Shown here: one piece after another, positions 1 to 64,000 of the stretch
Layout of the letters: every line of letters starts with the position of its first letter
Position numbering within the stretch: the first letter of the stretch is position 1
Origin: Bombella pluederhausensis
GTDB taxonomy: Bacteria; Pseudomonadota; Alphaproteobacteria; Acetobacterales; Acetobacteraceae
Assembly: GCF_026385525.1 (NCBI RefSeq)
Contig: NZ_JANIDY010000003.1
Location: 1-64,000, forward strand
Length of the DNA stretch: 64,000 nt
Direction of reading: 5' to 3'
Program-made: the position numbers and the translations under genes
The notes under the pieces: generated by a model
Told to the model about the DNA's origin: nothing
What the model saw: the letters and a program-made list of their open reading frames with translations, nothing else
The model's database searches: none

Positions 1-12
1 TGTTAAAAAAAC

Positions 13-975
13 CTAAAAACTCCCAGAAAACCAAGAAACGAACCGCTCTATCCCTTCTTCCAGAGTGACATGAGGTTGCCATGGAATCGTTTTTCGCAGT
101 GCAGTCGTGTCTGCCCATGTCTGCAACATGTCTTCAGCCGGCTTTGGTGCTCTATGGATGATGGCTCTCTTGCCTAATGATGTTTCCAAACACCGGATCA
201 GATCACCCACCGAACGAGGCTGCCCATACCCGATATTATACAGCCGACTTTCCCCTTCCTCTGCCGGGTGCTCAATCAACCCAATAATCGCCGCTGCCAC
301 ATCACCTATATAGGTGAAGTCCCGTGCCAACCCGTCAGCATCCCATAATGTCAGGGGACTCCCACTCCGAATAGCTCTGGCAAACCCATAACAGGCCATA
401 TCAGGACGCCCCAGCGGCCCGTAAACCGTGAAGAAGCGCATTCCCGTCTGAGCAAACCCATAAAGATGGCTGTAGGTCTGCGCTGTCAGCTCATTCATCC
501 GTTTGGTCGTGGCATAAAAGGAAGCCTGCCCCTCTACGGGCACAGATTCCGAAAAAGGCAACGGAGCTGACGGCCCATAAACGGCAGAAGATGATGCGTA
601 GAGAATATGCTTCAGTGCAGGCAGAGATCGACAGGCTTCCAGCAAAGTCACCTGCCCTTCTATATTGTCTTCTATATAGGCATGAGGATTCAGGCGGGAC
701 TGCCGTACCCCTGCCCGTGCAGCCAAGTGCAGAACCGTATCAATGGCAGGGTGCGCTGCAAACAGGTCCACCAATAGAGCCCGATCTCGCACATTCCCCC
801 GTACATAATGGAAGCTGGAAAAAGCCTGTAATGGCGCCAAACGCAGAGGCGCCATATCGGGAGCAGATTGCTCACTATCGATTCCCAGAACGGTCCAACC
901 ACGCTCCAGCAACGCATGGGCCATATGGGAACCAATGAACCCCGCAACGCCTGTTATAAAGATCGTACGAGACAC
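13..975 (-). CDS. NAD-dependent epimerase/dehydratase, UDP-glucuronate 4-epimerase-like
   Basis: Extended short-chain dehydrogenase acting on a nucleotide sugar, probably for surface polysaccharide. About 320 residues. The Rossmann motif GVAGFIG is at residues 9-15, an SSSAVYG strand at about 128-134, and the catalytic pair is Y154/K158 (YATTK). The C-terminus ends in the TLEEGIERFVSWF pattern typical of UDP-glucuronate epimerases. The start is taken as GTG at 975: this is the frame in which the Rossmann strand starts the protein, and the codon follows the upstream DUF192 stop (977-979) by one base, so translation is probably coupled. An ATG further upstream in frame only adds sequence that is DUF192 in another frame. 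Family certain; substrate inferred. Confidence 0.85.
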   Translation of the reverse strand: MSRTIFITGVAGFIGSHMAHALLERGWTVLGIDSEQSAPDMAPLRLAPLQAFSSFHYVRGNVRDRALLVDLFAAHPAIDTVLHLAARAGVRQSRLNPHAYIEDNIEGQVTLLEACRSLPALKHILYASSSAVYGPSAPLPFSESVPVEGQASFYATTKRMNELTAQTYSHLYGFAQTGMRFFTVYGPLGRPDMACYGFARAIRSGSPLTLWDADGLARDFTYIGDVAAAIIGLIEHPAEEGESRLYNIGYGQPRSVGDLIRCLETSLGKRAIIHRAPKPAEDMLQTWADTTALRKTIPWQPHVTLEEGIERFVSWFSGSF

Positions 976-976
976 A

Positions 977-1504
977 TCAGTGCGCTTCGTGAGGCAGAGC
1001 TGACGATGATATCTGATCGCCCACGACCAGCCCCAGCCTCTCCGTTGTTCCAGCGGGGAGCTCCAGCACGGCCCGAACCAGCCCGTGACTGCTAATGATA
1101 CCCTCACTTAATGGAACGGCATTTTCTTCAATGGCATGGATACGGTTCTGCTCATCGATAAAAACCATATCCAGAGGCACATATGTATTGCGCATCCACA
1201 TGGCGCATTCCTGCGGAGCAGGCCAGATGAACAGCATGCCATGATCAGCAGGAATCTGCTTACGGAACATTTCCCCAACTTCCTGCTCATGGGGTGTTCT
1301 AGCGAGCTCAACTATAAAGAGATGGCTGCGCCCCGCCTGATCGGTAATCGTCAATGGGACAGAAGGCAGAGGTGGCTGTGCAGCCGTAATAGTTTCCTCC
1401 GCAAAAGCCAGTTCCCCAATACCGGGCACAGCCCCTATCAGCATGGAACTACAGACCAGCAGACTCCAGAACCCCACAACATAGTGTTTCTTCACAATAG
1501 CCAT
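977..1504 (-). CDS. DUF192 family exported protein
   Basis: Small exported protein of unknown function, about 175 residues. An N-terminal hydrophobic segment (about residues 8-30) looks like a signal peptide. The DUF192 core follows: a VGEMFRK segment, then GMLFIWP, CAMWMRNTYVPLDMVFID and a C-terminal ELPAGTTERLGLVVGD. The ATG at 1504 is chosen because GGGGAAAGG directly precedes it; the longer frame to 1651 runs into the MBL gene. It sits 16 bases after the MBL-fold gene and its stop abuts the epimerase start, so the three genes are probably one minus-strand operon. Biochemical role unknown. Confidence 0.82.
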   Translation of the reverse strand: MAIVKKHYVVGFWSLLVCSSMLIGAVPGIGELAFAEETITAAQPPLPSVPLTITDQAGRSHLFIVELARTPHEQEVGEMFRKQIPADHGMLFIWPAPQECAMWMRNTYVPLDMVFIDEQNRIHAIEENAVPLSEGIISSHGLVRAVLELPAGTTERLGLVVGDQISSSALPHEAH

Positions 1505-1520
1505 CCTTTCCCCTCTCATC

Positions 1521-2165
1521 CTACCGAAAAGCCGGATTGTTCCAGCGTTCTTCCCCAATCGTAGTTGGCAGACCATGCCCCGGCAGAACGATGGTTTCAT
1601 CGGGTAATGTGAACAGCTTTGTTCGGATTCCCTCAAGAAGCTGCGGTCCATTTCCGTAGGGAAAGTCCGTACGCCCTACTGTGCCACGGAACAGCGTATC
1701 ACCAGCCAGCACAAGTTTCTCGCCATGCACGATGAAAACCACATGGCCGGGCGTATGTCCCGGAATATGCGCCACCTCAAAATCATGCCCCAATAAAGAC
1801 AGAACTTCGCCATCTTTCAAAAAACGATCTGGCATGACGCTTTTCATGCCATCCAGCCCAAAAGCAGCCGCCTGCTCCTCAATGCGCTGAAGCAGAAACA
1901 AATCATCCCGCAGCGGCCCCAGCACGGGGACCTCACCCTCCTGCCGCGCCGTAAGAAGGGCCTTGAGATCAGCAGCACCACCTGCATGATCCAGATGGCC
2001 ATGGGTCAATAAAATAGCCTCAACATGCAGTCCCCCAGCTTGATGGGCGATCCGTGCACTCTCCCCACCGGGATCCACGATAACCGCTCTCCCATCCTGA
2101 TCAGACAGAATCGTGCAGTTCTGTCGAATCGGTGTAACGGTTACTTTCCGCAAGGTTAACTTCAT
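1521..2165 (-). CDS. MBL-fold metallohydrolase, glyoxalase II-like (YcbL type)
   Basis: Metallo-beta-lactamase-fold thioesterase/hydrolase, about 214 residues. The metal-binding motif THGHLDHAGG, the HTPGH histidine, AGDTLFRGTVGRTDFP with the bridging aspartate, and a C-terminal LPGHG are all present. The lack of the long C-terminal substrate domain of classical GloB points to the shorter YcbL-like group. The start ATG at 2165 gives MKLTLRKVTVTPIRQNC, a normal N-terminus for the family; the frame runs further upstream but without family character. First gene of the minus-strand operon with the DUF192 protein and epimerase. Likely substrate a glutathione or other thioester; not determinable from sequence. 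Confidence 0.85.
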   Translation of the reverse strand: MKLTLRKVTVTPIRQNCTILSDQDGRAVIVDPGGESARIAHQAGGLHVEAILLTHGHLDHAGGAADLKALLTARQEGEVPVLGPLRDDLFLLQRIEEQAAAFGLDGMKSVMPDRFLKDGEVLSLLGHDFEVAHIPGHTPGHVVFIVHGEKLVLAGDTLFRGTVGRTDFPYGNGPQLLEGIRTKLFTLPDETIVLPGHGLPTTIGEERWNNPAFR

Positions 2166-2580
2166 GATGGCATCCACGCTGCGAGTGACAATAAAGAAAG
2201 GATTTACAATTCCATGTCCCATCCGACAAGAAACCGGACACCTCACAGCGCATGAACAGAAGACTAAAAAATATTAGAAAAAATGACTCAATAAAAAACA
2301 ACAGATCATGATCTTATGAATACAGTTTTAGTAGCGATCATACTATACCTGATCCCCCCGACCGTTCGCCTCTACGTTCCGGGTTCTGGGAAAGATACTC
2401 CCTTTATAAAATCATATTTCTATGTTCTTTCTATTTCCTAATATTAAATCTTATTCAGGTTTTTGTGTCACGATAAAGTCAATATTCACCTTGTCATATT
2501 CCCCTACCTTCTGATAGTTTCCTGTCACTGTTAGAAGAGGAAGGCCCATTTCGGTCAATTAGAAAAACGGGAATTATATC
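2166..2580. other. Gene-free intergenic stretch between divergent genes
   Basis: About 415 bases between the divergent MBL hydrolase and CHAP genes. AT-richer than the flanks. I see no open frame with coding character and no strong hairpin. It should hold both promoters; the only candidate I can point to is at 2491-2520. Confidence 0.6.
2491..2520 (+). promoter_or_regulatory. Candidate sigma-70 promoter for the CHAP hydrolase
   Basis: TTGTCA (2491-2496), an 18-base spacer, then TAGTTT (2515-2520), ending about 60 bases before the CHAP start codon. The -35 has one mismatch to TTGACA; the -10 is weak. Inference only. Confidence 0.3.
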
Positions 2581-3255
2581 ATGCGCCGCACCGGAAAACG
2601 GTTTGTTCTGTCATGTTTGATGTTTTCTGCGGCGGCATTCTGCGCACCTAAGGCTGAGGCACGGCATCATGTCCGTCATTCAAGCCGCTTGGTGAAAGGC
2701 AGCCATTCCCTCCACAAACATTACCGTCATTACGGCCATAGCCGCATCATTCAGTGTGTTGCTTATGTACATCAGAGCACGAACTTCCAGATTCGTGGCA
2801 ATGCACGCGACTGGTGGCGCAATGCTGAGGGTATCTATGCCCGTGGCAACGAACCCGAGGCCGGTGCCGTACTGAGCTTCCGCCCCACACGCCGTATGCC
2901 TCTTGGCCATGTGGCCGTTGTGCGCCGCCGTATCGATAGCCGTACTATCGTGATCGATCAGGCTCATTGGGCTTCCAACGGGGTTAGCCATAACACCCGT
3001 GTCGTGGATGTCTCTCCTGAGAATGACTGGACTGCCGTGCGTGTGGCCCTCCCCGGGAACAGCGGACGTCTGGGCAGCATCTACCCGACACATGGCTTCA
3101 TTTATAGCCGCCGTGAAGGCTCCTCGCCCCGTTCTGATTTCTTCCGCCGTGCCGTGGCCAGCAATACAGCCAGCGACATGGAAACAGCTTCTGTCCCGTC
3201 ATCTGGCGATAGCACATTCTTCGGGGATGAAGCTCCCAGCCGCTCTCTCCAGTAA
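2581..3255 (+). CDS. CHAP-domain exported peptidoglycan hydrolase
   Basis: Exported cysteine amidase/endopeptidase likely acting on peptidoglycan. 224 residues. A signal peptide covers about residues 1-27 (MRRTGKRFV, hydrophobic core, cleavage after AEA). The CHAP fold follows: the catalytic cysteine is in IIQCVAYVHQ (about residue 59) and the catalytic histidine in MPLGHVAVV (about 122). WWRNAEGIYARG and PEAGAVLSF between them are typical CHAP segments. The C-terminal 50 residues are Ser-rich and low complexity. Monocistronic: divergent from the MBL gene and followed by a hairpin at 3287-3324. The role may be cell separation or wall remodelling; the exact bond cleaved is unknown. Confidence 0.85.
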   Translation: MRRTGKRFVLSCLMFSAAAFCAPKAEARHHVRHSSRLVKGSHSLHKHYRHYGHSRIIQCVAYVHQSTNFQIRGNARDWWRNAEGIYARGNEPEAGAVLSFRPTRRMPLGHVAVVRRRIDSRTIVIDQAHWASNGVSHNTRVVDVSPENDWTAVRVALPGNSGRLGSIYPTHGFIYSRREGSSPRSDFFRRAVASNTASDMETASVPSSGDSTFFGDEAPSRSLQ

Positions 3256-3286
3256 GAAGCGACTCTTATAAACACTGTTTCTTATG

Positions 3287-3324
3287 AAGCCGGACGGCTC
3301 CTTTTCAGGGGCGTCCGGCTTTAT
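3287..3324 (+). terminator. Rho-independent terminator after the CHAP gene, overlapping the rlmH 3' end
   Basis: AAGCCGGACG (3287-3296) pairs perfectly with CGTCCGGCTT (3312-3321), followed by T residues. The right arm lies inside the last codons of rlmH on the opposite strand, so the hairpin is built partly from coding sequence. It could also end rlmH transcripts. Confidence 0.7.
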
Positions 3325-3760
3325 GATATGGGTGGCCTGTCTGAATGGCCTGCGCCCGGAAAAGCTGTTCTGCCAACATAACCCGCACCAGCATATGCGG
3401 CCATGTCAGTTTTCCTAGCGAGAAAACAGCATCTGCCCGCTGAATAATGGCAGCATCAAACCCTTCTGCCCCACCAATCATGAAACAGACAGGGCGGCCA
3501 CTTTCCTGCCATCCCTGCAACTGGGATGAGAAAGTCAGACTGTCTATCAGCTTACCGCCTTCATCCAGCGCTACAAGAAAAGCATTATCAGGACAGGCCG
3601 CCAGAAGGGCTTCAGCCTCCCGCCGTTTCAGCTCTGCCGGGGCACCACGCCCCTGAGCCACTTCCACAATCTCGAGTTTTGGACGCAGACGGGCACAGTA
3701 CCGGTCCAGCATGTCCCGTTCAGGGCCAGATTTCAGTTTTCCGACAGCAATGAGCTTCAT
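3305..3760 (-). CDS. rlmH: 23S rRNA (pseudouridine1915-N3)-methyltransferase RlmH
   Basis: SPOUT-class methyltransferase that methylates pseudouridine 1915 in helix 69 of 23S rRNA. 151 residues, close to the family length of about 155. Diagnostic parts are the N-terminal [16 protein letters not shown], the central [12 protein letters not shown], the SAM-binding knot with [10 protein letters not shown] and [21 protein letters not shown], and the C-terminal HPYHKAGRP. Last gene of the minus-strand run with rsfS (27 bases upstream) and nadD. The rsfS-rlmH neighbourhood is common in bacteria and links ribosome silencing and modification. Confidence 0.97.
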
Positions 3761-3787
3761 GCCGAAGCCCTCTCGCCGTACCTCATC

Positions 3788-4198
3788 TTACTCAACAGCG
3801 ATTTCTTCCGCTGCGGCTTCAAAATCACCGCCCCACATGCGTTCAAGCGCATAAAGCTCCCGGCTTTCCGGCATGAAAAGATGAACGACCACATCGCCAG
3901 CATCCATCAGGACCCAGTCACTACCCTGATCCCCCTCAATTTGCGGGCGGGCAAGATTTTCTTCTTTCAGGCGGCGTTCAAGATGCTGCGCCATAGCGGA
4001 AATCTGACGCTCAGAAAGGCCACTGGCAATGACCATACGCTCGGCGAATCCTGCACGACCTGTCAGGTCCAGCACAACGACATTCTCGGCCTTGTCCTCA
4101 TCCAGGCTTTCCGTGATGACAGACAGAAGACGGGCCAGCCCTTCCTCACTACGAGGGGCGGAAACGGGGGTTTCAGTCGCGTTGATGATGGTTCTCAC
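3788..4198 (-). CDS. rsfS: Ribosome silencing factor RsfS
   Basis: Binds L14 on the large subunit and blocks 30S joining when nutrients are scarce. 136 residues. RsfS hallmarks are ESLDEDKAENVVVLDL, MVIASGLSERQISAMAQHLERRL, and GDQGSDWVLMDAGDVVVHLFMPESRELYALERMWG (several contiguous pieces of the domain). The first 20 residues are a variable extension. The start codon overlaps the end of nadD by four bases, so translation is coupled. The order nadD-rsfS-rlmH is widespread. Confidence 0.96.
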   Translation of the reverse strand: MRTIINATETPVSAPRSEEGLARLLSVITESLDEDKAENVVVLDLTGRAGFAERMVIASGLSERQISAMAQHLERRLKEENLARPQIEGDQGSDWVLMDAGDVVVHLFMPESRELYALERMWGGDFEAAAEEIAVE

Positions 4199-4866
4199 TC
4201 CTGATCGACAGATGGGCGAAACTGCCCTTTTTGACGCAAAGCGGTCGAAGATATGTCATTCTGAGGCGCAGACAGGAATGTCCAGCCCGGCCCATTTCTT
4301 TTCTCTAGCAGAAGTGACGCCGCCCTTCCATCATGTCGATAACGCCGCAGAACGGAACTCGCTCGCCCTTTCAGGGCCGGTATGATGCTTCCCGGCCGGG
4401 GTAGAACGGCAATTGGCACCATCTGTGCCAACCGCCGCCATGACCGCCAGCGGGAGAACTGTGCCAATCCATCCGACCCCATAAGCCAGATGAAACGACA
4501 GTGAGGAAAACGCTGCCGGAGCATTGCCACAGTCCTAACCGTGTAACGCTGACCCAGCTTCTGCTCTATATCCATCGCAATGATACGCCGCCCATCTGCC
4601 AGAGCCCGCGCTGTCTCCAGCCGTTGGGAAAACGGGGCCATGCCTTTACGGGATTTGAGCGGATTCCCCGGCGAGACCATCAGCCAGACCTGATCCAGCC
4701 TCAGGCTTACCAGAGCTTTACGGGCAAGCTGGATATGCCCCTCATGCGCTGGGTTGAATGATCCCCCCAACAGGCCAATGCGCATTCGGCGACCATCCCC
4801 AAACCGAGAGGCCGCAGCCCCCAGCGGAGTCGCTGGGGACTTACGAAGGGAAGAATGTCCCTTCAT
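4195..4866 (-). CDS. nadD: Nicotinate-nucleotide adenylyltransferase NadD
   Basis: Converts nicotinate mononucleotide and ATP to deamido-NAD. 223 residues as drawn. The nucleotidyltransferase motif GLLGGSFNPAHEGH lies near residues 31-44, and the C-terminal ISSTALR motif closes the ATP site. The start is uncertain. ATG 4866 lies nine bases after ychF but has no clear ribosome site. ATG 4785 (MRIGLLGGSFNP) has GGGGATGG in front and would give 196 residues. Basic N-terminal extensions do occur in related bacteria. Co-transcribed with ychF upstream and rsfS downstream. The other NAD gene here, nadE, is unlinked at 13.5 kb. Confidence 0.95.
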   Translation of the reverse strand: MKGHSSLRKSPATPLGAAASRFGDGRRMRIGLLGGSFNPAHEGHIQLARKALVSLRLDQVWLMVSPGNPLKSRKGMAPFSQRLETARALADGRRIIAMDIEQKLGQRYTVRTVAMLRQRFPHCRFIWLMGSDGLAQFSRWRSWRRLAQMVPIAVLPRPGSIIPALKGRASSVLRRYRHDGRAASLLLEKRNGPGWTFLSAPQNDISSTALRQKGQFRPSVDQE

Positions 4867-4875
4867 AGACCAAAC

Positions 4876-5970
4876 TTAGACGTTGAAACGGAACAGCAGA
4901 ACATCACCGTCCTGCACGACATAGTTCTTACCTTCAACACGCAGTTTACCGGCTTCACGAGCACCAGCCTCACCTTTGTAGGTCACGTAATCATCATAAG
5001 CGATGGTTTCGCAGGCAATGAAGCCACGTTCGAAGTCGTTATGAATGACAGCAGCAGCCTGCGGGGCCTTTGTGCCTGCCGTGATTGTCCATGCACGAGT
5101 TTCTTTCGGGCCAACCGTGAAATAAGTCTGAAGACCCAGCAGGCGATAACCGGCAGCAATCACACGATCCAGACCGCTATCCTTCAGGCCGAGACCATCC
5201 AGAAACTCCGTCCGTTCTTCCGCATCAAGCTGGCTGACCTCGGCTTCAATGGCTGCAGACACAATAACAGCCCCGGCACCTTCTGCCTCGGCCCTCTTAC
5301 GGACCTGCTCGGAATAAGCATTGCCGGTTGAGGCCGCAGATTCTTCCACGTTGCAGACGTACAGAACCGGCTTGGTTGTCATCAGCTGGAGGCGAGCTGC
5401 TTCAGCTTCCTTACCTTCCGGCACGGCCGTACGGGCAGGCTTCCCTTCACGCAGAGCAGCCAGCAGCGGCTCCATGAGCTCAAGCTGTTCTTTAGCCTCA
5501 CGGTCATTGCCACGGGCACGCTTCTCCAGCCCGACCTTGCGGCGTTCCAGACTGTCCAGATCGGCCAGCATCAGCTCCGTCTCGATGATGTCTGCATCAC
5601 GCACGGGATCCACGCCGCCCTCAACATGGGTGATGTCATCATCATCAAAGCAGCGCAGAACGTGAATGATCGCATCCACCTCACGAATATTCGCAAGGAA
5701 CTGGTTCCCCAGACCTTCCCCTTTGGAAGCTCCACGCACCAACCCGGCAATATCCACAAACTCAAGGCTTGTCGGCACGATACGCTGAGAATTGCCAGCT
5801 TTTGCCAGAACCTCCAGACGTTCATCCGGCACAGCCACCCGCCCGGTGTTCGGCTCGATGGTGCAGAACGGATAGTTAGCGGACTGGGCCGACGCCGTCT
5901 GCGTCAATGCATTGAAAAGAGTGGACTTACCGACATTGGGGAGGCCAACGATCCCGCAATTGAACCCCAT
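4876..5970 (-). CDS. ychF: Redox-regulated ATPase/GTPase YchF
   Basis: Obg-family P-loop protein (OLA1/YchF) that binds ATP and ribosomes. 364 residues, the usual length. Walker A is GLPNVGKST at residues 8-16, followed by [14 protein letters not shown], the G3 segment [22 protein letters not shown], an inserted coiled-coil region around residues 130-200, and a C-terminal TGS-like domain ending [10 protein letters not shown]. The order pth-ychF is conserved across bacteria and is seen here with a 75-base gap. Confidence 0.97.
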
Positions 5971-6045
5971 TCGCTCTCTCCCCTTTCTGGGCTCTGTCGG
6001 TCTGTCTCATCTCTCACAGCCGCAGGCCTGTTAGATTCTCTATGT

Positions 6046-6615
6046 TCAGTTCCGCCGCAGAGCCGTCTTTGTCATGAAAGCTTCATGCTCACCCTGCGCC
6101 AGAAGCGGCGTGGCATCCGCCATATCATCCAGCCACAGCTCCAGCTCTGGCCGCTCGGTGCTGGAGAAATCCCCCAGCACATGGCCATGCACTTTCTCCC
6201 GGCTGCCCGGATGACCAATACCCAGACGGACACGCCAGTAATCAGGGCCGGGAAGGGCTTTATCCATAGAGCGCAGACCATTATGCCCGGCAGCTCCACC
6301 GCCCCGCTTAACCCTCATCTTCCCGAAAGCCAGATCAAGCTCATCATGGAAGACCGTAATCTCATCCTGTGGGATTTTATAGAAACGTGCTGCCTGCTGC
6401 ACACTGTCACCAGACAGATTCATATAGGTCAGCGGCTTAAGCAAAAGAATCTTTTGCCGCCCGACCATACCTTCCGCCGTTTCCCCACGGAAGCGCTTGC
6501 GCCACGGGCCAAACCCGTGGCGCGAGGCAATCGCATCGACTGCCATAAAGCCGATATTATGCCGGTTGCGACTCATTGATGTGCCCGGATTACCGAGTCC
6601 GACCCAGAGCTTCAC
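6046..6615 (-). CDS. pth: Peptidyl-tRNA hydrolase Pth
   Basis: Hydrolyses peptidyl-tRNAs released from stalled ribosomes. 189 residues. The family signature is complete: VGLGNPG at the N-terminus, NRHNIGF with the catalytic histidine, LLLKPLTYMNLSG, FHDELDLAFGKMRVKRGGGAAGHNGLRS, and RVRLGIGHP. Lies 14 bases after rplY in the rplY-pth-ychF block found in many proteobacteria. Confidence 0.97.
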   Translation of the reverse strand: MKLWVGLGNPGTSMSRNRHNIGFMAVDAIASRHGFGPWRKRFRGETAEGMVGRQKILLLKPLTYMNLSGDSVQQAARFYKIPQDEITVFHDELDLAFGKMRVKRGGGAAGHNGLRSMDKALPGPDYWRVRLGIGHPGSREKVHGHVLGDFSSTERPELELWLDDMADATPLLAQGEHEAFMTKTALRRN

Positions 6616-6629
6616 AACCGTAATACCCC

Positions 6630-7244
6630 TTACTTGGCTTCAGCAGCTTCCTCGGAAGCCTCTGCCGGTTCTTCATCGACTGTCGGCGGTGCGATAGAAG
6701 CAATCACGAAGTTGGGGATATGCAGGGTCGGTGTGGAATGTTCCGTACCCTGAAGGTCGTCCCAACGCACGTTGTCGTTGATGTCCAGCTTGCTGAGGTC
6801 AACCGTGAAGTGCTCAGGAATGTTCTCAACCGGCACTTCAACATCAACAGCGTGACGAGCAATGTTCAGCACACCACCGCGCTTGATGCCCGGAGCGTCT
6901 TCTTCACCCGTGAAGGTAATGCCGACCTGAACATGCACAGTCTGACCAGGGACCAGACGCAGGAAGTCGATGTGGATCGGCGCATCAGACACCGGATGGA
7001 ACTGGATGTCACGGATCAGGGCATGGACCTGCTCGCCACCAATGTTGAACTGATACAGGCGTGAGTGCCAGGCACCACGATGCAGTTCCTTCATGATGAT
7101 GCGCGGGTCGATGGAGACCAGAACCGGCTCCTTCTTACCACCATAAACCACGCCCGGGACCATGCCCTCACGACGTGTTGCGCGCGCTGCCCCCTTACCT
7201 GCTTTGGCGCGCTGGGAGATCTCCAGTGTCGTTACTTTCGCCAC
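6630..7244 (-). CDS. rplY: 50S ribosomal protein L25/general stress protein Ctc
   Basis: 5S rRNA-binding large-subunit protein of the long Ctc type. 204 residues: an N-terminal L25 domain (about 1-95, with [16 protein letters not shown] and [19 protein letters not shown]) and a C-terminal TL5-type beta domain ending in an acidic tail ([15 protein letters not shown]). First gene of the pth-ychF block; 109 bases separate it from pgeF, so it probably has its own promoter in 7245-7353. Confidence 0.96.
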
Positions 7245-7353
7245 GTTATACGCTCCTGCGTTCTAAAATTATCACGACCAACCGGCCTCCAGGGGTGCCG
7301 GATGGTTGCCCCGCCCTAGCGGAAAAAAGCGGAAAAGACAATTTTTTTATCTC

Positions 7354-8139
7354 TCAGCCTTTCATCCCCGCACGGATGACAGAAAGCTGACGGCCTGTTC
7401 GTGCATCACCCTTCAGGGTCGCCCGGCGATGGCTGAAAAACCGATCATCCGCCAACGTGTCATACCCTGTCCACTCCGCCTTCACGCCCTGCTTTTCCAG
7501 CAGAGACAGGCAGAAGGCAGGTAGATCAAACTGATAATGCCCCTGCCGGGCCGCAGCCGTAAAGAAACGCTCCCCTTCAGGGTGCCGTTCCAGAACATCC
7601 CGGCGCATATCCTCACCAATCTCATAAGAAGCCGGACCAATGCAGGGACCAACCACAGCACGGAGTCCCTCTGCCCCCAGAAGACGCATCTGCTTCACGG
7701 TCTGTTCCAACACGCCGCCCACGGCTCCACGCCAGCCCGCATGAGCCGCACCGACAATCCGGCCATCTTCAGAGGAAAACAGCACAGGGGCGCAATCCGC
7801 CGTAGCCACACCCAGGGCGATCTCCGGACAATCCGTCACAAGTGCATCCCCTGCCGGGAGGGCCTCATGACCATCTGTATGAGACCAGACATCCCGCACA
7901 TGCCGCAACACATGCACGTCTGCCCCATGAACCTGACGGAGAGCCACAAACCGCTCCAGCTCTACCCCCACAGAGGCCGCCATTCGCCGCCTGTTCTCCT
8001 GCACATCCTGAGGCCGATCCTGCGTCCCTAACCCACCATTCAGTGTCTCATAGGGGGCAGAGGACACCCCTCCATCCCGTGTAAAGAATCCATGCCGAAC
8101 AGGCAGGAGAGATGACGAAAAGAACGGAAGCTGCTTCAT
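7354..8139 (-). CDS. pgeF: Peptidoglycan editing factor PgeF (YfiH/laccase-domain family)
   Basis: Purine-nucleoside-phosphorylase-like laccase-domain protein. The E. coli homologue removes mis-incorporated L-serine from UDP-MurNAc precursors. 261 residues. Family marks are HGFFTRDGGVS, VALRQVHGADVHVL, ADALVTDCPEIALGVATADCAPVL-type copper/zinc-site segment (residues about 95-120), AAHAGWRGAVGGVLEQTV and GPCIGPASYEIGE. Overlaps lgt by four bases, giving the operon hldD-lgt-pgeF of envelope genes. Confidence 0.93.
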   Translation of the reverse strand: MKQLPFFSSSLLPVRHGFFTRDGGVSSAPYETLNGGLGTQDRPQDVQENRRRMAASVGVELERFVALRQVHGADVHVLRHVRDVWSHTDGHEALPAGDALVTDCPEIALGVATADCAPVLFSSEDGRIVGAAHAGWRGAVGGVLEQTVKQMRLLGAEGLRAVVGPCIGPASYEIGEDMRRDVLERHPEGERFFTAAARQGHYQFDLPAFCLSLLEKQGVKAEWTGYDTLADDRFFSHRRATLKGDARTGRQLSVIRAGMKG

Positions 8140-8963
8140 TCTTCAATCCTGTCTGTTTCCCGTGCAGGACGGCGGAACGCATAGACCATCAGGCCAATAC
8201 CGGCCAGCGCCATGGGCAGGCACAGAATCTGCCCCATGGTCACACCTCCTGCCAGAAAGCCAATATTGTCATCCGGCTGACGGAACAGTTCGCAGAAAGC
8301 CCGGGCACAGGCATAGCCGAACAGAAACAGGCCAGAAAGGAACCCAGCCCGTGCCCGCAGAGCCGGACGGCTCACAGCCAGCAGCAGCACAATCAACAGA
8401 AGGACGCCTTCCGTCAGGGCTTCATAAAGTTCGGAAGGATGGCGTGGTTCCGGCCCGACCGCCGGAAAAATCATGGCCCACGGCACGGCACTGGCCACAG
8501 GCCGCCCCCAGAGTTCGCCATTAATGAAATTGGCACACCGTCCCAGAGCCAGCCCGATGGGCACGACCACCACAATCCGATCCGAGAAAGCCAGAAAGTT
8601 CAGACCCCGCCGCCATGTGAACAGCGCAAGCGCAATGATGACGCCCGCCGCCCCACCATGAAAGGACATGCCGCCCTTCCATGTAGCAACGATCTCCAAA
8701 GGATGAGCAAGGAAGAACAACGGCCGGTAAAACAGGACATAGCCCAGCCGCCCGCCCAGCAGCACACCCAGTACCGCATAAACGAGGAAATCATCCACCG
8801 CCAGTTTCGAAGCCACCTTTGGGCCCAACTGAACCAACCGGCGAGCCAATGGCAACGCAATGACAAATGCCATGATGTAGGCGAGCGCATACCAACGCAC
8901 CACCAACGGCCCCAGCTGAAAAGCAACCGGGTCCAACCCCGGAAAAACAAGCGTATGCGTCAC
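8136..8963 (-). CDS. lgt: Prolipoprotein diacylglyceryl transferase Lgt
   Basis: Inner-membrane enzyme that attaches diacylglycerol to the lipobox cysteine of prolipoproteins. 275 residues with about seven membrane segments. The YALAYIMAF stretch, GGRLGYVLFYRP, GGMSFHGGAAG with the essential histidine, and the Lgt signature GRCANFINGELWGRP are present. Overlaps hldD and pgeF by four bases on either side, so the three are co-translated. It serves lipoproteins such as the lipobox protein encoded at 27801-28388. Confidence 0.97.
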   Translation of the reverse strand: MTHTLVFPGLDPVAFQLGPLVVRWYALAYIMAFVIALPLARRLVQLGPKVASKLAVDDFLVYAVLGVLLGGRLGYVLFYRPLFFLAHPLEIVATWKGGMSFHGGAAGVIIALALFTWRRGLNFLAFSDRIVVVVPIGLALGRCANFINGELWGRPVASAVPWAMIFPAVGPEPRHPSELYEALTEGVLLLIVLLLAVSRPALRARAGFLSGLFLFGYACARAFCELFRQPDDNIGFLAGGVTMGQILCLPMALAGIGLMVYAFRRPARETDRIEE

Positions 8964-9940
8964 AGATAGGACCTTCCTGATGCCAGATAGCCCTCAACAT
9001 AAAGGCCGATCCCATCCTCCAGAGAGGTGAAAGGGGCTTTGTAACCTGCCTCACGCAAGGCCCACATATCTGCCTGCGTGAAGGACTGATACTGCCCCTT
9101 CAGGCTCTCCGGCATCGGCACATAGTCAATCTCTGCCGGGCGCCCCGCTGCCGCACAGACAGCCCGTGCCAAAGCTTCATAGGTTCGAGCCTGCCCTGTT
9201 CCGCAGTTGAACAAGCCGCTGATGGCAGGATGCTCCAGCAGCCAGAGCAGAACATTCACCACATCCCCAACCCAGATGAAATCACGCTTCTGCTGGCCAT
9301 CCTCAATATCGGGACGATCAGACTGGAATAAGCGCACAGGGCCACCAGCCATCAGCTCATCATATTTCACCTTGATGACCGAGATCATCTTCCCCTTGTG
9401 GTACTCATTAGGGCCATAGACATTGAAAAACTTCAGGCCAGCCCATTGTGGCGGGGTTGGTTCGCCCGCTTCCACCGTCCGCTTCACCCAGAGGTCGAAT
9501 GCCTGCTTGGACCAGCCATAAAGATTAAGCGGCTGTAGTGTATCCACACTCTCCAGCCCATCAGCAAACAGCTCCGACCTGTCCGCTGCCCCGTAAGTCG
9601 CTGCGGACGATGCGTAAAGGAACGGAACCTGACGTTCTGCACACCACTGCCAGAGCAGCTGGGACAGGGTAACATTACTCTGCCAGACCAGATCACCATC
9701 ACGGGCCGTTGTCTCGCTGATAGCCCCCAGATGGATGACAGCCTCCACACCACTGGCTGTTTCCAGAAAAGCAGGCAGCTCATTGGGAGGCACGATCAAA
9801 TGTGGCGGATGGGCGGCAAGGTTACGCCACTTCCCCTGATCGTGAAGGTAATCCACAATGACAGTCCGCCGCCCCTGCTGGAACAGGGCCTGCTGCACGC
9901 ATGAACCAATAAATCCGGCTCCACCGGTGACGATAATCAT
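8960..9940 (-). CDS. hldD: ADP-L-glycero-D-manno-heptose-6-epimerase
   Basis: Epimerises ADP-D,D-heptose to ADP-L,D-heptose for the LPS inner core. 326 residues. TGGAGFIGS (residues 5-13) binds NADP; YASSAATYG and the catalytic Y-x-x-x-K (YGWSKQAFD) follow, with FFNVYGPNEYHKGKM and VYVGDVV-like FIWVGDVV typical of HldD. The KMISVIK segment distinguishes it from UDP-galactose epimerases. First gene of the hldD-lgt-pgeF unit, divergent from ubiK; promoters of both must lie in 9941-10091. Confidence 0.95.
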   Translation of the reverse strand: MIIVTGGAGFIGSCVQQALFQQGRRTVIVDYLHDQGKWRNLAAHPPHLIVPPNELPAFLETASGVEAVIHLGAISETTARDGDLVWQSNVTLSQLLWQWCAERQVPFLYASSAATYGAADRSELFADGLESVDTLQPLNLYGWSKQAFDLWVKRTVEAGEPTPPQWAGLKFFNVYGPNEYHKGKMISVIKVKYDELMAGGPVRLFQSDRPDIEDGQQKRDFIWVGDVVNVLLWLLEHPAISGLFNCGTGQARTYEALARAVCAAAGRPAEIDYVPMPESLKGQYQSFTQADMWALREAGYKAPFTSLEDGIGLYVEGYLASGRSYL

Positions 9941-10091
9941 TCTTCCTGTATAGTCTGGCGGAAAGCGGCTTCCAACAGAAAGAACGCAGGAACAGGGGGA
10001 GAGCTGTTGACAGACCCTCTCCCCGTTCTGAAAGAGTCATGACGGAAAAATCGGATCCGTTTTCAACGCCGCATGTTCAGGAGTGTATGAT

Positions 10092-10382
10092 ATGGCCTTT
10101 CGCCCCCGTTTCCTTGATGACCTGACCGGCCTTGCCGGAACGGCCTTTTCTGCCGCATCCGGTCTGCGGGAGGAGGTCCATACGCTCATCCACAGCCAGA
10201 TCAACGAAATACTGTTCTCCCTTAATCTGGTCCGCCGGGATGAGTTTGATGCCGTGCAGGAAATGGCTAGCCGCGCACGGCTGGAACAGGAACAGACCGA
10301 ACAGCGCATCAAGGCTCTGGAAGCCCGGCTGGACGAGCTGGAACAGACACTGACAGCACCGACAAACCCATCCCAGCACTAA
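10092..10382 (+). CDS. ubiK: Ubiquinone biosynthesis accessory factor UbiK (BMFP domain)
   Basis: Small trimeric coiled-coil membrane-fusogenic protein that assists aerobic ubiquinone synthesis in E. coli. 96 residues. The N-terminus FRPRFLDDLTGLAGTAFSA forms an amphipathic helix, then SQINEILFSLNLVRRDEFDAVQEMA and a coiled coil with LEARLDELEQTL. ATG 10092 is preferred because AGGAG lies eight bases upstream; a GTG nine bases earlier is also open. Clusters with proC and a COQ9-like gene, which hints at a local quinone theme. Confidence 0.9.
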   Translation: MAFRPRFLDDLTGLAGTAFSAASGLREEVHTLIHSQINEILFSLNLVRRDEFDAVQEMASRARLEQEQTEQRIKALEARLDELEQTLTAPTNPSQH

Positions 10383-10414
10383 TACCCCATCCAGAAACAC
10401 GGAGATTTCAGATC

Positions 10415-11227
10415 ATGACAGCACCTACCCTCCTTCTCGTTGGCTGTGGCAAAATGGGCGGCGCCCTCATGCGGGGCTGGGTCAGCAGCCCGAACCCGCC
10501 ACGCATCTTCATTCTGGACCGCAAACTTCAGGACGCTCCTGCTGGCAGCACCATCTTCCGCACACCAGAAGACATCACGGATGACGTAAAGCCGGACATC
10601 ATCATTCTGGCCGTCAAACCCGCCGGTGCCGAGGCCATGCTGAAGGCACTGAGGCAGGTTCTGGGCGCACGGATGGACAAAGCCGCCCTACTCTCCGTCA
10701 TGGCGGGTAAAAGCTGCGAGAAACTCGCCGAATGGTGTGGCCGGGCCGATATGCCCATCATCCGCACCATGCCCAACACACCCTCCAGCGTGGGCGCTGG
10801 CAGCACGGGTCTGTATGCCTCCCCGCATGTCAGCAAGGAACAGAAAGAACTGGCCATCCGCCTGATGGAGCAGGTCGGTGCCGTTGTCCCTGTCCCACAT
10901 GAGGAAGACCTGCGCTCCGTCATCGCCATTGCTGGTTCTGCTCCGGCCTATGTCTTCCTACTGGCTGAATTGCTGGAGAAAACAGGGCAGGAGCTGGGGC
11001 TTGAGAAACAGGCTGCCCGTACGCTGGTCCGCAGCATGATCTATGGTGTCGGCAAGATGCTGCACGAGTTGCCGGATGAAGCCGAGACCCTGCGGAAGAA
11101 CGTCACCAGCCCCAATGGTACAACTGCCGCAGCGCTGAGCGTCTTCATGGCAGAAGAAAACTGGCCCCGTCTGGTGCCGCTGGCTGCCGAAGCTGCCATC
11201 AAACGCTCCCGTGAGCTGGATGACTGA
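10415..11227 (+). CDS. proC: Pyrroline-5-carboxylate reductase
   Basis: Last step of proline synthesis: NAD(P)H reduction of pyrroline-5-carboxylate. 270 residues. The N-terminal Rossmann GCGKMGGALMRGW, ILAVKPAGAEAML, the MPNTPSSVGAG loop, and the C-terminal signature VTSPNGTTAAAL are diagnostic. GGAGATTTCAGATC precedes the ATG. It follows ubiK by 32 bases and may share its transcript. Confidence 0.96.
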   Translation: MTAPTLLLVGCGKMGGALMRGWVSSPNPPRIFILDRKLQDAPAGSTIFRTPEDITDDVKPDIIILAVKPAGAEAMLKALRQVLGARMDKAALLSVMAGKSCEKLAEWCGRADMPIIRTMPNTPSSVGAGSTGLYASPHVSKEQKELAIRLMEQVGAVVPVPHEEDLRSVIAIAGSAPAYVFLLAELLEKTGQELGLEKQAARTLVRSMIYGVGKMLHELPDEAETLRKNVTSPNGTTAAALSVFMAEENWPRLVPLAAEAAIKRSRELDD

Positions 11228-11307
11228 AACCGGATGCAGGTGGGCCTCGTGCCTGCCTGCACCACACCATCAATAGCGCTGTACGGACAGGGACGGAGAG
11301 AACCATC

Positions 11308-11973
11308 ATGAACATTGACCATCACGACCCGTTTTTCGACAGGTCCATGATCGAGGCTACCCTCCAGCTTGCCCAAAGGCAGGGCTGGCAGCATGTCTCT
11401 CTCGTTGATGCTTCACGTGAAGCAGGGTTGCCTCTCCAGCAGGTCCGGCAGCGTTTCCCGTTCAAGTCCATGGTCCTGCTCCGGCTGAACCATCAGATTG
11501 ATGATGCCGCCCTCTGCGGAGAAAGCTATGGCAGTACCGTCCGTGAACGGCTGTTCGACCTGCTCATGCGCCGTTTCGATGCCATGCAGGATTATCGTCA
11601 CGGCATCTGCGCCGTGATGCAGGCTGTGCCCCGTGACCCGGCACTCGCTGCCTTCCTTGCCGCCACGACCATGGAGAGCCTGCGCTGGATTGCCGATTCC
11701 GCTGCACTGGATCGTCAGGGGCTTGGTGGCATGATCCGGCTGAATGCACTGCTGGCTGTCTGGTCCAAAACACTCATCAGTTGGGAAAAGGACAATACGC
11801 CAGACCTTGCAGACACCATGCAGACTCTGGACAAAGCCCTGACCCGTGCCGAACGGATGGGACTGCTGAAAGAATCCGCTTCTACCGGGCATTCTGATGC
11901 TCTCACGGAGGATGGCGGACTACCCGACCATATTGCGCCTGAAGATCAGAACAACACTAACGGGGCAGATTAA
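11308..11973 (+). CDS. COQ9 family protein
   Basis: TetR-like fold lipid-binding protein; mitochondrial COQ9 presents quinone intermediates to the COQ7 hydroxylase. 221 residues. The N-terminal half carries a helix-turn-helix-like stretch (DASREAGLPLQQVRQRFP, about residues 36-53). The C-terminal half holds the conserved helices with RLFDLLMRRFDAMQDYRHG and SLRWIADSAAL, ending in an unrelated acidic tail. A DNA-binding TetR repressor is the alternative, but the length and the RRFDAMQ segment favour COQ9. Its location two genes from ubiK supports a ubiquinone role. Confidence 0.82.
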   Translation: MNIDHHDPFFDRSMIEATLQLAQRQGWQHVSLVDASREAGLPLQQVRQRFPFKSMVLLRLNHQIDDAALCGESYGSTVRERLFDLLMRRFDAMQDYRHGICAVMQAVPRDPALAAFLAATTMESLRWIADSAALDRQGLGGMIRLNALLAVWSKTLISWEKDNTPDLADTMQTLDKALTRAERMGLLKESASTGHSDALTEDGGLPDHIAPEDQNNTNGAD

Positions 11974-12048
11974 ACACCTTCCTTACAAAAAATCTCCTGC
12001 CTCTCTTTACCCTGCCCATCGTTCGGGATAAGTAAGGGGCCTGCGCAT

Positions 12049-12123
12049 TGGGGCGTAGCCAAGCGGTAAGGCAGCGGATTTTGATTCCGCCATGCGGAGG
12101 TTCGAATCCTCCCGCCCCAGCCA
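12049..12123 (+). tRNA. tRNA-Gln(TTG)
   Basis: Complete cloverleaf. Acceptor TGGGGCG (12049-12055) pairs with CGCCCCA; anticodon stem GCGGA/TCCGC encloses the loop TTTTGAT with anticodon TTG at 12081-12083; the T arm contains GGTTCGAATCC; CCA is encoded (12121-12123). Reads CAA/CAG. Confidence 0.97.
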
Positions 12124-12152
12124 GACTTATCTTCCCTGAATATCGCCATACG

Positions 12153-12186
12153 AAAAAACGCCGCCCCATCAGGGAACGGCGTTTTT
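12153..12186. terminator. Bidirectional terminator between tRNA-Gln and the RTX-like gene
   Basis: AAAAACGCCG pairs with CGGCGTTTTT around a GC-rich loop, with an A-run before and a T-run after, so it can stop the tRNA transcript on the plus strand and the convergent gene on the minus strand. Confidence 0.8.
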
Positions 12187-12240
12187 GTCATACGCTGTAC
12201 AAGGTTCCGGCCCCATGAAAGGAGCCGGAACAAAAAGCTA

Positions 12241-13098
12241 TCAGAACTTCTGGAAGTCCTTCGGATGAAGCTGCTGCTGATCGAGGAAGGTGATCTGCCC
12301 CTGATCATTCGGCAGGTCAACGGTCGTATTACCGCCCGTAACCGTCTGATGATCCAGCATCTGACCGATCTGATCGTCAGTGGCCTTAAGACCAACCTTG
12401 TTACCCGCAGCCTTGCCGAAGTCGGTGATCGTGTAGTGACCACCCTTGTTATTGAGGAACTGGAACAGGTTGGAAGACCCGCTCCCGCCGCTCAGGGTTG
12501 CCCCAGCATTGGCACCATCTACCGTATTATGAACGGAGATCGTGTCGGAAGCCGTACCACCCCGGATCGTGTCCCCAATCCCTGCAAAAGCCTGCAAAGA
12601 CTGATGAGAGTTGGATGCATCGAACAGGATGTTATCGGGATGCAGCGCATTACTCTGGTGATCTGTCGTGAACACGCTCTGACCAGACGTACCCTGCTGG
12701 GCATAATGATAAACGCTGTTCGGCGTACCGAAGATCGTTGCATTATCCCCAACGGCGCGCGTGCTGGACCCAACACCACCGAGGAAGCTCAGTGTACCCC
12801 CGAGGGAGAGCTGCGCCCCATTGCGTCCATCCCCTGCCGCAGAAATGGTGTCCTGACCACCCAGAACCGTTGGCTGTGAATCGCTGGAGAGGTCATCACC
12901 CATACGGAACTGGATCGGCCCACCACTCAGATCTGAGGGAGAGATCGAGAAACCGGTCCCATCATCCCCGGAGCCGGAAGCACTTACCAGGCTAGCAAAG
13001 GACGTGGAAAACAGCTTGTTCAGATCCTCTGCTCCCTGGCTGGGAACGCTCACAGGATACTGATGTTGCTGCACACCGGGAATTGTTGGAATAGCCAA
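12241..13098 (-). CDS. RTX-like secreted beta-roll protein, function unknown
   Basis: 285 residues with no cysteine and no standard signal peptide. Gly, Ser, Asp and Asn dominate. Imperfect repeats such as LGGQDTISAAGDG, GIGDTIRGGTASDTIS and LSGGSGSSNLFQF recall degenerate RTX nonapeptides. The C-terminal block (HYTITDFGKAAGNKVGL and a final aromatic-ending segment) resembles the uncleaved tail of type I-secreted proteins and adhesins. No ABC/MFP exporter is encoded nearby. Secretion by a distant type I system is inferred. An extracellular matrix or biofilm role is possible but unproven. The start ATG at 13098 begins MAIPTIPGVQQHQYP. Confidence 0.6.
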   Translation of the reverse strand: MAIPTIPGVQQHQYPVSVPSQGAEDLNKLFSTSFASLVSASGSGDDGTGFSISPSDLSGGPIQFRMGDDLSSDSQPTVLGGQDTISAAGDGRNGAQLSLGGTLSFLGGVGSSTRAVGDNATIFGTPNSVYHYAQQGTSGQSVFTTDHQSNALHPDNILFDASNSHQSLQAFAGIGDTIRGGTASDTISVHNTVDGANAGATLSGGSGSSNLFQFLNNKGGHYTITDFGKAAGNKVGLKATDDQIGQMLDHQTVTGGNTTVDLPNDQGQITFLDQQQLHPKDFQKF

Positions 13099-13486
13099 GA
13101 AACTTCACCTTATACAGCGTTAATCACACTCAACCGGGACTTGTCAGGACGACTGCCTCCCTCTGCAGTAGAGTCCCCTCATTCCTTCCCCGGAGCCACA
13201 GGATCGAAAGCCTTCGTGGTCTCCTCGGGTCAAAATTGAGGAATCTCTGGGGCAACCCGTAAAAAAAGATCTGCCACAGAAAACGACTCAAAAGAGTTAA
13301 CGAAAACTATACTCGTTCCTTAATAAAGGTAGCGCCATATTTTCAGAATCACAACAGTTTTTATGAAAAACCGCTGGAAACTCTCGGTTTTCCATGAATA
13401 ACAGTATGATTCTCCCCACTGGACAGGCGCAGACATAACGCACCTGCCTAGGAGCAATAACAACTCTGACAATAGGGAATCAGCGG
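13099..13486. other. Gene-free stretch upstream of the RTX-like gene
   Basis: 388 bases separating nadE (whose stop is at its right edge) from the RTX-like gene on the same strand. It contains no plausible reading frame. The middle (about 13270-13420) is AT-rich and probably holds the promoter of the RTX-like gene. I see no clear hairpin or repeat. Confidence 0.5.
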
Positions 13487-15523
13487 TCAGCGAGTCCGCT
13501 CTGCAAGCCGATCAAGAGAGGCCAGCCAGAGCTCTGCTGTCCCGTCAGACGGCGCACGCCAGTCTCCACGGGGGGACAAGCTCCCCCCTGCCACCACCTT
13601 AGGCCCATTAGGCATAGCCGAACGCTTGAACTGGCTCGTGGCAAAAAAGCGCCGCATAAACAGGCGCATCCAGTGAATGATGGTCGGCAGGTCATAAGAC
13701 ACCCGATCCTGCTCGGGATAGCCGAATGGCCAGCTCCCCACCATTTCATCTCCCCATGCATGGAGCTGAAGGAACGCTATTTTTTCAGGGGCGAATCCGT
13801 AACGCAGGACATGATATAATGTGAAATCCTGCAAGGGATACGGGCCAATGGCCTGCTGGGTGCTCTGCACGCCCTGCCCCTGATCGGGCACCAGCTCCGG
13901 CGAAATCTCAGCCGTGACGATCTGCTCCAGAATGGTGCGTGCGGCAGGAGAAACACTTTTATCATGCCCCGCTGCCCACCGAATAACATGCTGGATGAGC
14001 GTCTTCGGCAGGCCCGCATTCACATTATAATGCGCCATCTGGTCCCCGACACCATAGGTACACCAGCCCAGCGCCAGCTCGGACATATCCCCCGTACCAA
14101 TCACCACCCCCTGATGATGATTGGCCAGACGGAACAGGAAATCCGTCCGCAATCCAGCCTGAACATTCTCAAATGTCACGTCATAGACCGGCTCACCACG
14201 CCCGTAAGGGTGATCGATTGCGGCAAGCATGGCCTGTGCCGTAGGCCGTATGTCCAGCTCTCCCGCACTGACCCCAAGACTCTCCATCAACCCATGTGCC
14301 ATGGCGAGGGAAGCACCACCTGTCGCAAAGCCCGGCATTGTCCGTGCCAGAACCCGACTCCGCTCCCACCCCAGACAATCCGCTGCCTTCACCGCCACCA
14401 GAAGGGCCAGCGCACTATCCAGCCCACCAGACACACCAATGACCATGGTTCTGGCATGTGATGCCTTCAGCCTCTGGCACAGAGCCTGCACCTGAATGCT
14501 CCACGCTTCCCGGCAGTCCTGCTCACATAGTTCGGGCCGGGAGGGTACGAAGGGGAAACGAGGCACATCCCGCATCAACCCCCAATCTTTCACCTCCGCA
14601 TTCAAGGCAAAAGAAATGCGGCGAAAGGCAGGCCTTTCGAAAGATGTGAAATACCCGCTCTGAAGCCGCTCCTGCCTCAGCCTGTCGAGATCAACATCCG
14701 CCACGATCATCTCACCCTGTCGGGCAAAACGCTCGGAACGGGCCAGACAATCCCCTGCCTCGTACAGAAGAAGCTGCCCATCCCATGAAAGATCAGTCGT
14801 GGACTCGCCTTCACTGGCTGCCGCATAAAGATAGGCGCTGGCCGTCCGCATGGACTGCGCCGCACACAGCAAAGCCCGATGTTCCGCCCGCCCTACCGTA
14901 ACGGGTGATGCTGAAAGATTGGCCAACACCGTGGCCCCAGCCATAGCCAGCGCCCCACTGGGCGGCTGTGGTGCCCAGAGGTCTTCACAGATTTCCACCC
15001 CCAGAACCAGCCCGGGAATGTCCTCGGCCTCAAACAGAAGATCCGTCCCGAAAGGCACGACCTGCCCGCCCAACACGATGGTTCCGGAACAGCCCCGCCC
15101 GCTTGTGAAATGCCGAGGCTCGTAAAACTCCCGATAGCGAGGCAGCATCGTTTTCGGCACAACGCCCAGAATACGCCCCCGATGGAACAGCACAGCACAA
15201 TTATAGAGGCAGTCCCCCCAGCGTATGGGCATCCCTACAATGCCAACCGTCATGAGATCGGCCGTGCCTTCTACGAGTGCACGAAGCGCTTCTTCCGCCC
15301 CTGTCAGAACCGCTTGCTGAAAGAAAAGGTCTTCCAAAGTATAGCCGGTCAGCCCCAGCTCCGGGAAAACGGCCACGGCCACACCCTGCTCGTGGCAGCG
15401 CTCCAGCCATTCCCGCACGGTCGCTGCGTTCTTATGAGGCTCTGCCAGCGTGATAGCTGTAGTACAGGCCGCAACACGGGCAAAACCCTGCCGATACAGA
15501 CACAGAAAATCAGATAACGCCAC
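13487..15523 (-). CDS. nadE: Glutamine-dependent NAD+ synthetase
   Basis: Amidates nicotinate-adenine dinucleotide to NAD using glutamine. 678 residues, the long two-domain form. An N-terminal nitrilase-type glutaminase (about 1-300) has the catalytic glutamate in AVFPELGLTGYT and the catalytic cysteine in LGVEICEDLW. The C-terminal synthetase has the P-loop VIGVSGGLDSALALLV, ARTMPGFATG, and VIGTGDMSELALGWCTYGVGDQMAHYNVN (in pieces). The first residues MALSDFLCLYRQGFARVAAC fit other long NadE proteins. Followed downstream by a gene-free gap, so it may end its transcript. Confidence 0.96.
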   Translation of the reverse strand: MALSDFLCLYRQGFARVAACTTAITLAEPHKNAATVREWLERCHEQGVAVAVFPELGLTGYTLEDLFFQQAVLTGAEEALRALVEGTADLMTVGIVGMPIRWGDCLYNCAVLFHRGRILGVVPKTMLPRYREFYEPRHFTSGRGCSGTIVLGGQVVPFGTDLLFEAEDIPGLVLGVEICEDLWAPQPPSGALAMAGATVLANLSASPVTVGRAEHRALLCAAQSMRTASAYLYAAASEGESTTDLSWDGQLLLYEAGDCLARSERFARQGEMIVADVDLDRLRQERLQSGYFTSFERPAFRRISFALNAEVKDWGLMRDVPRFPFVPSRPELCEQDCREAWSIQVQALCQRLKASHARTMVIGVSGGLDSALALLVAVKAADCLGWERSRVLARTMPGFATGGASLAMAHGLMESLGVSAGELDIRPTAQAMLAAIDHPYGRGEPVYDVTFENVQAGLRTDFLFRLANHHQGVVIGTGDMSELALGWCTYGVGDQMAHYNVNAGLPKTLIQHVIRWAAGHDKSVSPAARTILEQIVTAEISPELVPDQGQGVQSTQQAIGPYPLQDFTLYHVLRYGFAPEKIAFLQLHAWGDEMVGSWPFGYPEQDRVSYDLPTIIHWMRLFMRRFFATSQFKRSAMPNGPKVVAGGSLSPRGDWRAPSDGTAELWLASLDRLAERTR

Positions 15524-15580
15524 AGCCGGGCCCCCTTACCGAAAAACCTTTCTACCCGACAGCATCAACAGCGGGTAACG

Positions 15581-16114
15581 TCACGCTTCTTCACGACAGA
15601 CCTGCACGAAACGGAACAATCTTCGCGTTTCCCACACGGCCAGACAGAATACCAACAGGGCATACAGAGCCGAAGAGCTCGTCATGGAAACAGGCAACCC
15701 GAAAGGATAATCCGGCAAATCGCAGGGCTTGGCAGGCCGGGACGGAAGATGAGCCATCCAGTCGGCAAAACCGTGCCCTTCTGTCAGGACGGCATGACAT
15801 TCTGCAGCGGGGCTAGGCCAGAACCCTTGCTCTACCCCAACATGCAACACCCCCAGCCCCACACTGACCAGAAGACAGACTAACCCTGCCACTGCCAGCC
15901 ATCGGGCATAACGAGGCGAAAATACCAGCGACAACACGCCAATACCCAACAGTACCCTCCACGGTCCACGCTCCCACAGGCATAGCTCACACGGAACCAT
16001 ATGGAGGACCGTCTCCGCTACAAAGACAACAAGCTGAACCAGCAAGGCTGACAAAATAAACAGCCCACCAATCCGCCAGACAGCCCGTATCTGCCGTTTA
16101 TTGGTAAACAGCAT
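15581..16114 (-). CDS. DsbB-family disulfide bond formation protein
   Basis: Inner-membrane oxidoreductase that passes electrons from DsbA to quinone. 177 residues, four membrane segments. The first catalytic pair is PCELCLWERGPW (CxxC, about residues 41-44) in the first periplasmic loop. A second cysteine pair is likely formed by C in AAECHAVL and C in AKPCDLP. No dsbA is in the window. Lies 57 bases upstream of nadE on the same strand. Confidence 0.87.
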   Translation of the reverse strand: MLFTNKRQIRAVWRIGGLFILSALLVQLVVFVAETVLHMVPCELCLWERGPWRVLLGIGVLSLVFSPRYARWLAVAGLVCLLVSVGLGVLHVGVEQGFWPSPAAECHAVLTEGHGFADWMAHLPSRPAKPCDLPDYPFGLPVSMTSSSALYALLVFCLAVWETRRLFRFVQVCREEA

Positions 16115-16190
16115 TGCCCCCTCCTTTTTAAACTCTATCCGTTCCGCTCCAGCCTATGCTTTCTTGGCGAACTACATGAGCATGACCCGG

Positions 16191-16886
16191 TCAGCGGGGC
16201 TGAGCAGCCCCTCCCTGTTCAGCCTGCGGCGCAGGCAGAGGCGCCGGAGCGGACGCCGGCGGGAGCAAGGACAAGGGCGCAGATGAGCTCCCCCCTCCAT
16301 CCTGAGCACTCCCAGCTCCTGACGGTGCGGACGGCGTCAAAACCTCTGGACCCCGTTCAGCATCGGCATCGACATGAGGGGCCATAATGGCTGGCAACTG
16401 CGGCGGGACAGGGGCGGGCAGAGCACCAACCATCGGCTCGACCTTGTCCCCATCGCAGGAAACAAGCTGCACATCGTACAGTGCCCCTGCATACGCCCCC
16501 AGAGCCGGATCATCCGTAAACATCCACCCCTCGAAAGGCGGGCTGCCAGCCTCCTGATTTTCTTCAATTTTCAACAGGGCGGCCGTCTGGGCAGGAAGCC
16601 CGTCCGGTTTCTGAAGACAACGCTCCAGCCGGAGGGAGAGGGTTCCGTAAGCTGTATCCTCACCAGAATGCAACGGCACGAGGTCCACATGGGAATCCAG
16701 CCGCCGCATAATACGCAGCACCGCTCCACTCCGCCCCTGCCAGCTTGTAGCCGGATAAACGGCAGGAGGTGCTATCCCCCTAACCCCTTCAGCATGCAGC
16801 GTAACGGACGGAACAGCCATCAGCCCCATCAGGCAGGGAACCATCAGCCATGAACGCCGTGATGAAACAGTTTTCCTGATCTTCAT
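16191..16886 (-). CDS. DUF2155 domain exported protein
   Basis: Exported protein of unknown function found in many alphaproteobacteria next to MlaD. 231 residues. Signal peptide at about residues 1-32. The DUF2155 core includes SWQGRSGAVLRIMRRLDSHVDLVPLH, GTLSLRLERCLQ and FEGWMFTDDPALG, with two conserved-looking cysteines (RCLQ, VSCDG). The last 70 residues are Pro/Ala/Ser-rich. Its ATG overlaps the end of the 87-residue gene by four bases. The genomic link to MlaD suggests an envelope role; nothing more specific can be said. Confidence 0.85.
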   Translation of the reverse strand: MKIRKTVSSRRSWLMVPCLMGLMAVPSVTLHAEGVRGIAPPAVYPATSWQGRSGAVLRIMRRLDSHVDLVPLHSGEDTAYGTLSLRLERCLQKPDGLPAQTAALLKIEENQEAGSPPFEGWMFTDDPALGAYAGALYDVQLVSCDGDKVEPMVGALPAPVPPQLPAIMAPHVDADAERGPEVLTPSAPSGAGSAQDGGGSSSAPLSLLPPASAPAPLPAPQAEQGGAAQPR

Positions 16887-17146
16887 GCCACATTTCCCTT
16901 TCCATCCGCACGGCCATTTCCGGCATCCGTAATGCCCACTTCCACCATGACATCCATCAGCAACCGCTCCATACGCCGGCGCAGACCTTCCGGCCCCACA
17001 TCCATGAGCAGGGCATCATCGCAGGCATCCCGCAGCACTTGCTTCAGCTCAGCCTCATTCTCCCGCAGGACACGCAACTTGCCTGTGCAACTGATGGGCT
17101 GACCGTCCCGGTCCAGCCATTCCTCTGCATCGAGAGGGTGCTTCAC
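16883..17146 (-). CDS. Small conserved-looking hypothetical protein (87 aa)
   Basis: 87 residues, soluble, rich in acidic and basic residues, with one cysteine (PISCTGKLRVL). A helical centre (LRENEAELKQVLRDACDDALLMDVG) is visible. I do not recognise a family. It overlaps both neighbours by four bases (MlaD-like upstream, DUF2155 downstream), so it is almost certainly translated as part of that operon. The tight coupling suggests it belongs functionally with the MCE protein. Confidence 0.7.
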   Translation of the reverse strand: MKHPLDAEEWLDRDGQPISCTGKLRVLRENEAELKQVLRDACDDALLMDVGPEGLRRRMERLLMDVMVEVGITDAGNGRADGKGNVA

Positions 17147-17808
17147 GGCGCTGCCTGCCCCTCACCCTGCGGCGCTTCCGGCGCTGTAGAAGATCCATCG
17201 CTTGGTACGCTGGAAGACGGTGCCGGTTCCGCTACGGAAGCCGGAGCTGATGGGACTTCGGAAGTAGATGCTGGCGCTGGAGCGGCGGGAGTGGCTTCCG
17301 GCGCAGGGGCAGCCTTCTTCTGAAGGGAGTCCGTAACAGAGAAGATGAATTTGCTCAGAAGCTGTTCCAGACTGATGGCTCCCTGCGTTTCCCCGATGGT
17401 CCCATCCGGCTTGAGCATGGCCGTATCACCACCCGGAGTCAGAGCCACATATTTCCCGCCAAGCAGGGAGTCTGACGTGATGACGGCACCACTATCAACC
17501 GGCAGCTGAATCTCTGGCGCAACAGAGAAAACGATATTGGCCTGAAAATTATGCGGATCAACCTGCATGCTCCGCACATGCCCCACTGTCACACCAGCCA
17601 GCCGAACATCCGACCCGACATTCAACCCATCAATATGCCCAAAGGACGCATGGAGAGGATAGCCCCTATCCTGCGGATGCTGCCGCCCAACAAGCGCCAT
17701 GACAATCAGCACAGCCAGCACAATGGCCGTCACCAGCCCGACCAGTAATTCCAGCCGATCCCGCCCAGCCCGTTTTGCTGCAATATCACCGGCATTGCCC
17801 AAAGCCAT
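17143..17808 (-). CDS. MCE-domain protein, solitary MlaD-like
   Basis: Periplasmic lipid-binding MCE protein anchored by one helix. About 221 residues. N-terminal helix ELLVGLVTAIVLAVLIVMAL; MCE domain from about residue 45 to 130 (HIDGLNVGSDVRLAGVTVGHV, DSLLGGKYVALTPGG); a 70-residue Pro/Ala/Ser tail follows. ATG 17808 (MALGNAGD) is preferred over 17838 because AAAAAGGA precedes it. No permease or ATPase lies beside it; these are encoded at 24.9-28.4 kb with a second MCE protein. In related bacteria this MlaD-DUF2155 pair often follows an NDUFA12-type gene, which is absent here. Confidence 0.85.
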   Translation of the reverse strand: MALGNAGDIAAKRAGRDRLELLVGLVTAIVLAVLIVMALVGRQHPQDRGYPLHASFGHIDGLNVGSDVRLAGVTVGHVRSMQVDPHNFQANIVFSVAPEIQLPVDSGAVITSDSLLGGKYVALTPGGDTAMLKPDGTIGETQGAISLEQLLSKFIFSVTDSLQKKAAPAPEATPAAPAPASTSEVPSAPASVAEPAPSSSVPSDGSSTAPEAPQGEGQAAP

Positions 17809-18066
17809 GAACACATCCTTTTTATGCTGCTGCCTCATCAGGCACTCATGTTCCTATCGCTCTAGCGGACTCAGCCCGTCACGTCCAACACCGCCATGAT
17901 CAGCCGCCGTTTTTCTTCCACGCCGCCCGCCATGCAGTTATCCCCCATATCCCCACTTTCCTGCCTGCTTATGCCCGTTATCCCCCCCTGATTACGGTTC
18001 CCTCGCCCTCCCATCAGTACTAGACTCGATATTATGAAAGCGCATCTTCACTGGAGTGGCGTTCAC

Positions 18067-19569
18067 ATGAGAACGCTTCAGACAAGCACAGACCCCGACA
18101 GTGCAGCATTGCGCACTGTTACCCTTCCTTCTGTCTGGAGTGATGACGCCGCTCAGGCGCTCGCCCAGCTTGCCCCGGCAGAGGGCGGATCCGTCCGCCT
18201 TGCCAGCGAGGCAGCTCGCTGGGTGGAGCTGATCGATTCCACACCGCCCCTGCCACACGCACAGCAGGATGCTCCGCCGGTCGGGCGCAGCCTGTCCTGC
18301 CTGCTGCTCATGCAGCAGATGGCACCAAACCGTGCCTTGTGGCGTAACGACCCGGATGGACAGCCCGGCTTTGTTGTGCGTCTTTCCGGTTTTGTTCAGG
18401 ATGGCCTGTTCGCTACGGAACATTTTGCCGCCTGCCTGAAACTCGCCTGCGACAGCCTCCGCCGTCTGGACGCTGCACAGCGACCCTACCGCAGCGGCGA
18501 GCTACCCCTTTTTGATGAACCCGCCCCTATCGGCTCACAGGATGGCCCCATAGGCATCATCCTGCTGACCGATCTGGATGCCTGCCTTGCTGCGCTGGGT
18601 CTTGATTATGACAGCAATGAAGGACGCAACTTTGCTAAGGGCATCAGCCAGTTCACACGGCTGATTGCCCGGGCTGGCACCGCTAGTCCGGACACCGTCT
18701 TCAGCTGTCCCCAAGCACCAGACATCGAACAAGCAGCCATTGCCATACAGACGGCCACGCAGTCCCTGTCCGGCCTCGCCATGATCGAAACAGGTTTCTC
18801 CTCCCCCGGTGAAGTAGATGCCCTGCTGGATGTGGAAGCCTGTGGCCTTGGCCCCGTCTTCTCACTGGTCAATGGCCGGGGCGGACTGCGTCAGTCCACA
18901 CTAAACCGGCTGGCGCACAAGGGACTCTCTCCCGAAGCGGCTCTCGCTCTGGCTCTTGATGGGCAAGCGCCTCTACAGCCTGCCAGGGCTGATGCACATG
19001 CCCAGATGCATGAGACTGTTCTCCCCTTCTGCGATCATCTGCCCGCTCTACCAGAGCCGGAAATGGATGACATGCGTGAAAAACTGGGGCGTGGTGTCCG
19101 GCGTCCACTACCCATGCGGCAGGGCGGTTTCAGCCAACGTGCAGCCATTGGAGGGCATCGCCTTTTCATGCGGACAGGCGAGTTTGAAGATGGAACACTG
19201 GGATCGCTATCTCTCACCCCACCCCGTGAAAGCCCTATGGCCCGCGGCTTGATGGAGTGCTTTGGTCAGGCTGTCAGCATTGGTCTTCAGTTTGGCGTGC
19301 CGCTGGATGTATTTGTCGAGCAATTCGCTTATTCCCGCTTCGGGGCTTGCGGTACGGTCGAAGGCGATGATGTGGCCAGCTATGCAACCTCCATGCTGGA
19401 CTACGCATTCCGAGCCCTCTCGGATGCCTATCTGGGCCAGCGTATGCCGGATGCCCCCGTGGACTCAGGTGAGAAACAGCACGAAGCGCCCATGCTCCCC
19501 TTCGGGCCAGGGCAAGGTGACGGCCCTGCCTCGCGCCCCAGAAACCGCAAGCTACGCCTTGTCGGCTAA
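18067..19569 (+). CDS. B12-dependent ribonucleotide reductase C-terminal-like (TSCPD-domain) protein without the catalytic barrel
   Basis: 500 residues. The region at about 345-450 closely resembles the conserved C-terminal domain of adenosylcobalamin-dependent ribonucleotide reductase NrdJ: GGHRLFMRTGEFEDGTLGS, then AVSIGLQFGVPLDVFVEQFAYSRF, GTVEGDDVASYATSMLDYAFR. The preceding 340 residues have no NPCSE-type active site, and the end lacks the CxxC pair of true reductases. It cannot be a complete reductase; a regulatory or accessory role is possible. GGAG ten bases ahead supports ATG 18067; ATG 18034 in frame adds 11 residues. Divergent from the MCE gene and followed by a hairpin at 19588. 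Confidence 0.75.
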   Translation: MRTLQTSTDPDSAALRTVTLPSVWSDDAAQALAQLAPAEGGSVRLASEAARWVELIDSTPPLPHAQQDAPPVGRSLSCLLLMQQMAPNRALWRNDPDGQPGFVVRLSGFVQDGLFATEHFAACLKLACDSLRRLDAAQRPYRSGELPLFDEPAPIGSQDGPIGIILLTDLDACLAALGLDYDSNEGRNFAKGISQFTRLIARAGTASPDTVFSCPQAPDIEQAAIAIQTATQSLSGLAMIETGFSSPGEVDALLDVEACGLGPVFSLVNGRGGLRQSTLNRLAHKGLSPEAALALALDGQAPLQPARADAHAQMHETVLPFCDHLPALPEPEMDDMREKLGRGVRRPLPMRQGGFSQRAAIGGHRLFMRTGEFEDGTLGSLSLTPPRESPMARGLMECFGQAVSIGLQFGVPLDVFVEQFAYSRFGACGTVEGDDVASYATSMLDYAFRALSDAYLGQRMPDAPVDSGEKQHEAPMLPFGPGQGDGPASRPRNRKLRLVG

Positions 19570-19587
19570 CCTTCACTTAGACTGAAT

Positions 19588-19611
19588 GAAAGCCGTCATC
19601 CTGACGGTTTT
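19588..19611 (+). terminator. Probable terminator after the NrdJ-like gene
   Basis: CCGTCA and TGACGG pair around a three-base loop with G-T/A-T extension, followed by TTTTC. It lies just upstream of the atp promoter candidate. Confidence 0.6.
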
Positions 19612-19613
19612 CA

Positions 19614-19643
19614 TTGACAGTGCCCAAACAGCCTGTCTAGCTA
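19614..19643 (+). promoter_or_regulatory. Candidate promoter of the F0 ATP synthase operon
   Basis: TTGACA (19614-19619), an 18-base spacer and TAGCTA (19638-19643), about 80 bases before atpI. The leader between it and atpI contains a self-complementary AGGCAGGA/TCCTGCCT (19687-19704). Confidence 0.5.
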
Positions 19644-19725
19644 GAAGCATCCGGTTAAGGATTTTCACCATGGCGCTGATGCCATAAGGCAGGAAATCCT
19701 GCCTGTAGTCCACTACGGGCAGCAT

Positions 19726-20100
19726 ATGGGGTATTGCAGCGTGGCCGATCACGACACGACCAGATATGACGGCTTCGATAAACGCCTTGCCCAGCTGGAG
19801 CAGAAAGTAGCTCCACGGCGTTCTACCAAAAAAACACCCTCCCTTTCCGAGCAGTCATCCCTCAGCATGGCATTCCGTATTGCCAGTGATATGATTGCCG
19901 GTATTGCCGTAGGCCTGGGCATTGGCTATGAGCTTGACCGATGGACAGGATACAGGCCTGTGTTTATAATTGTGTTCGCCATGCTTGGTATGGCGGCCGG
20001 CCTGCGGAATGTCTGGCGTATTGTGAATGTGACGAATGTCCCCGAAAGTGGGACGCAGAAAGACGGGAGAAGCCAGCGTGGCCAGCGGATCGACGATTGA
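19726..20100 (+). CDS. atpI: F0F1 ATP synthase assembly protein AtpI
   Basis: Small membrane protein assisting c-ring assembly or Mg uptake for ATP synthase. 124 residues. A variable charged N-terminus, then two membrane helices: MIAGIAVGLGIGYELDRWTG and FIIVFAMLGMAAGLRNVWRI, the usual AtpI/AtpZ hairpin. ATG 19726 is used; GTG 19741 in frame is an alternative start. The atpB frame begins inside its 3' end, so the genes are coupled. First gene of the F0 operon. Confidence 0.9.
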   Translation: MGYCSVADHDTTRYDGFDKRLAQLEQKVAPRRSTKKTPSLSEQSSLSMAFRIASDMIAGIAVGLGIGYELDRWTGYRPVFIIVFAMLGMAAGLRNVWRIVNVTNVPESGTQKDGRSQRGQRIDD

Positions 20101-20830
20101 CGCGCTCGGACAGTTCGAGCTGCATCCGATTTTTGGTTCTTTCGGCGAGGCCCTGAGATTTTCCCAGGCCCCGCTGTTCATGGTGATTAGCTCAGCCGTT
20201 GTGCTGGCTTTCCTCTATATCGGCATGAAGCCAAAAGCCGTCGTGCCGGGTCGCCTACAGGCCGCTGCGGAAGTCAGTTACGATTTTGTCCACGGTCTTG
20301 CCGTTGATACAATCGGTGAGGAAAAGGGCACAGCCTTCTTCCCATTCATCTTCGCCCTGTTCTTCTTCATTCTGGTAGGTAACTATATCGGTCTCCTGCC
20401 GTTCTCCTATACATTCACCAGCCACATCGCCGTGACCTTTGCTCTGGCCATCACGGTATTTATTCTCTGCATTCTGACCTCCCTGCGTTTCCAGGGCATG
20501 AACTTCTTCAAGCATTTCATGCCAGAGGGTGCCCCTATGGCCCTCTCCCCCATTCTGGTTCCCATTGAGATCCTCTCCTACATCTCCCGTCCTGTCAGCC
20601 TGTCCATCCGTCTGTTTGCCAATATGGTAGCCGGACATGTGCTGCTGGAAGTTTTTGCAAGTTTCACAATCATGCTTGCCGGTCTCGGAGTTGTCGGCGA
20701 TGTGCTGGCTGTTACTCCTCTTGTGCTCAACATCGCACTGACGGCACTTGAGCTGCTGGTAGGGCTGCTACAGGCCTATGTCTTCGCTATCCTTACCTGC
20801 ATTTACCTGCGTGAGGCTGTGGATCACTGA
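20078..20830 (+). CDS. atpB: F0F1 ATP synthase subunit a
   Basis: Proton half-channel subunit of F0. 250 residues from GTG 20078, which has GGGAGAA upstream and yields the usual N-terminus ASGSTIDALGQFELHPI; an ATG at 20036 would add 14 residues overlapping atpI. Five to six membrane helices. The essential arginine is in PVSLSIRLFANMVAGH, followed by the conserved ELLVGLLQAYVFAILTCIYL. Overlaps atpI by 23 bases. Confidence 0.96.
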   Translation: MASGSTIDALGQFELHPIFGSFGEALRFSQAPLFMVISSAVVLAFLYIGMKPKAVVPGRLQAAAEVSYDFVHGLAVDTIGEEKGTAFFPFIFALFFFILVGNYIGLLPFSYTFTSHIAVTFALAITVFILCILTSLRFQGMNFFKHFMPEGAPMALSPILVPIEILSYISRPVSLSIRLFANMVAGHVLLEVFASFTIMLAGLGVVGDVLAVTPLVLNIALTALELLVGLLQAYVFAILTCIYLREAVDH

Positions 20831-20885
20831 GTGGTCGCTGCCTCCACGTTTCTCTCTCTGCCCTGTTCTTAAAGGAACCTGAACC

Positions 20886-21113
20886 ATGGATCTTCTTCAT
20901 CCCGCTCGTGAGATTGGTGCCGGTCTTGCCGTGATTGCTCTCGCCGGTGTCGGTGCTGGTATCGGTAACATCTTTGCTGCTCTGGTGAACTCCATCGCCC
21001 GCAATCCTGCTTCCCGCCCGCATGTGTTCGGTCTGGGCATGCTCGGCTTCGCCCTGACAGAGGCTATTGCCCTTTTCGCCCTGCTGATCGCCTTCCTTAT
21101 TCTCTTCGTCTGA
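20886..21113 (+). CDS. atpE: F0F1 ATP synthase subunit c
   Basis: 75-residue proteolipid forming the rotor ring. Two helices: [23 protein letters not shown] with the glycine-rich packing motif, polar loop [10 protein letters not shown], then [21 protein letters not shown]. The ion-binding carboxylate is glutamate (TEAIALF), as is normal for proton-driven alphaproteobacterial enzymes. AAAGGAACCTGAACC precedes the ATG. Confidence 0.97.
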
Positions 21114-21124
21114 GGGCAGAAGCA

Positions 21125-21709
21125 ATGCGCCTTACGCCCCGTTTCCTCCTGTCTGCCGCCGCCCCTCTTGCGGCCTTACCGGGCCGGGCCGTGGCGGAAG
21201 GCATGCCCCAGCTCCACTTTAAGGACCCTCTGCTACAGGGGCAGGTGGTCTGGGGTGCCCTCATCTTCATCATCTTCTACCTGCTTCTGAGCCGCTCCGC
21301 CCTGCCGCGGGTTGCATCGGTCCTCAAAGCGCGCGAGACACGCATCCAGAGTGATCTGGACCTTGCTCGCCGTGCCCGCAAGGATGCCGATCAGGCGCAG
21401 AAAGAACTCTTTGAAGCACGGGAAAAAGCGTCTGAGGATGCGAACGCAACCATTCAGAACATCCGTGAAACAACCAAAGAGACCATCCGGGTTCAGGCAG
21501 AAGAAACAGCAGCCCGTCTGGAAGCTGAGATCAAAAATGCTGAATCTCAGATTGCTCTCTCCCGCAATAATGCACTGAGCAGCATCAACGAGATTGCCTC
21601 CAGCACCGCCATGACTCTGGCAGAACGCCTTGTCGGCACAGCTGACCAGCAGGCTGTTACCGCCGCCATTGAGCACGCCCGTGCCGCAGGAGCTGATCAT
21701 GTTTCATGA
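21125..21709 (+). CDS. atpF': F0F1 ATP synthase subunit b'
   Basis: Peripheral-stalk subunit of the b/b' heterodimer seen in alphaproteobacteria. 194 residues. A signal-like N-terminal stretch (MRLTPRFLLSAAAPLAALPG), the membrane helix VVWGALIFIIFYLLLSRSALP, then a long charged coiled coil (about 65-180). Eleven bases after atpE; its last four codons overlap the start of atpF. Confidence 0.94.
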   Translation: MRLTPRFLLSAAAPLAALPGRAVAEGMPQLHFKDPLLQGQVVWGALIFIIFYLLLSRSALPRVASVLKARETRIQSDLDLARRARKDADQAQKELFEAREKASEDANATIQNIRETTKETIRVQAEETAARLEAEIKNAESQIALSRNNALSSINEIASSTAMTLAERLVGTADQQAVTAAIEHARAAGADHVS

Positions 21710-22199
21710 ACCCCGCGTCTGGACAGCCATTGCCTTCGTTCTGTTCTTCGTCATTTTCGGGCGTAAGATCTGGGGGATAATTGCTGCCAAGCTTGATGAG
21801 CGCGCCAACGAGGTCCGCAAGAATCTGGATGAAGCTACACGCCTCCGCCGTGAAGCCGAGCAGATGCTTGAAGACTCCAAGCGTGACCACAAGCGTGCAC
21901 AGGAAGAAGCCCAGCAGCTCATTGCCAAGTCCAACGAGGCAGCTGAGCAAATGCGCGCTCAGGCCGAACGTGACGCCGCTGAAATTGTGTCTCACCATGA
22001 GAAAATGGCCCGTGAGCGCATTGAAGCTGCCGAAAAGATCGCCCTGCGTGATATCCGCCGCCAGGCAGCTGCTCTGGCCGTGACAGCCACAAGAGACGTT
22101 CTCGCCAAGAAACTGGCCGAGGACCATGAGCTTGCCAACAAGCTCATCAATAACGGGCTTGAAACTCTCCCGCACGCTTTTGGTGACAAAGCTGCGTAA
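21699..22199 (+). CDS. atpF: F0F1 ATP synthase subunit b
   Basis: Second stalk subunit, 166 residues. Start ATG 21699 (MFHEPRVWTA) with GCAGGAG upstream; helix AIAFVLFFVIFGRKIWGII then the conserved AAKLDERANEVRKNLDEATRLRREAEQ-type coiled coil in the middle. The overlap with atpF' (11 bases) indicates coupled synthesis of the two stalk subunits. No F1 genes follow; a glycosyltransferase gene begins six bases later, so the F0 operon seems to continue into envelope genes. Confidence 0.95.
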   Translation: MFHEPRVWTAIAFVLFFVIFGRKIWGIIAAKLDERANEVRKNLDEATRLRREAEQMLEDSKRDHKRAQEEAQQLIAKSNEAAEQMRAQAERDAAEIVSHHEKMARERIEAAEKIALRDIRRQAAALAVTATRDVLAKKLAEDHELANKLINNGLETLPHAFGDKAA

Positions 22200-22205
22200 T
22201 AAACC

Positions 22206-22955
22206 ATGACAGCCAGTAAGTCGCACAGTCCCTTACTGGCTGTTGTCGTTTCTGTCCTCAATGAGGGCGATAATATCCTGCCTGTCTGCACAGAGATCCG
22301 TGAGGCTCTGACAGCACTGCCTCCGACAGAAGTCATTTTCGTTGATGATGGCAGTACGGACAATACACTTCAAAAATTGCAGGAAGCCCGCAACACGATC
22401 CTTCCACAGCTGCGCATTCTCATTCATCCTGAATGTTTGGGAAAATCAACAGCTCTGCGTACAGCCATCCGGGCTGCCCGTGCGCCATGGATCGCTACGA
22501 TGGATGGCGATGGACAGGATGACCCTGCCTTCATCCAGACAATGGTGAACGCCATTCGTGGGCATGAGAATGCCCCTGTTGGACCGTTGGTTGTAGGCAT
22601 TCGCCACAAACGCCGCGACAATCTTTCCCGAAGGCTAGCCACACGCTTCGCCAATGGGCTGCGCCAGCGCCTGCTTAAGGATGACTGCCCCGACACTGGG
22701 GGGCCACTCAAACTGTTTCAGCGCGATCTCTTTCTATCCTTACCTCAGTTTGAAGGGCTGCACCGTTTCATCCCGGCTTTGATGAAAAGCTACGGTGCAC
22801 CACTCATCTGTATCGAAACACAGCATCGGGCACGACTTCACGGTCAATCCAAATACACCAATCTTCACCGTGCCCTTGTGGGTATTCGGGATATGCTGGG
22901 TGTTCTCTGGTTGCAGAAACGAACCCGCCGCCCGCCACCGCAAACCGAATTATAA
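22206..22955 (+). CDS. Family 2 glycosyltransferase (polyprenyl-phosphate/ArnC-DPM1-like)
   Basis: Transfers a sugar from a nucleotide donor, probably to undecaprenyl phosphate. 249 residues. GT-A fold motifs: LLAVVVSVLNEGDNI, EVIFVDDGSTDNTL, ATMDGDGQDDP with the metal-binding DxD-type aspartates, and RDLFLSLPQFEGLHRFIPAL. The C-terminal two membrane helices of ArnC are missing, as in soluble DPM1-like enzymes. Starts six bases after atpF with no obvious ribosome site, so it is probably read through from the ATP synthase operon. The GT39 enzyme downstream is the likely user of the lipid-linked sugar. Confidence 0.87.
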   Translation: MTASKSHSPLLAVVVSVLNEGDNILPVCTEIREALTALPPTEVIFVDDGSTDNTLQKLQEARNTILPQLRILIHPECLGKSTALRTAIRAARAPWIATMDGDGQDDPAFIQTMVNAIRGHENAPVGPLVVGIRHKRRDNLSRRLATRFANGLRQRLLKDDCPDTGGPLKLFQRDLFLSLPQFEGLHRFIPALMKSYGAPLICIETQHRARLHGQSKYTNLHRALVGIRDMLGVLWLQKRTRRPPPQTEL

Positions 22956-23073
22956 AGCGGCTCCTATCCCCAGCTTTTCCACTTTCGAACAGTCACGAGC
23001 CACATCATGAACGGCAGCAATCCTGTCCCTATGCCGAGCTTTGCCTGTTCTTTCTGTGTAAGCCCGCCTCACC

Positions 23074-24747
23074 ATGACACTTTCTTTCCGCCATTACGCC
23101 CTACTTGCCGCTCTGGCTTTTCTGCTGGCCCTACCGGGACGTATGAGCCTCCCACCTCTGGATCGGGACGAACCCCGCTACATGCAGGCCACAGCGCAGA
23201 TGCTGTCTTCTGGAAACTTCCTCGACATACGTTTTCAGGATCAGCCCCGCTATCTGCAACCGGCAGGCATTTACTGGCTGGAAGCCGCTGCCGTTAAAAC
23301 GGCAGAGATTGTCACACAAGACCCGAAACTGCGCCATGAAAGCTGGCCCTATCGCCTTCCCAGCCTGATTGCCTCCATATTCAGTATCGTTCTGACGGCA
23401 TGGATCGGCTCACGTCTCTTTGGAGGCGTTGTCGGGCTGCTGGCCGCCGGATTGCTTCTGGTGGCACCTCTTTTCGCTGCCGAGAGCCGGATGGCAACAA
23501 TCGACAGCGTCCTTCTGCTCGATATTCTCTGCATTCAGACTCTCCTGCTGCGTCATTTTGAAGACATGCAGGCAGGGCGCCCAACACCACGCCGTTACAG
23601 CCTCCTCTACTGGGCTGCCATTGGAGTAGGGCTAATGCTGAAAGGCCCTATCGTCCTCATCCCCGCCATCGGAACCATAAGTGCCCTCTGCATCAGTCTG
23701 CGTCATGCTTCATTGTTACGACAGATACGCTCCGGCTGGGGCTGGATCATCAGCCTGCTGATTGTTCTACCGTGGTGCGCTGGAATTACCCTTGTCAGCC
23801 ATGGCGACTTCTTCCGCCATGCTGTGGGCCATAATCTTCTGGGCAAGATTACTCATGCTCAGGAAACGCATGGCTTTCCACCCGGCTATTACTGCCTGCT
23901 GTTTCTACTGGCCTTCTGGCCCGGTGCCCTCTTTGCCGTACGGGCCATTCCCACCATCTGGCAGCGGCGTATCCAGCCGAACGTACTTTTCCTGCTCTGC
24001 TGGATCATTCCGCACTGGCTGGTCTTCGAGTGTCTGGCAACCAAGCTGCCACATTATGTCCTGCCAACATACCCCGCCATTGCCATACTGACGGCAGCTA
24101 GCCTGCTCGTCTGGCAGACGAGCTCTCTCCGCTCGTTCTGGGGAAAACTGGGGACAGGACTCTATACAGCATTATGGAGCATAGCCGGACTGATCTTCTG
24201 CATGGCAGGGCCTGTCTTGCTTTACAGGATGGAAGGCCATGTCTTTGCAGAGGCTCTGCTCCCTGTCTGCGGCAGTGTACCGCTTCTTGCCGTGGGAATA
24301 TGGTTACTCTGGAAGCGTGAATGGCGTGACAGCGCCTTCTGCGCCATCGGCACAGCCCTTCTGACGGAAGTAGGCATTTTCCTGTGCATTATCCCACATC
24401 TGACCAGCATCCAGCTCTCCCCCCGTATTGCGGAAAGCTTCGCCCAACTCCGTCCCTGTCAGAACAGCGTGCTCATTTCACCATCATATAAAGAGCCCAG
24501 CCTTGTATTCCTCACTGGAGGAACCGCACGCCTGCTTTCTCCAACTTTGGCCGCCCAAAGCCTGCATGATCATGCACGGTGCGATCTGGCACTTGTGGAC
24601 CAGAAAGATGATTCCACTTTTAAAAAGGCTCTTACCCAACTTGGCTCTGAAGTCATTCTCTATGACCAGTTTGAAGGTCTGAATTACTCAAACGGCCATA
24701 AAATGCACCTCAGACTTTATGCCATCAATGGCCAATCATCCCCCTGA
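23074..24747 (+). CDS. ArnT-like GT39-family glycosyltransferase
   Basis: Multi-pass membrane transferase that moves a sugar from a polyprenyl phosphate to lipid A or another periplasmic acceptor. 557 residues. The catalytic DRDEPRYMQA motif in the first periplasmic loop (about residue 30), about eleven membrane helices, GVGLMLKGPIVLIPAIGT, and CLATKLPHYVLPTYPAIAIL (ArnT-type PHYxLP). A soluble C-terminal tail of about 90 residues closes the protein. 118 bases after the GT2 gene, forming a typical ArnC/ArnT-like pair. The sugar is unknown; aminoarabinose is not implied because no other arn gene is present. Confidence 0.88.
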   Translation: MTLSFRHYALLAALAFLLALPGRMSLPPLDRDEPRYMQATAQMLSSGNFLDIRFQDQPRYLQPAGIYWLEAAAVKTAEIVTQDPKLRHESWPYRLPSLIASIFSIVLTAWIGSRLFGGVVGLLAAGLLLVAPLFAAESRMATIDSVLLLDILCIQTLLLRHFEDMQAGRPTPRRYSLLYWAAIGVGLMLKGPIVLIPAIGTISALCISLRHASLLRQIRSGWGWIISLLIVLPWCAGITLVSHGDFFRHAVGHNLLGKITHAQETHGFPPGYYCLLFLLAFWPGALFAVRAIPTIWQRRIQPNVLFLLCWIIPHWLVFECLATKLPHYVLPTYPAIAILTAASLLVWQTSSLRSFWGKLGTGLYTALWSIAGLIFCMAGPVLLYRMEGHVFAEALLPVCGSVPLLAVGIWLLWKREWRDSAFCAIGTALLTEVGIFLCIIPHLTSIQLSPRIAESFAQLRPCQNSVLISPSYKEPSLVFLTGGTARLLSPTLAAQSLHDHARCDLALVDQKDDSTFKKALTQLGSEVILYDQFEGLNYSNGHKMHLRLYAINGQSSP

Positions 24748-24894
24748 AGCCATAACAGAATTGTGTAAATTATTCTCGCTTTCGGTAACAAACTAACCTA
24801 GAATAATTCTCATGAGACGTTCGATAGGCGCGATGATGTTACGTATTTCCAATCAACCCATGATAAGGGTTCACTGTAACCTGTCCTCGTGCCC

Positions 24895-26055
24895 ATGACA
24901 CAGAACAGCTCTACTTCACTTTCCACAAAAACAGCGTCTTCACCTTCATGGTCTGTTGAAAGTACAGCTGCTGGCGTCTGCCTGACCATCAAAGGTAAAT
25001 GGACAGCCCTTACGGGTGAAGCCATGCTGTTCCCGCAGGATGCCCTTCCGCCAGCAAAGGCAGGACAGACACTCACCTTTGACGCCAACGGGCTTGATGG
25101 CTGGGATTCCAGCTTCATCACCTTCGTGTGGAACGTCAAACGGGCGGCAGGACAGGCCTCCCTCTCCTTTGACAGTCAGGCCCTTCCGGCTTCGGCACAA
25201 CGTCTTCTTGCCCTACTACCAGAAAAGACCGAGAAGCCGGCTCCTCATCAGGAAAACAAAGAAGGCATTCTGGCCCATATCGGCGGCGCCACTCTGAACA
25301 CCCTTCAGGAGATTGGGACGGTCAGTTCCCTTGCCCTGCAGGTCGTCAAAGGAGCGGTGCAGGCCGTACGGGGCAAGAGCTCCATGCGCCTTAAAGACCT
25401 GCTGGTCGATATCTGGAATGCTGGCCCTTCTGCTCTGCTCATTGTCAGTGTCGTCAATTTTCTGGTCGGGGCTATTCTGGCGTTTGTTGGTCTGCTTGAG
25501 CTCCGCAAATTCGCTGCCGAGATTTACGTTACCAATCTGGTAGGAATTGCCTCCGCTCGTGAAATCTCTGCCATCATGACGGCCATCATCATGGCGGGTC
25601 GCACGGGTGGTGCCTATGCGGCACGCATTTCCACCATGCAGGGCAATGAAGAAATTGATGCCCTTCAGGTAACAGGCATCCCTCTGGCCGGATACATCCT
25701 GCTTCCGTCCATTCTGTCCTTGGTCATCATGATGCCATTCCTGTATCTTTACGGGACGATGGTTGCCATTTTTGGCGGTTTTGTTGTGTCCATGAGCATG
25801 ATGGACCTCTCCCCCATCGGGTACTGGCTCTCTACCTTTGATGGTGTGGATCTAAGCCAGTTTGCCTTCGGCTTTGTAAAATCCCTTTTCTTTGCCGGCT
25901 TCATTGCCCTTGCGGCCTGCCGGGTCGGGCTGAAAGCCGGGCGTAGCGCAGCCGATGTCGGTATTGCTGCCACAAGAGCCGTTGTCATCGGCATTGTTGG
26001 CGTGATCGCTCTGGACGCCGTTTTCGCCATAATCGCCAACGCAGCCGGAATCTGA
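24895..26055 (+). CDS. MlaE-family lipid ABC permease with N-terminal STAS domain
   Basis: Inner-membrane permease of a phospholipid transport system. 386 residues. A cytoplasmic STAS-like domain (about 20-100) precedes the MlaE core (about 130-386): GAILAFVGLLELRKFAAEIYVTNLVG, REISAIMTAIIMAGRTGGAYAARISTMQGNEEIDALQVTGI. A fused STAS takes the place of a separate MlaB. The start is ATG 24895, or GTG two codons upstream; neither has a strong ribosome site. First gene of a tight four-gene mla operon. Confidence 0.92.
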   Translation: MTQNSSTSLSTKTASSPSWSVESTAAGVCLTIKGKWTALTGEAMLFPQDALPPAKAGQTLTFDANGLDGWDSSFITFVWNVKRAAGQASLSFDSQALPASAQRLLALLPEKTEKPAPHQENKEGILAHIGGATLNTLQEIGTVSSLALQVVKGAVQAVRGKSSMRLKDLLVDIWNAGPSALLIVSVVNFLVGAILAFVGLLELRKFAAEIYVTNLVGIASAREISAIMTAIIMAGRTGGAYAARISTMQGNEEIDALQVTGIPLAGYILLPSILSLVIMMPFLYLYGTMVAIFGGFVVSMSMMDLSPIGYWLSTFDGVDLSQFAFGFVKSLFFAGFIALAACRVGLKAGRSAADVGIAATRAVVIGIVGVIALDAVFAIIANAAGI

Positions 26056-26852
26056 TGATGTCTGATCAGGAAACCCTTATTTCCGTCCGTGACCTGCAAC
26101 TGTCCTTTGGGCCGAAGATTATTCAGCAGAAAGTCTCTTTCGACCTGAAAAAAGGCTCCATTTTTGCCGTCATGGGTGGGTCAGGCTGCGGCAAAAGCAC
26201 CCTGCTGAGGAGCATTGTCGGACTTCTCCGCCCAACAGAAGGGCAGATCATGGTCGGCGGTGACGATTATTGGGCACAGGATGATGCCCGCCGTACGGCC
26301 ATCAACCGCCGCTATGGTGTGCTGTTCCAGAATGGTGCTCTGTGGAGCTCCATGACCGTAGGGGAGAATGTTGCTCTCCCGCTGGAAATGTTCACAGACC
26401 TTAAGCCGGATGCCATTGAACAGCTTGTCCGGCTGAAGCTCGGCCTTGTAGGCATGGAACACGCTATTGATCTTTTCCCGTTCGAGATTTCAGGGGGAAT
26501 GCGCAAACGTGCGGGGCTTGCACGAGCCATCGCTCTGGAGCCGGACATCCTGTTTTTTGATGAACCCTCCGCAGGGCTGGACCCCATCACCTCCGCCCGG
26601 CTGGATGATCTGATCCTCACTCTGCGTGATGGCCTTGGTGCAACGATCGTGATCGTCAGCCATGAGCTCCCCAGCCTGTTCACCATCGCTGATGATGGCA
26701 TCTTTCTGGATGCCGTCACCCACAGGCCCATTGCTCATGGCTCCCCCCGTGAGCTGCATGATAACTGTACCATCCCGGAGGTGACCGCCTTCATGCACCG
26801 CTCTGCCTCCATCCCTTCCCAGACAGAACAGAAGGCCGAACAGCATGTCTGA
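26055..26852 (+). CDS. MlaF-family lipid ABC ATPase
   Basis: ATPase partner of the MlaE permease. 265 residues. Walker A GGSGCGKST (about 43-51), Q-loop LFQNGALWSSMTVGENVALPL, signature ISGGMRKRAGLARAI (the MlaF/Mkl variant), Walker B ILFFDEPSAGLDP and switch histidine in VIVSHELPS. Its ATG shares one base with the permease stop (TGATG) and the end overlaps mlaD by eight bases. Confidence 0.95.
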   Translation: MMSDQETLISVRDLQLSFGPKIIQQKVSFDLKKGSIFAVMGGSGCGKSTLLRSIVGLLRPTEGQIMVGGDDYWAQDDARRTAINRRYGVLFQNGALWSSMTVGENVALPLEMFTDLKPDAIEQLVRLKLGLVGMEHAIDLFPFEISGGMRKRAGLARAIALEPDILFFDEPSAGLDPITSARLDDLILTLRDGLGATIVIVSHELPSLFTIADDGIFLDAVTHRPIAHGSPRELHDNCTIPEVTAFMHRSASIPSQTEQKAEQHV

Positions 26853-27801
26853 AAACACAAACAGGAAAACCCAGATCGGCGCCTTTGTCGTCCTTGGGGG
26901 CGTGCTGCTGGTGTTCGTCATCATGGCCTTTGGCCATATGCGCCTCTTTTCATCCTCCAAAGAGGTGGTTGCCGTCTTCCAGAACTCCATTTCTGGCCTT
27001 TCGGTAGGGGCGCCCGTCAATTTCCGTGGCGTGAAGGTAGGCTCTGTCAAAAGCATCACCCTGCATTTCGACCCCAAGGACAGGAAAGCCTATATCCCTG
27101 TCGTTATCACGCTGGAATCGGGGCAGATGCATGTCGTTCATGATGTGATCGGCGAGAAACAGATCAATCTTCAGGACATGATCAATAACGGTCTGCGGGC
27201 TGGCCTGAATCTCCAGAGCCTTGTCACTGGTCAGTCCGACATTGAACTCGACTTCGACAAATCAGTCCCTGCTGTCCTGCATCCACGCATCACCTCCCTG
27301 CCGGAGGTCCCTGTCCGTCTTTCCACCATGGAAAAACTGAAAAACACGCTGGAGCAGATCCCCATTAAGGATATCAGCCAGCATGCTGACACCGCTCTGC
27401 TCTCCATCACATCACTCAGTGATGAGCTGCGCCATCAGCTTCCGGGCCTCATTGCCAGCGTGAAGACAACATCTGATCGTTCACAGGAAACCGTGGAAGC
27501 CGCCACTGTTGCCATCAAGGACCTTCAGGCACGGCTGGATGTAACATTACTGAAAATGGACAAGCTGCTTGATACAGGCACCAACCAGCTAGATGCCCGT
27601 GGCAAGGACCTGCATGTAACACTGTCCACCGCTACGAAGACGCTGGATTCCCTTCAGGATATCCTTTCAGCCCGCTCCGTGGATCGTGCCAATCTGGACG
27701 CTGCCCTGCGTGACATCGCCGCTACGGCTTCCTCTCTCCGTGGCTTCGCCAGCGATGTGGAGCGTAATCCGCAACTTCTGCTTATGGGACGCCGCCCGTG
27801 A
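26845..27801 (+). CDS. MlaD-family MCE substrate-binding protein
   Basis: Periplasmic MCE protein anchored by one N-terminal helix (FVVLGGVLLVFVIMAFGHM). 318 residues. The MCE domain spans about 35-135, with SISGLSVGAPVNFRGVKVGSV and a duplicated-looking LRAGLNLQSLVTGQSDIELDF. A long helical, coiled-coil C-terminal region (about 170-300) follows, as in PqiB/YebT-like or Mce tunnel proteins. Second MCE protein of the window; this one sits with its permease, ATPase and lipoprotein. Confidence 0.93.
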   Translation: MSENTNRKTQIGAFVVLGGVLLVFVIMAFGHMRLFSSSKEVVAVFQNSISGLSVGAPVNFRGVKVGSVKSITLHFDPKDRKAYIPVVITLESGQMHVVHDVIGEKQINLQDMINNGLRAGLNLQSLVTGQSDIELDFDKSVPAVLHPRITSLPEVPVRLSTMEKLKNTLEQIPIKDISQHADTALLSITSLSDELRHQLPGLIASVKTTSDRSQETVEAATVAIKDLQARLDVTLLKMDKLLDTGTNQLDARGKDLHVTLSTATKTLDSLQDILSARSVDRANLDAALRDIAATASSLRGFASDVERNPQLLLMGRRP

Positions 27802-28388
27802 TGTTCTCTCTCCGCCGTACTGCTCTGGCCCTTCTTGGAAGCTGCACTCTGCTGGCAGGGTGTGCTTCCCCGCAGCTTCATGTTTATACACTCGGGATTC
27901 CCGTCCACTCCGAGACCAAGTCATTTCAGGTAAAGCCTGATACGACTGTTGTGCAGATCAGCCGGGTCATCATGCCGGATTATCTGGACTGTCAGGACAT
28001 CATTACCCGTAATGGTGAGGAACTCCGCCGCAGCTCCAACTCACGATGGGCATCCCGCCTCTCTCTTGGTGTGACAGACCTCATCACAAACGAAGTAGCT
28101 GCCACGCAGCATAATGCGCTCTTTACAGACCAGCCTCTGATTAAAGCAGCGGACATGCAGGTCGTGATCGCTATCTCCCAGTTTGATGTGGATGTGAGCG
28201 GTCATGCTGTCCTGAATGCACATTGGGCCATTGCACCACGTGACCGCCACAAGCCCATCATCCGCAATATCGTCCATCTCTCAGCCACAGGTCCGGTCAA
28301 AACGGATGCTGATACGGCAGCCTTGATGCGTAACCTCGTCATGCAGCTGGCTACTCATATTTCCAGCTCCATTCCGGTGGCTCCGTAA
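27801..28388 (+). CDS. PqiC-like ABC-transport auxiliary lipoprotein
   Basis: Outer-membrane-directed lipoprotein of the ABC_trans_aux/PqiC family. 195 residues. Signal peptide with lipobox LLAGC (cysteine about residue 20). Core with VVQISRVIMPDYLDCQDIITRNGEELRRSSNSRWASRL-type segment (in part) and C-terminal LMRNLVMQLATHISSSI. The ATG shares one base with the mlaD stop. It likely bridges the MCE protein to the outer membrane. Confidence 0.87.
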   Translation: MFSLRRTALALLGSCTLLAGCASPQLHVYTLGIPVHSETKSFQVKPDTTVVQISRVIMPDYLDCQDIITRNGEELRRSSNSRWASRLSLGVTDLITNEVAATQHNALFTDQPLIKAADMQVVIAISQFDVDVSGHAVLNAHWAIAPRDRHKPIIRNIVHLSATGPVKTDADTAALMRNLVMQLATHISSSIPVAP

Positions 28389-28399
28389 GTCCCGGGATT

Positions 28400-28438
28400 A
28401 TCCTGCATGCTTCCCTTCATACGGAAGCCATGCAGGAT
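28400..28438. terminator. Hairpin between convergent pqiC-like and GlxA-like genes
   Basis: ATCCTGCATG-CTTCC pairs with GGAAG-CCATGCAGGAT, about 15 base pairs with one bulge and an eight-base loop. There is no T-run on either side, so it may be a bidirectional terminator or RNA 3'-end stabiliser. Confidence 0.45.
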
Positions 28439-28467
28439 AGACGATCTCCCTCTCATAACGGGTGAGA

Positions 28468-29436
28468 TCACGTACGATACTGAAAAGAAGCACGGTACTG
28501 GACAGGGCTAAGACCCAGCTTCTTCCGAAAAACAGCCCTCATCTGTGCCGGGCTGTTAAAACCACAGTCAAAAGCGATAGCCTTAACGGCAAGATCTGTT
28601 GCCTCCAGCAAGTTGCGGGCACGATCGATACGAATAGCCTCTACATAATCATGCGGCGTACATCCCATCTCTTTCATGAACAGGCGGGACAGGCTGCGTA
28701 CGCTAAGGCCTGCAATCGTAGCAAGGCGCCTCACAGGAAATGCCTCGTTCAAGTGGGCTGTAACATGGGCCTGTATGCTACTAAGGGGCGTTTCGTAAGC
28801 TGCTCCCGACATAAGAAGCGGGCTAAACTGTGACTGGCCTCCTTGCCGCTGTGCAACAACCACCAGCTGCTTCGCACAGGCCAATGCAATAGCTGGACCG
28901 TGATCTTCTTTTACCAAGGCAAGAGCCAGATCAATCCCGGCCGTTACCCCCGCGGATGTCACCAGCCGCCCATCCCGAGCATAGATTCGGTCTGGCTGTA
29001 CATCCGCTTTAGGGAAAAGCTGCGCCAACTGCCCAGCATGACGCCAATGGGTTGTAACGATGCGCCCATCCAGCAGGCCAGCATGTCCTACCGTAAAAGC
29101 CCCCGTACAAATGGCACCATAACGTATGGCCCTGCCACAAGCAGCCTGCAACCAAGCTGAAATCACTTGATCTTCAACGCCATCCGGCAAGCACGGGCCG
29201 CCAGCGACAAGCACCGTATGAAACGGGTCCGAGGCTTGTTCAAATGTCATATGAGCCAAAAACAATAGGCCGTTTGAAGCACGTACGGGGGCTGAATGAT
29301 GTCCTATCAAAGAGCACTCGTAATGCTCACATGCAGGCAGATGAGCATTTGCTTCAGCAAACACATCCAGCGGACCGACAGCATCCAATGCCTGCACGCC
29401 TTCCTGAATGACGAGCGCCACTTTTCTGCGAACCAC
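28468..29436 (-). CDS. GlxA-family transcriptional regulator (DJ-1/PfpI + AraC domains)
   Basis: 322 residues. The N-terminal amidase-like DJ-1/PfpI domain (about 1-190) has GAICTGAFTVGHAGLLDGR with the nucleophile-elbow cysteine and THWRHAGQL. The C-terminal AraC/XylS helix-turn-helix pair (about 225-320) carries RRLATIAGLSVRSLSRLFMKEMGCTP and KAIAFDCGFNSPAQMRAVFRKKLGLSPVQYR. Such regulators sense small metabolites and often control the divergent neighbour, here an HD hydrolase starting 170 bases away. Confidence 0.92.
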   Translation of the reverse strand: MVRRKVALVIQEGVQALDAVGPLDVFAEANAHLPACEHYECSLIGHHSAPVRASNGLLFLAHMTFEQASDPFHTVLVAGGPCLPDGVEDQVISAWLQAACGRAIRYGAICTGAFTVGHAGLLDGRIVTTHWRHAGQLAQLFPKADVQPDRIYARDGRLVTSAGVTAGIDLALALVKEDHGPAIALACAKQLVVVAQRQGGQSQFSPLLMSGAAYETPLSSIQAHVTAHLNEAFPVRRLATIAGLSVRSLSRLFMKEMGCTPHDYVEAIRIDRARNLLEATDLAVKAIAFDCGFNSPAQMRAVFRKKLGLSPVQYRASFQYRT

Positions 29437-29606
29437 AGGCTTCTATTCCCCCTCAGATACCAGACCTCATATCCAACGGCAGAATACCGTGCCTATCTGG
29501 CCATTTTCCAACGCTATTCCTGATTGCCGCCTCACCCGGTTTACGCCGATAAAATAGATATGCCGACACCCCGAAGTCATCACATATGCAATGAAGGGCC
29601 GCTATC

Positions 29607-30260
29607 ATGACAGTCACTTTACCCCCTGCCATTTCAGGCATAAACATTCCTGATACCGCTCTGACACGGGCTATTACAGAATATATCCGTGATATAGAAA
29701 CAGAACTTCTTTTCAATCATTCAAGCCGTGTCTATTTCTTTGCTGCTCTTGCTGGTCAAAACCGTGGCCTGAGCTTTAATGCTGAGCTGCTATATGCTGC
29801 CACCATGTTTCATGACATCGGGCTCATGCCATCACACAGCAGCCCTAATCTCCGTTTTGAAGTAGATGGAGCCAATGCCGCCCTGGCTTTTCTGCAAAGC
29901 TACCACATTGACCCTTCCGACATAGAAAAAGTATGGACTGGCATCGCCCTGCACACCACACCGGGCATTCCGCAGTTCATGCATCCCATCATCGCCCTGA
30001 CTACGGCAGGCGTTGAAATGGATGTGCTGGGCCTATCCTATAAAGATTATCCGGATAACATTCGAGAAGCCGTTGTCGCTGCCTTCCCCCGCACTCCGGC
30101 CTTCAAAGAAGACATCATCCAGAGTTTTTATGACGGCATCAAACACAAGCCTGAAACGACCTTTGGTAACGTCAAGGCTGATGTCCTCGCCGATAAGGAC
30201 CCGCATTTCCACAGAGGCAACTTCTGCTCTATCATCCGCTGCTCCCACTGGGCAGGATAA
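29607..30260 (+). CDS. HD-domain hydrolase, cyanamide hydratase-like
   Basis: 217 residues. HD metal ligands are in FNHSSRVYFFA (first His), MFHDIGL (HD pair) and a later IALHTTP histidine. The layout LRFEVDGANAALAFLQSY, ITALTTAGVEMDVLG and AFPRTPAFKED follows cyanamide hydratase (DDI2-type) proteins more than signalling HD phosphodiesterases. The substrate is unknown; a nitrile, cyanamide or nucleotide is possible. Divergent from the GlxA-type regulator, which probably controls it. Confidence 0.82.
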   Translation: MTVTLPPAISGINIPDTALTRAITEYIRDIETELLFNHSSRVYFFAALAGQNRGLSFNAELLYAATMFHDIGLMPSHSSPNLRFEVDGANAALAFLQSYHIDPSDIEKVWTGIALHTTPGIPQFMHPIIALTTAGVEMDVLGLSYKDYPDNIREAVVAAFPRTPAFKEDIIQSFYDGIKHKPETTFGNVKADVLADKDPHFHRGNFCSIIRCSHWAG

Positions 30261-30329
30261 ATGCAAAATACCGCTGATGCTGAGCAGCTCAGCAAGCAAC
30301 AGGGGCAAGTCTATTTTCCAGAAATATCG

Positions 30330-30405
30330 TGGTGGAGCTAAGGGGAGTCGAACCCCTGGCCTCCTCATTGCGAACGAGGCGCTCTCCCAACTGAGCTATA
30401 GCCCC
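30330..30405 (-). tRNA. tRNA-Ala(CGC)
   Basis: Acceptor GGGGCTA pairs with TAGCTCC and contains the G3-T70 wobble that is the alanine identity element. The anticodon loop TTCGCAA has CGC at 30370-30372; the T arm is AGGGGTTCGACTCCCCT; CCA is encoded (30330-30332). Reads GCG. An isolated tRNA gene. Confidence 0.97.
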
Positions 30406-30549
30406 ACGATCCGTGACTTTCAGAACATCATGCACGACAGGTACTGTCAAGATTACCGGGCCTGATGCAATTGACCTCGCCAGTCGTGCAGAACATTGTT
30501 ACATCTGTCGCACTGCATCCTCACACACTATCAGGAAGGGGCCCTGCCT

Positions 30550-30873
30550 GTGCATGCTGCGCTCATCTATCTCCAAGCCACAAACCTGCTTCTGGTGGTT
30601 CTGGATGTCTATACCTGGATCATCCTTGCCTACTGTCTTGCCAGCATGGCCATCAGCTTTGGTGTCATAGACCCACATTCCAACCGCTTCATGGGTAGTC
30701 TGTTTGAAATGCTGGCCAGATTGGTAGAACCCGTGCTTCAGCCAATCCGCAACATTCTGCCCCCCACGGGCATGATGGATTTTGCCCCACTCATTCTATT
30801 GCTTGCCATACAATATGGCGTTCCCTTTATTCTCAAGAGCATTTTCACACTCTTTTTTCTGCCGCAGGGCTGA
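30550..30873 (+). CDS. YggT family membrane protein
   Basis: Small integral membrane protein with two YGGT hairpins, linked to osmotic or cell-division phenotypes in other bacteria. 107 residues. Segments LLLVVLDVYTWIILAYCLASMAI, the signature LARLVEPVLQPIRNILPPTGMMDFAPLILLLAI and a final helix. GTG 30550 is chosen because AGGAAGGGG lies about nine bases upstream; the open frame starts earlier but without family character. Followed by a very strong terminator. Confidence 0.88.
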   Translation: MHAALIYLQATNLLLVVLDVYTWIILAYCLASMAISFGVIDPHSNRFMGSLFEMLARLVEPVLQPIRNILPPTGMMDFAPLILLLAIQYGVPFILKSIFTLFFLPQG

Positions 30874-30877
30874 TACG

Positions 30878-30919
30878 AAAACACCCCATTCTGAGACCAG
30901 AATGGGGTGTTTCTTTTTT
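30878..30919. terminator. Strong bidirectional terminator after yggT
   Basis: A 15-base perfect stem (AAACACCCCATTCTG with its complement) around the loop AGAC, followed by TTCTTTTTT on the plus strand; an A-run on the left serves the convergent outer-membrane protein gene. Confidence 0.93.
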
Positions 30920-30935
30920 GATCTGTGCCGTTCGA

Positions 30936-32069
30936 TCAGAACACGGCAAACACAGCAGCCTGAGGCGAAATAGAGCGGGACGTATTATGCCCTGCCACAG
31001 GTAAGATCACACCAACAATCCCACCAACGCTTGATGTCCAGTTATATTCAATACCGGGACCGACATTAAAGGCACCGGACCAACCTGTCCGAGAGTGGAT
31101 ATACTGCTTCGTATAACGGTTATACCCATTAACAGAGTTAGACGTGGACCATGTGTGATACAGGTCCAACGCAAAGACCCATTTCTTGGTGATACCCAGC
31201 TCCACAGACCCACCATCGTTCCCGTAAGGGCCGGCATGTCCCCGACCAACGAAGCCTTTTTCTGTTCCGTAGCTGGTGATATTCCGTAGCTTGGTGCTTG
31301 CCACAGGGTGCCGCACCTGCGCCCAAAGACGGACACGCATGGCATGTTTGAAGAACGGCAAAGCAAACTGACTATGCACACCATAACGCAGCGCCCACAC
31401 ACCCTGACCAACACCTTCTGAAGCATTGGAAAGATTCTTATAGTCACCTGTTGGTGTATTCACACCGAAATACAACGTGATGGACGGCGTATAATGGGGT
31501 GTCAGACGGTACTGGAACTCTACCGGGAGGTCATTGAATTTCAGGCCGGAATGTTTGGTGTGGTTCCCCCAGCTATAGCTGTATGTCGGCAGCAGATAGA
31601 TGGAAAGATGATCAGTGATACCATATTTCGCCAGTGAGAACTGGGAGATGGAATGCTGTCCCCCTGCCCCTTTACGTGTATTGAGATGACCGTTGGAGTC
31701 AAACGCACCAGCCGGCAGTCCAGCAGCCACATACGGCTCCACCGCAATCATACCCGGCGTAGGCAAAGCTGGTGATGGAGAGTAGAGGGACCCCGTATAC
31801 CACTGTTCTGGCAGCGGTTTGTGAGCCGGTTTTTCAGCGGCGGCAGGAGCAGACTGTGCCTGCACTGCCTTGTTCTGGGTCGCTGCCACAGTAGAAGTAC
31901 CACTGGTCGGCGGTGTTTTCTTATCTGTTTTCTTTACAGATTTACCATCCGTCCCGACACTGGCGTTAGCAGCAATAGCGGCATCCGCGGCGTATAATTG
32001 TGCGGAGGCACCATAAGTACCCACAAAAAGGCTGGACAGAAGGGCTGCGTAACGCACGGACTTCTTCAT
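30936..32069 (-). CDS. Outer-membrane protein of the phenol-MetA (transporter) family
   Basis: 377 residues. Signal peptide MKKSVRYAALLSSLFVGTYG, cleaved near AAD. A low-complexity Ala/Thr/Lys linker (about 40-90) precedes a beta-barrel-like region with alternating hydrophobic residues: GLKFNDLPVEFQYRLTP, ITLYFGVNTPTGDYKNL, GVGQGVWALRYGVHSQFALPF, and a terminal aromatic residue (VFAVF), as expected for an outer-membrane barrel. The ATG at 32069 sits at the signal peptide; the frame extends further upstream into AT-rich DNA. Substrate unknown. Stands alone, convergent with yggT. Confidence 0.72.
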   Translation of the reverse strand: MKKSVRYAALLSSLFVGTYGASAQLYAADAAIAANASVGTDGKSVKKTDKKTPPTSGTSTVAATQNKAVQAQSAPAAAEKPAHKPLPEQWYTGSLYSPSPALPTPGMIAVEPYVAAGLPAGAFDSNGHLNTRKGAGGQHSISQFSLAKYGITDHLSIYLLPTYSYSWGNHTKHSGLKFNDLPVEFQYRLTPHYTPSITLYFGVNTPTGDYKNLSNASEGVGQGVWALRYGVHSQFALPFFKHAMRVRLWAQVRHPVASTKLRNITSYGTEKGFVGRGHAGPYGNDGGSVELGITKKWVFALDLYHTWSTSNSVNGYNRYTKQYIHSRTGWSGAFNVGPGIEYNWTSSVGGIVGVILPVAGHNTSRSISPQAAVFAVF

Positions 32070-32238
32070 CACGGTGAACCATCTCAATTGCTGCGATAAA
32101 AAAATATTACGACAGCAAAAAGATATTTTGCAATAGCGAAACGAAAAATTATTTATATCTGAAACATATTCCATTTGTTTTATCTATCCGTCAGCCCCTC
32201 TGGACAGACAAAACAATCAGCCCGTTTTGAATGATTTT

Positions 32239-33726
32239 TCAGGAGGTTGTGCCACCAACCGTCAACCCGCTGACCTTCAACATAGGCTGCCCAACACCCA
32301 CAGGCACACCCTGCCCAGCCTTGCCGCACGTCCCTATGCCGGGGTCCATCTCCATAGTGGGGCCGATCATGCTGATCTGCTCCATCACATCAGAACCGCT
32401 GCCGATCAGCGTTGCCCCCCTTACCGGAGAGGTGATCTTGCCATCTTCAATCAGATAGGCCTCGGAAGCAGCGAACACGAACTTGCCAGAGGTAATATCA
32501 ACCTGCCCGCCACCAAAATTACGGGCATACAAGCCCTTCTTTGTAGAGCGGATCATCTCCTCCTCTGAGGACATTCCACCCGTCATGATGGTATTAGTCA
32601 TGCGAGGCATCGGTGCATGAGCGTAAGACTGGCGGCGCCCATTCCCTGTTGGTGCCACAGAAGTCAGACGGGCATTCAGCCGGTCCTGCATATAGCCCCG
32701 CAAAATACCGTCCTCAATCAAGACCGTTCGATGTGTGGGCGTACCTTCATCATCCATGTTCAAAGAGCCACGGCGTTCCGGCAGGGTGCCATCATCCACC
32801 ACCGTTACCCCCGGCGCTGCAATACGCTTGCCCACACAGCCAGAGAAAACAGATGTTCCCTTCCGGTTGAAATCACCTTCCAGACCATGGCCAACCGCTT
32901 CATGCAGCAGAATCCCTGGCCAGCCAGCCCCCAGCACAACCGGCATCTCCCCCGCTGGAGCCGCCACGGCCCCCAGATTCACCAGAGCCTGCCGCAATGC
33001 CTCTTGCGTCATGGCCTGCCAGCAGGAAGGGTCCATAAGACGAGACAGCGCATACCGTCCCCCCTGTCCGGCCCGACCACTCTCCCGCCGCCCGTCCTGC
33101 TCGACCACAACAGAAATATCGAGCCGTACCAGAGGGCGCACATCCACCAACGGGCCAGCCCGGTCTCCCTGAAGGAACGCAGGGCGCAGAATGCGCACGA
33201 CCTGCCACTGTGTATTGAGCGTTGCATTCACCTGTACGACCCGGCTGTCCAGCCCACGGCCATAAGCGTCAATCTCGCCCAGAAGGGCCGCACGCTGAGC
33301 AAACTCACTTCCTGCTGCCGGATGTACAGCCCCATAAAGAGCAGAGCGGCTATCAGCCTCCTTCACATCTCCCACATGGCCATGAGGTATCTGGTCTGGT
33401 CTGAGCGCTGTGCGTTCTACACTGCCCAGCCCTTCCGCAGCCCGCCTGAGTGCTTCCATCCCCAGAAGGTCGGAATGAGCGAAAATAGTCTGGCTCCCCA
33501 GCACGCCCCGCAGCCCAAACCCGGAAGACCGATTAAAACCGGCATTCCTCAGCAGGCCATTCTCCAGCCCCAATGTTTCTTCTTCACGATATTCCAGAAA
33601 CAGCTCGCCATCATCCATACCTGCCAGACTCTGGGAGAGCTGTTTGCTCACCTCATCGTGATTCCATGACAGAGCATCATGGAAAAACAGGGAATCAGAG
33701 ATTTTTGTCAGGGACGATTCAGACAT
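32239..33726 (-). CDS. tldD: Metalloprotease TldD
   Basis: TldD half of the TldD/TldE (PmbA) heterodimeric metalloprotease, which processes modified peptides and CcdA antitoxin in E. coli. 495 residues. The zinc motif [11 protein letters not shown] (about residue 263), the N-terminal [21 protein letters not shown] domain, and C-terminal [27 protein letters not shown] are diagnostic (last given in part: [20 protein letters not shown]). ATG 33726 is used; a GTG two codons upstream is open. No tldE/pmbA gene is in the window. Divergent from glnA. Confidence 0.95.
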   Translation of the reverse strand: [495 protein letters not shown]

Positions 33727-33886
33727 GACCACCAGATGGGCTTTCCGTACAGCAGAGGCTTGGAATTATAGAATAATGAGATCGTAAGTGTCTCATGAAA
33801 TGAAGTTTATGAGCAAGCACTCGACAGATGGCCGATTGTCCCTTAATCGTTTTGGTATCAGTCCAAAAAATGCGAGGCATGCAGCC

Positions 33887-35347
33887 ATGGCGAAAAAAGC
33901 AGTTTCCACTCCTTCCGCACAACGCCCTTCCCCTCAGAAAGCCGCCGTCCAGCGCGTTTTTGAGCTGATCGAAGAGCACGGCATTGAGTTTGTCGATCTC
34001 CGCTTCACCGACACAAAGGGCAAATGGCAGCACACAACCCAGACTGTCCGCACAATCGAGGACGACACCTTCACCGAAGGCTTCATGTTTGACGGCTCCT
34101 CCATCCAGGGATGGAAGGCTATCAACGAGTCTGACATGGTTCTCCTGCCAGACCCGGAAACTGCCGTGGTTGATCCTTTCTCCGCCCGCCCGCAGCTGAT
34201 CCTCATCTGCGACATCATCGACCCCAAGACAGGCGGCTATTACAACCGTGACCCCCGTGCAACCGCCAAGCAGGCAGAAGCCTACCTGAAAAAGAGCGGT
34301 CTGGGTGACACGGCCTTCTTCGGCCCGGAAGCTGAGTTCTTCATTTTTGACAGCGTCCGCTTCGGCACGGGTGAGAATTACGGCACCTACCACCTCGACA
34401 GCATCGAGGGGCCGGAAGCTTCCATGAAGGAATATCCGGAAGGCAATATGGGCCACCGTCCGGCCCGTAAGGGTGGTTACTTCCCGGTCCCGCCGGTGGA
34501 TAGCGAGCATGACCTGCGTGCCGAAATGCTTGCCACCATGGGCGAGATGGGCCTGCCAATTGAGAAGCACCATCACGAAGTGGCCCGCAGCCAGCATGAG
34601 CTGGGGACAGCATTCGCTACACTGGTGAAGTCTGCTGACTTCATGCAGATTTACAAATACTGCGTGCACAATGTTGCTCATTCCTACGGCAAGACAGCAA
34701 CCTTCATGCCGAAGCCGATCTATGGCGATAACGGCACCGGGATGCATGTACATCAGTCCGTGTGGAAGAATGGTAAGCCGCTCTTTGCTGGCAAGCGCTA
34801 TGCTGATCTCTCTGATGAAGCCCTGTATTACATCGGCGGTATCATCAAGCACGCCAAGGCGCTGAACGCCTTCACCAACCCATCCACAAACTCTTACAAG
34901 CGTCTGATCCCGGGCTTCGAAGCTCCGGTGCTGCTGGCTTACTCCTCTGCCAACCGTTCCGCTTCCTGTCGTATCCCGCATGCTACCAGCCCGAAGGCAA
35001 AGCGTGTTGAGGTCCGCTTCCCCGACCCGACAGCCAACCCTTACCTCGCCTTCAGCGCCATGCTGATGGCTGGTCTGGACGGTATCCGCAACAAGATCCA
35101 TCCGGGCGAAGCCATGGACAAGGACCTGTACGAGCTGCCGCCGGAAGAACTGAACATGATCCCGACTGTCTGCGGCTCCCTGCGTGAAGCTCTGGAAGCC
35201 CTGAAGACCGATCATGCCTTCCTGCTGGAAGGGGATGTCTTCACCAAAGATCAGATCGAGAGCTACATCACGCTCAAGATGCAGGAGGTGTACCGCTTCG
35301 AGCACACACCGCATCCGGTTGAGTTCGAAATGTACTACTCCGTCTGA
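33887..35347 (+). CDS. glnA: Glutamine synthetase type I
   Basis: ATP-dependent amidation of glutamate; main ammonium assimilation enzyme. 486 residues from ATG 33887, slightly longer than the usual 470 because of a 20-residue Ala/Ser/Pro/Lys N-terminus. [53 protein letters not shown] and [10 protein letters not shown] are present. The adenylylation tyrosine is in DLYELPPEE, so ATase control is expected. The frame opens 99 bases earlier, but this start restores the family N-terminus. No glnB precedes it, unlike many proteobacteria. Confidence 0.97.
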
Positions 35348-35404
35348 TTTCCTACAGGAACTTTCCTGCCCTTCCGAGGGCAGGAGAGAGTTGTCAGCTT
35401 ACAG

Positions 35405-35445
35405 AAAACCGCCTGTCTTTTATGAAAGACAGGCGGTTTTTCTTT
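35405..35445 (+). terminator. Rho-independent terminator of glnA
   Basis: A 16-base perfect stem, AAAACCGCCTGTCTTT with its complement, around TATG, followed by TCTTT. One of the strongest terminators in the window. Confidence 0.93.
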
Positions 35446-35462
35446 ATCGAACAGCCTCATGA

Positions 35463-35496
35463 AAAAGGGCCTCTCCCAGTAGGGAGAAGCCCTTTT
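35463..35496 (-). terminator. Rho-independent terminator of the ROK kinase gene
   Basis: AAAAGGGC-c-TCTCCC pairs with GGGAGA-a-GCCCTTTT around AGTA. On the minus strand it ends with TTTTTC, 29 bases after the kinase stop. Back-to-back with the glnA terminator. Confidence 0.85.
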
Positions 35497-35524
35497 CCTC
35501 ACCCCTCAAAGAGAGGATGTTTTT

Positions 35525-36484
35525 TTAGTGTGTCGGCTTGGGCATACCACTCTCGGCAACATCCCACAGCCATGCAGCGCCACGCACGCCAGAGCTGTCA
35601 CCATGACGGTTCTGGACGATCGGTGTCGTGCAAGGGGAGGTAATCACATAACGAGGCAGCAGCTTAGGCACACGCTCATAGATGCTGGGCAGGTTGGACA
35701 CGCCACCACCAAGCACGATCACGTCAGGATCAAGGAAGTTGACAGCCTGTGCGCAGGCACGGGCGAAACGGTCCATATACAGGTCCAGCGCACGAATGGC
35801 AGCTTCATCGCCATTACGGGCGGCTTCCTCAATCCCGTTCGGGGAACGGTTACCTTCGCCCTTCCATTCAGCAGCCAGAGCCGGACCACAGAGGTAACGC
35901 TCCTGACAGCCCTCATTGCCACAGAAACATTTCCGCATGGGCATGTCTTCCGGCTTGGCCCATGGCAGCGGAATGTGCCCCCATTCACCAGCAATATGAT
36001 GATGGCCGGACAGGACACGGGCATTTGCCACAATGCCACCGCCCATACCTGTCCCGATAATCACACCCAGAACAGTTGAATAACCCGCCCCAGCGCCATC
36101 AGCAGCTTCAGAGAGGGCGAAGCAGTTGGCATCATTCTCGACACGGATGGGGCGGCCGAGGCTCTCCTCCACATCACGCTTGAAGGGGTTGTTGTTCAGC
36201 CATGTCGCATTGGAGTTGCGGACAAGTCCTGTCTCAGGGGACAGAGAGCCGGGAATGCCAATGCCCAGCGTGGAGGTCAGCTGTGTGCCCGTAATACGGT
36301 GGGCCGGAACGCAGCCGATCTGATCCTCAGCCTTCAACACAAGGTCACGAATGGCCTCGATGGCCTTGTCATAAACACCCGGGTTTGGAATACGCTCACG
36401 CAGCACTTCCTTGCCGCCACGGTCCAGCGCAAGAATCTCAATTTTCGTGCCGCCAAAATCAATTCCCAGACGATAGTCAGCCAT
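35525..36484 (-). CDS. ROK family sugar kinase (fructokinase/glucokinase-like)
   Basis: Phosphorylates a hexose with ATP. 319 residues. ATP motif GIDFGGTKIEIL at the N-terminus, ENDANCFALSEAADGAG with the catalytic aspartate, GTGMGGGIV, and the ROK zinc site CFCGNEGCQE following the histidine in AGEWGHIPLP. NPDVIVLGGGVSN-like DPDVIVLGGGVSN closes the fold. Fructokinase (Mak-like) is the best guess, consistent with a sugar-feeding lifestyle; glucose or N-acetylglucosamine cannot be excluded. The ABM-domain gene lies 24 bases upstream and is probably co-transcribed. Confidence 0.9.
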   Translation of the reverse strand: MADYRLGIDFGGTKIEILALDRGGKEVLRERIPNPGVYDKAIEAIRDLVLKAEDQIGCVPAHRITGTQLTSTLGIGIPGSLSPETGLVRNSNATWLNNNPFKRDVEESLGRPIRVENDANCFALSEAADGAGAGYSTVLGVIIGTGMGGGIVANARVLSGHHHIAGEWGHIPLPWAKPEDMPMRKCFCGNEGCQERYLCGPALAAEWKGEGNRSPNGIEEAARNGDEAAIRALDLYMDRFARACAQAVNFLDPDVIVLGGGVSNLPSIYERVPKLLPRYVITSPCTTPIVQNRHGDSSGVRGAAWLWDVAESGMPKPTH

Positions 36485-36508
36485 TGGTAGATTCTCCCTA
36501 ATTTCGAC

Positions 36509-36811
36509 TTAAGAGGCAGGCTGCAAGGGCTGCTGACGGATCACCTCCAGCACGGCACCATGTTCCTCGGCGTAGCTCGCCAGCTCCACAAAGTGATCGC
36601 TGGCCAGATGCGTCTCAAACCCGGCCTGACTGGCCCAGATTTCACTTACCGTGAAACGGCCCTTCTTTTCAGCATCACGGGAAATCTCGTAACGCTGGCA
36701 AGCTTCTTCCTTCAGCGAGTGGGCAGCACAGCTCTGCACCTTCTTTTCCAGCTGCGCCGCTTTCCCTTCTGGAATGGTAATCAGTGCCAGAATATGGATG
36801 GCTTCACTCAT
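36509..36811 (-). CDS. ABM-domain protein, putative quinol monooxygenase (YgiN-like)
   Basis: 100 residues, dimeric alpha+beta-barrel fold. IHILALITIPEGKAAQLEKKVQ at the N-terminus, then RYEISRDAEKKGRFTVSEIWASQAGFETHLASDHF, the standard ABM strand-helix order. ATG 36811 (MSEAIHIL) is chosen over an upstream ATG at 36847, which adds 12 residues without homology. Upstream partner of the ROK kinase; a functional link is not obvious. Confidence 0.82.
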   Translation of the reverse strand: MSEAIHILALITIPEGKAAQLEKKVQSCAAHSLKEEACQRYEISRDAEKKGRFTVSEIWASQAGFETHLASDHFVELASYAEEHGAVLEVIRQQPLQPAS

Positions 36812-37013
36812 CTCGACTCTCCCCGTGCTTCCATGCTCAGCCGTCAATCATGGCTCACTGAGCAAAACAGGCCCCGGCAACAACACAGTCCCAGTAGGCC
36901 ATCTGACGGGAAAAGCCACGGGATTTCTGTCTGCCTCCGCCTTACATGGTTGTGAGCCTCGACAAAAAACAGGGCCGTGTAAAGGCCCTACCTAGAAAAC
37001 TTCCTTTCATGAT

Positions 37014-37292
37014 TCATTTACCTAATTCGAAATCAAGATTTTTCAAAATGCGGCAAACAGCGACATTTGCATCAACAAATTCGTCCCAGCTATACTGCTC
37101 TGCATAATTCAGCTGATATTGTCGATCTACCCTACAAATATCTGGCCTAGTTTCGTAAATTAAACAACGCTTGCCTGTATCATCATAATACTGACAGCTC
37201 CCATCTCCTCGATCCAAATAACGTGTCTGTTCCGCCATATCTACATTTTGACAACACAGACCGCACTGAGTGCAGGGAAATTCTTTTGTCAT
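37014..37292 (-). CDS. YkgJ-family cysteine-cluster protein
   Basis: 92 residues, putative zinc or iron chelating protein. The cluster CTQCGLCCQN at residues 7-16 and later cysteines in GSCQYY, KRCLIYETRPDICRVD and AVCRIL match the YkgJ (CxxCxxCC) pattern. ATG 37292 shares one base with the stop of the nuclease-like gene upstream (TGATG), so translation is coupled. The DNA is AT-rich (37021-37080 has 21 G+C in 60). Last gene of the island operon; in this context it may mature or regulate its partner. No function is established. Confidence 0.88.
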   Translation of the reverse strand: MTKEFPCTQCGLCCQNVDMAEQTRYLDRGDGSCQYYDDTGKRCLIYETRPDICRVDRQYQLNYAEQYSWDEFVDANVAVCRILKNLDFELGK

Positions 37293-38914
37293 CACAACAA
37301 TGATGCCAACCAGTTTCGTGTACTTCCTAAATCTCCCATCTCAAATGGCAATTCGATACCACGCTCCCTAATTACTTTTTTGAGCACAAGGTTACGCTGA
37401 ATTTCATCATTACAAACTTTCAGGTCCAATGTAAAAGCCTGCAACTCCTCTGCATCAAGATTAAACTCTAACAAACTTAATTCAATTAAATAACGATCCA
37501 GCTCTGCATTAACAGCTTGGAACTCCTTGACCGTTTCTACATGCGGCATAAATGAATTAATACACTTCCAAACCTTCCGAGCTATTTTACTGTACAGTAA
37601 GAAGTAGTTCAAACCTAATGTTAAAATCCCCGTGATAAATGTACTGGCAAATGCCGCTAACTCAGCACCAAATGGAAAGTTACATATTGGTAACAATTTA
37701 GCATATGCAACTGAACCAACCACCGTACCCACCCCTATAGACAACAAAGAGACTATCTTCTGGCAGAGCTCGGTAAAACTTAGCTGATCTGGATTGAAGA
37801 CCATCAATTTAATAAATTCGATCAGCTGCCCCCATAATTCACGGATAATCTTTATCGCCATTTCATGAGTAGTAACAAAAATATTAAATAACGTTGTTGT
37901 CAGGCTTCCAAAGACACCTGCAAAAACACCATCCTTAAATACTTTCAGAAAATAGCTGAAACGCTCTTGTACGCGTTTCCATATCCCTTTGAGAGACTTA
38001 TTAATGCTATTAATAAATGTCTCAAGCTTGAAGTTTTGTTTAAGTTCATTAAGTAATGCAGGTAGCTGTTCACGCAACTCGAACCAGATCTCTGCCAGAA
38101 CAACTCCAAGCATCTGTCGGGTACCCATAGCTATCCCTGCCATACCAGCAGCCTTAGCTGTTTGATACAAAAACTTACTACTGGAATAGTATGTACGATT
38201 AATTTGCTGTTCATAAGCCCCCCGCGCTTCAGCATCACGCCTGCGCATGGCTTCAGAATCAACAGCTTTCAGTTCGGTAATCTTATTCTCGGTCTTACGA
38301 ATCTTGTCTTCTAAGACACGAATCCGATGCTGGTGCTCAGGTGTTTCACGTTTCAGACCCGCCAAGCGCTCCCGATCTCTAACCAACGTAGATTCATGCG
38401 TAGTGATCAGATCCGGTAATCTCTGCAGATAATTATCAATAGAAGCCTGTTTCTTCGATTTATTAACACTTTCATGTGTAGACTGTAGATTGCTGCTTTG
38501 GTTGGCCAAGTCTACTCCACTTAGACCTGCCAGTTCACGCCCTGCATCATCATGAATTTCCTTAGCACTAATGACATGATCAAGATTGCGTTTTTCATTA
38601 ACGCCCATCATGGTATTGCGGTACGGATCATACAAAGTTCCGCCTGTTTGACGGACTCCATCCTGCTGACCGGTACTTTTATAATTAGCATGCTCATGAT
38701 AGGCCTTACTGCTGTAAGCCTCACGTTGATCGTAGCGTTTCCGTTCCGTGTCTGTGGCCCACACACCATTACGTACGTTATGTATGGTGTCTACTTCACC
38801 ACCTTTCTGGTCTTTAAAGAGCAAGAAGTCCAAACCAAAGCTTGTTGCCAAGCTCTTTATTAAAGTCTTCTCAAGTTCCTTAGTCCAAGGAAAATCTTGT
38901 GCAGCAACAGACAT
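37292..38914 (-). CDS. Putative HNH-nuclease-like protein with C-terminal membrane domain, unrecognised family
   Basis: 540 residues. An N-terminal region holds LDHVISAKEIHDD (H113), then LAGLSGVDLANQSSNLQ (N142) and VNKSKK (N151), a spacing that fits the beta-beta-alpha metal fold of HNH nucleases. A charged coiled coil follows (about 165-235). Hydrophobic segments then occur at about 256-277, 327-347, 388-408 and 418-441, so the second half is likely membrane-embedded, with a soluble helical end. ATG 38914 (MSVAAQDF) is preferred; the frame opens ten codons earlier. Middle gene of the AT-rich operon, 54 bases after the glycine-rich gene. Nuclease activity is inferred from motif only. Confidence 0.6.
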   Translation of the reverse strand: MSVAAQDFPWTKELEKTLIKSLATSFGLDFLLFKDQKGGEVDTIHNVRNGVWATDTERKRYDQREAYSSKAYHEHANYKSTGQQDGVRQTGGTLYDPYRNTMMGVNEKRNLDHVISAKEIHDDAGRELAGLSGVDLANQSSNLQSTHESVNKSKKQASIDNYLQRLPDLITTHESTLVRDRERLAGLKRETPEHQHRIRVLEDKIRKTENKITELKAVDSEAMRRRDAEARGAYEQQINRTYYSSSKFLYQTAKAAGMAGIAMGTRQMLGVVLAEIWFELREQLPALLNELKQNFKLETFINSINKSLKGIWKRVQERFSYFLKVFKDGVFAGVFGSLTTTLFNIFVTTHEMAIKIIRELWGQLIEFIKLMVFNPDQLSFTELCQKIVSLLSIGVGTVVGSVAYAKLLPICNFPFGAELAAFASTFITGILTLGLNYFLLYSKIARKVWKCINSFMPHVETVKEFQAVNAELDRYLIELSLLEFNLDAEELQAFTLDLKVCNDEIQRNLVLKKVIRERGIELPFEMGDLGSTRNWLASLL

Positions 38915-38968
38915 GGCAACATCCGAAAAATAAGTAATGTACAAAACAACGTAAAGCTATCAAGGAGA

Positions 38969-40069
38969 TCAAGTAGATTCTCTACGGGCAGCTTTTTCCT
39001 TAGCCTTATCAATTTCCTGATCCAAACGATCTTTATTAAGGATCATCGAACCATCTTCATCTGTCTCCATTATCGATACACCATTTTTATCCTTAACAAC
39101 CTCACCATTAACATATTTGACCTTAAAAAGTGGCGTCGTAATCAAATCAACAAGAATGGCTGCCAAGGCATAACCATTTTGAATTGCATAAATGACAGTA
39201 TCATTCACCTGAGCCAATTTGGCCTGTGCATTCTGTTTGGTTGATCCAGAGGTTTCGATCCAATCGGAAATCTCTTTAAGAACCTCAAAATATTTATCAA
39301 ATTGTTCATAAATGGACTTCAATACAGAAAGAATATCAGAAGAATAACGTTTTATGTCACTAAGATTCTGTTGTGCTCTTTTTAGTTTTTCCACGGCGCT
39401 GTTGACTTCACTTTCTGCCTTACGCGCATTCTTCAGCGATTCCTCACCATGACTGTTATAAGCCCACCCCGCAATGGCCAGCACCGGACCCGCTACAGCA
39501 GCACCGAGAATTGCCGTGCCACCAGCCATACCCAAACCACCAGTAGCCAACGAACCACCACCAATAGCTGCTAATGTAGCATTAGTCGCAGCAACACCAG
39601 CTAAAGAAGATATAGCCGTACCAGTAGAGGCAGCACCCAGTGCCATTACACCTCCATATATAGCGAATCCTGTGGCAGCCCCGGTAACACCTGCTCCCGC
39701 TACAGTCCCCAGCACGCCAATGGCTGTATAACTGTAACTATCAACACTATTTAATTTATGCTTAGGAATGTTTATTTCCAATTTATCTTGTCGGCTAGCA
39801 TTTAATTTATGCAATAACTTATCAGCCAGTATTTTAAATTCATTAAAACACTGTCCAATACGTAGTTCTTCCTTTCCTAACACTTCAAGAGCCGAAGTTG
39901 TGGCGGCCTCCTGTGCATCAAAGACTTCTCTATTTCGAGCATAGCGTTTTTTCGCACGATTAACGATATCATCAGCCTCTGAATGGCTCTGATAGCCATC
40001 ATAGCCTTTCTTAACGCCATACGCCCCGGCAGCTAATGCTGCAGCACCAAGGATAAGAGGAAGTGGCAC
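38969..40069 (-). CDS. Glycine-zipper membrane/coiled-coil protein, unknown function
   Basis: 366 residues. A short N-terminal hydrophobic helix (PLILGAAALAAGAYGVKKG, residues 4-22) is followed by a coiled coil (about 28-100), a 90-residue Gly/Ala-rich hydrophobic region (about 115-205, e.g. GTVAGAGVTGAATGFAIYGG), a second coiled coil (about 206-275) and a charged tail ending KEKAARREST. The start is GTG 40069 with GGGATTTTATC in front. Similar gly-zipper plus coiled-coil proteins occur elsewhere, sometimes mislabelled chemotaxis proteins; I know no proven function. First gene of the island operon; a membrane pore or scaffold for the nuclease-like partner is possible. Confidence 0.6.
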   Translation of the reverse strand: MPLPLILGAAALAAGAYGVKKGYDGYQSHSEADDIVNRAKKRYARNREVFDAQEAATTSALEVLGKEELRIGQCFNEFKILADKLLHKLNASRQDKLEINIPKHKLNSVDSYSYTAIGVLGTVAGAGVTGAATGFAIYGGVMALGAASTGTAISSLAGVAATNATLAAIGGGSLATGGLGMAGGTAILGAAVAGPVLAIAGWAYNSHGEESLKNARKAESEVNSAVEKLKRAQQNLSDIKRYSSDILSVLKSIYEQFDKYFEVLKEISDWIETSGSTKQNAQAKLAQVNDTVIYAIQNGYALAAILVDLITTPLFKVKYVNGEVVKDKNGVSIMETDEDGSMILNKDRLDQEIDKAKEKAARREST

Positions 40070-40495
40070 GATAAAATCCCATCATGAATTATTTAGAATC
40101 TTTTATGATTTAGACCTAATTCTATTTAAAAAGGCAATCTATAATTTACATCTATAAAAAGTGCTTTTAGATCCATTTTTCCTTTAATATGTAATTAACC
40201 TTTGCCTTGATATAATAAAAGTAAGAGATATAAAGAAAACACTCATCTATACGCTAATTATTTAACCTTCCCCATAAGTGTTAGTCAGATGTCAAACACC
40301 CGTATGTTCATTCTGGACAAAATTTATAAAAGCTCAGCGCTAAATGTAGAACACTCTATTTTCACCATTAGGGCATTACAAAAAAATTACTAGTATACCC
40401 CTTCTGGAGGCTCCTTAATGGAGCCTCCAGCTGTTCTCCCCAAAAAACAGCAACGCTTTCACAGAAATGTCCACAAAAGACAACCTGATACAGGA
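40070..40495. other. AT-rich gene-free flank of the island
   Basis: 426 bases, very AT-rich in the left part. No credible reading frame. It must contain the promoter of the minus-strand island operon; TTGCCT and TCTAAA 17 bases apart (minus strand, near 40110-40140) is a weak candidate. The inverted repeat at 40404-40430 marks the return to typical composition. Confidence 0.5.
40404..40430. repeat. Perfect 11-bp inverted repeat at the island edge
   Basis: CTGGAGGCTCC and GGAGCCTCCAG flank TTAAT. No T-run follows on either strand, so it is not a standard terminator. It lies 66 bases downstream of the gcvT stop and at the composition boundary. Confidence 0.75.
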
Positions 40496-41638
40496 TCAAT
40501 GCCCTATCTGTGAAACGAATGGCAGGGCAGTAACTACAACCGTATGAGGCTGCCCGGCGGCATCAACAGCAAAAAGTCGTGTTCCTTCTGCCGCATGGGC
40601 AGGGGTCACGTACCCCATGGAAATCATGCACCGCAAAGTCGGGCTGAAACAGCCTGACGTGATACGGCCCACACGGTCGGTTCTGGCTTCATCTGAAAAC
40701 AGCTCCACACCGCCCGCCAGAAGAACATCCCCTTCCGGCTTCAACCCGACACGTTGACGATAAATGCCGTGTTCGAGCTGCCCTTCAATCGTTTCAGCGC
40801 CGGGATACCCACCAGCACGCTCCCCACCAGGGCGGCGACATACCGCAATATTGCCAACCAAAGAGGCTTCCACCGGCGAAGTTGTCTTGTCGATATCCGC
40901 ACCGTACAGACACAGCCCTGCTTCCAGCCGCAGGCTGTTACGTGCTTCCAGACCGGCAGGGGCAACATCCGGATGTTCCAGAAGACGGCGGGCAAATGCT
41001 TCCGCCGCATTAGCCGGTAGGCAGATGTCAAAACCATCCATCCCCGTATAGCCGAAGCGTGAAACGGTGATGATACCCCCCTCATGCTGAAGGTCGAAAC
41101 TGTCACGGTACCGCATACCCGTGATGAGTGATGCATCCAGTATCTGAGACAGTACGGCTGCCGCTGCCGGCCCCTGAAGGGCGATCATGGCCCGGTCGAA
41201 CTCCCGCACCAGCCTGCACTCATCACCCAGTGCATTCTCAATGTAATCAGCGTTGGCTTCCCGGTTTTTGCCATTCAGTATCAGCAGGAAATCCCCTTCC
41301 TGCCGTGAAATAGCCAGATCATCCCGGATGCCCCCCTGATCGGTCGTCAGCAGGGCATAACGTATCCTGTTTTTTTCCAGCCCCATGACATCCACAGGCA
41401 TCAAGGTCTCAAGTGCCTCAGCCACGGCAGTCATGTTGCCATCCTTAGCCCGGACACGCACCTGCCCCAGATGGGAAATATCAAACAGACCGGCCTGCTT
41501 GCGGGTATGCAGATGCTCTACCTCCATACCAGAAGGATAATGTGCGGGCAGTTCGTAGCCGTCATATCCTCCCATCTGGGCATTCAGTTCTTTATGAAGT
41601 GCCTGAAGGGGGCTGGGCTGTAAGATCTCATCCGTCAT
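40496..41638 (-). CDS. gcvT: Glycine cleavage system T protein (aminomethyltransferase)
   Basis: Transfers the aminomethyl carbon from lipoylated H protein to tetrahydrofolate. 380 residues. AGLFDISHLGQVRV, LTTDQGGIRDDLAI, the folate-site ALQGPAAAAVL, FGYTGMDGFDICLP, AGLEARNSLRLEAGLCLYGADI and a C-terminal barrel domain (GRITSGCFSPTL). ATG 41638 (MTDEILQPSPLQALH) is the natural start; the frame opens earlier. gcvH and gcvP are not adjacent, so the system is split or incomplete here. Lies 97 bases after panB. Confidence 0.93.
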   Translation of the reverse strand: MTDEILQPSPLQALHKELNAQMGGYDGYELPAHYPSGMEVEHLHTRKQAGLFDISHLGQVRVRAKDGNMTAVAEALETLMPVDVMGLEKNRIRYALLTTDQGGIRDDLAISRQEGDFLLILNGKNREANADYIENALGDECRLVREFDRAMIALQGPAAAAVLSQILDASLITGMRYRDSFDLQHEGGIITVSRFGYTGMDGFDICLPANAAEAFARRLLEHPDVAPAGLEARNSLRLEAGLCLYGADIDKTTSPVEASLVGNIAVCRRPGGERAGGYPGAETIEGQLEHGIYRQRVGLKPEGDVLLAGGVELFSDEARTDRVGRITSGCFSPTLRCMISMGYVTPAHAAEGTRLFAVDAAGQPHTVVVTALPFVSQIGH

Positions 41639-41735
41639 TCTGTTTTCATCCTGCCTGTACAGGGGGGAAACGGACACTCTGCCAGCTTCATCCCCCTCTG
41701 ACAATCCGGGCCTGCAAAGCGCCGGGAAAGGGTCA

Positions 41736-42569
41736 TCAGCCTTCAGACTCAAGGGCCTTCAGAACATCCGGCTTCATGCTCACACTCTGCGCCTGTGTCG
41801 GAAACGACCCTTCCTCAACCTGCCGCACATAATGGGATAGTGCTCCCACCATCTGCTCCCCAATCTCGGCAAAACGATGGGCATGGCGAGGAGATTTACC
41901 TTCAAAAAGACCTAGCACATCATGCCAGACCTGCACCTGCCCGTCACAACCCGGCCCGGCACCAATCCCAATGGTCGGGATAGCCACTGATTTTGAAACA
42001 CGCTCCGCCAGCTCCGCAGGAATAACCTCCAGCACAATGCCGAACGCCCCGGCTTCTTCCAGCGCACGAGCATCATCCAGCAGCTTGCGGGCAGCTTCCA
42101 CCTGCTTGGCCTGTGCCCGCAGGCCGATCTGATGCTGTGCCTGCGGTGTCAGACCCAGATGCCCCATGACAGGCACACCCATCTCCGTCAGGCGGCGGAC
42201 AATCGGGGCAATCTCCCGGCCACCTTCCAGCTTCAGAGCCTGCCCACCACCTTCCTGCATCACACGCCGGGCGGCATTCACCGCATCCTGCTCGGTCGCA
42301 TAGGAAAGGAAAGGCAGGTCCACCACGATGAGCGCCTTATGACTGCCACGCCGGACCATCTGGGCGTGATAGATCATGTCCTCCACACGCACGGGCAGGG
42401 TCGTGTCCTGCCCTTGCATGACCATGCCCAGAGAATCCCCCACCAGAATGACCGGCACGCCCGCCTGTTCGGCAATCAGGGCCGAGGCGTAATCATAGAC
42501 CGTGAGCATGGCGATCCGCCGGCCCTCATCCTTCATTTTCTGAAAGTCTGCGATTGTTGTCCGGCGCAT
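41736..42569 (-). CDS. panB: 3-methyl-2-oxobutanoate hydroxymethyltransferase
   Basis: First committed step of pantothenate synthesis, using methylene-tetrahydrofolate. 277 residues. MLTVYDYASALIAEQAGVPVILVGDSLGMV holds the Mg-binding aspartate in the usual place, then LPVRVEDMIYHAQMVRRG, EGGGQALKLEGG, GVPVMGHLGLTPQ, and IGIGAGPGCDGQVQVWHDVLG. The one-carbon link with gcvT next door is noteworthy. 23 bases after speE. Confidence 0.97.
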   Translation of the reverse strand: MRRTTIADFQKMKDEGRRIAMLTVYDYASALIAEQAGVPVILVGDSLGMVMQGQDTTLPVRVEDMIYHAQMVRRGSHKALIVVDLPFLSYATEQDAVNAARRVMQEGGGQALKLEGGREIAPIVRRLTEMGVPVMGHLGLTPQAQHQIGLRAQAKQVEAARKLLDDARALEEAGAFGIVLEVIPAELAERVSKSVAIPTIGIGAGPGCDGQVQVWHDVLGLFEGKSPRHAHRFAEIGEQMVGALSHYVRQVEEGSFPTQAQSVSMKPDVLKALESEG

Positions 42570-42592
42570 GATGGGGTTCCTTCTCTATGACC

Positions 42593-43474
42593 TCACGAAC
42601 GAGGGAGGTTCTGGGCGATATAAGGAGGCAGGCTGAAAGAGGCAACATGCACCTCTGGCGTCCAATACTGGCAGCTTCCCTCGATATTCCCTTCTCTGGC
42701 ACGGCGGGCCAGTTCAGTCACATCCAGCTTATGCGGCGGCGTGCCCTTCTTGGCCATACCCAACGTCATGAAACCACCGACATAAGTCGGCACGGCTGCC
42801 AGATAGGCCGTGACATGGGGGAAGAACTTGGCACGGCGGGCCGTTGTCTCCCGCAGCTCATCCGCCTGCTGGAAAGGAACACCGCACTGATTGACGATAA
42901 TCCCTTCATCCGAAAGGATACGGGCGCAATTCTTATAGAAATCATCCGTAAAGAGAACATCACCCACGCCGATCGGGTCCGTACTGTCCACGATGATGAC
43001 ATCAAAAGACGCATCACCAGCCTTTTTGACGTAATCGATCCCGTCCCCAACGATGACCTCAGCCCGTGGGTCATCCCACGCATCCTTACCGAACATGGGC
43101 AGATGCTGCTTGGAGAGTTCGATCACATCGCCATCAATCTCCACCATAACAGCCTTTTCGACCGTCTTATGCTGGAGGACACGGCGCAGCACACCGCCAT
43201 CACCAGCCCCGATGATAAGGACACGCTGGGGCTTCGGGTGCATGAAAAGCGGCACATGGGCCAGCATTTCCTGATAGATGAACTCGTCCCGTTCCGTGAT
43301 CTGCACAATGCCATCCAGCACCAGCACACGCCCGTGGCTGCTGCTCTCGAAAATGCGGATATCCTGAAACGGTGATTTTTTGTGGACCAGCTCTTTCACC
43401 ACTTTGAAGCGCTGACCCCAATCGGGATAAAGGGCCTCGTTAAACCAGGTCCCGGAAGACGTGCCAGAAGTCAT
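42593..43474 (-). CDS. speE: Spermidine synthase
   Basis: Aminopropyl transfer from decarboxylated SAM to putrescine. 293 residues. HGRVLVLDGIVQITERDEFIYQEMLAHVPL, the SAM-fold IIGAGDGGVLREV-like IIGAGDGGVLRRVL, VEIDGDVIELSKQHLP and the catalytic-aspartate loop IIVDSTDPIGVGDVLFT. The downstream partner speD (supplier of decarboxylated SAM) lies 177 bases upstream on the same strand. Confidence 0.96.
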   Translation of the reverse strand: MTSGTSSGTWFNEALYPDWGQRFKVVKELVHKKSPFQDIRIFESSSHGRVLVLDGIVQITERDEFIYQEMLAHVPLFMHPKPQRVLIIGAGDGGVLRRVLQHKTVEKAVMVEIDGDVIELSKQHLPMFGKDAWDDPRAEVIVGDGIDYVKKAGDASFDVIIVDSTDPIGVGDVLFTDDFYKNCARILSDEGIIVNQCGVPFQQADELRETTARRAKFFPHVTAYLAAVPTYVGGFMTLGMAKKGTPPHKLDVTELARRAREGNIEGSCQYWTPEVHVASFSLPPYIAQNLPRS

Positions 43475-43651
43475 GGCGGCATCCTTTCTTCTTCATGGAA
43501 CTACGCCTGCCGCCCACCATGGACGGGTACGGCATGAGACGCAGCCCCCTACCCCCGCTCCCTCACCCAGCATGAAAGCTGACCAGCGAACAGGAACATT
43601 CATGGAATCTATTGGAAATAAGGGAGAAAACCCGGTCTTTCCCGATCCAGC

Positions 43652-44134
43652 TTACCGGCCCGTATGTCGTGTCGAACTGACACGCCCACGCTTGAAGGCA
43701 TCAATCTCCACGCGCCCAGCCTGAAACAGCTCCTGCATGACAGGAACGGACAGATTGGGATCGCACACACCGCACATGAAGATATCAACGGCAGCGAAAT
43801 GACGCTCAGGCCATGTATGGATGGAAATATGGCTCTCGGCCAGAACCAGCACACCAGATACACCGCCATTTGGTGTAAAATGGTGGAAATGACCATGAAG
43901 AATGGTTGCCCCGGCTGCCTCGGCAGCACGCCTCAGAGTGGCGTCGATCTGATCGGGGTTATCCAGATTTCTGGCGTTCCAGAAATCTATGAGCAGATGG
44001 TTCCCTGCGTAGGTAATACCATCACGCTTGATGAAAAAGTCCTTACAGTCTTCAAAAACTGTATCGATTGCTTCTGTGTTCTGGATATCTCTCGGAAGGT
44101 CCGATTCCATCCCCAGTCGAGCAAGTGCGTCCAT
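43652..44134 (-). CDS. speD: S-adenosylmethionine decarboxylase proenzyme
   Basis: Pyruvoyl-dependent enzyme making decarboxylated SAM. 160 residues. The self-cleavage site is LAESHISIHTWPE, where the serine after glutamate becomes the pyruvoyl group; GATILHGHFHHFTPNGGVSG and AAVDIFMCG complete the small bacterial SpeD family. The C-terminus is longer than the Thermotoga type. Forms a polyamine pair with speE. Confidence 0.95.
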   Translation of the reverse strand: MDALARLGMESDLPRDIQNTEAIDTVFEDCKDFFIKRDGITYAGNHLLIDFWNARNLDNPDQIDATLRRAAEAAGATILHGHFHHFTPNGGVSGVLVLAESHISIHTWPERHFAAVDIFMCGVCDPNLSVPVMQELFQAGRVEIDAFKRGRVSSTRHTGR

Positions 44135-44270
44135 AACGTACCCCTGAACCAGTAGATTGCCGCATCCTCACCCAATGAAGGAGCGGAAGGCTTGACCTCT
44201 AGGGGAATATAACGCTTAACGCAACTCTATTCTGCTCCCTCATGGGTAAATTGCCCAAATGAAGCCACAA

Positions 44271-44301
44271 ATAAAAAATGGGGAGGAAAATCCTCCCCAT
44301 T
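44271..44301 (-). terminator. Rho-independent terminator of ilvC
   Basis: AATGGGGAGGA pairs perfectly with TCCTCCCCATT around AAA; on the minus strand the stem is followed by TTTTATTT. It lies 23 bases after the ilvC stop. Confidence 0.9.
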
Positions 44302-44323
44302 CGTAAAAGCCATTTATTGGCTC

Positions 44324-45382
<1,059 letters not shown>

Positions 45383-45487
45383 TCATCCTGTACCGACAGG
45401 GAGTTACTCCCCAAATATGAAATACTCAATCCTGCCGTCCTCATCTGAAATATTATTGGACGGCTGGTAAAACTGTTACCCGAAAAC

Positions 45488-47266
45488 TCAGACGAGGCGT
45501 TTGCCTTCTTCTGTAAGTTCTGCACCACCGAAGACACGATCCGGCCCCAGAAGCATCTGGTCATGACTGGCCCCGGACGGGATCATCGGGAAGCAGCATT
45601 CTTCCTGCTCCACATGCACATCCACCAGCACCGGACCCTCATGGGTCAGCATGGTGTTGATGGCGTCATCCAGCCCGCCCTTCGTTTCAACCCGCAGACC
45701 ACGGATACCGAATGATTCAGCCAGCTTCACAAAGTCCGGCAGGGCTGCACTGTAGGACTGGGAGTAGCGGGACTCATGCACCAGCTCCTGCCACTGCCGC
45801 ACCATGCCCATATACTGGTTGTTCAGGATGAAAATCTTCACCGGCAGGCGATACTGCGCAATGGTGCCCAGCTCCTGAATATTCATCAGGGTGGAGGCCT
45901 CACCGGCAATATCAATCACCAGCCCCTCAGGATGAGCGATCTGAGCCCCCACAGCGGCAGGCAGGCCATAACCCATGGTCCCCAGACCACCAGAGGTCAG
46001 CCAGTGATTAGGCTCATCGAAACCGAAATGCTGGGCAGCCCACATCTGATGCTGCCCGACCTCGGTGGATACGAAGCAGTCCCGCTTGCTGGCCTTTACG
46101 GCCTCATACAGGCAGCTAATGGCATATTGCGGCTTGATAATGGCCGTATCAGCCTCATCCTGCTCAAAGCCGAACCCTTTGACGGCGCGCCACTGCTCAA
46201 TCTCCTGCCACCAGCCGGACAGGTCCGGGGCCGTTTCATCGCCCCAACCTTCCAGCAGGGCTTTCAGCGTGGCCTTGAGGTCACCCTGAAGGGCAACATC
46301 AACCTTCACGATCTTGCCGAACTCACGAGGATCGATATCCGCCTGAATCTTGAAGGAATGAGGTGAGAACCCGTCAACACGACCCGTCACCCGGTCATCA
46401 AACCGGGCGCCCAGAGCGATCAGCACATCGCAGTCATGGGCGGCCATGTTGGCTTCCACAGAGCCATGCATCCCCAGCATCCCCAAAAAATGGTCGCTGG
46501 AAGACGGATAGGCGCCCAGCCCCATCAGGGTGGATGTCACGGGAAAGCCCGTCTTCTCTGCCAGTGTCCGCAGCAGCTTTGCCGCTTCCGGCCCTGCATT
46601 GATGACACCGCCACCAATATAGAACAGCGGCTTGCGGGCCTTCTTCATGGCCTCTACAGCACGGCTGACAGCCTGTGCATCCAGAGAAGCCTCCGCCTTT
46701 TTCTCCTCCGTCTTTGCCGGACGGGGCGACAGCGGCGCTTCAGAAACTGTAATGTTCTTGGGCAGGTCCACCAGAACCGGGCCGGGACGACCGGACCGGG
46801 CCAGAGCGAACGCTTCCCGCAATGTTGGTGCCAGAGCCCCGGCCTCACGCACCTGAACGCTGTTCTTGGTCGCCGGACGGGTGATGCTCACCATATCCGC
46901 TTCCTGAAACGCATCCTTGCCGATCAGCGGCACGGGCACCTGACCTGCCAGACAGACCAGCGGGATGGAATCCATCTTCGCATCCATCAGGCCCGTCACG
47001 GCATTGGTTGCACCGGGACCGGATGTCACCAACACCACGCCAACCTTGCCGGTAGAACGGGCATAGGCCTCTGCCGCATGGGTTGCGGCCTGCTCGTGCC
47101 GGACCAGAATGTGACGGATCCTCTTCTGCTGAAACAGGGCGTCATAAATGGGAAGGACTGCGCCACCGGGATAGCCGAAAATGACGTCCACGCCTTCTTC
47201 TTCAAGAACACGTAGAACGACTTCAGCACCTGTTGCCATCATGCGGGCTGTCTCGCTGGCGGGCAT
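45488..47266 (-). CDS. ilvB: Acetolactate synthase large subunit
   Basis: ThDP-, FAD- and Mg-dependent condensation of pyruvate. 592 residues. GAEVVLRVLEEEGVDVIFGYPGGAVLPIYDAL, RHEQAATHAAEAYAR with the catalytic glutamate, the FAD region LGMLGMHGSVEANMA, and the ThDP motif of the C-terminal domain (IDIAGEASTLMNIQELGT). In that motif the usual GDGS/GDAS is GEAS, an unusual substitution of the Mg-binding aspartate that deserves checking. Regulatory small subunit not adjacent. Preceded by miaA with a 38-base gap. Confidence 0.95.
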   Translation of the reverse strand: MPASETARMMATGAEVVLRVLEEEGVDVIFGYPGGAVLPIYDALFQQKRIRHILVRHEQAATHAAEAYARSTGKVGVVLVTSGPGATNAVTGLMDAKMDSIPLVCLAGQVPVPLIGKDAFQEADMVSITRPATKNSVQVREAGALAPTLREAFALARSGRPGPVLVDLPKNITVSEAPLSPRPAKTEEKKAEASLDAQAVSRAVEAMKKARKPLFYIGGGVINAGPEAAKLLRTLAEKTGFPVTSTLMGLGAYPSSSDHFLGMLGMHGSVEANMAAHDCDVLIALGARFDDRVTGRVDGFSPHSFKIQADIDPREFGKIVKVDVALQGDLKATLKALLEGWGDETAPDLSGWWQEIEQWRAVKGFGFEQDEADTAIIKPQYAISCLYEAVKASKRDCFVSTEVGQHQMWAAQHFGFDEPNHWLTSGGLGTMGYGLPAAVGAQIAHPEGLVIDIAGEASTLMNIQELGTIAQYRLPVKIFILNNQYMGMVRQWQELVHESRYSQSYSAALPDFVKLAESFGIRGLRVETKGGLDDAINTMLTHEGPVLVDVHVEQEECCFPMIPSGASHDQMLLGPDRVFGGAELTEEGKRLV

Positions 47267-47304
47267 GGCGTATTCCTTCTGCCGGTTAACGCAACGCCTC
47301 TGCT

Positions 47305-48288
47305 CTATCGCCCCAGAGCGGGCCCGTCAATTCTGGATGATATAAAATATTCAATTTCACGCATTTTTTCACTCGAAAAGAACTCTTTTGAGCTCGTTCT
47401 TTGAAATATTATTTCGCCATCACCCTCCTGACTCAGCGCATGATGGCGGAACCACGTTGCCTGACGGCGGGTATAACGGCCAATGGCACGGGTCGCTGCC
47501 AGACGGGCTTCCTCCATGCTGCACTGGCCTTCCAGCACCTGTCCCAGCTCTGGCACGCCATGGGCTCGCATGGCGGGAAGGCTGGCAGGCAGCTTCTGTT
47601 CCCTCAAGGCGGCCACTTCTTCCAGCGCACCGGCTTCCACCATGTCATCAAAACGCTCGGCGATAGCAGCCCGCAATTCATCACGGGGTGGGTCAAGCTG
47701 AAGCGAAATGAAACGATAAGGAGCCGCTGGCAGAGCCTTATCCTCCCGCCACGAGGCTAACCCCCGGCCTGTCCCTACAAGAACCTCCCATGCCCGGCTG
47801 ATACGCTGGGAATCCTGTTCATGAAGCTGGGAAGCTGTCTGCGGGTCCGCCTGCATCAACTTTTCGTGTAGAGCTTCCGGGCCGATTTCCGCCAGCAGGG
47901 CACGGGCCTCCTGTCGCGCCTCCTCTCCGGGATCGGGGACTTCCACAAGCCCATCCGTCAGGGCACGAAGATACATGCCCGTGCCACCGCAAAGGATTGG
48001 CAACCGCCCCGCCCTGCAGCAGGCCGCCATTTCTGCCAGAACCTGCTCCCGCCACCACGCCACACTTCCGGGTGTGGCAGCAGGCAAAATCCCGTAAAGA
48101 CGATGGGGAATAGCCGCTTCCTCCTCCTCGCTGGGACGGGCCGTGAGGATGCGCAGTTCCCTGTAAACCTGCATGGAATCAGCATTGATGACCGTACCAC
48201 AATACAGGTCTGCCAAATGAAAAGCCAAAGCCGACTTGCCCGAACAGGTCGGTCCCGCCACAATGAGAGCGTTTTCAGGAGAGTTCAT
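47305..48288 (-). CDS. miaA: tRNA dimethylallyltransferase MiaA
   Basis: Prenylates A37 of tRNAs reading U-starting codons. 327 residues. P-loop VAGPTCSGKSALA at residues 10-22, VINADSMQVYRELRILTARPS, LCGGTGMYLRALTDGL, QDSQRISRAWEVLVGTG and C-terminal RYTRRQATWFRHH. Divergent from serB; the intergenic space is only 44 bases, so promoters overlap. Confidence 0.96.
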   Translation of the reverse strand: MNSPENALIVAGPTCSGKSALAFHLADLYCGTVINADSMQVYRELRILTARPSEEEEAAIPHRLYGILPAATPGSVAWWREQVLAEMAACCRAGRLPILCGGTGMYLRALTDGLVEVPDPGEEARQEARALLAEIGPEALHEKLMQADPQTASQLHEQDSQRISRAWEVLVGTGRGLASWREDKALPAAPYRFISLQLDPPRDELRAAIAERFDDMVEAGALEEVAALREQKLPASLPAMRAHGVPELGQVLEGQCSMEEARLAATRAIGRYTRRQATWFRHHALSQEGDGEIIFQRTSSKEFFSSEKMREIEYFISSRIDGPALGR

Positions 48289-48332
48289 ACACTTATTCTG
48301 CCATATCTTCTGATCTTTTAGCGAGAGATGTC

Positions 48333-49229
48333 ATGTCCCTTCCCTGTGTTCTGACTCTTGTTGCCAATCGCCGCCACGGGACTCTTCCCAAAGAGGCGAT
48401 CGACATTGCCCGCAATCTTGTCAAAGGTGAACCGCCGGTCGTTCTGTCCGAAGGTGAAGCTGTTGACATTTTCTGCCCGCCTCCCGGCCCCGGTGATGCC
48501 ACGCCTGCAACAATCCGTGCTGCCCTTGCTCCCTACAAGGTTGACGCCATTCTCACAAAGACCCGTGGCCGCCGCAAAGCCGTGCTTGTCTCCGACATGG
48601 ACAGCACCATCTTTGATGGCGAGACACTGGACGATCTGGCCAAGGCAACCGGGACAGGCGATTATGTCGCTGAGATCACCAAACGTGCCATGAATGGCGA
48701 AATGGAGTTTGATGAATCTCTCCGCAAGCGGACCATCGGCCTGAAGGGCCATCCTGAATCCCTGCTGAAGGACGTTCTGGCGCACCTCCCCTTCACGGAC
48801 GGTATCAAGGAACTGGTGCAGACCATGAAGGCCAATGGAGCCCGCACGGCTCTCATCTCTGGCGGGTTCGACTGGTTCACGGAACGGGCCGCCAAGACGC
48901 TCGGCTTTGACGAACATTACGGTAACAAGCTGGAGATCAAGGACGGCATCATCACCGGCCAGCTTCTGGGTGACATTCTCGGCCCCGATGCCAAGAAAGA
49001 GCATCTGGAAACTATCTGCGCCGAACGGGGCGTCAAGCTCTCCGCCAGCCTGACAACAGGTGACGGTGCCAATGACATCCCCATGCTCAAGGCTGCCGGT
49101 CTCGGCATTGCCTACCACGCAAAGCCGAATGTCCGTCAGGTGATCGAACAGCAGGTCAATTTTGCCGGGATGCGTGTGCATCTCTTTGCACAGGGCTACA
49201 AGGCTTCTGATATCGTGGGTGACAAATAA
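48333..49229 (+). CDS. serB: Phosphoserine phosphatase
   Basis: HAD phosphatase finishing serine synthesis. 298 residues. A 75-residue ACT-like N-terminal region, then HAD motif I LVSDMDSTIFDGE with both catalytic aspartates, motif II ALISGGFDWFTERA, and motif III/IV DGANDIPMLKAAGLGIAYHAKP. TIGLKGHPESLLKDVL is the cap region. Confidence 0.96.
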   Translation: MSLPCVLTLVANRRHGTLPKEAIDIARNLVKGEPPVVLSEGEAVDIFCPPPGPGDATPATIRAALAPYKVDAILTKTRGRRKAVLVSDMDSTIFDGETLDDLAKATGTGDYVAEITKRAMNGEMEFDESLRKRTIGLKGHPESLLKDVLAHLPFTDGIKELVQTMKANGARTALISGGFDWFTERAAKTLGFDEHYGNKLEIKDGIITGQLLGDILGPDAKKEHLETICAERGVKLSASLTTGDGANDIPMLKAAGLGIAYHAKPNVRQVIEQQVNFAGMRVHLFAQGYKASDIVGDK

Positions 49230-49276
49230 GACACCCACCTTTCCATGTCAGCCGGCTCTGCCGGCGGCATGGCCCG

Positions 49277-49309
49277 GGCCCGTGCGTTTAAAAACGGCGG
49301 GCCTTTTTT
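49277..49309 (+). terminator. Terminator of serB, overlapping the end of the DUF721 gene
   Basis: GGCCCG and CGGGCC, with an inner CGTT/AACG, form a hairpin followed by TTTTTT. The right side lies within the last codons of the convergent DUF721 gene. Confidence 0.75.
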
Positions 49310-49866
49310 GTGCCCTGCCTCTTGGCACGAATATGCCCCCCTAAACGGGCCAGTGTTTCTTTCAGCTCATCATCCTCAATACCACTTACAGGGACAGGGG
49401 CAGCGTCCTTCCATGGTCGTTTTGACGGGACTGACCGCTTGCGTTGGACGGGACGGTCCTGCACCAACTTGATGTGATGCAGGGCCTCATCCCCATACAG
49501 GCCACAAGCCGTGTTGATGTTGGCCAGAATACGAGGGGCCGCATACTGCATTTCTACCGCAGCAGGGCCACAACAGCGTATGGTCAGCACGCCGGGCCGC
49601 AGGCGACATGGTTCACTCACTTCTGCCAGAGCCGGACCGACCAGCGTGTCCCATTCCATGAGCAGCCGGACATAGAGCGGTGATTTCTTGCGGAAAATGG
49701 GCTTTGTCAGGGCTGGCAGAAATGCCCCGATCATGCGGGCCGTTCCTCGGCGGCGTTCGGACCAGCCCTGCCCTCCCGCTTTCGGTTCCCACCCTGCGCC
49801 AGATGAACGGGCAGTTTTCTTCACACCGTTATCTTCTGCCATATGGTTCATCCTGTCAGACTTCAT
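49288..49866 (-). CDS. DUF721 (DciA-like) domain protein
   Basis: 192 residues. DciA proteins act with DnaB helicase at replication start in bacteria without DnaC. Basic N-terminus, then FRKKSPLYVRLLMEWDTLVGPALAEVSEPCRLRPGVLTIRCCGPAAVEMQYAAPRILANIN-type core (residues about 58-115, LMEWDTLVGP being the signature). The C-terminus is a basic, low-complexity tail. Divergent from mutY, a common arrangement in alphaproteobacteria. Start could also be ATG 49842 (MAEDNG) behind AGGATG. Confidence 0.85.
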   Translation of the reverse strand: MKSDRMNHMAEDNGVKKTARSSGAGWEPKAGGQGWSERRRGTARMIGAFLPALTKPIFRKKSPLYVRLLMEWDTLVGPALAEVSEPCRLRPGVLTIRCCGPAAVEMQYAAPRILANINTACGLYGDEALHHIKLVQDRPVQRKRSVPSKRPWKDAAPVPVSGIEDDELKETLARLGGHIRAKRQGTKKARRF

Positions 49867-49915
49867 GAAGCCCCTTCATACCATCATTTCCTGAACGGGC
49901 GGGAATCATCCAGCA

Positions 49916-51049
49916 TTGTTCCACCCCTTGCCCCGGCGTCTTTTCTTCGTCATAGACACCGGCGTGACACCTGATTCTTCCCTTCTTCTCCGCTGGTATG
50001 ACCGCCATCGCCGGACCCTGCCATGGCGGGCAGCACCCGGCCAGCAGGCCGATCCATATCATGTCTGGCTGAGCGAAATCATGCTTCAGCAGACGGTCGT
50101 GCAGACCGTCATTCCTTATTATGAGCGTTTTCTGGAACGCTTCCCGACTGTTGATGCTCTGGCAGAAGCCCCTCAGGAAGATGTCCTCCAGCTCTGGGCC
50201 GGGCTGGGTTATTACGCACGGGCCCGGAATCTCCACGCCTGTGCGCAGGCTGTTCATAAGCTGGGGGCATTTCCCCGCACGATTGAAGGGCTACAGAAAC
50301 TCCCCGGCATCGGGGCCTATACGTCCCGGGCCGTGGCGGCCATTGCCTTCAATATTCCGACCGTTCCAGTCGATGGAAATGTGGAGCGCATCACGGCACG
50401 GCTGAATGCTGTGGAAGACCCTCTGCCTGCATCCCGCCCTCTGCTGGCCCAGCTTGCCAGCCATCTGAATGACGATCCGGCAGCGCAAGCCCGCCCGTCC
50501 GACTTTGCACAGGCTCTATTCGATCTTGGAGCCAGCCTCTGCTCACCCCGCTCTCCTTCCTGTCTGACATGCCCATGGCGGGACTGCTGCCTTGCCAATG
50601 CCCGCAACATGGCGGAATCCCTCCCCGCACGACAAAAGAAGAAAGCACGCCCGACCCGCCATGCCATCCTGTTCCGTGTCATGGATTCAGCAGGGAATGT
50701 CCTGCTGCGTTCCCGGCCGCCGGAGGGGCTGCTCGGTGGAACGGATGAACTACCCGGCACACCATGGTCGGACGGCAAAAGCACACCCTCCCCGGATGAG
50801 CTAGCAAAAACGGCTTTCACCCATTATGCGCCCCTACAGGCTCACTGGGACAAATGTGGCGAGGTGAAACATATATTCAGCCACTTCACGCTACTTATCC
50901 GTGTCTATGGCTGCACTCTGCCTGAAAAAAGCAATTATCCCATCGACCTCATTCATGGACGATTTCGTCCTCTTAAAGAGGCCATTCTTTCCAGCGTGAT
51001 GAAGAAATGTCTGCTGGTCGGGCGCAAGCATAAACCAGCAGCAGACTGA
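49916..51049 (+). CDS. mutY: A/G-specific adenine glycosylase MutY
   Basis: Removes adenine opposite 8-oxoguanine. 377 residues as drawn. WYDRHRRTLPWR at the N-terminus, EIMLQQTVVQTVIPYYERFL, helix-hairpin-helix LPGIGAYTSRAVAAIAF with the catalytic aspartate in VDGNVERI, and the iron-sulfur ligands C-x6-C-x2-C-x5-C in CSPRSPSCLTCPWRDCC. A C-terminal NUDIX-like domain recognises the lesion. The start is uncertain: TTG 49916 is the only codon opening the longest form; GTG 49964 leaves a family-typical N-terminus. A parS-like site follows the stop by two bases. Confidence 0.94.
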   Translation: MFHPLPRRLFFVIDTGVTPDSSLLLRWYDRHRRTLPWRAAPGQQADPYHVWLSEIMLQQTVVQTVIPYYERFLERFPTVDALAEAPQEDVLQLWAGLGYYARARNLHACAQAVHKLGAFPRTIEGLQKLPGIGAYTSRAVAAIAFNIPTVPVDGNVERITARLNAVEDPLPASRPLLAQLASHLNDDPAAQARPSDFAQALFDLGASLCSPRSPSCLTCPWRDCCLANARNMAESLPARQKKKARPTRHAILFRVMDSAGNVLLRSRPPEGLLGGTDELPGTPWSDGKSTPSPDELAKTAFTHYAPLQAHWDKCGEVKHIFSHFTLLIRVYGCTLPEKSNYPIDLIHGRFRPLKEAILSSVMKKCLLVGRKHKPAAD

Positions 51050-51051
51050 CA

Positions 51052-51067
51052 TGTTCCACATGAAACA
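51052..51067. other. parS-like 16-mer (site 1)
   Basis: TGTTCCACATGAAACA matches the ParB site TGTTNCACGTGAAACA at all but one position (G to A in the centre). It is intergenic, two bases after mutY. A second such site lies 2.66 kb away. Confidence 0.5.
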
Positions 51068-51068
51068 T

Positions 51069-51096
51069 AAAAAAGGAGGCCGGAACTCCGGCCTCC
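51069..51096 (-). terminator. Rho-independent terminator of wrbA
   Basis: GGAGGCCGG pairs with CCGGCCTCC around AACT; on the minus strand it is followed by TTTTTT. It lies about 40 bases after the wrbA stop and next to the parS-like site. Confidence 0.85.
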
Positions 51097-51135
51097 CCTT
51101 CTCTCTCCTGAACAACTAAGCGAGGTAATGAAACC

Positions 51136-51732
51136 TCAGGCCAGCTTCTTAACCAGACCGGCCACATGCTCACCGAGGAAGCGGGCACCTTCCAGCTCTG
51201 TTGTGCTCGGCTGGCGGGAACCATCACCACCGGCGATTGTCGTGGCACCATAAGGTGCGCCGCCAACAATCTCGTCATTCCGCATCTGGCCCTGGAAGCT
51301 GTAAGGCAGGCCGCTGATGACCATGCCATGATGCAACAGGTTGGACATCAGGGAGTACAATGTCGTCTCCTGACCACCATGCTGGGTCCCTGTGGAAGTA
51401 AACACGGCACCGACCTTGCCGATCAGCTTGCCACCGGCCCAGAGGCCCCCCGTACGATCCCAGAAATTGGCCATCTGAGACGGCAGACGCCCGAAACGAG
51501 TCGGGGCACCAACGATGATCCCATCATACTCGACCAGCTCATCTGGCGTGGCGATCGGTGCTTCCTGATCCAGCTTGAAGTGTCCGGCCTTAGCGACTTC
51601 CTCCGGCACCAGCTCCGGCACACGCTTCACGGCGACCTCAACACCAGCAGCACGCACGCCCTCGGCGATATTGTGCGCCATAGTCTCAACATGACCATAG
51701 GAGGAATAATAAAGTACGAGAATCTTGGACAT
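51136..51732 (-). CDS. wrbA: NAD(P)H:quinone oxidoreductase WrbA
   Basis: Flavodoxin-like FMN enzyme reducing quinones by two electrons. 198 residues. [23 protein letters not shown] is the phosphate-binding loop; [35 protein letters not shown] and [15 protein letters not shown] are WrbA hallmarks. Monocistronic, with its own terminator at 51069-51096. Confidence 0.96.
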
Positions 51733-51891
51733 TTTAAGCCGCCTTTTCTGTTCGCTTCGTCACATGGCGAAAGCTATAACTGTGTTCAGGGATAACGTGC
51801 CTCTCATCACCTGAACAGACCAAAATCAGAAAGAAAACCTTTCAGCTTTTGAAACCATCCTTAATCCTTACTCCACCTTTGTAAAAAATCC

Positions 51892-52809
51892 TCAAAGCGG
51901 AAGGCGCCATGAGGGCGTTTCAAACTGCCGGACGAGATAATCCATCAGCATACTCACCCGCTGGGGCCGCAATTTCGTAGCTGTCGTCACGAGATAGAGC
52001 GTGACATCCTCCACCTGCCATGAAGGCATCATCTCCTCCAGCCGCCCCGCACGAATAGCATCATTCACCATGAAGTCTGGCAGCAACCCATAACCCAGAC
52101 CTGCCTCCAGCGCTGGAAGAAACCCTTCGGCATTATCCGCACGAATTCGTGCCGACTGGGACAGTGTATGGCTCTCGCCTGTCTGCTGTTCCGTAAAGCG
52201 GATGATCCCGCATGTCGGGCTGTTCATATATACAAAGCCCTTTTTGCCCTCCAGCTCTCTCGGATGCGTAGGGCGGCCCAACCTGTCCAGATAACTCGGA
52301 GAGGCCACGAGCAGACGCCGCACTGTACATATCTTACGAGCCTTAAGAGCAGAATCGGCCAGAGTGGCAATGCGGATTGCCAGATCATACCCTTCAGACA
52401 CCAGATCAACGAATGTGTCAGTGAAGCTAATGGACACATCGATCTCTGGATAGGCTTCAAGAAAAGCCGGTAGCAATGGTGCCACATAACGGAGGCCGAA
52501 GGTTGTCGGCACTGTCAGACGTACCAGCCCGGAAGGCTGAATGCGCCCACCCCGGGCCTCATTCTCCGCAAGTTCTGCCTCCAGAAACATGCGATTGGCG
52601 CGCTCTAACACGAGCTGACCCGTCTGCGTGATGGACATATGCCGAGAGTTGCGGCTGAACAGCGCAACACCGAGCGACTCCTCAAGACGGCTGACCGCTT
52701 TAGACACTGTCGGCGGTGATAGCTGAAGCTCCTTAGCGGCCTGAGAGAAAGAACCATGCTCGGCAACTTTGGCAAAAATCCCCCATGCCTCAAAGTCCGG
52801 CAGCTTCAT
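51892..52809 (-). CDS. LysR-family transcriptional regulator
   Basis: 305 residues. Winged helix-turn-helix at about 5-65 (FAKVAEHGSFSQAAKELQLSPPTVSKAVSRLEESLGVALF) followed by a substrate-binding domain (LVRLTVPTTFGLRYVAPLLPAFLEAYPEIDVSI). The RGGRIQPSGLVRL hinge is typical of the CrgA-like LysR group. Divergent from the pirin gene with 156 bases between starts; by the usual LysR logic it probably controls the pirin in response to a redox-active ligand. Confidence 0.93.
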   Translation of the reverse strand: MKLPDFEAWGIFAKVAEHGSFSQAAKELQLSPPTVSKAVSRLEESLGVALFSRNSRHMSITQTGQLVLERANRMFLEAELAENEARGGRIQPSGLVRLTVPTTFGLRYVAPLLPAFLEAYPEIDVSISFTDTFVDLVSEGYDLAIRIATLADSALKARKICTVRRLLVASPSYLDRLGRPTHPRELEGKKGFVYMNSPTCGIIRFTEQQTGESHTLSQSARIRADNAEGFLPALEAGLGYGLLPDFMVNDAIRAGRLEEMMPSWQVEDVTLYLVTTATKLRPQRVSMLMDYLVRQFETPSWRLPL

Positions 52810-52965
52810 ACTCCTGATCCCTTCTTTCCTTCATCTGTTCCCAGAAAATGCACATCATATGATCATATAAAATATGACAACAATGTCTTTCTTTTGTTTC
52901 TATATGAAATGTCTCTTACACGCCCTACCTATTGTTATGTCTTCAACAGGCGAAAGCATCAGACA

Positions 52966-53670
52966 ATGATCGATATCCGCTCTTTCAACCAGCTCGGCCA
53001 CGCCAATCACGGCTGGCTGGATGCTCATCACCATTTTTCTTTTGCTAATTATCTGGATTACGAACGCATGGGCTGGGGCGCTCTGCGTGTCTGGAATGAC
53101 GATACCATCGCTCCCGGTACCGGGTTTGGAATGCACCCTCATAGGGACATGGAAATCATTACCTATGTTCGCCAAGGCGCCATCACGCACAAGGACAGCC
53201 TCGGCAATGAAGGCCGGACTGAAGCCGGTGACGTGCAGGTCATGTCGGCTGGAACGGGGATATTCCATAGCGAATACAACCATGAATCCATCCCGACACA
53301 GATCTTCCAGATATGGATTATTCCGACTGAAGGCGGCCATAAACCCTCATGGGGTACACGTCACTTCCCGAAGGATGGACAGACAGATCAGTTCACAATT
53401 CTGGCGTCTGGCTATGCAGAGGACAAAGACGCTCTGCCCATCCACACCGATGCCCGTGTTCTGGGGCTGACTTTGCAGAAAGGCCAGAAAACAGAATACC
53501 GTCTTGGGAAAGACCGGCGTGGCTATCTTGTTCCAGCAACTGGCAGCCTGTTTCTGAACGGGCAAACTGTCACCACCCGTAGCGGTGCCGCCATCGCCAA
53601 TGAGGAAACCCTCTCTCTGGAGGCACTGGACGATAATACGGAGATTGTACTGGTCGATACAGCCCCGTGA
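52966..53670 (+). CDS. Pirin family protein (YhhW-like)
   Basis: Bicupin metal protein; the E. coli homologue oxidises quercetin. 234 residues. The metal site lies in GFGMHPHRDMEIITYVRQGAITHKDSLGNEG and GTGIFHSEYNHE, i.e. the His-His-His-Glu set of pirins. ATG 52966 (MIDIRSFNQLG) matches the family start; the open frame runs 70 codons further up through the intergenic region. Divergent from the LysR gene. Confidence 0.93.
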   Translation: MIDIRSFNQLGHANHGWLDAHHHFSFANYLDYERMGWGALRVWNDDTIAPGTGFGMHPHRDMEIITYVRQGAITHKDSLGNEGRTEAGDVQVMSAGTGIFHSEYNHESIPTQIFQIWIIPTEGGHKPSWGTRHFPKDGQTDQFTILASGYAEDKDALPIHTDARVLGLTLQKGQKTEYRLGKDRRGYLVPATGSLFLNGQTVTTRSGAAIANEETLSLEALDDNTEIVLVDTAP

Positions 53671-53714
53671 CCTGATGGAACTTCCAGATGAAAAAGCGGC
53701 TCTTTCATCTGGAA

Positions 53715-53730
53715 TGTTTCCCGTGAAACA
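53715..53730. other. parS-like 16-mer (site 2)
   Basis: TGTTTCCCGTGAAACA matches TGTTNCACGTGAAACA with one change (A to C at position 7). Intergenic, between the pirin and the unknown gene. See site 1 at 51052. Confidence 0.55.
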
Positions 53731-53768
53731 TATAAGCCTGTCCGTGACAAAGACAGGACATCCCTTTC

Positions 53769-54398
53769 ATGAGCCCTCCTTTTTCCCCCGAAACTCCCAC
53801 ATCTCCGCCGCAGGAAGTCTGGCTTCTGGACGCCACAGGCCGGATACTCGACCATGACCCGCTAGGCGACCGGATCATCCGCAAGCCATTTGACGCCCGT
53901 ACCCTGCCGGGGCTGAGCCTCATCTTAAGTGCTCCGCTCCCTCAGGACGACATGGCAACCCCCGTCCGGGCACGGTTTCAAAAACGTGTTTCCTTACCCT
54001 TCCCCCTGCCGGATGTGGAGCTCACTTTTATTCCCCCCACTCTGGTAACGCTACACGCCACGGAAGAAGTGTCACAGGGCTGGCTTGGTGAACCTTCTGA
54101 CACATCGGAAGCTCATTTTATTCCCCTGACCAGAGACGGTTTTCTGGGGCTTGCCATGCTTTTCAACCCGGTAATGGCTAAAGTCACAGACAGTTCCGAG
54201 GCTGACATAGCACCGGCCAATTTCGTATCGGATATTCCCTACGGATTTGCCCTTGGGACTATTGCCTTCTCCCTATCGGACAATCTGAATACGCTGATCC
54301 AACTGGGACATCTGCCACAGGGGCAGGAAACACAGATGAGCCTGCAACAGGTCGATACGCATCAGGAACACAGCTTTACCATTCGCCGCTCCAGCTAA
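53769..54398 (+). CDS. Hypothetical protein, unrecognised
   Basis: 209 residues, soluble, acidic, no cysteine, no signal peptide, rich in Pro, Leu and Thr. It begins MSPPFSPETPTSPPQ, and EVWLLDATGRILDHDPLGDRII is the most structured-looking part. The C-terminal half alternates short hydrophobic strands, suggesting an all-beta fold. I do not recognise a family. It follows the pirin by 98 bases, with the second parS-like site between, and is followed by a strong terminator. It has the codon habits of its neighbours, so it is probably a genuine lineage-specific gene. Confidence 0.65.
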   Translation: MSPPFSPETPTSPPQEVWLLDATGRILDHDPLGDRIIRKPFDARTLPGLSLILSAPLPQDDMATPVRARFQKRVSLPFPLPDVELTFIPPTLVTLHATEEVSQGWLGEPSDTSEAHFIPLTRDGFLGLAMLFNPVMAKVTDSSEADIAPANFVSDIPYGFALGTIAFSLSDNLNTLIQLGHLPQGQETQMSLQQVDTHQEHSFTIRRSS

Positions 54399-54427
54399 CG
54401 GATCAACCTGTCATGGACTGGGTATAA

Positions 54428-54466
54428 AAAAAGCCCTCAGGGAGTTGATTCCCTGAGGGCTTTTTA
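54428..54466. terminator. Bidirectional terminator between the hypothetical gene and katA
   Basis: AAAAAGCCCTCAGGGA pairs perfectly over 16 bases with its complement around GTTGAT. A-run on the left and T-run on the right serve both convergent genes. Confidence 0.93.
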
Positions 54467-54510
54467 TTGGGTCACCTTCCAGTTTCCTGAAAGGCAACCC
54501 GAGAAGGGTT

Positions 54511-55950
54511 TCAGCCCTTCAGTGCCTTGCGGACACCTTCGGCATAGGCCGGGTCAACTTTCTCAAACAGACCCAGCTGACGCTCAATGATGTTCTGCGG
54601 CACGCCAGCCATAGCACCGGCAATGTTGTTGAACAGACGCTGCTTCTGCGCATCATCGAACAGATGGAACAGAGCACGAGGCTGTGCAAAGTCGTCACCA
54701 TCAGTACGATGTTCGTAGTAGGTAGCATCCCCGCTCACACGCAGCGGCGGCTCCATCACGGACAGGTCTTCTACCGCACCACCGAAAGAATTCGGCTCAT
54801 AGAAGTCACCATCACCGCGCTTCGGCTCATCAAACCGCATGGCGCCATCGAGGTGATAGTTCTTCACCTTGAACTTCGGACGGTTGATCGGCAGGGATTC
54901 GTAATGTGTGCCGACACGGTAGCGATGAGCATCCGCATAGGCAAAGATACGGCCCTGAAGCATCTTATCCGGTGAGAAACCGATACCCGGCACGATGTTG
55001 GACGGAGAGAAGGAAGCCTGCTCAACCTCGGAGAAGTAATCATCCGGGTTGCGGTTCAGTTCCAGCTCACCGACTTCGATCAGCGGATAGTCCTTGTGGG
55101 ACCAGACCTTGGTCACATCGAACGGGTTGAAGTTGACGCGCTCGGCTTCTTCTTCTTCCATCACCTGAATATAGAACGTCCATTTGGGGAAGTTCCCCTT
55201 CTCGATGTTCTCATACAGGTCTTCCTGAGTGGACTCACGGTTCCCGGCCACGATCTGGGCAGCTTCTTCGTTCGTGTAGAACTCATGACCCTGCTGGGTC
55301 TTGAAGTGGAACTTAACCCAGAAACGCTCACCCTTGGCATTCCACAGAGAATAGGTATGGCTACCATACCCGTTCATGTTGCGGATACCTTTGGGGATAC
55401 CACGGTCGGACATCAGGATCGTCACCTGATGCAGGCTCTCCGGGCTGAGGGACCAGAAATCCCAAGCGGCCGTAGCAGAGCGCATGTTGGTGCGGGGATG
55501 ACGCTTCTGTGTGTGGATGAAATCCGGGAACTTGATCGGATCACGGATGAAGAAGACCGGGGTGTTGTTACCCACCAGGTCCCAGTTACCGTCATCTGTA
55601 TAGAACTTCAGTGCCCAACCACGAACGTCACGCTCGGCATCGGCAGCACCACGTTCACCGGCCACGGTGGAAGCACGCAGGAACATGTCCGTCTTCTTGC
55701 CAACCTTGGAGAAGATGGAAGCGCAGCTATACTTCGTGATATCCTTGGTGATGGTCAGTGTACCATGGGCACCATAACCCTTGGCATGCACGGTACGTTC
55801 CGGAATACGCTCACGGTTCTGATGAGCCAGCTTTTCGATCAGCTGATAGTTTTCCAGCAGCAGCGGGCCACGAGGACCAGCAGACTTGCTGTCCTGATTG
55901 CTCACCCACGGGGCACCGGCAGTCGTACGAATGATATTCTTCTCAGACAT
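54511..55950 (-). CDS. katA: Haem catalase, monofunctional
   Basis: Breaks down hydrogen peroxide, which acetic acid bacteria generate through oxidases. 479 residues, small-subunit clade 3. Active-site histidine in [18 protein letters not shown], asparagine in [13 protein letters not shown], and the proximal haem tyrosine in [23 protein letters not shown]. The C-terminus ends without a flavodoxin-like domain. Followed by a bidirectional terminator; a Fur-box-like site lies 230 bases upstream of its start. Confidence 0.96.
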
Positions 55951-56179
55951 CTAAAGGACTCCTTCCTTCAATCTGATTTCAGAAGATAGGTATCACCTAC
56001 AGGAAAAGGAAGATGATTGATCCTGTTTCTCTAATAAACAGTCCTGATCCAGTGCGGTATCAACCTTTAATTAAGAATGGTAGGTAAGTTTTCGAGCACT
56101 GTCTATCCCCTCACTTTTGAAAAAGCTGTGAAATTAATCTTGATTAAAAGCTTTTAACAGAGCCACAACCATCATTTAT

Positions 56180-56198
56180 GAGAATGATACTCAATAAC
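56180..56198. promoter_or_regulatory. Fur-box-like site upstream of katA
   Basis: GAGAATGATACTCAATAAC agrees with the 19-base Fur consensus GATAATGATAATCATTATC at 15 positions by my count. It lies in the 327-base AT-rich gap 55951-56277, which otherwise shows no gene. Confidence 0.4.
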
Positions 56199-56277
56199 GT
56201 CTTTCTGGTTATTTCTGTTATTAATAGGACCAGTAAAACCCTATTACCAAAGCAGGCCGTTTACTACCTCACCGCTC

Positions 56278-57366
56278 TCAGAACAGGCGGGCCATCTTCA
56301 TGAAAATGAAGGTCACGGCCATGGCGGCCACACACAGCCCACCCGCAAAGATGGTGCCCAACCCACCAGAGGCCAGAAACATCCCCCCCGTATTCATGCC
56401 AAAGAACCCCGTCACCAGAGTGGCCGGCAGCATAAGGGTCGTCACGATGGACACGATGCACAGGCGGCGGTTGGTTTCTTCCGCCTGACTGGAAGCCAGT
56501 TCATCCTGTAGGGAGCGGGCACGATCCTGCAAAGCGATGAGATCATCCAGAGCCGCATGAATCTGCCGTTCGGCACGGTCTCGCAGATCGTCTTCAGCCC
56601 ATTCGGGGAGCTCGAGGTCTTCATCCCGCAAAACACGGTCAATTGGCATGACCACACGCCGCAGCTCAGTCGAGCGGCGGCGGACCTTACCTACAATACC
56701 GCCCAAATGACCAAGATCGGACCCATGAACGATAGCCAGAAGAACATCCTCAGCCCGATCCAGCTCATCATCAAGCTGCGCCAGCTGACGCCGCACCGTA
56801 CCCGTAAAATCCCGTAACACACGGTCAATCACCCCAGCCGGATTCCGGGGAATACCCTGCGTCTGAAGGGACCGATAAGCCGACCCCAGAACGGGAATAG
56901 GTGTACGCCGTGTCGTAATCAGGATGTTCTGCCGCATGGCAAACCGCCACGCACAGATTTCCCGATCTTCTTCCGCCAGAGCATCATCAAAAGCAGGCAA
57001 GGCCCCCCAGACGGTATTATCAGCGGCTTCCAAGGCGATGCCATAATCCGTTTCAGCCAGCATGGTACCAACATCTTCCGGCATCCCCGGCAGACGGCCT
57101 ACAGAACTACGGGCCGAGCTGTGCACCGTATCGAAATGCAGCCAGCACCAGCCACTTTCTCCAGAGGCAACATCATATCCCTCCCCGCCCGGAGACTGAA
57201 GAATGCGCTGCACTTCTTCAACTTCCAGCGGTCGGGTTCCTTTCCCCGGTATGGCCTCAATCGCCCAGACAAGCCCCTTGATCCGGGCAATAGGGGGAGC
57301 ATCCTTCAAGGATGGATCAAGCACTGTGAAAGAAAAATTCGGAACAGTATTGTCGGGCACAGCCAC
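56278..57366 (-). CDS. CorA-superfamily metal transporter (ZntB-like)
   Basis: Pentameric divalent cation transporter, probably zinc. 362 residues. A cytoplasmic N-terminal funnel domain (about 1-290, helical with DELDRAEDVLLAIVHG) and two C-terminal membrane helices joined by the GMN signature in VTGFFGMNTGGMF. The segment WCWLHFDTVHSSARSSV matches ZntB rather than CorA. Between katA and ahcY; no obvious operon partner. Confidence 0.9.
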   Translation of the reverse strand: MAVPDNTVPNFSFTVLDPSLKDAPPIARIKGLVWAIEAIPGKGTRPLEVEEVQRILQSPGGEGYDVASGESGWCWLHFDTVHSSARSSVGRLPGMPEDVGTMLAETDYGIALEAADNTVWGALPAFDDALAEEDREICAWRFAMRQNILITTRRTPIPVLGSAYRSLQTQGIPRNPAGVIDRVLRDFTGTVRRQLAQLDDELDRAEDVLLAIVHGSDLGHLGGIVGKVRRRSTELRRVVMPIDRVLRDEDLELPEWAEDDLRDRAERQIHAALDDLIALQDRARSLQDELASSQAEETNRRLCIVSIVTTLMLPATLVTGFFGMNTGGMFLASGGLGTIFAGGLCVAAMAVTFIFMKMARLF

Positions 57367-57651
57367 CCCCCATTACAGCGTGTCCTGCCCGGAACGAAGG
57401 CAACGGGCCATACCTCCCGCCCGGAGGAGCCGATGGTCCAGACATGTGGATATCGCCCGTTCTCTGGCACGTTGCCCGAAGGGACGCAATATGGAGACTG
57501 CCATTTTCTGGCGGAAAACTATTGCCCCGCTGTTCTTTCCACCCCTTCAGCAAGGCTCTATAGTTTTTCCGATGCCTGAACCGTGAACAGGCCTCGCCTC
57601 CCCCGCGGTTCCATCCATAATCATCAACTGCTGAAAGCTGAGGAAGCACAT

Positions 57652-58950
57652 ATGGCTACGCAGGATTACAAGGTTCGTGACATGTCCCTGGCCGACTGGG
57701 GCCGCAAGGAAATTTCCATTGCCGAAGGCGAAATGCCGGGCCTGATGGCCCTTCGTGAAGAATATGGCAAAAGCCAGCCTCTGAAGGGTGCCCGGATCGC
57801 CGGCTGCCTGCACATGACCATTCAGACCGCCGTGCTGATTGAAACACTCATCGCCCTTGGCGCTACAGTTCGCTGGTCTTCCTGCAACGTGTTCTCCACA
57901 CAGGATCAGGCTGCTGCTGCCATTGCCGCCGCCAATATTCCCGTTTTCGCCTGGAAGGGCATGAACGAGGAAGAATTCATCTGGTGCATTGAACAAACCA
58001 TCAAAGGCCCGGATGGCTGGACCCCCAACATGATCCTTGATGATGGTGGCGATCTCACCACTCTCATGCACGAGAAATATCCTGAGCTGCTCAAGGACGT
58101 CCGTGGTATCTCCGAAGAAACCACAACGGGCGTGCATCGTCTCTGGGACATGGAGCGCAAGGGCACGCTCAAGGTCCCGGCTATCAATGTCAATGACAGC
58201 GTGACCAAATCCAAGTTCGATAACCTCTATGGCTGCCGTGAAAGCCTCGTGGATGCTATCCGCCGTGGTACGGATGTCATGATGGCTGGCAAGGTGGCTG
58301 TCGTGGCCGGCTATGGTGATGTGGGTAAAGGCTCTGCCGCTTCCCTCCGCAGCGCAGGCTGCCGTGTGCTGGTGACAGAAGTTGACCCGATCTGTGCCCT
58401 TCAGGCCGCCATGGAAGGCTATGAAGTCGTCACGATGGAAAATGCTGCCCCTCGTGGTGATATCTTCGTGACCTGCACAGGGAATGAAGACATCATCACC
58501 ATTGAGCATATGCGTGAGATGAAGGACCGGGCTATCGTCTGCAATATCGGCCATTTCGACAGCGAGATTCAGGTCTCTGCCCTGCGTAACCACAAATGGA
58601 CCAACATTAAGCCGCAGGTTGATGAAATTGAGCTGGCTCCGAACCGCCGCCTCATTCTTCTTTCCGAAGGCCGTCTGGTCAATCTGGGTAATGCCACAGG
58701 TCATCCGTCCTTCGTAATGTCCGCTTCCTTCACCAACCAGACACTGGCCCAGATTGAACTCTGGAACGCGAAGGCCGGCCAGTATGAGGCAGGAAAAGTT
58801 TATACCCTGCCGAAAATCCTTGATGAAAAGGTTGCCGCTCTCCATCTTGCAAAGGTGGGCGCTACGCTCTCCAAAATGACACAGGCTCAGGCGGATTATA
58901 TCGGGGTTTCCCCAACAGGCCCGTTCAAACACGACCTGTACCGTTACTGA
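57652..58950 (+). CDS. ahcY: Adenosylhomocysteinase
   Basis: Splits S-adenosylhomocysteine, recycling the product of methyltransferases. 432 residues. [38 protein letters not shown], the NAD site [19 protein letters not shown], and [35 protein letters not shown]-type C-terminus (with [18 protein letters not shown] characteristic); it ends [11 protein letters not shown] 57652 has AGGAAG seven bases ahead. No riboswitch-like leader is evident in 57540-57651. Confidence 0.97.
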
Positions 58951-59039
58951 TCACCTCCCTGTCATATGGGTCCTGCCATCATTCCCGATGGCAGGGCTAT
59001 CACTGACCATTCATTCCTGCTTCAGGGAAGGAACATATC

Positions 59040-59414
59040 ATGGGTCTTTTTAACGATATCGTCACAAAGGTTTCCGGCTTTGCCAAAAGCCTGTTCGGGT
59101 CTTCCTCTGCTGAGGCTGCGGAAACGGCACAGCCTGCCGCTGCTGCTTCTGTCGCTCAGGTGGATGTGGATGCCGTTCTGAAAGAACTGGCTGCCAAGGC
59201 TGGTCAGCCCCTGAACTACAAGGAATCCATTGTCGATCTGCTCAAGCTTCTGGGCCTCGACAGTTCCCTGAAGGCCCGTCAGACACTGGCAGACGAGCTG
59301 CATTATACCGGGGACAAGAACGATACAGCCACGATGAACGTCTGGCTCATCAAGCAGGTTTACACCGAGCTGGCCAATAATGGCGGCAAGATTCCGGCTG
59401 GCTGGGGTCACTGA
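59040..59414 (+). CDS. DUF3597 family protein
   Basis: 124 residues. MGLFNDIVTKVSGFAKSLFG start, Ala-rich linker, then the conserved helical core VDVDAVLKELAAK, YKESIVDLLKLLGLDSSLKAR, LADELHYTGDKNDTATMNVWLIKQV and NGGKIPAGW. The fold resembles a LysM-adjacent small helical domain; function unknown. 89 bases after ahcY, with a small hairpin (CCTGCCATC/GATGGCAGG, 58972-58995) between; followed by a terminator. Confidence 0.87.
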   Translation: MGLFNDIVTKVSGFAKSLFGSSSAEAAETAQPAAAASVAQVDVDAVLKELAAKAGQPLNYKESIVDLLKLLGLDSSLKARQTLADELHYTGDKNDTATMNVWLIKQVYTELANNGGKIPAGWGH

Positions 59415-59450
59415 TCCTTCACAACCGTCAGGACATATCCTGACCAGATA

Positions 59451-59488
59451 GAAAAACCCTCCGTTCCTGCATGAGCGGAGGGTTTTTC
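59451..59488. terminator. Bidirectional terminator between DUF3597 and sucB
   Basis: GAAAAACCCTCCG and CGGAGGGTTTTTC form a 13-base perfect stem with a 12-base loop; T-runs flank both sides, serving both convergent genes. Confidence 0.92.
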
Positions 59489-59505
59489 TTTGCCTTTAGG
59501 CTGGT

Positions 59506-60633
59506 TCAGATATCCAGCAGCAAGCGCCTCGGGTCTTCAATCAACTCTTTCAGCCGCACGAGGAAGCTGACAGCCTCCCGCCCATCAACAAGACGGTGAT
59601 CGTAGGAAAGGGCCACATACATCATGGGCCGGATTACCACCTGCCCATCCCGGGCAACAGGCCGATCCTGAATGGCGTGCATTCCCAACACACCAGATTG
59701 CGGCGCATTAAGGATCGGAGTGGACAGCAACGACCCAAAGATCCCGCCATTGGTGATGGTAAAACTGCCGCCTTCCAGTTCTTTCAGGGCAAGACCGCCT
59801 TTACGGGCTCGCTTGCCATAATCGGCAATCTGCCGTTCCAGCTCGGCAAAGCCCAGCGTCTCCGCTTTCCGCAGAACCGGCACGACAAGCCCTCGTTCCG
59901 TCCCAACGGCAATGCCCAGATTGACATGATCCTGATAGACGATTTCATTGCCTTCAATCCGAGCATTCAGCACCGGAAAGTCTTTCAAAGCTCCGACAAC
60001 AGCCCGGGCAAAAAAGGACATGAACCCCAGACGGGCTCCATCATGTTTCTTTTCAAACAGGTCACGATACTGGCCACGTAGAGCCTTGACGGCACTCATA
60101 TCCACTTCATTGAATGTAGTCAGAATGGCGGCGTTATTCTGGGCAGCCTTCAGATTCCGGGCAATAGTCTGGCGTAGGCGGCTCATGGGCACACGCCGTT
60201 CACCCTCTTTTCCACTTGTGTGGTCTTCCGACCTGACATCTGGAACCGCAGAAGTGGATTTCACGACAGTACCACCATCAGCCACGGGCTTTTCAACAGG
60301 AGTGGAAGAAACCGGGCCATGATCGGTCAGTTTGCGTTCATCTTCCTGAAGCTGATGAGTCTCAACAGAAGGTGTTTCAGTCCTGACGGGCGCAACGGCC
60401 TGATCGTCAATGAAGGCAACGACCTGCCCAACATCGACATCTGTGCCTTCTGCCAGATCATGGCTCAGCTGCCCGGCAACCGGAGCCGGAACATCCAGAG
60501 TGACCTTGTCCGTTTCCAGCTCCAGAACAGTCTCCCCGGCCTGCACATACTCGCCAGACTGTTTCAGCCAACGCATCACGGTTGCCTGTTTCAGGCTTTC
60601 ACCAAGCACAGGAATTTTAATTTCAACCGCCAT
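59506..60633 (-). CDS. sucB: Dihydrolipoyl succinyltransferase (E2 of 2-oxoglutarate dehydrogenase) lacking the E3-binding domain
   Basis: 375 residues. N-terminal lipoyl domain (about 1-75; lipoylated lysine in [14 protein letters not shown]), a linker of about 75 residues, then the catalytic domain (about 150-375) with [51 protein letters not shown] and [18 protein letters not shown] with the catalytic histidine. The peripheral subunit-binding domain usually found in the linker (SPAVRKLAEE... G-R-x-x-K-x-D pattern) is absent. sucA and lpd are not adjacent. ATG 60633 gives the family start [14 protein letters not shown]. Specificity for succinyl is inferred from the TFNEVDM and [17 protein letters not shown] segments. 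Confidence 0.88.
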
Positions 60634-60784
60634 TGTGACTCCCGCCATCCAGAACTTGAAAAAAAGGACTGACCTTCTACCTACCGGAAGAGACCTTACC
60701 CACTCATGCTTCTTATATCCCCTGATGGGCGGATAGGGTAAAGCCTTCTCTTTGTCTTTTCACCTCATCTTGCAGGAAAATACC

Positions 60785-61426
60785 ATGCCCCGTTCCCTTC
60801 CCGCTTTTCTTCAATCTGATCACATATCGTCCCGGACACGTTCCATCCTGTTGGATAGAATGAAACAGGAACAAGGTCATCGTGAGAACCTCTCTCAGGA
60901 AGCTTTCGATCTTCTGCAGATTGTATGTGATGACATCCTTCCTCAGGAGCCGCTGTTGGGGGATGTACGTCTCAACTTAGCTGTTATGATCGATCATGCA
61001 CTTGCTGGCTCAGGAGATGGATGGCGTTTCGCAGAACTTCCGACCGATCTTAAAGCATGGGAAGCCGGTCTGGCATCATTGAATTGCTACGCATCTGCCC
61101 TTTTCTCTCAGACTTATGCCGATCTGAACGCTGGGCAACGTGGTACAGTTTTAGACAAGGCCTTTGATGGTTCACTTCCTCACCATCTTTCAGCTCCTCT
61201 GTCTCCTGCACAAATGACCTTATGGAGTGGGGATCTGCGTAATACCATCGTAGCGACTTTTCTGGCGCATCCTATCACTCAAGAAAAACTGGGGATTTCT
61301 TCCAACATGACTGGTGGAGATACCAGAATTCAGGGATTTTCTTCCGACTCTCTGACACGGAAAGAGACTTTCGAACCTGAAAATGAGCGCCGTTTTTCGG
61401 TTCCTTCCCAGACAGGAAATGAATGA
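60785..61426 (+). CDS. Gluconate 2-dehydrogenase subunit 3-like protein
   Basis: 213 residues, small gamma-type subunit that helps mature and export GMC dehydrogenases. Core pieces are FDLLQIVCDDILPQ, the helix LNLAVMIDHALAGSGDGWRF, LNCYASALFSQTYADLNAGQRGTVL-type segment and LWSGDLRNTIVATFLAHPITQEKLG. I see no Tat motif. ATG 60785 with GGAAAATACC before it is used; the open frame starts 11 codons earlier. The GMC dehydrogenase follows, but 434 bases away rather than overlapping. Confidence 0.72.
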   Translation: MPRSLPAFLQSDHISSRTRSILLDRMKQEQGHRENLSQEAFDLLQIVCDDILPQEPLLGDVRLNLAVMIDHALAGSGDGWRFAELPTDLKAWEAGLASLNCYASALFSQTYADLNAGQRGTVLDKAFDGSLPHHLSAPLSPAQMTLWSGDLRNTIVATFLAHPITQEKLGISSNMTGGDTRIQGFSSDSLTRKETFEPENERRFSVPSQTGNE

Positions 61427-61860
61427 TATTTCTGCCTGTCAGGATGGTACGGAATGGTTCCTTGTAGAAGAAAATTTCAGGGTTTTATGAAACGCCTGCG
61501 CCTGTGCATTTTTCTGGTTCAATGCTGGAATTATCGTTTGGAACGTCCAGCAGTACAACAATTAAATTATAAATTTATAATTTAGATGATGTTGAAAGAC
61601 CTTGTGGAAACTGGGGTACCCGGCTTTCTGAAAATGTACCCCAGCTTACTCACAGTGTGTACAACTCCAGAAGACTAGCTGAATCAGGGACTCCAGGATG
61701 TTATCCTTCTTTTTCCACAACGAACCTGTGTACAATCCCCTTTTTATAAGGGGGTACGGTACCGTCCCCAGTACTCGGTACCTCCTCTGACCCTGACCGT
61801 ACAATCCCCATGTACCCCAGTACAAACATCTTTCATCCCAAAGCTGACGGAAATAGTTGC
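61427..61860. other. Gene-free repeat-rich region, candidate replication origin or complex operator
   Basis: It contains a 22-base all-AT perfect palindrome (61563-61584) and twelve GTAC tetramers between 61553 and 61823 (one more at 61447). CTGGGGTAC/GTACCCCAG forms an inverted repeat (61611-61619, 61636-61644) with a further copy at 61812-61820, and GTACAATCCCC occurs twice (61730, 61799). ACGGTACCGT is a palindrome (61756-61765). Five 9-mers match the DnaA-box consensus TTWTNCACA at 8 or 9 positions: 61603-61611 (minus), 61646-61654, 61656-61664 (minus), 61711-61719 (exact) and 61727-61735 (minus). Both origin and promoter/operator function are compatible. Confidence 0.5.
61563..61584. repeat. 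22-base perfect AT palindrome
   Basis: TAAATTATAAA and its exact complement TTTATAATTTA are adjacent with no spacer. Surrounded by ordinary sequence. It could be a duplex-unwinding element or an operator. Confidence 0.85.
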
Positions 61861-63405
61861 ATGATGCAGAAACAGACATCTGATTTTTCTCAGGAAATCG
61901 CCGATATTGTCGTGATAGGCACGGGGGCAGGTGGTGCTCCTCTGACGGCAAAACTGGCTATGGCAGGCCGGAAAGTTGTGGCTCTGGAGGCGGGTCCGGC
62001 GTTTGATGCCCGATCCCATACGCCAGATGAACCGGCAGCGCAGGAACTATACTGGCTGCATGAACGGCTCTCAGCTGGTGGTACGCCACAGGCTTTTGGT
62101 GGGAATAATAGTGGCACGGGCATAGGAGGATCGCTCCTTCATTACGGCGCTTTCCTTCCCCGGATGGATGCACGTGATTACCGTTTGTACAGCGAAAGCG
62201 GAAAAGGTGTGGATTGGCCTTTTGGGGCTGAAGAACTTCAGCCTTATGTGGAGGAGGTAGAGCGTTTTATCGGCGTGAGTGGCCCTGCCCATTATCCATG
62301 GGATGCGAACCGTCATTACGCCTATCCGCCATTAGCGCCCAATATGGCGGCCCTGAAGATGCGTCAGGCTTGTGAAAATGTCGGGCTGCGTCATGCTGAT
62401 GGTCCTGTGGCCGTCATTACCAGGGACCATGATCAGCCTCATTTCGGGCATCGAGAACGCTGCGTGAATTGTGGGGCCTGTCATCAGGGGTGCCGGAATG
62501 GGGCTAAGTCAGGCGTGGACAATACCTATCTGCCTCTGGCCTGCGCTCATGGGGCCGAATTGCGCCCCGGCTGTATGGCAACAGGGTTCGAACGGGACAG
62601 TCAGGGACGGATCACAGCAGTTATCTATATTCGCAATGGTCGGGAAGAACGGCAGAAATGTCGTGCTGTCGTGCTGTCTGCCGGTGCTGTGGAAACGGCC
62701 CGCCTGTTGCTGAATAACAATCTGGCCAATAGTTCCGGGCAGGTAGGGCGTAATTATATGACGCACGTTTCCACGCAGGTCTGGGGTGTGTTTGATGAAG
62801 AAGTCCGGCCGAATAAGGGATATCCGTCTCTGACCATTTCTGAAGACATGGTGCGCCCTAAAGATGCAGATTTTGCCGGGGGGTATTTGCTTCAGTCTCT
62901 GGGGATGATGCCTCTGACATGGGCGGCTAATCTCGTCCGGGCGGATGGCCGACGTGGTGAGGCACTGAGTCGGACGCTGGCTGCCTATAACTATAGCGCT
63001 GGTATTGGCATGCATGGTGAGACGCTTCCACGGGATGAAAATCGTGTGACGTTGTCTGATGAGAAAGATGCCTTTGGCCTGCCCAAGCCACGGATTGACC
63101 ATACATACGGCCCGAATGAAGACGCCATGCACCGTCATGCTTCCCGCCTGATGGTGAAGATGTGGGAGTCCATTGGGGCAAAGGATATTCGTGTCATTAG
63201 CCGTGCAGCACATATGATCGGTACGTGCCGGATGGGAACTGATGCGGGATCGGCCGTGGTTAATCCGTATGGCCGGAGTTTCGATATTGAAAATCTGTGG
63301 ATCAGCGATCATTCCACCTTTCCCAGCTCCGGGGCGGCTAATCCGGCCCTGACAATTATGGCGCTATCTCTGAGGACAGCCGATGCCATGCTGAAGGTGG
63401 TCTGA
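61861..63405 (+). CDS. GMC-family dehydrogenase with iron-sulfur-type cysteine motif
   Basis: Flavin enzyme oxidising a sugar, sugar acid or alcohol, probably at the periplasmic face. 514 residues. FAD motif IVVIGTGAGGAPLTAKLAMAGRK near residue 20, GGNNSGTGIGGSLLHYGAF, and CVNCGACHQGC (about residue 201), which matches the 3Fe-4S cysteine pattern of FAD-glucose and gluconate dehydrogenases. The C-terminal GMC signature has HMIGTCRMGTDAGSAVVNPYG and STFPSSGAANPALTIMAL. A cytochrome c subunit is not in the window. ATG 61861 or 61864. Preceded by the repeat-rich region. Confidence 0.88.
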   Translation: MMQKQTSDFSQEIADIVVIGTGAGGAPLTAKLAMAGRKVVALEAGPAFDARSHTPDEPAAQELYWLHERLSAGGTPQAFGGNNSGTGIGGSLLHYGAFLPRMDARDYRLYSESGKGVDWPFGAEELQPYVEEVERFIGVSGPAHYPWDANRHYAYPPLAPNMAALKMRQACENVGLRHADGPVAVITRDHDQPHFGHRERCVNCGACHQGCRNGAKSGVDNTYLPLACAHGAELRPGCMATGFERDSQGRITAVIYIRNGREERQKCRAVVLSAGAVETARLLLNNNLANSSGQVGRNYMTHVSTQVWGVFDEEVRPNKGYPSLTISEDMVRPKDADFAGGYLLQSLGMMPLTWAANLVRADGRRGEALSRTLAAYNYSAGIGMHGETLPRDENRVTLSDEKDAFGLPKPRIDHTYGPNEDAMHRHASRLMVKMWESIGAKDIRVISRAAHMIGTCRMGTDAGSAVVNPYGRSFDIENLWISDHSTFPSSGAANPALTIMALSLRTADAMLKVV

Positions 63406-63425
63406 AGGGTCTTTTTCATCCCCTC

Positions 63426-63518
63426 TGACCCGGCAGGCTGCTTGACAGTGAGGTCGTCTTTCACCTAGGAAGAAAGCCGACCTCATGGCGGCGGCGTCCT
63501 GTTGTGCCTGCCGGGTCA
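63426..63518 (+). repeat. Nested inverted repeats in the rho leader
   Basis: The outer arms TGACCCGGCAGGC (63426-63438) and GCCTGCCGGGTCA (63506-63518) are perfect complements. Inside, TGAGGTCG (63449-63456) pairs with CGACCTCA (63478-63485), and CTTTC (63458-63462) with GAAAG (63472-63476). No T-run follows. It lies 183 bases before rho. The only open frame across the gap to rho (63504-63719) overlaps rho and is doubtful. Confidence 0.7.
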
Positions 63519-63700
63519 TCTCCTTCGCATCGGAAGGCAGTTCTGCCAGTTTTCTTCAGGGTGACGGTTTTGCTGTTCCTGATGGCTGGTTTGCTCATGG
63601 CGTATGTGCCACATGGCCGTACGGGTACCCAGCCCATAAACTGGCCTTCCGTTCATCCCGATCCTTATCCCCGCCGGGGCATATCAAGGCGCATAGTTTC

Positions 63701-64000
63701 ATGCATCTCGCCGAACTGAAGAAGAAATCTCCTGCTGATCTGCTGGCTTTTGCTGAAGAATTGGAGGTTGAAAACGCATCATCTCTGCGTAAGCAGGACA
63801 TGATGTTTGCCATCCTCAAGAGCCTCGCTGAACGTGACCAGGCAATCTATGGTGAAGGCACACTCGAAATTCTGCCGGATGGTTTTGGCTTTCTTCGCAG
63901 CCCGGAAGCCAACTACCTGCCAGGCCCGGATGACATCTACGTTTCCCCTGCTCAGGTACGGCGCTTTGCGCTCCGCCCCGGTGATACGGTGGAAGGTGAG
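63701..64000 (+). CDS. rho: Transcription termination factor Rho, N-terminal part (runs off the window)
   Basis: First 100 codons of rho; the gene continues beyond base 64000. ATG 63701 begins [21 protein letters not shown] (helical N-terminal domain), then [18 protein letters not shown] and the start of the cold-shock RNA-binding domain [40 protein letters not shown]. This order is diagnostic for Rho. In many alphaproteobacteria rho is followed by mnmE, mnmG, rsmG, parA and parB near the origin. Confidence 0.97.

Follow-up and report, generated by a model that had tools for sequence, protein, structure and literature searches.

Three closely spaced genes, called here A, B and C, lie on the minus strand of an AT-rich insert in the window, i.e. 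the whole 64-kb stretch of DNA that was analysed (Table 1). The original prediction had already singled out these three ORFs and the abrupt fall in G+C that accompanies them, and its counts are exact: 21 of 60 bases at 37021-37080 and 36 of 60 at 34201-34260. The insert as a whole has 40.7% G+C, versus 55.6% in the remaining window; taking this same 64-kb window as reference, each of the 537 overlapping stretches of equal length found elsewhere is richer in G+C (minimum 51.3%).

Table 1. Features of the insert and of the genes that it carries.
Feature	Positions	Strand	Description and basis
Horizontally acquired insert	37014..40495	.	Left boundary +/- ~30 bases; homology breaks with congeners and G+C
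Gene C, 93 aa from GTG (ATG at 37292)	37014..37295	-	YkgJ-family CxxCxxCC, eight cysteines
Gene B, 540 aa	37292..38914	-	PDC-M40B-like HNH protein, hydrophobic stretches in the C-terminal half; effector proposed to cut DNA
HNH catalytic core of B (D112-H113 ... N142 ... N151)	38462..38581	-	Invariant residues; GmrSD_C-type profile match
Gene A, 366 aa, GTG start	38969..40069	-	Glycine-zipper/coiled-coil, PDC-M09A-like; proposed membrane-binding sensor or scaffold
Glycine-zipper region of A (~residues 115-205)	39455..39727	-	Most invariant columns of the A-family alignment
Perfect inverted repeat, terminator-like	40404..40430	.	Upstream of A; read in the sequence

The boundaries fit an insertion, since the homology with congeners stops and resumes at the edges of the insert: on the left it breaks at 36987-37013 in six of the seven aligned congeners (at 36822 in the most distant one), and on the right it restarts at 40496 in five of the seven, at 40507 and 40526 in the other two. 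The empty site is visible in all seven; besides, both flanks were found in each of ten congeners searched, and the same ten gave no match for gene B. A direct repeat of 10 bases, with copies at 36963 and 40441, was considered as a target-site duplication and rejected, as it does not stand at the two ends of the insert. The genes next to this copy presumably resemble housekeeping genes, and no WYL gene was found around it; both points speak against a defence module.

The junction of B and C reads TTGTGATGACAAA, which gives the single-base overlap initially described if C starts at its ATG, and an overlap of four bases from the GTG. C matches PF03692 (1.8e-07, 32.2 bits for a Pfam cut-off of 23 bits), its eight cysteines are retained in 27 of the 28 aligned homologues, and PADLOC holds no match for it at E<=1. 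When Pfam and NCBIfam were searched for a characterised housekeeping family, as a check on the original prediction, none was matched by A, B or C.

For B, the ORF as listed extends from 37292 to 38944 (TTG start, 550 aa), and the homologues favour the ATG at 38914 (540 aa). The D, H, N and N of its HNH are invariant in the 29 aligned homologues (two of which come from one plasmid), including H113, the histidine around which an HNH-like motif had been predicted. By profile-profile comparison (hhalign) the B family matches the GmrSD_C-type HNH proteins with a probability of 97.1 (7e-11). Window B alone has no Pfam HNH match at E<=1, and GmrSD_C of Pfam is matched by only two of ten B-family members, at best with E 0.026. 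In PADLOC, B matches PDC-M40B at 1.7e-27, the best stretch being residues 203-451 of the 550-aa form. As for the membrane helices attributed to B, a simple hydropathy scan does give one or two hydrophobic stretches in the C-terminal half; firm transmembrane helices are not sustained. The AlphaFold models of A and B, built from alignments of only 3 and 2 rows, are weak (pLDDT 53 and 55 respectively, with block pLDDT of 23-36 in the HNH part of B).

A matches PDC-M09A of PADLOC (2.5e-23) and also LeoBC (7.3e-08), part of which resembles its glycine-zipper region. Up to three hydrophobic stretches appear in a simple hydropathy scan, and the model, at low confidence, arranges A as a long helix, a hydrophobic stretch and a long helix. 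Such a layout would suit abortive infection: A would be a helical pore or membrane disruptor restrained by C, and B, on sensing of the infection, would cut the chromosome of the host, leading to death or arrest. A weak similarity of A to alpha-xenorhabdolysin subunit A (8.3e-04, 18.7 bits for a cut-off of 125) points the same way, as does the effector JukB of the Juk system, described as a pore in passages of PMC13282480. Nevertheless Foldseek found no match for the weak model of A at E<=0.001, cytolysin A reaching only 0.092 amid unrelated coiled coils, so that a likeness of A to the alpha-pore-forming toxins (ClyA/Xax/Ahl type), elongated helical bundles with a membrane hairpin, is retained as no more than a lead, and we regard abortive infection as rather unlikely. 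Profiles of A and B gave no meaningful match in a PDB sequence search. A relationship of A to tape-measure proteins (PHROG 4197, 2.3e-04) was set aside as low-complexity; more generally, single-sequence searches of A and B in Pfam, NCBIfam and PHROGs returned coiled-coil or tape-measure matches only, which we took as chance.

The co-occurrence of the genes elsewhere had been put forward as a check, and it is found: the 41 plasmid records that match C all carry A, and at least 37 of these 41 also carry B. In the 24 listed plasmid records with a distant B, neither A nor C is present. C goes with A rather than with B. The A-B-C set is present in Acetobacter, Allochromatium, Cupriavidus, Klebsiella, Vibrio, Photobacterium, Duffyella, Pseudomonas and E. 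coli, and in C. difficile with the order B-C-A; its distribution is patchy, with one of 385 genomes of the class.

The partners are also exchanged. A and C adjoin PDC-M09B-like proteins in four genomes, recognised by PADLOC in three (L125, L127, L132) and by a profile of those three in the fourth (L130). In four other loci a short protein, with no family match above cut-off, replaces B, a replacement that would suit a pore centred on A in the abortive scheme. B also occurs apart from A and C, its partner then being JukA, PDC-M40C or yet another protein: in Citrobacter a B homologue stands immediately after JukA (match to JukA at 2.4e-58), and in E. coli p4M9F another one, with the same HNH residues, lies before PDC-M40C. 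One genome, G710, has an A-like protein, PDC-M09B and JukA together, and the C homologue of locus L131 has no A in its stretch. The name “TerB-like”, given by eye to the partners in L011, L072, L073 and L014, was dropped; the L011 protein has no Pfam match. A-B-C is a modular set with exchanged partners.

The replicons that carry the set could suggest a plasmid-borne function in exclusion or maintenance (entry exclusion, plasmid competition) in place of phage defence: 59 plasmid records match B (E<=1e-5) and 42 match A, some of the plasmids being conjugative. This share is biased, however, as the plasmid collection was one of only two annotated collections searched with proteins, and copies also stand on chromosomes: in an E. 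coli island at tRNA-Sec, on an enterobacterial contig of 4.65 Mb (L123) and in the window, where the insert lies between conserved genes. B is moreover found in jumbo phages and on a prophage-like contig, and a function devoted to plasmids seems to us improbable.

Known defence genes adjoin several of the related loci, and some neighbourhoods contain WYL regulators, restriction systems, and integrases close to tRNA genes. The E. coli set is placed between a WYL regulator and an integrase at tRNA-Sec, and helicases and a type III methyltransferase are nearby; the WYL domain of this regulator is backed by Pfam and by a profile built without it. The neighbourhood in P. panipatensis contains a WYL regulator, a type III restriction-modification system and a GmrSD protein in which Pfam recognises both halves. 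Among the forms with a short partner, that of Vitreoscilla adjoins a type I restriction-modification system and that of Acinetobacter has SIR2/PDC-S25 near it. These are individual examples, described case by case, and several of the A-B-C loci have no recognisable gene for restriction or a similar defence around them. The original reading of the locus as a defence system is partly supported, by the co-occurrence of the genes and by these several defence-like neighbourhoods; the pore A and the firm helices of B are its less well supported parts.

TerB genes also adjoin the set in Vibrio and the A and C genes in G461 (Pfam), and similarity to these two points to TerB in G662 as well. Together with the cysteine cluster of C, they might evoke a response to metal, redox or membrane stress in which the nuclease would be a by-player. 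We hold this for very improbable: TerB is also part of the anti-phage systems Shango and Bunzi, according to passages of PMC10952713, and a conflict system would better account for the patchy distribution and for the exchange of partners.

B was found in four Aeromonas jumbo phages, seven of 50,697 phage records matching it. In both jumbo-phage stretches that were opened, LAh10 and D9, a profile confirmed the presence of A, nonetheless missed by tblastn of window A against phages. C is absent from these two stretches and tblastn with window C matched no phage record, which suggests that C is not always needed. Viral contigs scanned with single proteins gave no match; the A1 alignment found one prophage-like contig, and the A2 alignment four remote glycine-zipper proteins. 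As a probe for nucleus formation by the Aeromonas phages, a tblastn with the phiKZ shell protein matched 95 records, none of them an Aeromonas phage, a test that we hold too insensitive because chimallin is reported for AerS_266 and ZPAH34, relatives of these phages, in passages of PMC10673249 and PMC10321303. The presence of B, and of A, in jumbo phages fits competition between phages. A suicide system such as abortive infection would hardly be kept by a jumbo phage, unless it were aimed at rivals only.

Colicin-like organisation, in outline, is a nuclease plus a helical membrane protein. A and B resemble it, and could be imagined as an effector delivered into neighbouring bacteria, with C as the immunity protein; in this direction, a two-partner secretion pair, a leukocidin-family gene and a conjugation gene occur farther off, one each in three plasmids. 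Yet none of the gene names annotated around the loci inspected points to type VI secretion or to lysis, and C, unlike an immunity protein against B, also goes with partners unrelated to B. The carriage by phages and the WYL regulators speak for another role too, and bacterial competition is the explanation to which we give the least credit.

Comparison with known systems places the locus close to several of them. B resembles PDC-M40B, as indicated, whereas PDC-M40C is matched by neither A nor C at E<=1 and the PDC-M40C protein of E. coli has no match in the window, where A and C are found instead. Similarly A resembles PDC-M09A, and in the sister loci a PDC-M09B-like protein accompanies C and a protein that resembles A, but the window has no PDC-M09B and the HNH protein B occupies that slot. 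Juk shares the logic of a sensor plus an effector, and is brought nearer by the Citrobacter and G710 loci; however A, B and C have no JukA match at E<=1 in PADLOC, and B is an HNH protein where JukB is described as a pore (no JukB match is listed for B in PADLOC, whose library may hold no JukB model). The HNH region of B is of the GmrSD_C (DUF1524) type, as in GmrSD (DUF262 + DUF1524), but GmrSD_N (DUF262) is matched by none of the three proteins, and B has C-terminal hydrophobic stretches instead. The likeness of A to the dynamin-like LeoABC proteins is confined to the glycine-zipper region, A having no match to a GTPase domain. Finally SNIPE, a GIY-YIG/DUF4041 protein presented in PMC13190303 as a membrane-bound nuclease cutting phage DNA on entry, has the role that we propose for B; a Pfam search with the three proteins gave neither GIY-YIG nor DUF4041 at E<=1.

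Our literature search found no paper for the names PDC-M40 and PDC-M09, and the trio is unnamed in the titles and abstract openings returned by a limited, word-based search. The combination A-B-C thus appears to have been neither named nor tested before. The original statement that no named system has this trio holds in that none was found; it needs amending in that A and B each match, separately, an already listed PADLOC candidate defence family.

Altogether, from genomic context and homology, we infer a role in defence: most likely, the three genes encode a system that is associated with the membrane and counters phages or plasmids by cutting DNA. In its full form, to which we give a probability slightly above one half (about 0.55), this interpretation makes A-B-C a mobile, acquired anti-phage or anti-plasmid module, in which A with C would sense the invasion at the membrane and direct the nuclease B to the incoming DNA. 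The glycine-zipper region of A would let it bind the inner membrane or insert into it. There A and the cysteine-cluster protein C, which might gate or mature A, would together detect invading DNA or phage structures. A would then recruit or activate B, a GmrSD_C-like HNH nuclease whose C-terminal part may be membrane-associated, and B would cut the entering (or vesicle-held) genome at the membrane.

A broader and more tentative view, which we find possible though less probable than the module itself, is that A and C form an immune core that can be transferred, common to bacteria and plasmids and reduced to A in jumbo phages, and that would sense invasion at the membrane and be plugged onto different effectors; C could then be a YkgJ-family protein active in immunity, a checkpoint that controls A in dependence on metal or redox state. 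The effectors would be, in such a scheme, the GmrSD_C-type HNH nuclease B, the PDC-M09B-like protein and the short helical protein.

The module joins the two anonymous PADLOC candidates PDC-M09 and PDC-M40, along with the family of Juk sensors, in one combinatorial scheme, where a membrane-directed recognition part is associated with exchangeable effectors, and it assigns to a cysteine-cluster protein of the YkgJ family a role that can be tested. It might also represent, besides SNIPE, a second route to a nuclease immunity confined to the membrane, and the copies of jumbo phages would turn the module into a weapon of phage-phage competition.

The three genes, which encode a glycine-zipper/coiled-coil protein (A), an HNH protein (B) and a YkgJ-type CxxCxxCC protein (C), lie on an insertion. 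The flanks are present in 10/10 congeners searched, and B was found among 60 relatives in the window's own genome only, hence in 0/10 congeners, and in 1/385 genomes of the class. On the left, homology with the seven aligned congeners ends at window 36987-37013 for six of them and at 36822 for the most distant one; on the right it begins again at 40496 for five, and at 40507 and 40526 for the other two. The insert thus consists of A, B and C together with some 0.4 kb of sequence upstream of A. Its G+C content (40.7%) is under that of all 537 equal-length overlapping windows in the rest of the 64 kb (mean 55.7%, minimum 51.3%), and GC3 is 31-39% in A, B and C versus 57-69% in three neighbour genes; the base counts on which the original prediction had founded a break of composition were exact on recount. 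No integrase was seen inside the insert. A 10-base direct repeat, CAAAAAACAG, occurs at window 36963 and 40441, near the insert's two ends, not at them.

Genes of the insert, in window positions
Gene	Coordinates	Strand	Length	Start
A	38969-40069	-	366 aa	GTG
B	37292-38914	-	540 aa	counted from likely ATG
C	37014-37295	-	93 aa	

By its sequence, B is a predicted HNH nuclease. The HNH-like motif first pointed out in the window holds across the family: D112, H113, N142 and N151 are invariant in 29/29 aligned B proteins, an alignment that takes in distant homologues and a partial prophage-like copy. Window B alone has no Pfam HNH match, and GmrSD_C is matched by only 2/10 B family members, weakly (Pfam). 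Eight other proteins that match the B profile over residues ~85-180 only all match PF07510 GmrSD_C (8/8, E<=0.0062), seven of them above the curated cut-off. Profile-profile comparison of B with five of these gave a probability of 97.1 (E 7e-11), the alignment pairing the DH, N and N columns; this is not an independent draw because the five were picked through their B-profile match. The GmrSD_C (DUF1524) fold is reported to be HNH-like (PMC10952713). Public names of B homologues are often "cobalamin adenosyltransferase" or "ATPase"; nothing was found supporting either.

The best-conserved part of A, in the family alignment, is its glycine-zipper core. Against PADLOC, A matches PDC-M09A (2.5e-23) and LeoBC (7.3e-08). 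Its AlphaFold model, which is weak (pLDDT 53), has a long helix, a hydrophobic stretch and another long helix; a fold search with this weak model gave no match at E<=0.001. Homologues of A are often named "chemotaxis protein", a name for which no support was found. C is a PF03692 protein (Pfam) whose eight cysteines are kept in 27/28 homologues, the exception being L132, where the C gene (5578-7188) is apparently split by an insertion carrying what we take to be a transposase-like ORF. B and C overlap by 1-4 bases in the window, Klebsiella, E. coli, Vibrio, Photobacterium, Duffyella and C. difficile, and are separated by 7 bases, without overlap, in Allochromatium; the two genes are probably often translationally coupled.

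The co-occurrence elsewhere that the original prediction had proposed as a check is observed: among 72,556 plasmid records A is present in 42 and C in 41, and A accompanies C in 41/41, these records not being independent since many are near-identical Klebsiella plasmids. The remaining A record is a Leptolyngbya plasmid, whose match spans only a third of A. B relatives occur in 59 plasmid records (E<=1e-5), or in 64 with the cut-off at E<=0.01; of the 61 listed of these 64, the 37 close ones all have A and C, and the 24 distant ones lack both. In the Acinetobacter, Massilia and Vitreoscilla A+C records a 131-144 aa protein replaces B, and NZ_OP378641.1, also A+C, has no B among the matches listed. 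Across the phylum, C (E<=1e-8) is found in 4/398 genomes, all four with an A match: the window genome and G651 have a strong full-length B, G461 the short protein, and G662 only a partial A, adjoining a contig end. Within the family of G651, C (E<=1e-10) occurs in 12/246 genomes and A adjoins it in 11/12; six have B, four a PDC-M09B-like protein, and the remaining two either only a shorter A (L128) or C alone (L131). The Klebsiella set recurs as a 98.5% copy in 3/5,426 E. coli genomes.

We scored 40 loci (the window and 39 others, one a duplicate), all picked by a match to A, B or C and so not a random sample; L126, which turned up in a second search, and L070 are evidently one plasmid (571,293 bases each). 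A, B and C are together in 17, A and B without C in two (Aeromonas phages LAh10 and D9), A and C with a short protein in four, with a PDC-M09B-like protein in four and with neither in two; B stands without A and C in ten, C alone in one. The short proteins (130-144 aa) form a family that replaces B, encoded either between A and C or next to them (L008 5946-6377, L009 5944-6339, L010 6054-6488, L093 2104-2496); PADLOC matched none of the four scanned, and Pfam gave nothing above cut-off. The other form has four genes (L125, L127, L130, L132): the PDC-M09B-like protein, a ~188 aa protein with no Pfam match in three scanned, A and C. Among the B-only loci, B adjoins JukA (2.4e-58) on a Citrobacter plasmid (L012), directly following it; the pair, at 4594-7404, has a WYL regulator upstream and, downstream, genes annotated as radical SAM and histidinol-phosphatase. 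In L011, L014, L072 and L073 it adjoins proteins weakly similar to the C-terminal part of this JukA (E 7.7e-05 to 5.4e-03), in L013 PDC-M40C, in L064 and L071 relatives of PDC-M40C, and in L065 and L066 other partners. A single cluster in L098 (G710:C8:184000-198000, 6334-9959) holds an A-like protein, PDC-M09B (1e-190) and JukA (5e-54), which suggests a common scheme for PDC-M09 and Juk. The tally thus indicates that C goes with A, that partners are exchanged, and that B also goes with other putative sensors. This partner pattern, rather than any single match, suggests that A and C are the recognition part and B the effector.

A WYL regulator lies upstream of A (of B in C. difficile) in 7/16 distinct A-B-C loci, recognised by PADLOC or annotation in L002, L007 and L068 and by Pfam in L109, L123, L124 and L129. 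L005 and L122 keep a fragment with the WCX part only (Pfam), and L067 has a WYL-like ORF on the opposite strand. The window, L003, L004, L063, L069 and L070 yielded none, a soft absence because the four-seed profile used also overlooked the L122 fragment. The regulator is also upstream in 3/4 PDC-M09B-type loci (L125, L127, L132; Pfam) and was not found in L130. Regulators of the WYL type have been described as co-localising with phage defence systems (PMC9122601). In the two E. coli copies inspected the set has the WYL regulator on one side and, at tRNA-Sec, a tyrosine integrase on the other, on an island that also carries a type III methyltransferase and helicases; in L129 an integrase and tRNA-Phe are no more than about 4 kb away. 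The P. panipatensis set adjoins a type III R-M system and a complete GmrSD-type protein (L002 10133-11854; GmrSD_N 1.5e-34, GmrSD_C 2.1e-23), whose GmrSD_C type is shared with the HNH region of B. Short-partner forms neighbour type I R-M in Vitreoscilla, a SIR2/PDC-S25 protein in Acinetobacter and, in Massilia, a gene annotated as a phosphorothioation-associated methyltransferase, for which PADLOC gave no confirmation. Around the Acetobacter, Photobacterium and Duffyella sets no gene for restriction or a comparable defence function was recognised; the last has a toxin-antitoxin pair nearby.

Phages also carry B: 7/50,697 phage records, corresponding to four Aeromonas jumbo phages (D3, D6, D9, LAh10), A preceding B, without C, in the two inspected, LAh10 and D9. 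The four belong to a clade that includes AerS_266 and ZPAH34, reported as chimallin-encoding (PMC10673249, PMC10321303). A shell-protein search in the Aeromonas phages found none, by a test too insensitive given these reports for relatives. On one IMG/VR contig (L014, 3390-5486) B lies behind a partner gene. The genes ahead of the pair on this prophage-like contig are presumably phage tail genes, and the pair follows a short gene where, we assume, a tape-measure gene might be expected.

The most likely reading of the set is that a sensor directs DNA cleavage at the membrane, where A, together with C, would recognise an invader and B would cut. The membrane location is proposed from hydropathy and analogy; the substrate, the trigger and the role of C are likewise inferred. 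As precedents, SNIPE is described as cutting DNA during injection (PMC13190303), and JukA as bringing an effector to the early phage vesicle, its effectors being diverse (PMC13282480), an analogy made concrete by the adjacency of B and JukA in Citrobacter. That the trio belongs to no named system stands insofar as its defining features are not those of Juk, SNIPE or GmrSD, with the qualification that A and B each have a match in a different PADLOC candidate. The three genes are a real set, conserved as well as mobile, and look defence-like, a defence role being predicted from their genomic context.
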